IMG/VR virus record: IMGVR_UViG_3300003789_000009
Location: 1-24,440 of that record
Strand: one strand, 5' to 3'
DNA from: a virus
Length of the DNA stretch: 24,440 nucleotides
In this document: positions 1 through 24,440 of the stretch, one piece after another
Numbering within the stretch: position 1 is the stretch's first letter
Layout of the letters: every line of letters starts with the position of its first letter
Translations under genes and position numbers: made by a program
Notes under the pieces: model-generated
Seen by the model: only the letters and a program-made list of their open reading frames with translations
Databases searched by the model: none
Told to the model about the DNA's origin: nothing

Positions 1-82
1 GCCATGTATTAACATCACCATCCCAAACAACAATATTATCTACTACATTATTTTCTACTACTAAATAGTTTTGATTTGTCAT
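1..82 (-). CDS. Partial tail-fibre-associated protein, N-terminus only
   Basis: An ATG at 82-80 opens a frame with no stop that runs off the left edge, giving 27 codons starting MTNQNYLVVENNVVDNIVVW. It begins 6 bases after the stop of the glycine-rich fibre gene, so it is the next gene of the tail operon. The pattern 'vvENnVVdNivvWDGd...W' is, from memory, common at the start of short phage tail-fibre assembly or fibre-associated proteins. The function is therefore inferred from this motif plus position at the end of a tail-fibre module. Only the beginning is visible, so length and domains are unknown. Confidence 0.6.
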   Translation of the reverse strand, partial: MTNQNYLVVENNVVDNIVVWDGDVNTW

Positions 83-88
83 ATTAAA

Positions 89-727
89 TTACCATTCAAA
101 AATTACAAGACCTTGAGTTCCATTACCACCGCCAGCATTGCTATTATTATTAGTAGCACCCCCTCCACCGCCAGCTCCGTACCCATTAGCGGAAGTACCA
201 TTGACCGGGCCACCGCCAGAAATACCCCCAGCACCGCCACCACCGTATTGACTATTACCTCCAGAACCACCAGCAGCTGAAGCACAGATATAAGTCGGAA
301 TAAAAGTTTCATTTGCACCTGTAACGTTTAAAGAGCCTCCAGAAGCTGTTCCTCCATTTGATGTTGAACCGCCATTTGCCGTAACAGTAGAAATACTTTG
401 ATTACCAGAAGAAATTTTGGATTGACCTCCTCCACCTCCACCTACGGTAACAGCAATAGTGGCAGAAGGTGTTAAACCAGTTAAATAAGAAAGAGCCAAG
501 CCGCCAGCACCGCCACCATAACCACCATTATATGCACCATTAACCGCCCCACCACCATTTGCACCGCCTCCTAAAATAGTTACTTTAACTCCAGTAACAC
601 CAGAAGGAATTGTAAAAGTGCCAGAACTTGTAAATACTTGACCATTTACAAAACTACCAGCAAATGCAGTAGATTGAGTAGTTGAATCATTAAAGGTGAT
701 ATTTGAACCACCGACTGTAATTGTCAT
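89..727 (-). CDS. Glycine-rich tail fibre / receptor-binding tip protein
   Basis: This 212-residue protein has a short N-terminal part (about residues 1-30) and then the sequence 'GQVFTSSGTFTIPSGVTGVKV', typical of the phage Gly-rich tail domain. About 150 residues of dense glycine tracts follow (GGGANGGGA, GGYGGGAGG, VGGGGGG, YGAGGGGGA). The chain ends in a hydrophobic 'GTQGLVIFEW' cap. Such glycine-rich regions can pack as polyglycine-II sandwiches at the fibre tip, with variable loops that bind the host surface; that is known for other phage adhesins and inferred here. It follows the NSPT-repeat fibre gene by 12 bases. It probably acts at the distal end of the tail fibre as the host-range determinant. 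Confidence 0.75.
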   Translation of the reverse strand: MTITVGGSNITFNDSTTQSTAFAGSFVNGQVFTSSGTFTIPSGVTGVKVTILGGGANGGGAVNGAYNGGYGGGAGGLALSYLTGLTPSATIAVTVGGGGGGQSKISSGNQSISTVTANGGSTSNGGTASGGSLNVTGANETFIPTYICASAAGGSGGNSQYGGGGAGGISGGGPVNGTSANGYGAGGGGGATNNNSNAGGGNGTQGLVIFEW

Positions 728-739
728 AAATTGCTCCTA

Positions 740-1240
740 TTAAGGGGTAGCACCAGCTTTAACTGCAAGTGCTATAAAGTTACCAGAATTATCTAATGAT
801 GCTATATTAGTTCCATTGTATTGAAAATACAATTTACCACCTACTTGCAAAATCGTATAGTTACCTGTATTTAAGCTACTCGGTGCTGGTGGACTTCCCC
901 AAGTTTGATCCCCTCTTAAATATGTAGCATTACTAGCAGTTCCAGTAGCTAAATTTGCTGTTGGCACTAGACCGCTACCTAATTGGGTAGGATTATATCC
1001 AGAACAACCCGATAAATTTCCAGATGTAGGAGTGCCTAAAGCCAAAGAACTGAAGGTTGGAGAATTAATTGTTGGAGAATTTAGTGTAGGACTGGATAAA
1101 GTCATCCCTGAAATAGTGGTATAAGTTCCACCTAAAATCATAGGGGTACTACCTAAAGTAATAGGAGTAGCAAAGTTTGCATCTAATTCTGCTAATGGAA
1201 TTGATCCTGTAGCCGATGCGAATGTATACGGAACTGACAT
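740..1240 (-). CDS. Tail fibre protein with NSPT-type repeats
   Basis: This 166-residue protein starts MSVPYTFASATGSIPLAELDANF, an N-terminus typical of short phage tail fibres that attach to the baseplate. A repeat region follows at about residues 45-75, with units of the form xSPTLN, xSPTIN, xSPTF, as in beta-structured trimeric fibre shafts. 'YLRGDQTWG' and a C-terminal beta segment (YFQYNGTNIASLDNSGNF) resemble phage fibre ends. It lies 10 bases downstream of the tail protein I-like gene and 12 bases before the glycine-rich fibre gene. It is likely the shaft or connector to which the glycine-rich protein is attached; the exact partner is inferred. Confidence 0.72.
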   Translation of the reverse strand: MSVPYTFASATGSIPLAELDANFATPITLGSTPMILGGTYTTISGMTLSSPTLNSPTINSPTFSSLALGTPTSGNLSGCSGYNPTQLGSGLVPTANLATGTASNATYLRGDQTWGSPPAPSSLNTGNYTILQVGGKLYFQYNGTNIASLDNSGNFIALAVKAGATP

Positions 1241-1250
1241 AAATTATCCT

Positions 1251-1952
1251 TTAAATGGCATACCAAGTTACTGTAGCACTTGAGCTATTTGTCCAAGAAA
1301 CAGTAGCACTAGAATTATTTTTCCAAGCCACCAATCCTTGATTAATATCAATTGTGTAATTATATTGGAATGGAAGATGTAAAACACCTGAAGAAAAGCA
1401 AGATTGCAAAATAGGCACAACAGAGTAATTTGGAACAGTAATTGTGACATTTGTGCTATCTGTTTCATAAATAACGCTAATGTCAAAAGTATCTTCAATA
1501 GTAGGAGAAACTCCATTAACACCTAATAAAAAGCGTTTTATTCTGCGTTTTAGCCATTGAGTAGTATATTGAAATCCATCGCCCTTATAAAAATTCCAAG
1601 TCAAAATACGCTTAAAAATATCATCATTTACTGTGTAATAGTTTGTAGGAGCAATTTCAGTATCAGAAGCATAGGGTCTTGTGTCATACGCATAGGTGTT
1701 ATAAGCACCAATTGGAGAGAATCTACTTGGAGTTGCTAAACTTGGTCTTGTTTCTCCATAAATTGCATAAGCTGTCCAATCTAAAAGTGGATACGATTGT
1801 TGCGTATATATAGGAAAATTTAAAGAATTTGTTCTATCTAAATTTGTTTGTGAAGTATTGTTATATGCTGTAAAAAATGCCTGAAGATCCTCGTTATAGG
1901 GATCTTGAGTATATTGTTGATATAAATATGCTGGTAGAACTTGTGTTTGCAT
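1251..1952 (-). CDS. Baseplate wedge / tail protein I-like (baseplate-to-fibre)
   Basis: This 233-residue protein begins one base after the stop of the baseplate J-like gene, the classical place of a gpI-type baseplate protein. The N-terminus (MQTQVLPAYLYQQYTQDPYNEDLQAF) and the central 'DDIFKRILTWNFYKGDGFQYTTQWLKRRIKRFL' fit a helical wedge protein. The C-terminal about 75 residues are beta-rich. The last 25 residues hold a ten-residue near-repeat, WKNNSSATVS then WTNSSSATVT then W. The function rests mainly on gene order (J, then I, then fibre); sequence evidence alone is weak. Confidence 0.6.
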   Translation of the reverse strand: MQTQVLPAYLYQQYTQDPYNEDLQAFFTAYNNTSQTNLDRTNSLNFPIYTQQSYPLLDWTAYAIYGETRPSLATPSRFSPIGAYNTYAYDTRPYASDTEIAPTNYYTVNDDIFKRILTWNFYKGDGFQYTTQWLKRRIKRFLLGVNGVSPTIEDTFDISVIYETDSTNVTITVPNYSVVPILQSCFSSGVLHLPFQYNYTIDINQGLVAWKNNSSATVSWTNSSSATVTWYAI

Positions 1953-1953
1953 A

Positions 1954-3351
1954 TTAGCCTTGAGTTATCGTAATCAAACTAGTATTGGTTACAAAATAAC
2001 TTTCTGGGTCGCCATATACTAAAAAAGTACCAGAAACTGGTGGTGTTGAAACCCCATTAATTGATATAGCAGGGGTAATTTTTGATATTTGATTGGGCGG
2101 CAAAATGGATGCTACAGCAACTTGAAAAGCCTCTTGTAAATCAAAAGTATTAATTGGTTGACCCACAGAAATAGCATTTATATAAGTTGCAATAGCAGGG
2201 GCAGCCAAAGTAGCTACTGAAGTTGGATTAATTAAATTTGTTGAAATTGTGTTCCATGTTACTGTTACAGCCACAGTTTGTGCTGGTGGATTAACATATA
2301 TAACATTATAGGTATCTGGATAATCGTTAATAGAAACGCTTATATTTCGCAGATTAGGAGTGACTATTCCACCACTTGTATAAGTTAAGCTAGTGGCATT
2401 TAAAGGGATGCTAAAAGTATTTTCAGTCAATACTGTAGCTGTATAAGTTCCATTAAAACCAGAAGGTGTTACTCCTGAAATAACAACAGTTTGACCAGTT
2501 GCATAACCATGATTTAGGTTTGTACTGACAACTGCTGGATTAGCCGAAGTAATGCCTGTTACTTGTAAAGTAGATCCTACTAAATTTGAAATATCTGGAA
2601 CGCTGTTAAAAATGGCATTACCTACCTGATAGGGGTCGCCACCACCACAAATAATTTCCCATTGATTTGTAGCTACATTTCGTACTGAAACAAGTCTGGA
2701 CTGAACACCAGATACCTGACTCAATTGTGACTTAATAAAAGTTGGCACACCTTGAGCAGTTACCATTCCAGCTTGAATAACTTGTGATTGATACGATTGA
2801 ATTGATTGTGCAGTTTGACCGGGCAATCCAGCAGAAGGATTAGTACAAGTAAGGGTATATCCTGAAGGAACAGAAGTAATAATTTGCGTTACAGTTCCTG
2901 CTGGAATAGCCCAAGAACCAGCAACTGTAGCTAAACAATATAATGGCGAAGATTGACCAGAAGAAGCAATAATACCGCCATCTTGAACAACATACTGATA
3001 AGTGCCATCAGACACAGTAAAGCCAATAGGAATAACAAAACCAGCAATCCCTGAGAAAACAACATAGACAGAAGTGTTTGATCCTTGTCCTTGTGTAACT
3101 CCATAAACCTGTCCTAATTGATAAAGAATAGAAGGATTGGCTGTGGCAGGGCTTATTGAATTAACCAAATCTACATAGGCTTGATCTTGAATAACTACTG
3201 CACCAGCAGCAGTCGAAGCCATATCTTCCACAAGACTACCCGGCAAATTTGCAGTTAAACCGGGAGCTAACGCTGTAGCTGCTGCAATTTCAGCATTTAA
3301 TAAATCTGTTGGGGAAGCTGGTATTGCTCCAGCAGTTGTTATTGTTGCCAT
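1954..3351 (-). CDS. Baseplate J-like protein with an inserted beta domain
   Basis: This 465-residue protein matches the baseplate J/gp47-like family: an N-terminal helical segment (LLNAEIAAATALAPGLTANLPGSLVEDMAS), a middle with SVYVVFSGIAGFVIPIGFTVSDG and 'AIPAGTVTQI', then the C-terminal 'ATYINAISVGQPINTFDLQEAF'. It forms the wedge ring around the hub. Residues about 262-332 interrupt the usual fold with a separate beta module (NHGYATGQTVVISGV, FNGTYTATV, NTFSIPL) resembling the E1_FCCH-like domains seen in phage structural proteins. The start ATG overlaps the upstream stop by one base (TAATG), implying coupled translation. Confidence 0.88.
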   Translation of the reverse strand: MATITTAGAIPASPTDLLNAEIAAATALAPGLTANLPGSLVEDMASTAAGAVVIQDQAYVDLVNSISPATANPSILYQLGQVYGVTQGQGSNTSVYVVFSGIAGFVIPIGFTVSDGTYQYVVQDGGIIASSGQSSPLYCLATVAGSWAIPAGTVTQIITSVPSGYTLTCTNPSAGLPGQTAQSIQSYQSQVIQAGMVTAQGVPTFIKSQLSQVSGVQSRLVSVRNVATNQWEIICGGGDPYQVGNAIFNSVPDISNLVGSTLQVTGITSANPAVVSTNLNHGYATGQTVVISGVTPSGFNGTYTATVLTENTFSIPLNATSLTYTSGGIVTPNLRNISVSINDYPDTYNVIYVNPPAQTVAVTVTWNTISTNLINPTSVATLAAPAIATYINAISVGQPINTFDLQEAFQVAVASILPPNQISKITPAISINGVSTPPVSGTFLVYGDPESYFVTNTSLITITQG

Positions 3352-3674
3352 TATGTAGCCACCAATGTAGAAATAGTTGTGCCATTTTGAAATACAGCAT
3401 TGATATTATAAGTTGGGTTTGTTGCATTTTGCTGTTTTATCACAGTCAAACTAGCAAAATAGGGTGCAAATTGAGTTTGAGTTCTATTAACTGCTAAGTC
3501 TGGTGGTATTTGAGTATGTACGGAATTTTGAGCAGGAATTCCATAATTAGCATAGAAAGGACTTTCGCCCTGATTCAATCTCAAAGTTTGAGCCAAAGTA
3601 GCTAAATAAACATAGCTTGTATTGGTAACTTCTACCCATTGTTGTGTAGTTGGATCTACTCCATAAGTTCTCAT
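3351..3674 (-). CDS. gp25/W-like baseplate wedge protein
   Basis: This 107-residue protein has 'YLATLAQTLRLNQGESPFYANYGIP' at about residues 24-48, the recognisable core of the small W/gp25-like wedge family. The family is usually 100-140 residues, so the length fits. It initiates sheath attachment and baseplate assembly in related phages. It lies between the spike and J genes, the conserved order. Its ATG overlaps the spike stop (ATGA), and its own stop overlaps the J start by one base. Confidence 0.8.
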   Translation of the reverse strand: MRTYGVDPTTQQWVEVTNTSYVYLATLAQTLRLNQGESPFYANYGIPAQNSVHTQIPPDLAVNRTQTQFAPYFASLTVIKQQNATNPTYNINAVFQNGTTISTLVAT

Positions 3675-4429
3675 ATTGGTACTCCTGTATTGCTAGATCC
3701 AGATTGAACACCACTATGTTCATGAGTGCTTCCAACATTTTTACCATTATTGGTAAGGCTACCAGAGTTGGAAATATTACCAGTAGAGCTAAAGTTGCCT
3801 GTTTGAGTAATATCTCCAGTAATTTGCATAGTAGCTCCAGATCCAGTTTTGCTAATATAAAAGCCATTATCGCCAGTAATTGAACCATGAACAACTAAAT
3901 TTCCTGTAATAGTTACTCCTGAATCATTAATAACCATTTCTGTGCTACCACGAATAACAGTCACTCCCGAAGGAACTAATGTGATAGTTGTAGCACTATT
4001 AGTATCCCTCAGGACTACTCCGTTAGGTGCATTAATATTAACTGCATTAGGATCAACGCTAGACCAATTTTTATTGCCTATGGGCACATATACAAGCGCA
4101 CCAAGGTTAAAAGGAAGTTCTAATGGGGCTAACCCTTGTCCAAGTCCTGTAACTCCACCTAGCCTTGCATCCGCAGCCATACAAACACCAAAATCACCAA
4201 TTTGTACAGGTAATCGTACATAAGTGGACTCTGCTATTGGGCAAGTAACTGGTGGAAAAGTGAACTGTCCACCTGTATCTATTTCAAAATTGACTGTAAC
4301 AATTGCGCCATTAACTGCTGTAACTCGACAAGGCAATTGAAAACCAAAAGCCTGTTGATTTTGACCGAGTTTAGTATCAAAAAGATTTGATATTGATACC
4401 GCAAAGGGGGTTTTTTGTTCTGCACTCAT
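3671..4429 (-). CDS. Baseplate spike, gp138-like (membrane-piercing tip)
   Basis: This 252-residue protein has an N-terminal OB-fold-like part (about residues 1-110; LPCRVTAVNGAIVTVNFEID, VQIGDFGVCMAADA) as in phage gp138/gpV-type spikes. A beta-helix-like stretch follows, with short repeats (GVVLRDTNSATTITL, SGVTVIRGSTEMVINDSGVTI, SSTGNISNSGSLTNNG). The C-terminus 'STHEHSGVQSGSSNTGVP' carries a His-X-His pair (H236, H238). In related spikes this pair from three chains binds an iron ion at the tip. It punctures the outer membrane, supporting a Gram-negative host. It shares ATGA with the upstream hub gene. Confidence 0.88.
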   Translation of the reverse strand: MSAEQKTPFAVSISNLFDTKLGQNQQAFGFQLPCRVTAVNGAIVTVNFEIDTGGQFTFPPVTCPIAESTYVRLPVQIGDFGVCMAADARLGGVTGLGQGLAPLELPFNLGALVYVPIGNKNWSSVDPNAVNINAPNGVVLRDTNSATTITLVPSGVTVIRGSTEMVINDSGVTITGNLVVHGSITGDNGFYISKTGSGATMQITGDITQTGNFSSTGNISNSGSLTNNGKNVGSTHEHSGVQSGSSNTGVPI

Positions 4430-5436
4430 GTCTGATTTATAGGTGTATTTGGAATAATTGCTTCAATAATAGTAACCCAAGCGTTACCATCTGGAGATCT
4501 GCTACTGCCCACATGATGCAATTTTGTTATAAAAAAAGTGCCATTAAAAGATATATTATTTCTGTATTGAGAATTATTATTAACAATGTTTAATACAGGA
4601 ATATTTGATTGAAAAGATATGTAATCTCCAATGCTGAGATCGCCTCTCATAACTACTTTGGCTGAGATCGTATTAATCCCAAGCCAAGTCAAATTTCCGA
4701 TGACATCAGTAAATGGGATTTGTTTAGTCGCAGAAGGTGTAATTCCAGAATCCGTTAAATAAAAACCGCTTCCAGTAGATGTAATAATTGCGCCAGTATA
4801 AGTTGGATCTTTTTTGATATTTTTGCTAATTTGATTTACTTTAGAAGAAAGACTTATCAAATCAAAGTTTTGCGCTGGTGCATCTTCTGTATAAATTAAT
4901 CCAGAACTAAAAGATCCCTGAATTGGGGTATTAGGATAAGCGGTATTTAAAGCATTCTTTACCGCATCAGTTAGTTCAGTTCCTTTTGTCCAACTAAAAG
5001 TAATATTACGCAAAGAGTTGGGATCAACATTACCGGGGACAATAACTAAATCTAAAGAAACTTCTGTGCCTTGCCAGTTTGCAAAACATTGCAAAATAGA
5101 TCCTTGAACAATGACTCCTTGCTCCTTGGGATTAGCATAGGGTAAACCCTTAGACATTCCAACATTCACAATAATCCCACACAGTTGAACTGTTTTTCCG
5201 TCTGCGGAAATAGTTGGATTTAAGCTGTTGATTTGTTGAAGATTTTTTAAATCTACACCATAAATTTTGATATATCCATTAGAAGCATATTGATGATAAG
5301 CATTCTGAAATATATCTAATTCGACTTGCAAAGAAGAATAATTATCGCTTCCAGCGGTTTGTGAACTATAGCTAAAAGCTGCAAAACGAGTTGCATCACC
5401 TAAAGGGGGAGTAATCGTAATGTCATAAAACCGCAT
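4426..5436 (-). CDS. Baseplate hub protein (gp27/gpD/gp44-like)
   Basis: This 336-residue protein is predicted to be the hub that carries the spike. It lies immediately before the spike gene, with an ATGA overlap. Beta-rich blocks match hub proteins: 'SSLQVELDIFQNAYHQYASNGYIKIYGVDL' near the N-terminus, 'ITFSWTKGTELTDAVKNALNTAYP' in the middle (the usual 'l.dai...l....p' insertion-domain pattern), and 'GDYISFQSNIP...FFITKLHHVGSSRSPDGNAWVTIIEA' near the end, a pattern typical of phage hub C-termini. The assignment combines gene order with these patterns. Confidence 0.72.
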   Translation of the reverse strand: MRFYDITITPPLGDATRFAAFSYSSQTAGSDNYSSLQVELDIFQNAYHQYASNGYIKIYGVDLKNLQQINSLNPTISADGKTVQLCGIIVNVGMSKGLPYANPKEQGVIVQGSILQCFANWQGTEVSLDLVIVPGNVDPNSLRNITFSWTKGTELTDAVKNALNTAYPNTPIQGSFSSGLIYTEDAPAQNFDLISLSSKVNQISKNIKKDPTYTGAIITSTGSGFYLTDSGITPSATKQIPFTDVIGNLTWLGINTISAKVVMRGDLSIGDYISFQSNIPVLNIVNNNSQYRNNISFNGTFFITKLHHVGSSRSPDGNAWVTIIEAIIPNTPINQT

Positions 5437-5437
5437 T

Positions 5438-5710
5438 TTATGGATTTATTTCAAAATTATTACTACTAGCTCTGTAGACTAAAGTTGATTTTTGAAAATA
5501 ACCAAATACGAGATTAATGTCAAAATCATCTGGTGATGCCACAATTGGGTTAATAACAATTAAAGCACCAGAACTGTTATAAATGCTAATGTAGTATCTA
5601 GAAGAATACACATTCCAAGTACATATAGCGGTATAAGTAACCCCATCCAAAGTTGGATTAAATTGAAAATTGGCATATTGCGAAGGGTTAAACTGTGCGA
5701 ATGTTGTCAT
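5438..5710 (-). CDS. Baseplate plug-like protein
   Basis: The chosen start is the ATG at 5710-5708 (90 residues, MTTFAQFNPSQYANF). It lies two bases after the upstream stop. A longer frame would add 13 residues inside the upstream gene and is less likely. The sequence 'FQFNPTLDGVTYTAICTWNVYSSRYYISIYNSSGALIVINPIV' is the two-sheet pattern of the roughly 100-residue phage baseplate plug family, which sits between the tube and hub. 'STLVYRASSNNFEINP' fits its C-terminus. The family name is from memory; gene order (before the hub) supports it. Confidence 0.65.
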   Translation of the reverse strand: MTTFAQFNPSQYANFQFNPTLDGVTYTAICTWNVYSSRYYISIYNSSGALIVINPIVASPDDFDINLVFGYFQKSTLVYRASSNNFEINP

Positions 5711-5712
5711 AA

Positions 5713-6330
5713 TTAAAATGGCAATGAAGGTGTTGCAGGTTGTGTCCAACTTGCAGTTGTAGGCAAGCCATTTTCAATTTTACCCATCAAGTTACCTAAA
5801 ACAGATTGAGCCTGAGAAGAAGTAATTAATGGCTGTGAAAAATCCCATTGAAACATATATTGCACTTGTTTATCCCCCGGTGGGGTTATGTCTGTAATTC
5901 CAGTTAATAAACAATTCGCATAAGCAAAGGCTGGTGTCAAGACAGTAAATGTTCCACCAGTTGTAATGTGTTGTTGAATGCCAAATTGAAGTGCTGTCAA
6001 AATAGCTTGTTTAATGATGTAACCACCACCAGTTTGTGATGGGCAAACCATTAAAAGGCTAATATTTAAAGGTTCTTGAACTACCGCATTTGCAGCAGTC
6101 GCAAAGTTAGCAAAAGGATATTCTGCTATTTTCCACTTTGCCAAAGTACCACCGGGTAATGGTTTGTAGTGAGCAAAAAACTCGCCATTTTCAATTCCCG
6201 GTATATCCATCATTTCGGTCAATAGCGTAATAGGAGCATATCCACCAACATAGTTTGCAAGACCACCTTGAAGCCAAATAGGGGCTATTTCAAAGGCAGC
6301 GGAAAAAGTAGTTTGAGCTAAAGATGTCAT
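5713..6330 (-). CDS. Tail-tip / baseplate protein after the tape measure
   Basis: This 205-residue protein is not confidently assigned to a family. It follows the tape-measure gene by 5 bases, where contractile phages usually encode the tube-distal (Dit-like or gp53/LysM-type) baseplate protein. The sequence is hydrophobic and beta-rich: 'WLQGGLANYVGGYAPITLLTEM', 'HYKPLPGGTLAKWKIAEYPFAN', 'GGYIIKQAILTALQFGIQQH', 'NCLLTGITDITPPGDKQVQY'. The last third ('LTGITDIT.....VQYMFQWDFSQPLIT') resembles tail proteins that bind the tube end. No catalytic motif, membrane helix or signal peptide is convincing. Confidence 0.5.
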   Translation of the reverse strand: MTSLAQTTFSAAFEIAPIWLQGGLANYVGGYAPITLLTEMMDIPGIENGEFFAHYKPLPGGTLAKWKIAEYPFANFATAANAVVQEPLNISLLMVCPSQTGGGYIIKQAILTALQFGIQQHITTGGTFTVLTPAFAYANCLLTGITDITPPGDKQVQYMFQWDFSQPLITSSQAQSVLGNLMGKIENGLPTTASWTQPATPSLPF

Positions 6331-6335
6331 AATTT

Positions 6336-7865
6336 TTATCTTTGTTGTCCTGCCATAGTAGCAGCCTTTTTACTAACTCCATCACCAGTAACAACATAAA
6401 TATCCGTTTTATTTGGATTGAATAGTTCAAGGTGATTTTTCTCTTTTGGATCACTTCCGTAAGGAGCATATAAACCAGTAGCTTTGTTGAATTCTGCTTC
6501 TGATTTAAATCTTGATCTAAGTTGTTTTAGAGCTTCTGGATCAACATCAACCGCAGTTGCAAAACCTTCTTTATTTAAGACTGTGTGATGAGAGCCTTCG
6601 TGATATATACCCATCATTTGAGCATATTCTTTTGATCTATAACCACTAATAATAGGCAAACCGCTTGCTTTTACTGCATCAATCAGTTTTGGATCTACTT
6701 TAGAAATATCAGGAGCAGTTCTAAAAAGCTGTAAATTTTTTAATCTGTTGCTTACTGGGGCAGTAATATCTTTTTGAATATCGCCTTGTAAAACAGAAAG
6801 ATCAGAAGCATTTTGCTTTATTCGATCTTTTTCTTCTTTTGATTTGTCAATTAAACCAAGGAACTCAGCAGTAGCATAAATTGCTTGCCCTAATTTTTTT
6901 AAAGCATCAAAAAAAGTTTGCACATCTTCTTTGAATTCTGGTGAGCCTAAATAATTTGCAAAATTCTCTAAGGCTTTTTGAACTTTATCACTACCCAAAA
7001 AATCATCAATAACTTTGACTATAGCTTCAGAAAGTTTTCCTAAAGGTGCAATTAGTTTTTCAAGATTTTTAAGTAAAGATTTTTCAATAATGCTTCCGGC
7101 TTCTCTAAGCTGAATAAAGAATTTTCTCCAGTTTTCATAATCTGCATCATCTAACTGTAATCTACCTGCGCCTGTCCGTAAGGATTGAATTAACCTTGCG
7201 AATTCTTCAGGAGTCATATTGCCAACTGTTTGCAATTGTTCCTGATTTAAAACATCACCAAGACCCGGAGTAATTGCTTTAGCCACATCAATATTGCCAC
7301 CAGCAGCTTTTATCGCTTCTCTAGCTCTAGTTAGAACATCTGGCAGATTTTGAAATGCATTTTGGTTTAAATTGCCACCTAGAATGCCAACCTTGTACTG
7401 TTCAGTTAAAGTTGTTTGAAGGGTTTGAATACCGCTTAAAACACCCTCAATACCGGGCAAATAAGGCTCACCATAAGTTCTTGCAGCTCTTAGTTGACTA
7501 GAGGTCAATCCTAGTCCTGTAGCCTCTCTACGAAGGTTACTAGCACCAGCAGCTAATCCACCCAGACCGAAGCCACCACCAATAGCACTATAAGTAAGCC
7601 ATTTAGCTGCTGACACCGCAGCAGAAGCCATATTAGAGGCGATGTTGGCAGTAAAACCAGCAGCAGACCTTAAAGCCTTGCCACCATCTTCTATTGATTT
7701 ATTAAAAGCCTTTTGTCGTTTTTCTGCTTCAGCAAGAGTCTTATTGATTTCTTGCCATTTTTTAGATTGGTCATCTACTGACTTTTTGTACTTGTCAAAG
7801 GCTGCGCTAAACGCTTTGAACTTTTCGTCTAAGACATCAATTTCAATTACTGATTTTACTGTCAT
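6336..7865 (-). CDS. Short tape measure protein with C-terminal M15-like peptidase
   Basis: This 509-residue protein follows the tail assembly chaperone. Residues 1-75 are lysine-rich coiled coil. Residues about 77-110 form a hydrophobic Gly/Ala-rich segment (ANIASNMASAAVSAAKWL, GGGFGLGGLAAGAS). Long amphipathic helices then run to about 385, as expected for a tape measure. Residues about 395-485 look like an M15-family zinc peptidase: 'IISGYRS', 'GSHH' (H426/H427), 'ATAVDVD' (D440) and 'NHLEL' (H478) supply the His-Asp-His ligand set. Such a domain would cut peptidoglycan cross-links during DNA entry. The short length implies a short tail. The usual SxHxxGxAxD spacing is stretched here, so activity is inferred. 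Confidence 0.78.
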   Translation of the reverse strand: MTVKSVIEIDVLDEKFKAFSAAFDKYKKSVDDQSKKWQEINKTLAEAEKRQKAFNKSIEDGGKALRSAAGFTANIASNMASAAVSAAKWLTYSAIGGGFGLGGLAAGASNLRREATGLGLTSSQLRAARTYGEPYLPGIEGVLSGIQTLQTTLTEQYKVGILGGNLNQNAFQNLPDVLTRAREAIKAAGGNIDVAKAITPGLGDVLNQEQLQTVGNMTPEEFARLIQSLRTGAGRLQLDDADYENWRKFFIQLREAGSIIEKSLLKNLEKLIAPLGKLSEAIVKVIDDFLGSDKVQKALENFANYLGSPEFKEDVQTFFDALKKLGQAIYATAEFLGLIDKSKEEKDRIKQNASDLSVLQGDIQKDITAPVSNRLKNLQLFRTAPDISKVDPKLIDAVKASGLPIISGYRSKEYAQMMGIYHEGSHHTVLNKEGFATAVDVDPEALKQLRSRFKSEAEFNKATGLYAPYGSDPKEKNHLELFNPNKTDIYVVTGDGVSKKAATMAGQQR

Positions 7866-7881
7866 CTTTTATTCCTAGTAA

Positions 7882-8588
7882 TTAAAACAAAGTCTTAGAT
7901 TTAATTGCCCTAATCAAATATCTTTGGCGATATTCTGAAGCATCTTCCCATTTAAATCCTATTTCCTTCATAAACTCGCCAAAATTTATGTAGGTAATAT
8001 GATCTAGGATACTATGGATGATTCCTTCGCCTTCTTGCCAGTACTTTCTTTCTTGGTCAATATCGGCAAACCATTCATATACTCCGTACATTCCAAGGAT
8101 GTAAGTTCCCAATTTCGCAACGCACCCGCCATCTCCAAGAAAGAATTTTTCAGATCCTTTGGTGCAACCTTGGAGATTGCTGTAAAAAAAATTAAAGAAC
8201 TTATTGCTTCAGCTTCTTCATCCTCATTCAGTATTTCTTTTTTTACTGCGGTATCGAAAGGAATAGTTTCCCATCCATTTTCGGTACTTACTGCCACATT
8301 CGTTAAACGAATGATTTCATTAATTAAACCAAACTTAACACCGCCTGCACCTTCCCAGTTGCCTGCCTTCTGCGCTATTGACTTCAAAGCAGGGTAGGCT
8401 AACTGGGGTGCAGATAAAGCTAAATGCGCTTGATTGATACTATCAAAACATTGACTAAATACTTTACCTAATTCTAAATAAAATTGTTCAAATACAGAAC
8501 GACTGATAGAAGTGGAATGGATGTGAACTTTTCCGTTTTTCTCAGTCTGTACCTGCATCACGAGGGACAGATTCCGATCAATTTTCAA
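7882..8588 (-). CDS. Tail assembly chaperone, -1 frameshift product (predicted)
   Basis: The downstream frame (stop at 7882) has no credible start of its own: its first candidate is a TTG at 8112 without an AGGA site. It is open back to a TGA at 8209-8211 and lies in the -1 frame relative to the 194-residue upstream gene. A run of eight T on the minus strand (8191-8184) provides the heptamer T TTT TTT in the upstream reading frame, a perfect -1 slip site. Slipping there joins about 135 residues to 100 more, giving a product of about 235 residues that ends 'EYRQRYLIRAIKSKTLF'. This gene pair between the tube and the tape measure is the classic gpG/gpGT arrangement. A second, weaker site is GAAAAAT at 8151-8145. 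Confidence 0.68.
8004..8588 (-). CDS. Tail assembly chaperone, short (unshifted) form
   Basis: This 194-residue protein lies between the tail tube and tape-measure genes. Such chaperones coat the tape measure and guide tube assembly but are absent from the virion. The N-terminus is beta (LSLVMQVQTEKNGKVHIHSTSI). The rest is mostly helical and includes 'EEAEAISSLIFFTAISKVAPKDLKNSFLEMAGALRNWEL', and the tail is lysine-rich. A TAG at 8006-8004 ends the unshifted product. The reading frame overlaps the -1 frame over 8004-8208. Position and frame architecture carry the assignment; sequence similarity was not tested. Confidence 0.75.
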   Translation of the reverse strand: MKIDRNLSLVMQVQTEKNGKVHIHSTSISRSVFEQFYLELGKVFSQCFDSINQAHLALSAPQLAYPALKSIAQKAGNWEGAGGVKFGLINEIIRLTNVAVSTENGWETIPFDTAVKKEILNEDEEAEAISSLIFFTAISKVAPKDLKNSFLEMAGALRNWELTSLECTEYMNGLPILTKKESTGKKAKESSIVS

Positions 8589-8602
8589 TTTTTATTCCTT
8601 CA

Positions 8603-9046
8603 TTAAGATGCAGCAAATAGGGTTGAGTTGATACTGTATACACCACGCAAGCGAACTACTAAACCAGCTTGTGTGCCATCAAAAGTTGTTTCTTGAACAC
8701 TCATTAAAACGCAATTATTTAATTGAAATGGTGACAATACTTGCGTATCTGGATAAACAGTTACAGAACCTAAAGTAGTGTTCGTTTCAATTTGAGTCTT
8801 ATAAGCATTACCAAGAGCTTGAGTTCTCAGCAAGTGCATGGTTACAGTTCCAAAAATATATGGCTCTGGGCTAGTTACTGCGCCTGTCAGAGTTGGAATA
8901 AGTTGGGAAGTATCGCCATCAAAAGACAAACTAATTGCTTCTCTAGCCAGATAGCCTGATGTCACATTCAAAGCTGTGAAATTGGCATAGACTACGCTGG
9001 CTAGTAGCCGATTTAATGTACCTTGTTGAATTTGTGGATTTGCCAT
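8603..9046 (-). CDS. Tail tube protein
   Basis: This 147-residue protein lies directly after the sheath gene, the conserved sheath-tube order of contractile tails. It is beta-rich with the tube-family layout: an initial loop (MANPQIQQGTLNRLLASVVYANF), 'AREAISLSFDGDTSQLIPTLTGAV' and 'FGTVTMHLLRTQALGNAYKTQIETNTTLGSVTVYPD', then 'VLSPFQLNNCVLMSVQETTFDGTQAGLVVRLRGVY'. This resembles the DUF3277 tail-tube family as I recall it. The product stacks as hexameric rings to form the DNA conduit. The ATG lies 11 bases after the sheath stop, with GGAG in the gap. Confidence 0.8.
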   Translation of the reverse strand: MANPQIQQGTLNRLLASVVYANFTALNVTSGYLAREAISLSFDGDTSQLIPTLTGAVTSPEPYIFGTVTMHLLRTQALGNAYKTQIETNTTLGSVTVYPDTQVLSPFQLNNCVLMSVQETTFDGTQAGLVVRLRGVYSINSTLFAAS

Positions 9047-9057
9047 TTATTTTCTCC

Positions 9058-10377
9058 TTAAACTGGAATGTTAGATGCAGTTAAGTAGATAGTAATGGAG
9101 TTAAATCCACGCAATGGAACGAATGTCAGGCTTAAACCATTGTAAGTACCAGTTGCATAATCTCCGGGGTGTTGTGCTACATAAGTAGTAAACGGAACAG
9201 CATTAACTGTTGCAGGAGATAGGATCAATCCAAACGAAATACCATTATTAACTGTTGCTTGGGCTACCTTTTGCAAGGTATTGATACCAGCTTGGTTATA
9301 GTACAAAGGATTTGTAGGTAAGTTGCTACCATTAATAATTGCAGCAGCCAATGACTGTGAAACATTAATTGCAAGCCAATCTACGCAATACCAGTAATTA
9401 AATGGATTAAGATCCATGAAAGTACCGCCTACAATAAGAGTATTGCTAATACCGCCTTGTGCGCCTGTACCGATCCAATTTACACCTTGAGCCAATAACT
9501 GAGTTTGTTGAGTATTGGTTAAAGATGAATAAGGAGTTACAGAATATAGATAAGTATATTCAAAAGGATGCGCTAAGTTAATTGCACTTGGGTTGTAGCT
9601 TAAAGAAGCCCAGAAAAGGGCTGCTGCGCTAAACTCAGTAATAGGTGCTGAAGGGCTTTGTACAGTTGCTAAAACGGACTTAATACCTTCCCAATTTGTA
9701 TAGGTTGCTAAAGTTGTGGTCACATAAAAGTAAACTTGTGCAGTTGTACCTTCATACATTTTTGCCATTGTTTGAGCAGCACTAGCATCCCATTCTTGTG
9801 GCAATAAATAACTGTAAAACTGTGGTGTTGGAGAAGAAGTTGTATTTCCAACATTAGCAGTAATGTATGCTTCTAATTGAGTAACACCATTAGCTACAGT
9901 ATTTGCACCTAGTTCTAAAACATAAACTGGAGTAGTTGAGCCTTGTGCAAAAAAAGTATTGCCCATTGCAGCTAATTCGATAGCTGAATAAAGTTGCAAT
10001 GTTCCAAGGGTTGTTTCAGAACCGGGGTTACCAGATAAAGGATAAGTAATTGTATTTGTGCCAGTTGAAGTACCAGCAAAAGTTCCGTTATAAGCGGTTG
10101 GTGCTACACCAGCAATTACGATCTGTACAGTATCACCACTAGGAACACCATGCGGAGTAGAAGTTGTAACTGTGACTGTCGAAGATGTCCATGTAATAGA
10201 GGAAATTGCAGTAGCAGGTCTAAGAATACTGGTAAGGCTGCTCAAACTAGTTAATAGTTGAGTAGTGCCAGCAGATAAAGTTGTGCCACCTTGGGAAACA
10301 AACGCACCAGTAGCCTGTAAAGTGCTTGGTGTGCTTGCCACCTGTTGGGTGACAACTACATTGACAATATTTGGCAT
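9058..10377 (-). CDS. Contractile tail sheath (DUF3383-like) with inserted beta domain
   Basis: This 439-residue protein begins 'MPNIVNVVVTQQVASTPSTLQATGAFVSQG', typical of DUF3383-like sheath proteins. The core includes 'AMGNTFFAQGSTTPVYVLELGA' and 'AALFWASLSYNPSAINLAHPFEYTYL'. The C-terminal part runs 'YYNQAGINTLQKVAQATVNNGISFGLI...LSLTFVPLRGFNSITIYL', the strand-swapping region. Residues about 57-127 form an extra module (TVTVTTSTPHGVPSGDTVQI, YNGTFAGTS, NTITYPLSG) like the E1_FCCH-type domains of phage proteins. This insert likely decorates the outside of the tail. Its presence shows that the virus has a contractile tail. Confidence 0.88.
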   Translation of the reverse strand: MPNIVNVVVTQQVASTPSTLQATGAFVSQGGTTLSAGTTQLLTSLSSLTSILRPATAISSITWTSSTVTVTTSTPHGVPSGDTVQIVIAGVAPTAYNGTFAGTSTGTNTITYPLSGNPGSETTLGTLQLYSAIELAAMGNTFFAQGSTTPVYVLELGANTVANGVTQLEAYITANVGNTTSSPTPQFYSYLLPQEWDASAAQTMAKMYEGTTAQVYFYVTTTLATYTNWEGIKSVLATVQSPSAPITEFSAAALFWASLSYNPSAINLAHPFEYTYLYSVTPYSSLTNTQQTQLLAQGVNWIGTGAQGGISNTLIVGGTFMDLNPFNYWYCVDWLAINVSQSLAAAIINGSNLPTNPLYYNQAGINTLQKVAQATVNNGISFGLILSPATVNAVPFTTYVAQHPGDYATGTYNGLSLTFVPLRGFNSITIYLTASNIPV

Positions 10378-10391
10378 ATTAGCCCCCTAAA

Positions 10392-10709
10392 TTAAAGATA
10401 GCTAACAGAAACAGTATTACCAGTACCGGGATCAACAACAATGCCATTAGCGCATGGGAAATCAATGATGTAGCTTCCAACTGCATCAGGAATTACGGCT
10501 ACTAAATTAGTAGCACCTGTACCAGTTGTACTTGCACGATCATAAACAGCACCAGTATTTGTACCACCAGCTACGAGAACATTAACTTTTGCAATACGAC
10601 CAGCAGTCGCTTTTACTAAAGTTTTGGTGGTCACATTTAGAAATGTTTTTTGACCTTGCGCTGTAATTAAAGCACCATTTTGAATGGTTGGGTTTGAAGT
10701 AATAGCCAT
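10392..10709 (-). CDS. Small beta-rich virion protein
   Basis: This 105-residue protein precedes the sheath gene by 14 bases and has a strong AAAGGAG site 6-12 bases before the ATG. It consists of short strands: 'KTLVKATAGRIAKVNVLVAGG', 'TGAVYDRASTTGTGATNLVAVI', 'GSYIIDFPCANGIVVDPGTGNTVSVSYL'. This jelly-roll or Ig-like pattern is common in small phage decoration or tail proteins. I do not recognise a named family. Its place between a neck-region gene and the sheath suggests a structural role rather than an enzyme. The 52-base gap upstream (10710-10761) is the longest in this part of the operon and holds no convincing promoter. Confidence 0.6.
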   Translation of the reverse strand: MAITSNPTIQNGALITAQGQKTFLNVTTKTLVKATAGRIAKVNVLVAGGTNTGAVYDRASTTGTGATNLVAVIPDAVGSYIIDFPCANGIVVDPGTGNTVSVSYL

Positions 10710-10761
10710 TTGTAACTCCTTTTTTACACTTGTTGAAATAAAAACATCTTACTACGATATT

Positions 10762-11763
10762 TTAACTTGGAACAGTCCCTTCGGTAAGGGAAATAAATGC
10801 GTGTTCTATTAATTTTCGAGCCACATCATTAACAGTTGTTTGGAAATAGCTGACCTCAAAAGTAATGGTTTTTTTCTGAGCAATAATCTGTAATTCTGGC
10901 TGAGTAACTTTTTCGTCTTGTATTACTGGCATATTCATCAAGCCAATATTTCCAGTATTACGACTGTAATCAAGGACATAATTAACAAAATTGAGTGCAT
11001 CATGATTTCTAATGCCAAAAATGTCAATTTTGACTGTATCTTTGACAAGTTGGAAAGGATTAGATTCAGGGTCTAAAAGCGGAAAATCTTGTAAAGCTGT
11101 TGTTTTTGAGGGGTCAATATCAACAGCAGCGTAAACAGGGGGTAAATTTTGATCCACCAAATATGAAGGATACATTGGGAAAAATTGATTCAAACCAAGC
11201 CAAATTGGTAAACTGTTTGACACAATAACGCTGTTTGTATCAAATCCTGTCATCGTATCAATGATCTGATTACTCATTATTGAATAAACAGTATCTCCAC
11301 GATAATGATATAAATCAGCTTGTTTATAAAAACTATCCCTACGACTAAATGCATACTTATATCCATCGTAATTAGCGATGTATAAGAATTGTGGATTTAC
11401 AAGATTAAAATCCTGAATTTGCTGTAAAGAAGTAAACATTACATGGTTATAAACAGTTGTTCTTTCAGCCAATTGATGTACTTCTTGACTTACATGAAAA
11501 GAACCTTGCGCCACAACTTTTCGAGCAGGAATGCCTTGAGGATAGTTGTTATATAACAATTTGTTGTACTGGGATGCGTTATAAAGGGCAGAATCCGTTA
11601 ATAAAGAGGCATTTACCCAGAATACATAACCATCTAAAGGTAATACTAATTTGACATAGAGAGTAAATGTGACAGTTTGGTTAAGCGATAGAGTGTTGAC
11701 TCCTTGCGCTAATCCAGAGCCTAATTCGGTTTTAGATGCTGCACTTTCCGCTACAGTTGCCAT
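10762..11763 (-). CDS. Neck/tail-terminator region structural protein, unrecognised
   Basis: This 333-residue protein starts MATVAESAASKTELGSGLAQG and is beta-rich and aromatic ('VTFTLYVKLVLPLDGYVFWVNASLL', 'YNKLLYNNYPQGIPARKVVAQGSFHVS', 'DLYHYRGDTVYSIMSNQIIDTMTGF', 'LPIWLGLNQFFPMYPSYLVDQ'). It has 'VKIDIFGIRNHDALNFVNYVLDYS' and 'VARKLIEHAFISLTEG' near the end. I do not recognise the family. It starts at the stop of the preceding neck-type gene (TAATG overlap) and lies upstream of the sheath, so a role at the neck, tail terminus or collar is the best inference. Confidence 0.5.
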   Translation of the reverse strand: MATVAESAASKTELGSGLAQGVNTLSLNQTVTFTLYVKLVLPLDGYVFWVNASLLTDSALYNASQYNKLLYNNYPQGIPARKVVAQGSFHVSQEVHQLAERTTVYNHVMFTSLQQIQDFNLVNPQFLYIANYDGYKYAFSRRDSFYKQADLYHYRGDTVYSIMSNQIIDTMTGFDTNSVIVSNSLPIWLGLNQFFPMYPSYLVDQNLPPVYAAVDIDPSKTTALQDFPLLDPESNPFQLVKDTVKIDIFGIRNHDALNFVNYVLDYSRNTGNIGLMNMPVIQDEKVTQPELQIIAQKKTITFEVSYFQTTVNDVARKLIEHAFISLTEGTVPS

Positions 11764-12233
11764 TATTCAATCCAAGATTTAAAAGATGCTTCGAAAATGC
11801 CAGTATCAATAAACGAAGGTCTACGATTACCAGTAACAGTTTCGTATTCTTGACCTTTTTTAACTTTACGGATCTTTTTACCGCCTTTTAAGCGTAATGA
11901 TTTACCCTCAAGGGCAGCTTTTGTTGGTACTGGAAAATTCTCCGAACCGGGGGCTAAAACCCTTTCAGCTTCTTGAGTACTTAAAAAATTCTTAAATAAA
12001 TGATCTATTTCGCTTGTTGAATCGCCAAATACACTTTTTGGAAAGCCATTACCAGATAGGTAGGATTCCATCGCATTACCAATATCTTCTTCAATTAAAG
12101 ATGCTATTTTCTTTTCTTCAAAACCATAAAATGCTGAGAAAAGACCATAATTATCTTCTAATTGTTTACCTACTGTGTAAGTTGTTCCACCTGCTGGTTC
12201 TGGGACATCCACAACCCCCAGATGCAATTTCAA
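11763..12233 (-). CDS. Neck / tail-completion-like protein (TTG start)
   Basis: This 156-residue protein is in the position of HK97 gp10-type or tail-completion proteins, after the connector. It is charged and mostly helical: 'GLFSAFYGFEEKKIASLIEEDIGNAMESYLSG', 'IDHLFKNFLSTQEAERVLAP', then a basic stretch 'LRLKGGKKIRKVKKGQEYET' and a terminal 'FIDTGIFEASFKSWIE', the last typical of tail-completion proteins. The start appears to be TTG (12233-12231), which shares bases with the previous stop (TTGA); GGGGA sits about 8 bases upstream. No nearby ATG is better. The non-standard start with overlap suggests low-level, coupled translation. Confidence 0.55.
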   Translation of the reverse strand: MKLHLGVVDVPEPAGGTTYTVGKQLEDNYGLFSAFYGFEEKKIASLIEEDIGNAMESYLSGNGFPKSVFGDSTSEIDHLFKNFLSTQEAERVLAPGSENFPVPTKAALEGKSLRLKGGKKIRKVKKGQEYETVTGNRRPSFIDTGIFEASFKSWIE

Positions 12234-12688
12234 GTTAATCCCCAGAGAGTTCCAAGAGCTTGCATAAAAGCCATAGCTTGACGACCATAAGGGTTTTTAA
12301 TAGCTTGTAAACTGATTAAATCAAGGTTCTGCAAGCCTTTTCCTACGACTAATGCCTCACTAGTAGAGCTATCCGCTGCGCTTGTTACAACCCCTGCTAC
12401 GAAGCCATTGATGTTGTATGATTTTCTGGCATCGGCAAAAAAGGTTTGTCCAATGTAATCTTGTTGCCATTGTAATAGATTACTTCCACCAAAATTGTAA
12501 ACAGTCAAACTGTAAATATCAGGGGAAGTACTAGCAAAATCAGTTGGAACTAAATCTAATGCTACTGCATAAGCATAAGCATAACCGGGGTCATTATCCG
12601 CTAAAGCAGTAGTTGGGATTCCCATTACAGCCCTAGTCCAAGCAATAAAGCCTGCTAATGAAGGGGGATTTGTAATGGGATCACTCAT
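12230..12688 (-). CDS. Head-tail connector-like protein (DUF4054-type)
   Basis: This 152-residue protein resembles the DUF4054 head-tail connector group as I recall it. The centre reads 'IYSLTVYNFGGSNLLQW' and 'NINGFVAGVVTSAADSSTSEAL', a loop typical of this group. It ends with 'NPYGRQAMAFMQALGTLWGLT', where 'YGR....aq..GtlWGLT' is a familiar ending. It would form a ring under the portal. It follows the AT-hook protein by 31 bases and shares its stop with the TTG start of the next gene. No clear Shine-Dalgarno is visible before 12688. Confidence 0.6.
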   Translation of the reverse strand: MSDPITNPPSLAGFIAWTRAVMGIPTTALADNDPGYAYAYAVALDLVPTDFASTSPDIYSLTVYNFGGSNLLQWQQDYIGQTFFADARKSYNINGFVAGVVTSAADSSTSEALVVGKGLQNLDLISLQAIKNPYGRQAMAFMQALGTLWGLT

Positions 12689-12719
12689 AAGCGGATTTTA
12701 CCCAACAATTAAATAAAAA

Positions 12720-13229
12720 TCATGCTTTTCTTGGTCTACCACGACTTTTGCCCGGTTCAACTCCTTCACGAACTACTTCAATGGTTTGATTGAATTTAGG
12801 TTCGTTATCAGCAGCATTTTTCTTTTCTTCTATAACCTCTACTTCTAGACCAGCTTTTTGCTTTAAGCCCATTTCTTGAGCTTTATTAGACAAAATTTGA
12901 TCCGCAGCAGCAGCGGTGATCTTACGAGCTTCCAAAGCACGATCAATCATTTCTTGATCTCGCTGTTCAAGCCCATTTTCAATAGCTTCTACGCTAATCG
13001 GCTTATCAAGACGATAGCAAATACCACCAAAGCCTTTTTTGACTTTTGATGCTTCCATCATGCCATAAAGCGAATGTTGCTTAATAATATGATCTACTTC
13101 ATCTTGGCTACCATTAATTTCCATCTGTGCGCCTGCACGAATTCTATGATGAAATGGTCTTGGGTTTTCGATAAGCATATAAGTGAAATCATGCTCTTGT
13201 TTGCTGCAATTTGCGATATAAAGTTTCAT
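12720..13229 (-). CDS. Structural-module protein with C-terminal AT-hook-like motif
   Basis: The start is set at ATG 13229-13227 (169 residues, MKLYIANCSKQEHDF) because GGGAGA lies 5-10 bases upstream; the frame is open further upstream, but that stretch is the structured leader. The N-terminal half (ENPRPFHHRIRAGAQMEING, QHSLYGMMEASKVKKGFGGICYRLDKPIS) and a helical middle (LEQRDQEMIDRALEARKITAAAADQILS) form a compact phage-specific protein I recall from similar gene clusters without a known function. The C-terminus 'PGKSRGRPRKA' has the RGRP core of an AT-hook DNA-binding motif. It is the first gene of the neck-tail operon after the capsid terminator. Confidence 0.6.
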   Translation of the reverse strand: MKLYIANCSKQEHDFTYMLIENPRPFHHRIRAGAQMEINGSQDEVDHIIKQHSLYGMMEASKVKKGFGGICYRLDKPISVEAIENGLEQRDQEMIDRALEARKITAAAADQILSNKAQEMGLKQKAGLEVEVIEEKKNAADNEPKFNQTIEVVREGVEPGKSRGRPRKA

Positions 13230-13234
13230 AATTT

Positions 13235-13299
13235 TCTCCCAAAAGGGGTGGGAGAGCCGATGATGCGGTTTCCTTTTGAGAAACCCGACTCCCCCTTTT
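13235..13299 (-). promoter_or_regulatory. Structured leader with two mutually exclusive pairings at the ribosome site
   Basis: On the minus strand, AAAAGGGG (13299-13292) can pair with CCCCTTTT (13248-13241), closing over an inner GGTTTC/GAAACC hairpin. Alternatively TCTCCC (13255-13250) pairs with GGGAGA (13240-13235), which is the Shine-Dalgarno of the gene starting at 13229. The second pairing places CCCCTTTT in its nine-base loop, so both cannot form fully. This is read directly from sequence; the regulatory role is inferred. Confidence 0.45.
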
Positions 13300-13340
13300 A
13301 AAGCATCTTTGGCATCACACAAAGGTTTTATAACTATAAC

Positions 13341-13362
13341 AAAAAACCACCCGAAGGTGGTT
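13341..13362 (-). terminator. Rho-independent terminator after the major capsid gene
   Basis: The minus strand reads AACCACC-TTCG-GGTGGTT followed by TTTT-GTT: a perfect seven-pair stem with a TTCG tetraloop and a T tract. It begins 22 bases past the capsid stop at 13384. It separates head from neck/tail genes. Confidence 0.88.
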
Positions 13363-13383
13363 CTTTGTTTGAAACTTTAATAC

Positions 13384-14409
13384 TTAGTATGCAGCGGACA
13401 GAACTGTCAATGCTTCTGGGCGAATACCCCAACCAGAAGTGCTACGCATCGTGTAGAGGGTAGTAATACCACCATCAGCGATTGGAGTAGGAATTTCTGT
13501 AGGAGCAGACACATCAGTCAACATCAATGAAGTTGCAGTTTGATTTGGTGTCAAAGAAGCAAAAATGTTGGTGTTGATAGCATTGTTAGCCTTAGGAATC
13601 TTGAGTTCTGGAGCAATCAAGAGGATCGCATCAGTACCACCAGCACCTTGACCAATCAAAGTGTCATCAGCAGCGAATGAAACATCATCGCCACCTGCCC
13701 ATTGAGCTACAGTTTCAACCAAGCCAGCAGCGGTTTCAACACCAGCACCGATACGCTGGAATTGTGTCAATGACACTACACCAGAGTAAGAGATTTGGCT
13801 AATGAAGCGTTGTGGAGCAAGGAAAACTAAGCGTAATGGTTGACCGATTTGAAGTGTACGAACCTTCAATGCGCCAATCATGTTCAACAAATACTGCGCT
13901 AATTGACCACTATCCCAAGTGCTGTAACCAGTATTGCCATTGGTATCAGAACCTAAAGATTGGGTAGTAGCACCGGGAGCATTGATTAAGCCTTCGCCAT
14001 TAGCTGGATTGTAGCCATAGAGAAGTGCGTTACGCAATTGTTGTGCAATACCTTGACGAGCAGCTAGGCGCATAGCTTGTGGCAATGCGTAGCCCCATGC
14101 GCCAGTAGCAGCTTCATCGAAGTTGTCATATTGGGCACGAGTCTGCAAACGATAAGTAGCGGTGCTAATCATCGAAGGAATAACAGATGCGCTTGGCAAT
14201 TGGTTTACTTGAGATTGGTTAGCTGCAACTTGCGTTGTCAACTGAACTTTCTTAGCGTAAACATACAAATCTGCTTCTCCAAGGCGAGGCATTGGATTTT
14301 CAGTTGCGAGGGTTGTGAAAGCACCAGAAGCCAAACTGTACTGCATAATCAGTTCAGGCATCATGTAATGCGGATTTACTGTTACAAATGAGGGTGCAAA
14401 GCCTGACAT
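13384..14409 (-). CDS. Major capsid protein (DUF2184-type)
   Basis: This 341-residue protein has the DUF2184 major capsid look: 'MSGFAPSFVTVNPHYMMPELIMQYS' start, a beta part with 'ADLYVYAKKVQLTTQVAAN', the central helix region 'ATYRLQTRAQYDNFDEAATGAWGYALP' and 'RQGIAQQLRNALLYGYNPANGEGLINAPGAT', then 'LRLVFLAPQRFISQISYSGVV', 'DAILLIAPELKIPK' and a beta C-terminus 'TLYTMRSTSGWGIRPEALTVL'. It builds the HK97-fold shell. AAAGGA lies about 8 bases before the ATG. The gene follows the scaffold/protease and decoration genes and ends in a strong terminator, consistent with the high expression expected for a capsid gene. Confidence 0.9.
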   Translation of the reverse strand: MSGFAPSFVTVNPHYMMPELIMQYSLASGAFTTLATENPMPRLGEADLYVYAKKVQLTTQVAANQSQVNQLPSASVIPSMISTATYRLQTRAQYDNFDEAATGAWGYALPQAMRLAARQGIAQQLRNALLYGYNPANGEGLINAPGATTQSLGSDTNGNTGYSTWDSGQLAQYLLNMIGALKVRTLQIGQPLRLVFLAPQRFISQISYSGVVSLTQFQRIGAGVETAAGLVETVAQWAGGDDVSFAADDTLIGQGAGGTDAILLIAPELKIPKANNAINTNIFASLTPNQTATSLMLTDVSAPTEIPTPIADGGITTLYTMRSTSGWGIRPEALTVLSAAY

Positions 14410-14424
14410 AGTAATATTCCTTTA

Positions 14425-15066
14425 TTAAATTAGGCAAAGAGCCACATTTTGGTTATAAATCCAGTTGGCATTGCCAGTTCCGCTATTATACGAAACTGTC
14501 TTATTACCGCTGGTGCTTACTTGCAACACTTTTACAGGCAAAGCTGCTTGAGTGCCGGGATTGGTTGTAGTAACCCAATTGTTGGTGTAATCAAAATAAA
14601 CTGTAGTGCTGATTAATTGACCATTGATACCTAAAGAAGAAGGATCAAGAACCAAAGGAATCCTTGCACCGCTACCGAAACGATAGAAGTTTACAGACAT
14701 ACCGGGACTATACAAAGGAGCAGTACTCTGTGGAGTAGTGATACCTGCGTATGCTTGGTTAAATACAGAAATACCTGTTGGTACTGCTGAAGCAGTTGCC
14801 AAAAGGATTGTTGAACCTAGTGTATTAGTACCGGGTTGAACATTTCCAGAGAAAATGCCTGATTGACCAGTTGTTGAAAATTCTTGGATTGGCAAACCGC
14901 CCCAGATTGGGGTAGAAGCAGCGGTTGATAATACACCACCTGCCAAGTAGAACTTAACTGCTGGATCGTCTAGTGCATCGCCTTGGGTAAAACCAGCGGA
15001 GTTGGTATTAAATAAACCACTCGCATTGGTTGTTACCATTGGTTGAATAGAAATTTGTGCTGACAT
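14425..15066 (-). CDS. Probable capsid decoration / cement protein
   Basis: This 213-residue protein lies between the scaffold/protease and major capsid genes, where related phages encode a decoration protein. It is Gly/Ser/Thr-rich and beta-like: 'DDPAVKFYLAGGVLSTAASTPIWGGLPIQEFSTTG', 'GISVFNQAYAGITTPQSTAPLYSPGMSVNFYRFGSG', and a C-terminal barrel-like 'QLISTTVYFDYTNNWVTTT...LPVKVLQVSTSGNKTVSY'. No enzyme motif is visible. The ATG has AAGGAAT 6-12 bases before it. Assignment is by position and composition. Confidence 0.6.
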   Translation of the reverse strand: MSAQISIQPMVTTNASGLFNTNSAGFTQGDALDDPAVKFYLAGGVLSTAASTPIWGGLPIQEFSTTGQSGIFSGNVQPGTNTLGSTILLATASAVPTGISVFNQAYAGITTPQSTAPLYSPGMSVNFYRFGSGARIPLVLDPSSLGINGQLISTTVYFDYTNNWVTTTNPGTQAALPVKVLQVSTSGNKTVSYNSGTGNANWIYNQNVALCLI

Positions 15067-15076
15067 AATTTATTCC

Positions 15077-17701
15077 TTATCTTTGATTGTTGTTAAGGTT
15101 AAAAGACTTGGCACGAAGGGAAGGAACTTTAAAGTCACCTAACCATGCTTCCATAGAGCCTTTGAACTTAGTGATAGTACGACCAGCACGATCTTTCTCA
15201 TGAATCTCAATCAATTGGTCAGCAGCGTACATTGTTGGTGACTTAGCAGCGATCAAAGCATCAGCATAAATCTGTTTTTCAGCAATAGCTAACAATTTAG
15301 CATCTTTGATAGAAGCCAAACTTACATCTTTATAAGCATCGCTATATGCTTGCAAACCACGAGCCATACGCTTGCGGTATGACAAGAGGCTTTCACCAGC
15401 TAATGGGCGAGAAGCAGATTTACCGAAAGCAGCATAGACAGAATCAGCTTTAGCTTGTGCATCAGCATATTTAGCTTCTTCTTCATCTTTTTTAGCAGCT
15501 TCTTCTTCATCGTCACACATGGCTTCTTCGTCATCATCTTTCTTAAATTCCATGTGACCGGGATGCTCAACTTCACCTTCGTCATCTGGCTTAATTTCGC
15601 CAGCTTTACCATGCTCAACAGGATCAGATCCTTCGGCATCTTTTTTAGCTTTACGCATCATGAATTTTTTAGCTTTAGCTTCAGACTCATCATCCATCTT
15701 AGCTTCTTCTTCTTCTTCATCATCGCACATAGCTTCTTCATCGTCATCTTTACGATGTTTAGCCATTTTTGCATCATCATCTTTACGAGCTTTTTTCTTG
15801 TCAGCAGCGGTTACTAGTGGAGCAGCAGGTAAATCTTTTTCCATGCTATCAACACGAGCAGCCAAGTTGCCAAGAGCAGCCAGAATTGCATCAAGTTTTT
15901 CGCCTTGGGCATCTGCCTTTGGCTCAATCATTTTCTCAGTCATATCAGACACCTCAGGGTTAGTTAGTAATACTCCAGCGGGATCTCCGCCCTTGTCCCA
16001 TACCCCTTTAGAACCTCTAGCTTTTGTTACGATAGCTATATGATCTAAAAGGAATGGCACACCTTCAATCAAGAGTGGATCTCCATTCTCAGTTGTAAGT
16101 GTAGTGTTTCCCGCAGTATTGTCAAATACTACGGAAGGTGAGGTGCTAATTTCGCCCTCACAAATCTCGTTTACTGCATCTTGATCGTATATTTTTGCGA
16201 TGCCCCAGACCTCATTGCCCTTAATATATGGCAGCATAATACTTCCTACTGCACGATCTTTAAATTCTTTTGATGTTAAAACTTGTGTATCTGGGTGATC
16301 CATAATGACCATCAAGCCATTGCATCTTTCCAAGAATTGTTGATTTAGATAAAGGGATGGATCTCTCCAAACATTTTCACCAATCGAACCTCGGTAAGCC
16401 AGACCTGTACCAGTAATACGGATTGCCAATAACATAATGTTGGCATACATCTGCGGACTTGGAATCAAGCCTTCCATCATCAATTTTGCTACATCGGTTT
16501 CTGTTTTTGCACTTGCAATTCGGCAAGCAATATCCAGACCGGGGTGAAGGGGTAGTGGTGGGCATTCTAAGTTACACCAATCATAGCCAGTTGACTCGTA
16601 ATTTAGAGTGACAGCTTCTTTTTTGACATTTCTAGCGATATAGGTACAGAATTGCCCATCGTCATATAATACTTCTAGCTTGCCATCGTATTTAAGACCT
16701 GTTTCTTCAAAACATTCTCTACGAGCTGCTTCTTCTAAACTACTGTCTTTTTCATTTTGATGACCACCGGGGACACACCAAGTTCCGGGGAAGTCACCGC
16801 CATTACCTCTGCGAATTAATAGGGTTTCGCCTTCAGCAGTAACGAACATAATTCCTGCTGCACGACCTTGTGCGCCACCATTGTTTGATACTGGCATTTT
16901 GACTAAAGGCTCACTAGCCACTAAATCCGCTGCATCATCTTTAGCATCTGGTACGCAATTTGGCACTTGTTTGCCATTTTTTTCTTTCATACCATATTGC
17001 GTATAGCCTTCCCAACAAGGATCGGCATCAACATACTTTTCTAGCTCATCTATTACCTTGATTAATCCATCTTTCAAGGCATCAACATCGTCATCACACT
17101 TCCATTTTCTCAATGCTTTATTGATTCTAGAATCTGGATCATGGGCTGTTTTGCTAGATGTTAGCTTGGCTTTCATGCCCTTCATTCTGGCGCAGAAAGA
17201 GGCTTTTCTTGAACCGCCTTCTGGCTGTGGGGCTTTTAAATGTGCGCCATGCTCTTTATTGTATGACTCACGACCTTTTTCGTTTAAGCCACCATTTTTG
17301 TTTTTGCCTTCTTTGGTTTCCCATGCTTCGGAATCCTCGCCCATGCGAGGGACTGCGATGTTCTGATCTTTTTTGTATTCGGTAATAAGTTGAGCAATTT
17401 GCGCTATTTCGTTTTGAATAGGTTTAAGTTGCTCTCTACCATTGCGAACTATTACTTCGCTATCTTTTTTGAATTCTGGGGTTGACAGTAAAGTTGGTTC
17501 TTCTGGGAAATCGCCAGAGTTGTCTTGCTTTAGCATTTCAGCGAGTAATACTCTTTCAAGCCATTGTTCGGCTGATTCTTCTTCGCTATCTTCTGAATGC
17601 TTAATGAATTTTTTAGCCACTTCCTGAGGTATTCCGATGTTGCTCTTGCCTGAAGCAGCAGCATACATCGCTTTTCTTTGTTGCTCAGATTGAAATGGCA
17701 T
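15077..17701 (-). CDS. Nudix / DUF2213 prohead protease / acidic scaffold fusion
   Basis: This 874-residue protein contains several modules. Residues 1-36 carry 'MPFQSEQQRKAMYAAASGKS', common in phage head proteins. Residues 137-202 carry 'GGLNEKGRESYN...SFCARMKGMKAKL...RINKALRKWKC', a phage domain I recall as DUF6321. Residues about 278-380 are a Nudix domain (box 312-336, with RECFEETGL; one extra residue in the loop after GG). Residues about 415-585 are DUF2213-like, with H469 and S519/S521 as likely protease residues. Residues about 590-745 are extremely acidic/basic, with two copies of KDDDEEAMCDDEEE 70 residues apart. The C-terminal 130 residues are helical. It likely directs prohead assembly and cleavage. 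DUF2213 as protease is family knowledge; packaging of the Nudix part is inferred. Confidence 0.82.
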   Translation of the reverse strand: MPFQSEQQRKAMYAAASGKSNIGIPQEVAKKFIKHSEDSEEESAEQWLERVLLAEMLKQDNSGDFPEEPTLLSTPEFKKDSEVIVRNGREQLKPIQNEIAQIAQLITEYKKDQNIAVPRMGEDSEAWETKEGKNKNGGLNEKGRESYNKEHGAHLKAPQPEGGSRKASFCARMKGMKAKLTSSKTAHDPDSRINKALRKWKCDDDVDALKDGLIKVIDELEKYVDADPCWEGYTQYGMKEKNGKQVPNCVPDAKDDAADLVASEPLVKMPVSNNGGAQGRAAGIMFVTAEGETLLIRRGNGGDFPGTWCVPGGHQNEKDSSLEEAARRECFEETGLKYDGKLEVLYDDGQFCTYIARNVKKEAVTLNYESTGYDWCNLECPPLPLHPGLDIACRIASAKTETDVAKLMMEGLIPSPQMYANIMLLAIRITGTGLAYRGSIGENVWRDPSLYLNQQFLERCNGLMVIMDHPDTQVLTSKEFKDRAVGSIMLPYIKGNEVWGIAKIYDQDAVNEICEGEISTSPSVVFDNTAGNTTLTTENGDPLLIEGVPFLLDHIAIVTKARGSKGVWDKGGDPAGVLLTNPEVSDMTEKMIEPKADAQGEKLDAILAALGNLAARVDSMEKDLPAAPLVTAADKKKARKDDDAKMAKHRKDDDEEAMCDDEEEEEAKMDDESEAKAKKFMMRKAKKDAEGSDPVEHGKAGEIKPDDEGEVEHPGHMEFKKDDDEEAMCDDEEEAAKKDEEEAKYADAQAKADSVYAAFGKSASRPLAGESLLSYRKRMARGLQAYSDAYKDVSLASIKDAKLLAIAEKQIYADALIAAKSPTMYAADQLIEIHEKDRAGRTITKFKGSMEAWLGDFKVPSLRAKSFNLNNNQR

Positions 17702-17709
17702 AGACTAAC

Positions 17710-18510
17710 CTACTGTTGTTTTTCGGATTGTAACGCTTCCTCACCCTTTTTTGTCAGCATTTCTGCTGGCAATTTTTTTAAATTATATATGTATTTGTAA
17801 GAACAGCGACAATAAACTTCTTCACCGGGGGTTGTTATGTCATCGGTATAACCATTAATCGGTTTTATGTAACCTTTTTCTGATGCCCAGTTACCTCGGA
17901 TCACATAGATTTTATTATCTCTTTCTTTGTGATCTTTACGATAGTTATAGTTTGGTTGTTTCCAATGAGAATGCCATTGACCAGCAATTGCGCCACCATC
18001 AACTGCAACAATATCGTTAATATTTGCAATGAGTTTGTGGGTTTGATCTATTACAACTCTGCGTTGCTCAAAAGGCATTTTGCCTAATGATTTTTTAATA
18101 GCTTGTTTTTCTTTTACTTTATCTACTGCCTTCGAGCCACCAGCAGGAATGGATGTAGCCCATCCTTGAAAACGCTGTAATACATCAGCGATATTCTTTT
18201 CTCTATTTAATTTAATCAGATTAGCGGAAGCCATGATCCTACGATCTAGTTCAGATCGCAGGGTAGGCTTTAATCTATCTACTGTAAATCTAGTAACATT
18301 TTTGTTAATAAGACCGCCCTTAACCACCAGACGATTAAATGCTGTTGTCAAAGCCTTTTCCATTTCCTGATTCATTTTCCAATCAGGAATTAGCTCTTTC
18401 TCAGCAGCCTCTTTGATTTTCTTGAGCCATTCATCAATTCGATCTTGTGAATCGAACCCATGCTCAATAATGTCATTGACGGCAGCGGTCAATACTTCAA
18501 AAAATGTCAT
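17710..18510 (-). CDS. MuF-like head morphogenesis protein
   Basis: This 266-residue protein has a helical N-terminal half (about residues 1-165). The C-terminal MuF-type motif follows at about residues 175-240: 'AGQWHSHWKQPNYNYRKDHKERDNKIYVIRGNWA', then 'PGEEVYCRCSYKYIYNL'. The H..R.DH and CRC residues are the family signature, probably a metal or structural site. Members are minor head proteins bound near the portal. Here the gene lies upstream of the scaffold/protease but is separated from the portal by the kinase and the island of small genes. Its ATG overlaps the preceding stop (ATGA). Confidence 0.85.
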   Translation of the reverse strand: MTFFEVLTAAVNDIIEHGFDSQDRIDEWLKKIKEAAEKELIPDWKMNQEMEKALTTAFNRLVVKGGLINKNVTRFTVDRLKPTLRSELDRRIMASANLIKLNREKNIADVLQRFQGWATSIPAGGSKAVDKVKEKQAIKKSLGKMPFEQRRVVIDQTHKLIANINDIVAVDGGAIAGQWHSHWKQPNYNYRKDHKERDNKIYVIRGNWASEKGYIKPINGYTDDITTPGEEVYCRCSYKYIYNLKKLPAEMLTKKGEEALQSEKQQ

Positions 18511-18677
18511 TCATCGCCTTCAGGCAATTTGCCCCAATTGTCAATGTATTCAGGTGTCATAAGCTCTTTCACCTTCGCATCTTTTCGGGCTTCTTCTTCG
18601 TTGTAAAGCTCATCCCATGACTTGTCACCAACTTTCTCAAGCCATTTCTTTTTTGCTTCTTCAAATGATGTTGCCAT
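18507..18677 (-). CDS. Small conserved-looking protein before MuF gene
   Basis: This 56-residue frame (MATSFEEAKKKWLEKV...NWGKLPEGDE) has a very good AAGGAG site seven bases before the ATG and ends TGA sharing ATGA with the MuF-like gene, so the two are translationally coupled. It is charged and helical with several tryptophans (W12, W21, W48). It overlaps the end of the HTH gene by 17 bases. I do not recognise a family; the coupling suggests a role with the minor head protein. Confidence 0.75.
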   Translation of the reverse strand: MATSFEEAKKKWLEKVGDKSWDELYNEEEARKDAKVKELMTPEYIDNWGKLPEGDE

Positions 18678-18882
18678 AATTACTCCTTTTAATTAAGAAT
18701 AATTCCCATGCACAAGGATGCATTCTGCTCTTGCCAGTTTCGTAATTACTCCATCTTGCTTGAGTAGTATAAATCAAACTAGCAGCTTTAGATTGTGATA
18801 ATTCACCCCTTGCGCCAATAATTTCGGTAGGTAAAGGGACAACCCCAAGGCTGCCCCTATTGCGTTTCTTAGTAATACTCAT
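18661..18882 (-). CDS. Small XRE-like helix-turn-helix protein
   Basis: This 73-residue protein contains 'GARGELSQSKAASLIYTTQARWSNYETGKSRMHPCAWELFLIKRS'. The pattern 'R..LsQ..AA.l.y....rW..yE.G...Mhp..WELF.lK' is a familiar single-domain phage/bacterial HTH of XRE type. It may bind the inverted repeats in this island, but that is not shown. It is preceded by a three-codon mini-ORF (ATG AAA TAT TAA, 18895-18884) with a better-spaced AAGGA than the HTH gene itself, so translation may be by re-initiation. It overlaps the next gene by 17 bases and is the last regulatory-type gene before the head genes resume. Confidence 0.7.
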   Translation of the reverse strand: MSITKKRNRGSLGVVPLPTEIIGARGELSQSKAASLIYTTQARWSNYETGKSRMHPCAWELFLIKRSNYGNII

Positions 18883-18925
18883 ATTAATATTTCATTTTCT
18901 GTCCTTGTTAGAGGGATCACCGCCA

Positions 18926-18942
18926 GAACTATTCTCTAGTTC
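18926..18942. promoter_or_regulatory. Inverted repeat GAACTA-N5-TAGTTC in HTH gene leader
   Basis: A perfect six-base inverted repeat lies 44 bases upstream of the HTH start, in the gap 18883-18985. It could be an operator for the HTH protein or a small RNA hairpin. No clear promoter accompanies it. The same gap holds CGAAAGGAA (18977-18969) not followed by any gene start. Confidence 0.35.
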
Positions 18943-18985
18943 CTTTTAGTAAATATCAGAAGATTTAATTCCTTTCGTATGTTAA

Positions 18986-19210
18986 TTAATATCCGTTAGC
19001 TAAAGCCCAACTTTCAATTTTGTTAATGACTCTTTCTGGTACTTTAATTTGCATTTCATTTTTGTAATTTTCTAAATATCCATTAGATTCCAAAAATTGC
19101 AAACTACCGCTATAGTCACCCTTTACAACAATGCAATCAGACCATTCTTCAGAAAAATCTAATTCACATTCGTAACCTTCTATTACACATTTTAAGTTTT
19201 CGATCTGCAT
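18986..19210 (-). CDS. Small protein of unknown function (74 aa)
   Basis: This 74-residue, acidic protein (MQIENLKCVIEGYECELDFS; DYSGSLQFLESNGYLENY; VINKIESWALANGY) looks like a compact alpha/beta domain. No family is recognised. It has the shared early leader CGAAAGGAAAG before its ATG, and the stop of the upstream LPD29-like gene lies in the same TTAATCC sequence. It is thus the second gene of the transcript from the 19.75 kb promoter. Confidence 0.75.
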   Translation of the reverse strand: MQIENLKCVIEGYECELDFSEEWSDCIVVKGDYSGSLQFLESNGYLENYKNEMQIKVPERVINKIESWALANGY

Positions 19211-19228
19211 TTTCTTTCCTTTCGTGGA

Positions 19229-19717
19229 TTAAGCTGCTTTTTGTTCTGCTACAAAATCATAGTACTGGTTTCTCATATAACCACCAGCAAACAACTGGTA
19301 AACCAGATGACTAGCATAACCATTAAAATTCTGGTTATAAAAGCTGTGAGCTTCTTTAAAGCTATCTGGCGAACCTTCCATGCCAGCGTAATAACCTTTG
19401 ATGAACTGGTAAATTTTTTCGCCCAACTCATCACTCATTTTGTTATTAACAAAGGCATACTTGACTTGTGGAATGTCATCCCGAACATTGTCCATTTCGT
19501 AATAGTCAATCATTCCATCAAAATGACCATACTCAAACTGAGCAACATACGCAACCAACTCAGCATACTGCGCTGGTGGCAGATCCATGACATCAACATT
19601 AATGCTACTGCCCATACTGTAGCTTTTGCTACGAACACTACCAACGATGCCTTTTGACTTCATAAACTGACGAATCATTTTGGCAGCACCAGCATGACGA
19701 CTAATTTGCTTTTCCAT
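19229..19717 (-). CDS. LPD29-like phage/plasmid accessory protein
   Basis: This 162-residue protein reads 'MEKQISRHAGAAKMIRQFMKSKGIVG', then 'SVRSKSYSMGSSINVDVMDLPP', 'YGHFDGMIDYYEMDN' and 'DIPQVKYAFVNNKM'. This combination closely matches my memory of the LPD29 domain (large polyvalent-protein-associated), found as free-standing phage and plasmid proteins and in injected polyvalent proteins. Its biochemical role is unknown. It is the first gene behind the promoter at 19745-19782 with a leader CACGAAAGGAT. Its C-terminal third (SFYNQNFNGYASHLVYQLFAGGY) lies outside the core. Confidence 0.7.
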   Translation of the reverse strand: MEKQISRHAGAAKMIRQFMKSKGIVGSVRSKSYSMGSSINVDVMDLPPAQYAELVAYVAQFEYGHFDGMIDYYEMDNVRDDIPQVKYAFVNNKMSDELGEKIYQFIKGYYAGMEGSPDSFKEAHSFYNQNFNGYASHLVYQLFAGGYMRNQYYDFVAEQKAA

Positions 19718-19744
19718 CTTTAATCCTTTCGTGATTGATTAAGA

Positions 19745-19806
19745 CTACAATTTAATAATATACCTATTTAGAATAGATGCAACAATTATTTTTAAAACTG
19801 TTGCAT
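19745..19806 (-). promoter_or_regulatory. Early promoter P1 with overlapping inverted repeat
   Basis: On minus: -35 TTGCAT (19782-19777), 16-base spacer containing CTATT-CTA-AATAG, -10 TATTAT (19760-19755), and TGTAG ending ten bases past the -10 (19745). ATGCAACA/TGTTGCAT (19777-19784 and 19799-19806) is an inverted repeat that covers the -35. It drives the LPD29-like gene. Confidence 0.72.
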
Positions 19807-19813
19807 TCGAACA

Positions 19814-20146
19814 TCAATCCAACCAACCATCGTAATACTCACCGACAATCCCATTAGCAGCTAAGTAATCCAAGACAGGCTGAACTGATTTGTAGGCTGC
19901 GACATTACCCTGAACAAAACCGCAACGCACAATACTTTTCTCTGCAACTTTTCTTTTGCCTTTGCCCAAATACCAAACTCGTATTGCTTTACCACCACAG
20001 CAACTTCCTACATCACCGATACCAGATTTAATCCATTCTTGATACCAGAGATTTTCAGCAGCAGCAATGACATTCATTTTTTCAACCAAATCAGCATCCT
20101 GATATGCCATTACTTTTTTACCTGCCCAGAGTTCAACTTCTTTCAT
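19814..20146 (-). CDS. Unrecognised 110-aa early-type protein
   Basis: This 110-residue protein (MKEVELWAGKKVMAYQDADL) has a helical N-terminal half with 'LVEKMNVIAAAENLWYQEWIKSG'. A segment with paired cysteines follows, 'GDVGSCCGGKAIRVWYLGKGKRKVAEKSIVRCGFVQGN', then a helix 'VQPVLDYLAANGIVGEYYDGWLD'. The Cys-Cys-Gly-Gly and a later Cys could bind metal but do not match a classic finger. It has the leader CACGAAAGGAAAA and is the second gene of the P2 transcript, after the 28-residue membrane protein. Family unknown. Confidence 0.75.
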   Translation of the reverse strand: MKEVELWAGKKVMAYQDADLVEKMNVIAAAENLWYQEWIKSGIGDVGSCCGGKAIRVWYLGKGKRKVAEKSIVRCGFVQGNVAAYKSVQPVLDYLAANGIVGEYYDGWLD

Positions 20147-20164
20147 GATTTTTCCTTTCGTGGA

Positions 20165-20251
20165 TTAGATTACCAAACCTTCGATTGATTCCATATACAT
20201 TGGATAAACAACCAAGACCAAGACAGCGAGGGCGATTAGTGCGAAGATCAT
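20165..20251 (-). CDS. 28-aa single-pass membrane microprotein
   Basis: The frame encodes MIFALIALAVLVLVVYPMYM followed by ESIEGLVI. Residues 1-16 are almost entirely hydrophobic, one transmembrane helix, with a short polar tail. CGAAAGGAAACAAA precedes the ATG, the same leader as its neighbours. It is the first gene behind promoter P2. The stop lies in TAATCCACGAAAGGA, which is the leader of the next gene, as in other pairs here. Spacing, leader and composition support a real gene. Function is unknown; phage microproteins of this kind can act on the cell membrane. Confidence 0.72.
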   Translation of the reverse strand: MIFALIALAVLVLVVYPMYMESIEGLVI

Positions 20252-20276
20252 TTTGTTTCCTTTCGAGAGTTATTTA

Positions 20277-20338
20277 CTACACTTTCAGTATATACCTATT
20301 AGGTATTAATGCAACAACTTTTTTAGGGTTGTTGCATT
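20277..20338 (-). promoter_or_regulatory. Early promoter P2 with 11-bp inverted repeat
   Basis: On minus: -35 TTGCAT (20314-20309), 16-base spacer with ATACCTA-A-TAGGTAT, -10 TATACT (20292-20287), then TGTAG ten bases on. AATGCAACAAC (20308-20318) and GTTGTTGCATT (20328-20338) form a perfect 11-bp inverted repeat whose promoter-proximal arm contains the -35. It lies just after the stop of the preceding gene (20347). Confidence 0.78.
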
Positions 20339-20346
20339 TTTGCTAC

Positions 20347-20613
20347 TTAGTCCGCATAAATTGTTGGGACTTTTTTCTTACCAAGATAAGTACCCATAAA
20401 TTGAGTTCCTTCTACCTGTGGCGCATATTGACTTATTTTATATTTTGCATCAGATGGTAATGGAACTATCCATAATGAATACTTCATTTTTTTGTTGTTA
20501 TATTTTTGGTTTTGAAACCAATCTATAACTTCAAATAAATCTTCAGAAGTTTTCCATTCCCATCCATTACAGCCATAAAAATGAAAATCATCTTTTTCTT
20601 GAAATATCTGCAT
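20347..20613 (-). CDS. Unrecognised 88-aa early-type protein
   Basis: This 88-residue protein (MQIFQEKDDFHFYGCNGWEWK; FEVIDWFQNQKYNNKKMKY; SLWIVPLPSDAKYKISQYAP) is rich in aromatic residues, with several tryptophans. It appears alpha/beta and ends 'YLGKKKVPTIYAD'. ACGAAAGGAG precedes the ATG at a good distance. It is the third gene of the transcript from P3. No family or motif recognised. Confidence 0.75.
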   Translation of the reverse strand: MQIFQEKDDFHFYGCNGWEWKTSEDLFEVIDWFQNQKYNNKKMKYSLWIVPLPSDAKYKISQYAPQVEGTQFMGTYLGKKKVPTIYAD

Positions 20614-20639
20614 AACAACTCCTTTCGTGGTTGAACTAC

Positions 20640-20837
20640 TTAAAACTTAGAAATCCGATACTCAATATCAAAATGAGTAACATCAAGTGAAACTGCTGCT
20701 GGCTCTTTCTTGAAATACTGATAAGCACAAAAAGACAAGAAATCACCTGCTGGATCAGAAATAAATTGCTCATTAGGGATAAACACACCAACTTTCTGAA
20801 AAGCACCATTAACTTTTTTAGCAACCAAGATATTCAT
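20640..20837 (-). CDS. Unrecognised 65-aa early-type protein
   Basis: The start is placed at ATG 20837-20835 (MNILVAKKVNGAFQKVGVFI) because AAAGGGGG lies 5-12 bases upstream. A longer in-frame start at 20879 would lie within the preceding gene and lacks such a site. The product seems a small beta domain (AKKVNGAFQKVGVFIPNEQF; DVTHFDIEYRISKF). It is second in the P3 transcript, 10 bases after the 57-residue gene. It lacks the CGAAAGGA leader that its neighbours have. Family unknown. Confidence 0.7.
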   Translation of the reverse strand: MNILVAKKVNGAFQKVGVFIPNEQFISDPAGDFLSFCAYQYFKKEPAAVSLDVTHFDIEYRISKF

Positions 20838-20847
20838 AAAACCCCCT

Positions 20848-21021
20848 TTAAGCTGGTTGAAACATCTGACGAGCATCATTCATAAAAATCCGATAAGCGA
20901 TCAATTGCTGTTCGCTAAATTCCTCTGGATTCTGACGAATTTCAATCAAGGCTTCCAAGAACCCAATTCCATAGTCCTGACGATATTCTTCAATAATTGC
21001 AATGGCTTGGTCGATCTGCAT
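20848..21021 (-). CDS. Small helical early-type protein (57 aa)
   Basis: This 57-residue frame (MQIDQAIAIIEEYRQDYGIG; FLEALIEIRQNPEEFSEQQL; IAYRIFMNDARQMFQPA) is predicted as a three-helix bundle and is rich in Glu and Gln. It starts behind CACGAAAGGAAATTAAAA and is the first gene transcribed from promoter P3. The composition and spacing strongly support a real gene. 'EEFSEQQLIAYRIFMNDARQMF' suggests a protein-binding helical module. Function not recognised. Confidence 0.75.
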   Translation of the reverse strand: MQIDQAIAIIEEYRQDYGIGFLEALIEIRQNPEEFSEQQLIAYRIFMNDARQMFQPA

Positions 21022-21050
21022 TTTTAATTTCCTTTCGTGGTTAATTAAGA

Positions 21051-21089
21051 CTACATCTTTATATTATTCCTATTTAGTATAGGTGTCAA
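21051..21089 (-). promoter_or_regulatory. Early promoter P3 (consensus sigma70 type)
   Basis: On minus: -35 TTGACA (21089-21084), 17-base spacer with CCTAT-ACTAA-ATAGG, -10 TAATAT (21066-21061), TGTAG ten bases on (ends 21051). The transcript leader is then TCTTAATTAACCACGAAAGGA, nearly the same as P1. It faces P4 across about 56 bases, making a divergent pair. Confidence 0.82.
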
Positions 21090-21106
21090 ATCTATTTACC
21101 TAAAGT

Positions 21107-21128
21107 GTTGTTTTTGCACACAAACAAC
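21107..21128. repeat. Inverted repeat GTTGTTT-N8-AAACAAC between divergent promoters
   Basis: A perfect seven-base inverted repeat with an eight-base centre lies between the -35 boxes of P3 and P4, a likely regulator-binding position for both promoters. Read directly from sequence; binding is inferred. Confidence 0.5.
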
Positions 21129-21145
21129 AAACCCATCAAACATAT

Positions 21146-21184
21146 TTGCATCTATACCAAATAAGCATTAACATATAAATGTAG
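21146..21184 (+). promoter_or_regulatory. Early promoter P4 (plus strand)
   Basis: -35 TTGCAT (21146-21151), 17-base spacer CTATACCAAATAAGCAT, -10 TAACAT (21169-21174), then TGTAG ending ten bases on (21184). The match in spacing and flanks to P1-P3 identifies it as the same promoter family on the other strand. It drives the 21212 gene behind AAAGGAG. Confidence 0.68.
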
Positions 21185-21211
21185 TGTTAATCATCAATAA
21201 AGGAGTTAATC

Positions 21212-21370
21212 ATGGAAGCAGTTTTGGTAGTTCGTGGGTTCGGAAACAGAGTGCAGATCCCATGCGAACCACTCCCATTTTTGCAGCGTGTGTTCGGGGC
21301 GGTTCGTGCAGAAAGAATCATGGCAGGTCTTGATCGTAACTATGGTGTGTTGATTGGGGGTGCAGCATGA
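21212..21370 (+). CDS. Small protein, first gene of plus-strand cassette (52 aa)
   Basis: The 52-residue frame encodes MEAVLVVRGFGNRVQIPCEP and then 'LPFLQRVFGAVRAERIMAGLDRNYGVLIGGAA'. AAAGGAG lies seven bases before the ATG, and promoter P4 is just upstream. The stop overlaps the next ATG (ATGA), so both are coupled. It is basic, with a possible beta-hairpin then helix. The base composition is richer in G and C than its neighbours. No family recognised. Confidence 0.75.
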   Translation: MEAVLVVRGFGNRVQIPCEPLPFLQRVFGAVRAERIMAGLDRNYGVLIGGAA

Positions 21371-21609
21371 TTTCAGAATTCGATCAGCAATGTTATGGCT
21401 GTGACATTCAAGAGTTCATTGCCCAGATCCAACAAAATATTAGCTATCAGCTTTCTGGTGCAAATATGGTTGTTGCTGGTTTGATGAGTGATGCTCAAGA
21501 AGAACTGGCTGTGGGTGCGAATGAAAGAGCTAGACAAACGCTAAACCGAGCCAAAGCAGTTTTGTTTGAAATTATGGATGGTAATTTAGTTGGTAATGTA
21601 GCGAGATAA
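21367..21609 (+). CDS. Small helical protein of plus cassette (80 aa)
   Basis: This 80-residue protein (MISEFDQQCYGCDIQEFIAQ; IQQNISYQLSGANMVVAGLM; SDAQEELAVGANERARQTLN; RAKAVLFEIMDGN) is mostly helical. The second half 'MSDAQEELAVGANERARQTLNRAKAVLFEI' resembles short helical-hairpin phage proteins. A CYGC pair lies near the N-terminus. It is coupled by ATGA to the upstream gene. Family not recognised. Confidence 0.75.
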   Translation: MISEFDQQCYGCDIQEFIAQIQQNISYQLSGANMVVAGLMSDAQEELAVGANERARQTLNRAKAVLFEIMDGNLVGNVAR

Positions 21610-21620
21610 CGAAAGGAACT

Positions 21621-21806
21621 ATGATGTTAGTCAAATATTTTATTGAAGGATCAGAAGTAGATTATTCGGATTGTCTTGAATACTTTATTTTGTATAGTGG
21701 GTTTTCAAAAGAAGATGCAAAAAATGTCTTTGATGAAAACAACAATCCTGATAGTTGCGAATACCTTAGTCAAGAATGTCCAGAAGTAGAAGTAATTTAC
21801 GAATAA
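21621..21806 (+). CDS. Small acidic protein of plus cassette (61 aa)
   Basis: This 61-residue acidic protein (MMLVKYFIEGSEVDYSDCLE; YFILYSGFSKEDAKNVFDEN; NNPDSCEYLSQECPEVEVIY) follows the shared leader AACGAAAGGAACT. Two consecutive ATG codons allow either start. Its strong negative charge and small size would suit a DNA-mimic or binding partner protein; that is only a guess from composition. Confidence 0.72.
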   Translation: MMLVKYFIEGSEVDYSDCLEYFILYSGFSKEDAKNVFDENNNPDSCEYLSQECPEVEVIYE

Positions 21807-21820
21807 TCACGAAAGGAAAT

Positions 21821-22015
21821 ATGATGGGAACTTATTACCAAGATTTGAAAAAGAATAATCCTAAGAAGTATGCTGATTTATGCATCGCTGGCAACTCTGA
21901 TAAGTTTGCTTTAAAGATGATGATCAAAGCCTTGTCAATCCTTCCGATGCTTAACACTCCAGAGGATGAGTTGCGGTTGGTAGCAGCAAAGCGGTTGTTA
22001 AGAAATAAATATTAA
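21821..22015 (+). CDS. Small protein of plus cassette (64 aa)
   Basis: The start is set at ATG 21821 behind CACGAAAGGAAAT; a longer frame starting at 21776 lies inside the preceding gene. The 64-residue product (MMGTYYQDLKKNNPKKYADL; CIAGNSDKFALKMMIKALSI; LPMLNTPEDELRLVAAKRLL) is basic and helical. It is third from last in this set of tandem short genes, each with the same leader. No family recognised. Confidence 0.75.
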   Translation: MMGTYYQDLKKNNPKKYADLCIAGNSDKFALKMMIKALSILPMLNTPEDELRLVAAKRLLRNKY

Positions 22016-22029
22016 TTACGAAAGGAAAT

Positions 22030-22287
22030 ATGATGGATACTTTATTGGCACTTCAAAATTCTGACATCAAGGTAAATGTTTTTATTAGCGATGAAAATGG
22101 TGGGAAAGCAAAATTAAATCGCAAACCTTTATCTGTGGAAGATGGCATTAGTAGATTGAGAAAACAAATTTATATCTCTAAAGATGAAATGAATAAAGCA
22201 CAGAAATTTTTATACTCTGGCATTTCTCAATATACTTTTGTTGGTGAAAATATGATGGTTGGAGATATATTTTTAATTTCCAAGTAA
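22030..22287 (+). CDS. Last small protein of plus cassette (85 aa)
   Basis: This 85-residue protein (MMDTLLALQNSDIKVNVFIS; DENGGKAKLNRKPLSVEDGI; SRLRKQIYISKDEMNKAQKF) starts behind TTACGAAAGGAAATATG. Its 3' end overlaps the end of the convergent kinase gene by 15 bases, and no hairpin terminator lies between them. Its position facing the kinase makes it a conceivable antitoxin or partner, but nothing in its sequence shows that. Family not recognised. Confidence 0.72.
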   Translation: MMDTLLALQNSDIKVNVFISDENGGKAKLNRKPLSVEDGISRLRKQIYISKDEMNKAQKFLYSGISQYTFVGENMMVGDIFLISK

Positions 22288-23445
22288 TAGTTTAAGTCGC
22301 TTCTCTGGGTCTGGAATGAGGTTGCCCTCTTTGTCTTTGATTAAGTTATTCTTAACCAAATGTTCAGCATGGGCAACTAATTTTTTACGAATGCCTTCTC
22401 TGTCGCTGTAAGTTGGAACATCAGCTAGAGATCCTTCTGCCAAATCGGGTGGATCTCCTGTGTTGTTGACAACAGTAATTTTGACACGATCATTATTCTT
22501 ATAATGCTCTGCCAACTTGCGAATGTTTTCGGATGCAGCGAAGTGCGCCTCAATCTGGGTATCGAGCTTAACAGTTCGACTGCGCTTCATATTGAGTAAT
22601 ACTGCTAACTCTAATGGGGCATTGGTATAAACAATATCAATCTTTCCGTCTTGAGCTTGTAGAGCTTCATCAATCTTTTTGGTTGATTTATCGAAGTTGC
22701 CCAGAACGGAATCGAAAGTTAACGGATCTTCTTCAGCACCAATGATTGCTTTAGCCAACTCACCAGCTTCAGATTTACCAGAGCCAGAGCCACCAGCGGT
22801 AAACAGAACTGGAGAAGTATCACCTCTTTCTTTTTTCTCTTTGAGTGCTTGATTCCAAATTACTTTAGACAAGTAGGAGCTAGGCTCATGAACCGCAGCA
22901 GCCAACGAAAAATCTTTGTCGAAGTTTGGATCTAGTCGCTTGACATCATCTGGATCAATTTTGTTTTTAAATTTAGCTTTATAGTCAGCGATCAACTTTG
23001 GAGTATTTTTTAGGATCTCCGTATAAAAGCCATTCTCTACGGCTCTTTGTGCTTCATTTAAATTAGGCGAATGTTCAAATCCGTTATGGTCAATATAGCC
23101 ACCATTTTTTAATTCTTTGGCAGGTTTTAAAGATCTCGTTATTTCCTTGCTTTTTTCTATTTGAGCAATGATTTTCTTCTGTCGAGGTGATCCGGGTATT
23201 TCTTTGAATGCTTTGCCATACAACTTCATGGTTTCTAGGCTTGGCTTATCGCCTTCAGTTGTTTCTGATGATCCACCACTTCCACCACCTGCCGATGTAA
23301 ATTTGCCATCCTCATCCCTTGGATGCTCCGACTCTTTGAAATCATCATTGATGAACATATATTCGTCAGAACGAATCAAAGCTACCGCTAATCTAGCGGA
23401 TGGTACATTAATAAAACGACCAGTTGATTTATTCAGTAGCCTCAT
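22273..23445 (-). CDS. Zeta-toxin-like P-loop kinase with phage head N-terminus
   Basis: This 390-residue protein starts 8 bases after the portal stop. Residues 1-50 include 'ESEHPRDEDGKFTSAGG' (HPRD at 41-44), a motif I recall from N-terminal parts of phage head/MuF-type proteins, followed by a Gly/Ser linker. Residues about 125-205 are helical ('LAAAVHEPSSYLSKVIWNQALK'). Then 'VLFTAGGSGSGKSEAGELAK' is the Walker A site (218-225), followed by 'DSVLGNFDKSTKKIDEAL', 'IDIVYTNAPLELAVLLNMKRSRTVKLD' and 'IEAHFAASENIRKLAEHY', which match the zeta-toxin/kinase layout. Zeta enzymes phosphorylate UDP-GlcNAc and poison cell-wall synthesis; other relatives modify other substrates. No obvious antitoxin lies alongside. 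Delivery with the virion is an inference from position. Confidence 0.75.
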   Translation of the reverse strand: MRLLNKSTGRFINVPSARLAVALIRSDEYMFINDDFKESEHPRDEDGKFTSAGGGSGGSSETTEGDKPSLETMKLYGKAFKEIPGSPRQKKIIAQIEKSKEITRSLKPAKELKNGGYIDHNGFEHSPNLNEAQRAVENGFYTEILKNTPKLIADYKAKFKNKIDPDDVKRLDPNFDKDFSLAAAVHEPSSYLSKVIWNQALKEKKERGDTSPVLFTAGGSGSGKSEAGELAKAIIGAEEDPLTFDSVLGNFDKSTKKIDEALQAQDGKIDIVYTNAPLELAVLLNMKRSRTVKLDTQIEAHFAASENIRKLAEHYKNNDRVKITVVNNTGDPPDLAEGSLADVPTYSDREGIRKKLVAHAEHLVKNNLIKDKEGNLIPDPEKRLKLLLGN

Positions 23446-23453
23446 CTTGACCC

Positions 23454-24440
23454 TTACATCCGAGTAGGAGAGGGTTCTTTTTGAGGTTCAATAGTTCCCT
23501 CAGGTGGTTCAAACTCAGCGATGGCATCTGCATCCATTTGTAGGGTGCTTTGGAACATATCTGGCATTTCATTAAGATTGTCTTGCGCCCATTGAATTGC
23601 AACTGCTCTATTGGCAGGATCAACGACTGGCAGAATGGTTCGCAAGATTTCGGTAATGCCTCTAAGTTTTGTTTCTTCAACTTTTACCTTTTCAGACTCA
23701 GGTTCTTCCATGAGAGATTCCCATGTAGGTTTAAATGAGTTTTTCCAACTATAGAACGCTTGCTCATAGCTCATAGAACCATAAATATCTGGGTATTTAT
23801 TCTGAATGCCGGCATAAAGCTCTTTATTCCATGCCCGATGCATAACAATTTTGTCAAAGTATTCAAACAATGTACGCATATCTTCACGAATGCCATCAAT
23901 GTATTGCACAATGGCTTTGGCATCTTCCGAACCTTCGCCAAATCCTTGTGTAAAGGCTTCATCTTTCAGAAGTAATGCAGGGACATCAGAAGCAGCAGCG
24001 ATATTAGCAATGATGTTATCTCTTGCGGTTGTCATCGCTGTATGTGTATTGGTTAGATTCAAGGCTTCGATGGATTCGTCAATATCAATGGATAGGACAT
24101 TTCCTGTCGTGCCTTCTTGCAAGTAGGTGCGCTTAATTCCCGCAGCTTGTTGCATTAAACGATTAACAATTGATCCTGATGGTTTCTGTTTGCTGATTAA
24201 TAGACCAGCTTTGAAAGTTACCAAGTCATCGGTCACCATAGACTGAATGAAAGATTTCAGAGGATAGACAGCCCTCTGGAAAACAGACCGCCCGGTATAA
24301 CCGAATGCCGAGGACTGAAAAGATAGGTAAATAGGTGTGCCATTAAATACCACGACAGACCGACTAGGATGATAAGGCTGACCAGCAGCAGTAGTATAAG
24401 CAAGAGGTTTCTGGAAGTCAGGCGCATTGGGGTTCTGGTT
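23454..24440 (-). CDS. Portal protein (DUF1073-like), N-terminus outside window
   Basis: The frame is open to the right edge (the edge codons read NQNPNAPDFQKPLAYTTAAG), so the gene is cut there; the apparent GTG start at 24353 is internal. The C-terminal 328 residues include 'FQRAVYPLKSFIQSMVTDD', 'IDESIEALNLTNTHTAMTTARDNIIANIAAASDVPALLL', 'GFGEGSEDAKAIVQYIDGIREDMRTLFEYFDKIVMHRAW' and 'SPTRM' at the end. This is the DUF1073 portal family, forming the dodecameric DNA entry channel at the capsid vertex. The kinase gene follows 8 bases later. Confidence 0.88.
   Translation of the reverse strand, partial: NQNPNAPDFQKPLAYTTAAGQPYHPSRSVVVFNGTPIYLSFQSSAFGYTGRSVFQRAVYPLKSFIQSMVTDDLVTFKAGLLISKQKPSGSIVNRLMQQAAGIKRTYLQEGTTGNVLSIDIDESIEALNLTNTHTAMTTARDNIIANIAAASDVPALLLKDEAFTQGFGEGSEDAKAIVQYIDGIREDMRTLFEYFDKIVMHRAWNKELYAGIQNKYPDIYGSMSYEQAFYSWKNSFKPTWESLMEEPESEKVKVEETKLRGITEILRTILPVVDPANRAVAIQWAQDNLNEMPDMFQSTLQMDADAIAEFEPPEGTIEPQKEPSPTRM

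What the first reader, a model, noticed from the sequence alone, without database searches (positions are those of the whole stretch)
22273..23445. Zeta-toxin-like kinase directly behind the portal, with a head-protein-like N-terminal tag
Seen: a Walker A GGSGSGKS and zeta-like downstream motifs in a gene 8 bases after the portal stop; N-terminal HPRDEDGKF motif plus Gly/Ser linker. Known: zeta toxins are kinases that act on UDP-GlcNAc. Inferred: the N-terminal part may load the enzyme into the head so that it is injected with DNA and acts on the new host or on competing phages. No recognisable epsilon-like antitoxin is seen.
Basis: partly seen in the sequence, partly recalled or inferred. Interest (0 to 1): 0.65.

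Follow-up and report, generated by a model that had tools for sequence, protein, structure and literature searches.

The report
Swappable sugar-kinase effector behind phage portal
This virus gene encodes a toxin-type kinase of a rearranged class known to poison cell-wall sugar building blocks; it occupies an exchangeable slot next to the DNA-entry (portal) gene, where related viruses carry other toxin-like enzymes behind the same short sequence tag, so it is probably cargo of the virus head.

Summary
The gene is real (390 aa, minus strand, 8 nt behind the portal stop), and the Walker A and HPRDEDGKF motifs are there. It is not a classical zeta toxin. The catalytic-Asp block precedes the P-loop, as in the 'topologically rewired' gonococcal ng_zeta1, a UDP-sugar 4'-kinase. 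Evidence: profile E 1e-18; AlphaFold model versus 6eph_B Z 23.1 over 249 residues, versus classical zeta Z 12.1. Asp, Lys and both Arg active-site residues are conserved; dN/dS is about 0.03.

The tag is real and wider: [FW]xExxHPRDExGKF plus a Gly/Ser linker. Positions outside the search pattern are 96% F/W and 94% E in 125 non-redundant proteins. Where upstream sequence was classified, it is mostly portal or head protein; downstream are topoisomerase IB, zeta, ADP-ribosyltransferase, NUDIX, SAM lyase, anti-CBASS and others.

In relatives with 60-100% identical portals, the portal-MuF junction is empty or holds this kinase (separate or fused to the portal), a Tas1-like alarmone synthetase, an ADP-ribosyltransferase or peptidase-like proteins.

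So it is a polymorphic portal-site effector. Virion packaging, injection and substrate remain inferred.

The parts
22273..23445 (-). block-swapped zeta (ng_zeta1-class) kinase gene with N-terminal mini-domain and HPRD tag, 390 aa
23344..23445 (-). N-terminal mini-domain, residues 1-34 (beta-beta-alpha-beta in the model, pLDDT about 65); the same in L162, where tag and effector differ; similar in L188, L187, L209
23299..23340 (-). junction tag FKESEHPRDEDGKF, residues 36-49
23263..23298 (-). Gly/Ser-rich linker, residues 50-61 (pLDDT under 50)
23134..23284 (-). variable segment; unrelated in L003, replaced by a weakly GNAT-like insert in L004
22828..22968 (-). block B (beta2/catalytic Asp/HEPSS helix), residues 160-206: D166 = Asp56, K169 = Lys59 of ng_zeta1; lies before the P-loop (swapped order)
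22771..22794 (-). block A, Walker A GGSGSGKS (K224 = K115 of ng_zeta1)
22576..22584 (-). R288/R290, matching Arg175/Arg181 of ng_zeta1
23454..24440 (-). portal gene, 3' part (start lies outside the window); upstream neighbour, fused to the same kinase in L127/L180, L182, L183, L195, L196
18511..23453 (.). accessory insert between portal and MuF (4,943 nt); absent from L163 (portal 94%, MuF 92% identical), where MuF starts 2 nt after the portal stop
18507..22287 (.). small-ORF array on both strands with a repeated leader (ACGAAAGGAA..ATG); one ORF carries LPD29, one a weak HTH match; no recognisable antitoxin
17710..18510 (-). MuF-type head morphogenesis gene, right border of the slot

Best explanation
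The gene is the effector cassette of a polymorphic slot at the portal/MuF junction of a tailed phage. It encodes a P-loop kinase of the ng_zeta1 class (shown by sequence, model and active-site residues). It follows the portal closely on the same strand and so is probably co-transcribed with the late head genes (inferred). The constant N-terminal mini-domain, the tag [FW]xExxHPRDExGKF and a flexible Gly/Ser linker hold the kinase to the portal or head during assembly (inferred); in sister phages the same kinase is covalently fused to the portal C-terminus through the same tag (shown). The kinase is then probably released or unfolded, leaves the head with the DNA and enters the new host (inferred), where it phosphorylates UDP-activated sugars such as UDP-MurNAc/UDP-GlcNAc at the hexose C4'-OH, draining wall and LPS precursors (inferred from ng_zeta1, PMC5923241). 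The tag, which also separates successive effector domains in multi-tag proteins, most likely acts as a hinge or processing site between carrier and cargo, or as a docking motif; which of these is not settled.
For: Class: profile E 1e-18 to 6eph_B, colinear; Z 23.1, 249 aligned residues, rmsd 3.0, against Z 12.1 for classical zeta 1gvn; invariant D166, HExxS, GGxGxGK, D245, R288, R290 in nine viral relatives; dN/dS 0.03. Slot: empty in L163 and others, filled by kinase, Tas1-like synthetase, ADP-ribosyltransferase or peptidase-like proteins in others; similarity to L162 ends after residue 34 and resumes 2 nt before MuF. Fusion to the portal via the tag: L127, L182, L183, L195, L196. A different portal with the same tag type and kinase: L129. 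Distant L034/L138/L139: tagged kinase gene between terminase and portal. Tag conserved outside the search pattern; portal and head families upstream, effector families including Acb1 and SAM lyase downstream. Multi-tag proteins with 140-711 residue spacing: 13 of 123.
Against: No virion proteomics, no activity data, no cultured host. The window kinase lacks the ng_zeta1 Asn75 equivalent (Ala182), one of two residues proposed to explain UDP-MurNAc preference, so the substrate may differ. The stand-alone gene could act only in the producing cell. The mini-domain model has modest confidence (pLDDT about 65).
Confidence: 0.6

Rival explanations
1. Late-acting helper in the producing cell: the kinase is made with the head proteins, is not packaged, and blocks wall synthesis so that lysis or host shut-off is faster.
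For: Same strand as and 8 nt behind the portal gene; ng_zeta1 expression lyses E. coli (PMC5923241); no antitoxin recognised.
Against: Does not explain covalent fusion of the same kinase to the portal, the shared tag, or the ADP-ribosyltransferase, anti-CBASS and SAM-lyase effectors at equivalent places.
Confidence: 0.18
2. Packaged, but not a cell-wall toxin: the kinase acts on another nucleotide-type substrate (nucleotide sugar, NAD, defence signal) as counter-defence or take-over enzyme.
For: Asn75 is not conserved; other tagged modules include NUDIX, ADP-ribosyltransferase, Acb1 and SAM lyase; AvrRxo1, a zeta-fold kinase, is among the next structural matches.
Against: Base, P-loop Lys, Lys59 equivalent and both Arg of the UDP-sugar kinase are kept; best structural match by far is the UDP-sugar kinase.
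Confidence: 0.17
3. Toxin-immunity or addiction module: the kinase is a toxin held by an unrecognised immunity protein from the adjacent small-ORF array, kept for competition between phages or lysogens.
For: MuF polymorphic toxins of temperate phages are proposed to work in competition (PMC5576092) and PMC12226406 describes immunity proteins for the family; the insert holds uncharacterised small ORFs, including a convergent 85-aa ORF overlapping the kinase 3' end.
Against: No Pfam match to an antitoxin; the ADP-ribosyltransferase version has no room for a partner (753 nt from portal to MuF); temperate lifestyle not shown.
Confidence: 0.05

Closest known systems
ng_zeta1 toxin of the gonococcal epsilon1/zeta1 system (6EPG/6EPH/6EPI, PMC5923241)
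   Same: Same swapped block order, same catalytic Asp, P-loop Lys, Lys59 and Arg pair, colinear fold
   Different: No epsilon1 partner recognised, no C-terminal OB domain, Asn75 not kept; phage head locus with tag and mini-domain instead of a plasmid TA operon
Classical zeta/PezT toxins (PF06414; 1gvn, 3q8x, 2p5t)
   Same: P-loop kinase fold with P-loop, catalytic Asp and Arg residues
   Different: Two sequence blocks are in swapped order; weaker structural match (Z about 12); no epsilon antitoxin
MuF polymorphic toxins of temperate phages (PMC5576092, PMC12226406)
   Same: Constant head-linked N-terminal part, variable toxic C-terminus, portal neighbourhood; (p)ppApp-synthetase toxins there, Tas1-like synthetases here
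   Different: Carrier is the portal or a mini-domain with the HPRD tag, not a MuF domain; MuF is a separate, effector-free gene
Polyvalent proteins and portal/MuF-effector fusions (PMC5512222)
   Same: Late-gene location; zeta-like kinase fused to MuF and PBECR/2H/InPase fused to portal were reported there; LPD29 ORF nearby
   Different: The text searched there does not mention the HPRD tag or a rewired zeta; here the effector is a single-enzyme, swappable unit with documented empty sites

Membership tests
Classical epsilon/zeta zeta toxin | P-loop kinase domain matching PF06414 | tested here: met
   E 1.3e-6, over gathering score, but best stretch only profile 100-186
Classical epsilon/zeta zeta toxin | Order Walker A, then catalytic-Asp block, then beta3 | tested here: not met
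   Asp block (160-206) precedes Walker A (218-225)
Classical epsilon/zeta zeta toxin | Adjacent epsilon-type antitoxin | tested here: not met
   Upstream gene is the portal; ten small ORFs of the insert have no antitoxin match
ng_zeta1 (rewired zeta) class | Swapped block order and matching fold | tested here: met
   Colinear profile match E 1e-18; Z 23.1 over 249 residues
ng_zeta1 (rewired zeta) class | Catalytic Asp56, P-loop K115, Arg175, Arg181 | tested here: met
   D166, K224, R288, R290 invariant in the alignment
ng_zeta1 (rewired zeta) class | UDP-MurNAc contacts Lys59 and Asn75 | tested here: inconclusive
   Lys59 = K169 kept; Asn75 aligns with A182
ng_zeta1 (rewired zeta) class | UDP-sugar 4'-kinase activity | not testable with these tools
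   needs biochemistry
ng_zeta1 (rewired zeta) class | Extended epsilon1-type antitoxin partner | tested here: inconclusive
   No Pfam match, but ng_epsilon1 is unrelated to epsilon and could be missed
MuF polymorphic toxin | N-terminal MuF domain | tested here: not met
   No MuF match in the kinase protein; MuF is a separate gene at 17710-18510
Polymorphic effector (constant carrier, variable C-terminus) | Same carrier part with unrelated effectors in close relatives | tested here: met
   L162 shares residues 1-34 and a 96% identical portal but carries another protein; L209 ADP-ribosyltransferase, L188 alarmone-synthetase-like
Polymorphic effector (constant carrier, variable C-terminus) | Cognate immunity gene | tested here: inconclusive
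   Unannotated small ORFs present; none recognisable
Virion-packaged (injected) phage effector | Protein present in virions | not testable with these tools
   only indirect: portal fusions

The most novel reading that the evidence does not exclude
The [FW]xExxHPRDExGKF motif plus Gly/Ser linker is a general, so far undescribed head-cargo signal of tailed phages (cleavage or docking site) that marks the junction between portal/head carrier and injected effector, and makes the effector complement of a phage readable from sequence.
Probability: 0.4. Interest if true: 0.8.

Novelty: new variant of a known kind. Interest (0 to 1): 0.56.

Why it matters
If right, a short motif picks out packaged phage effectors across unrelated phages, including anti-CBASS, SAM-lyase, ADP-ribosyltransferase, topoisomerase IB, alarmone-synthetase and rewired-zeta types, many now annotated as hypothetical or merely as portal protein. 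The natural pairs of empty, filled and portal-fused slots at 60-100% portal identity make the question of which head-borne enzymes enter a new host, and how, directly testable. It also places the rewired UDP-sugar kinase class, described from gonococcal plasmids, at phage head loci.

Tried and rejected
tblastn of the window protein and its kinase half against cultured phages and plasmids gave nothing, and neither did megablast of the head region; the more divergent L034 kinase had to be used to reach the plasmid relatives. phmmer of the window protein alone against the PDB found nothing; the alignment profile was needed. NCBIfam had no match. The idea that this is a classical zeta with a lost catalytic acid was dropped once block B was found upstream of the P-loop. 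That the block swap might be new was rejected: PMC5923241 describes it. A literature search for the string HPRDE returned only unrelated papers. Pfam gave no family for the L162, L187, L188 or L219 effectors: peptidase-like (HExxH) and GNAT-like are readings by eye; L188 is judged from its alignment with L166, whose relatives match Tas1.

Full report
WHAT IS THERE. The window is part of a 32,146-base IMG/VR virus record. On the minus strand, the portal gene (phrog_146) ends at 23454 and the finding's gene starts 8 nt later (23445, ATG) and runs to 22273 (390 aa). L002-L004 keep the order terminase-portal-this gene. Purifying selection on the kinase part is strong (dN/dS 0.03 against L003 and L004; 0.08 against L183, with near-saturated dS).

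KINASE CLASS. Pfam Zeta_toxin matches (1.3e-6) but its best stretch is only the second half of the profile. The reason is a block swap. In the classical order (as read in the tagged phage protein L092) Walker A comes first, then IDxDxIK..LPEY...VHEESS, then DxT. Here IDPDDVKRLDPNF...VHEPSS (residues 160-206) comes first, then GGSGSGKS (218-225), then FDSVL. The distant phage kinase L034 has the same order, and in the PDB matches only the gonococcal ng_zeta1 convincingly (E 4.9e-8, colinear). The profile of nine viral relatives matches ng_zeta1 at 1e-18. The AlphaFold model (mean pLDDT 83) aligns with 6eph_B at Z 23.1 over 249 residues, and with classical zeta 1gvn at Z 12.1 over 164. PMC5923241 reports that in ng_zeta1 two sequence blocks swapped position ('topological rewiring') and that it phosphorylates UDP-sugars at C4'-OH with Asp56 as likely base and Arg175/Arg181 in the active site. 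The equivalents D166, K224 (K115), K169 (Lys59), R288 and R290 are present; Asn75 is not (A182). So the class is well supported, the exact substrate is open. In the genome collection, relatives of this kinase sit in ORFs of very different length (about 267 aa solo up to 3324 aa) without the tag.

THE TAG. A scan for HPRDExGKF DNA in viral contigs gave 114 stretches. In 125 non-redundant contexts the positions outside the search pattern are also fixed: F/W at -5 in 120, E at -3 in 118, followed by a Gly/Ser-rich stretch (38% versus 15% background). Upstream segments match portal families (Phage_portal_3 17, Portal_Mu 6, Phage_portal_2 2 of 78) plus minor head and MuF families. Genes directly upstream of N-terminally tagged ORFs include portals and head morphogenesis proteins. 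Downstream segments (114): topoisomerase IB 11, zeta 9, ADP-ribosyltransferase 7, NUDIX 4, SAM lyase 3, GNAT, ParB, anti-CBASS Acb1, RelA/SpoT, PBECR3 and others. Thirteen of 123 distinct tagged ORFs carry two or more tags, 140-711 residues apart, which reads like carrier-tag-effector-tag-effector. A few cultured phages have tag matches, including annotated portal proteins (E-values weak because the query is short).

THE SLOT. A portal-anchored scan gave 63 loci; many are repeat assemblies of the same phages. With portals mostly 60-100% identical, the portal-MuF junction is: empty (MuF starts -4 to +19 nt after the portal stop, e.g. L163 with portal 94% and MuF 92% identical); a separate kinase gene (window, L003, L004); the kinase fused to the portal through the tag (L127/L180, L182, L183, L195, L196); an alarmone-synthetase-like domain, fused (L166, L167, L176, L185) or separate (L188), whose profile matches the (p)ppApp synthetase toxin Tas1 at 2.7e-19 and whose model also matches small alarmone synthetases; an ADP-ribosyltransferase (L209, Pfam 2e-17); or HExxH-containing proteins behind another conserved junction sequence (L162, L187; by eye). 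Window and L162 are alike through the portal and the first 34 codons of the next gene, diverge just before the tag, and become alike again 2 nt before MuF. In L003 and L004 the kinase is 99% identical in protein but the segment between tag and kinase is unrelated; in L004 it is a weakly GNAT-like insert.

MECHANISM. Shown: class, active-site residues, tag conservation, slot polymorphism, fusion to portal. From established knowledge: portal C-termini (barrel/crown) point into the head, so a C-terminal fusion would place the effector inside it. Inferred: the stand-alone form is held by the mini-domain and tag in the head, is released or threaded out, and acts in the next host on UDP-sugars. The invariant position of the tag between changing carriers and changing cargoes, and its repetition in multi-tag proteins, favours a hinge/processing or docking role; these tools cannot separate the two.

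CONTEXT. Portal/MuF-effector fusions and MuF-fused zeta-like kinases are known (PMC5512222), as are MuF polymorphic toxins (PMC5576092). New here, as far as the searches went: the rewired kinase class at portals, the extended tag with its cargo list, and the portal-MuF slot with empty, filled and fused states. No antitoxin is recognisable in the 4.9-kb insert, though ng_zeta1's antitoxin is unrelated to epsilon and a relative of that kind would be missed.

Noticed in passing
window 18507-22287: Array of small ORFs on both strands, many with a near-identical leader (ACGAAAGGAA..ATG), plus a 68-nt promoter-like repeat at 19724, 20256 and 21030; looks like an accessory gene array between kinase and MuF.
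   Followed up: partly
L162, L186, L187, L212: A second junction sequence, EHWITLNGGEGxGxHVLINGxGxVxAGAGGKLxG, replaces or joins the HPRD tag at the same portal-adjacent place.
   Followed up: partly
L034, L048, L055, L097, L111: A third recurrent motif, GHEFHGNQHxxG, in tagged or tag-neighbouring proteins; a similar EFNGNQHTGG lies near the C-terminus of the L034 portal.
   Followed up: no
L040:1-1152: MuF-like head protein interrupted by an intein-like segment (CLAPSTRIF...HNC) at the EEVFCRC motif.
   Followed up: no
window 15077-17701; L004:11374-13662: NUDIX plus DUF2213 protein with a DUF6321 domain that is missing from the close relative L004 (762 against 874 aa): another domain-level presence/absence in the head module.
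   Followed up: no
L153, L155, L157, L158: Stand-alone 267-268 aa rewired zeta kinases in Acidobacteriaceae/Acidobacteriales genomes, without the tag; context not studied.
   Followed up: no
tagged proteins: Topoisomerase IB-like domains are the commonest Pfam cargo behind the tag (11 of 114).
   Followed up: no
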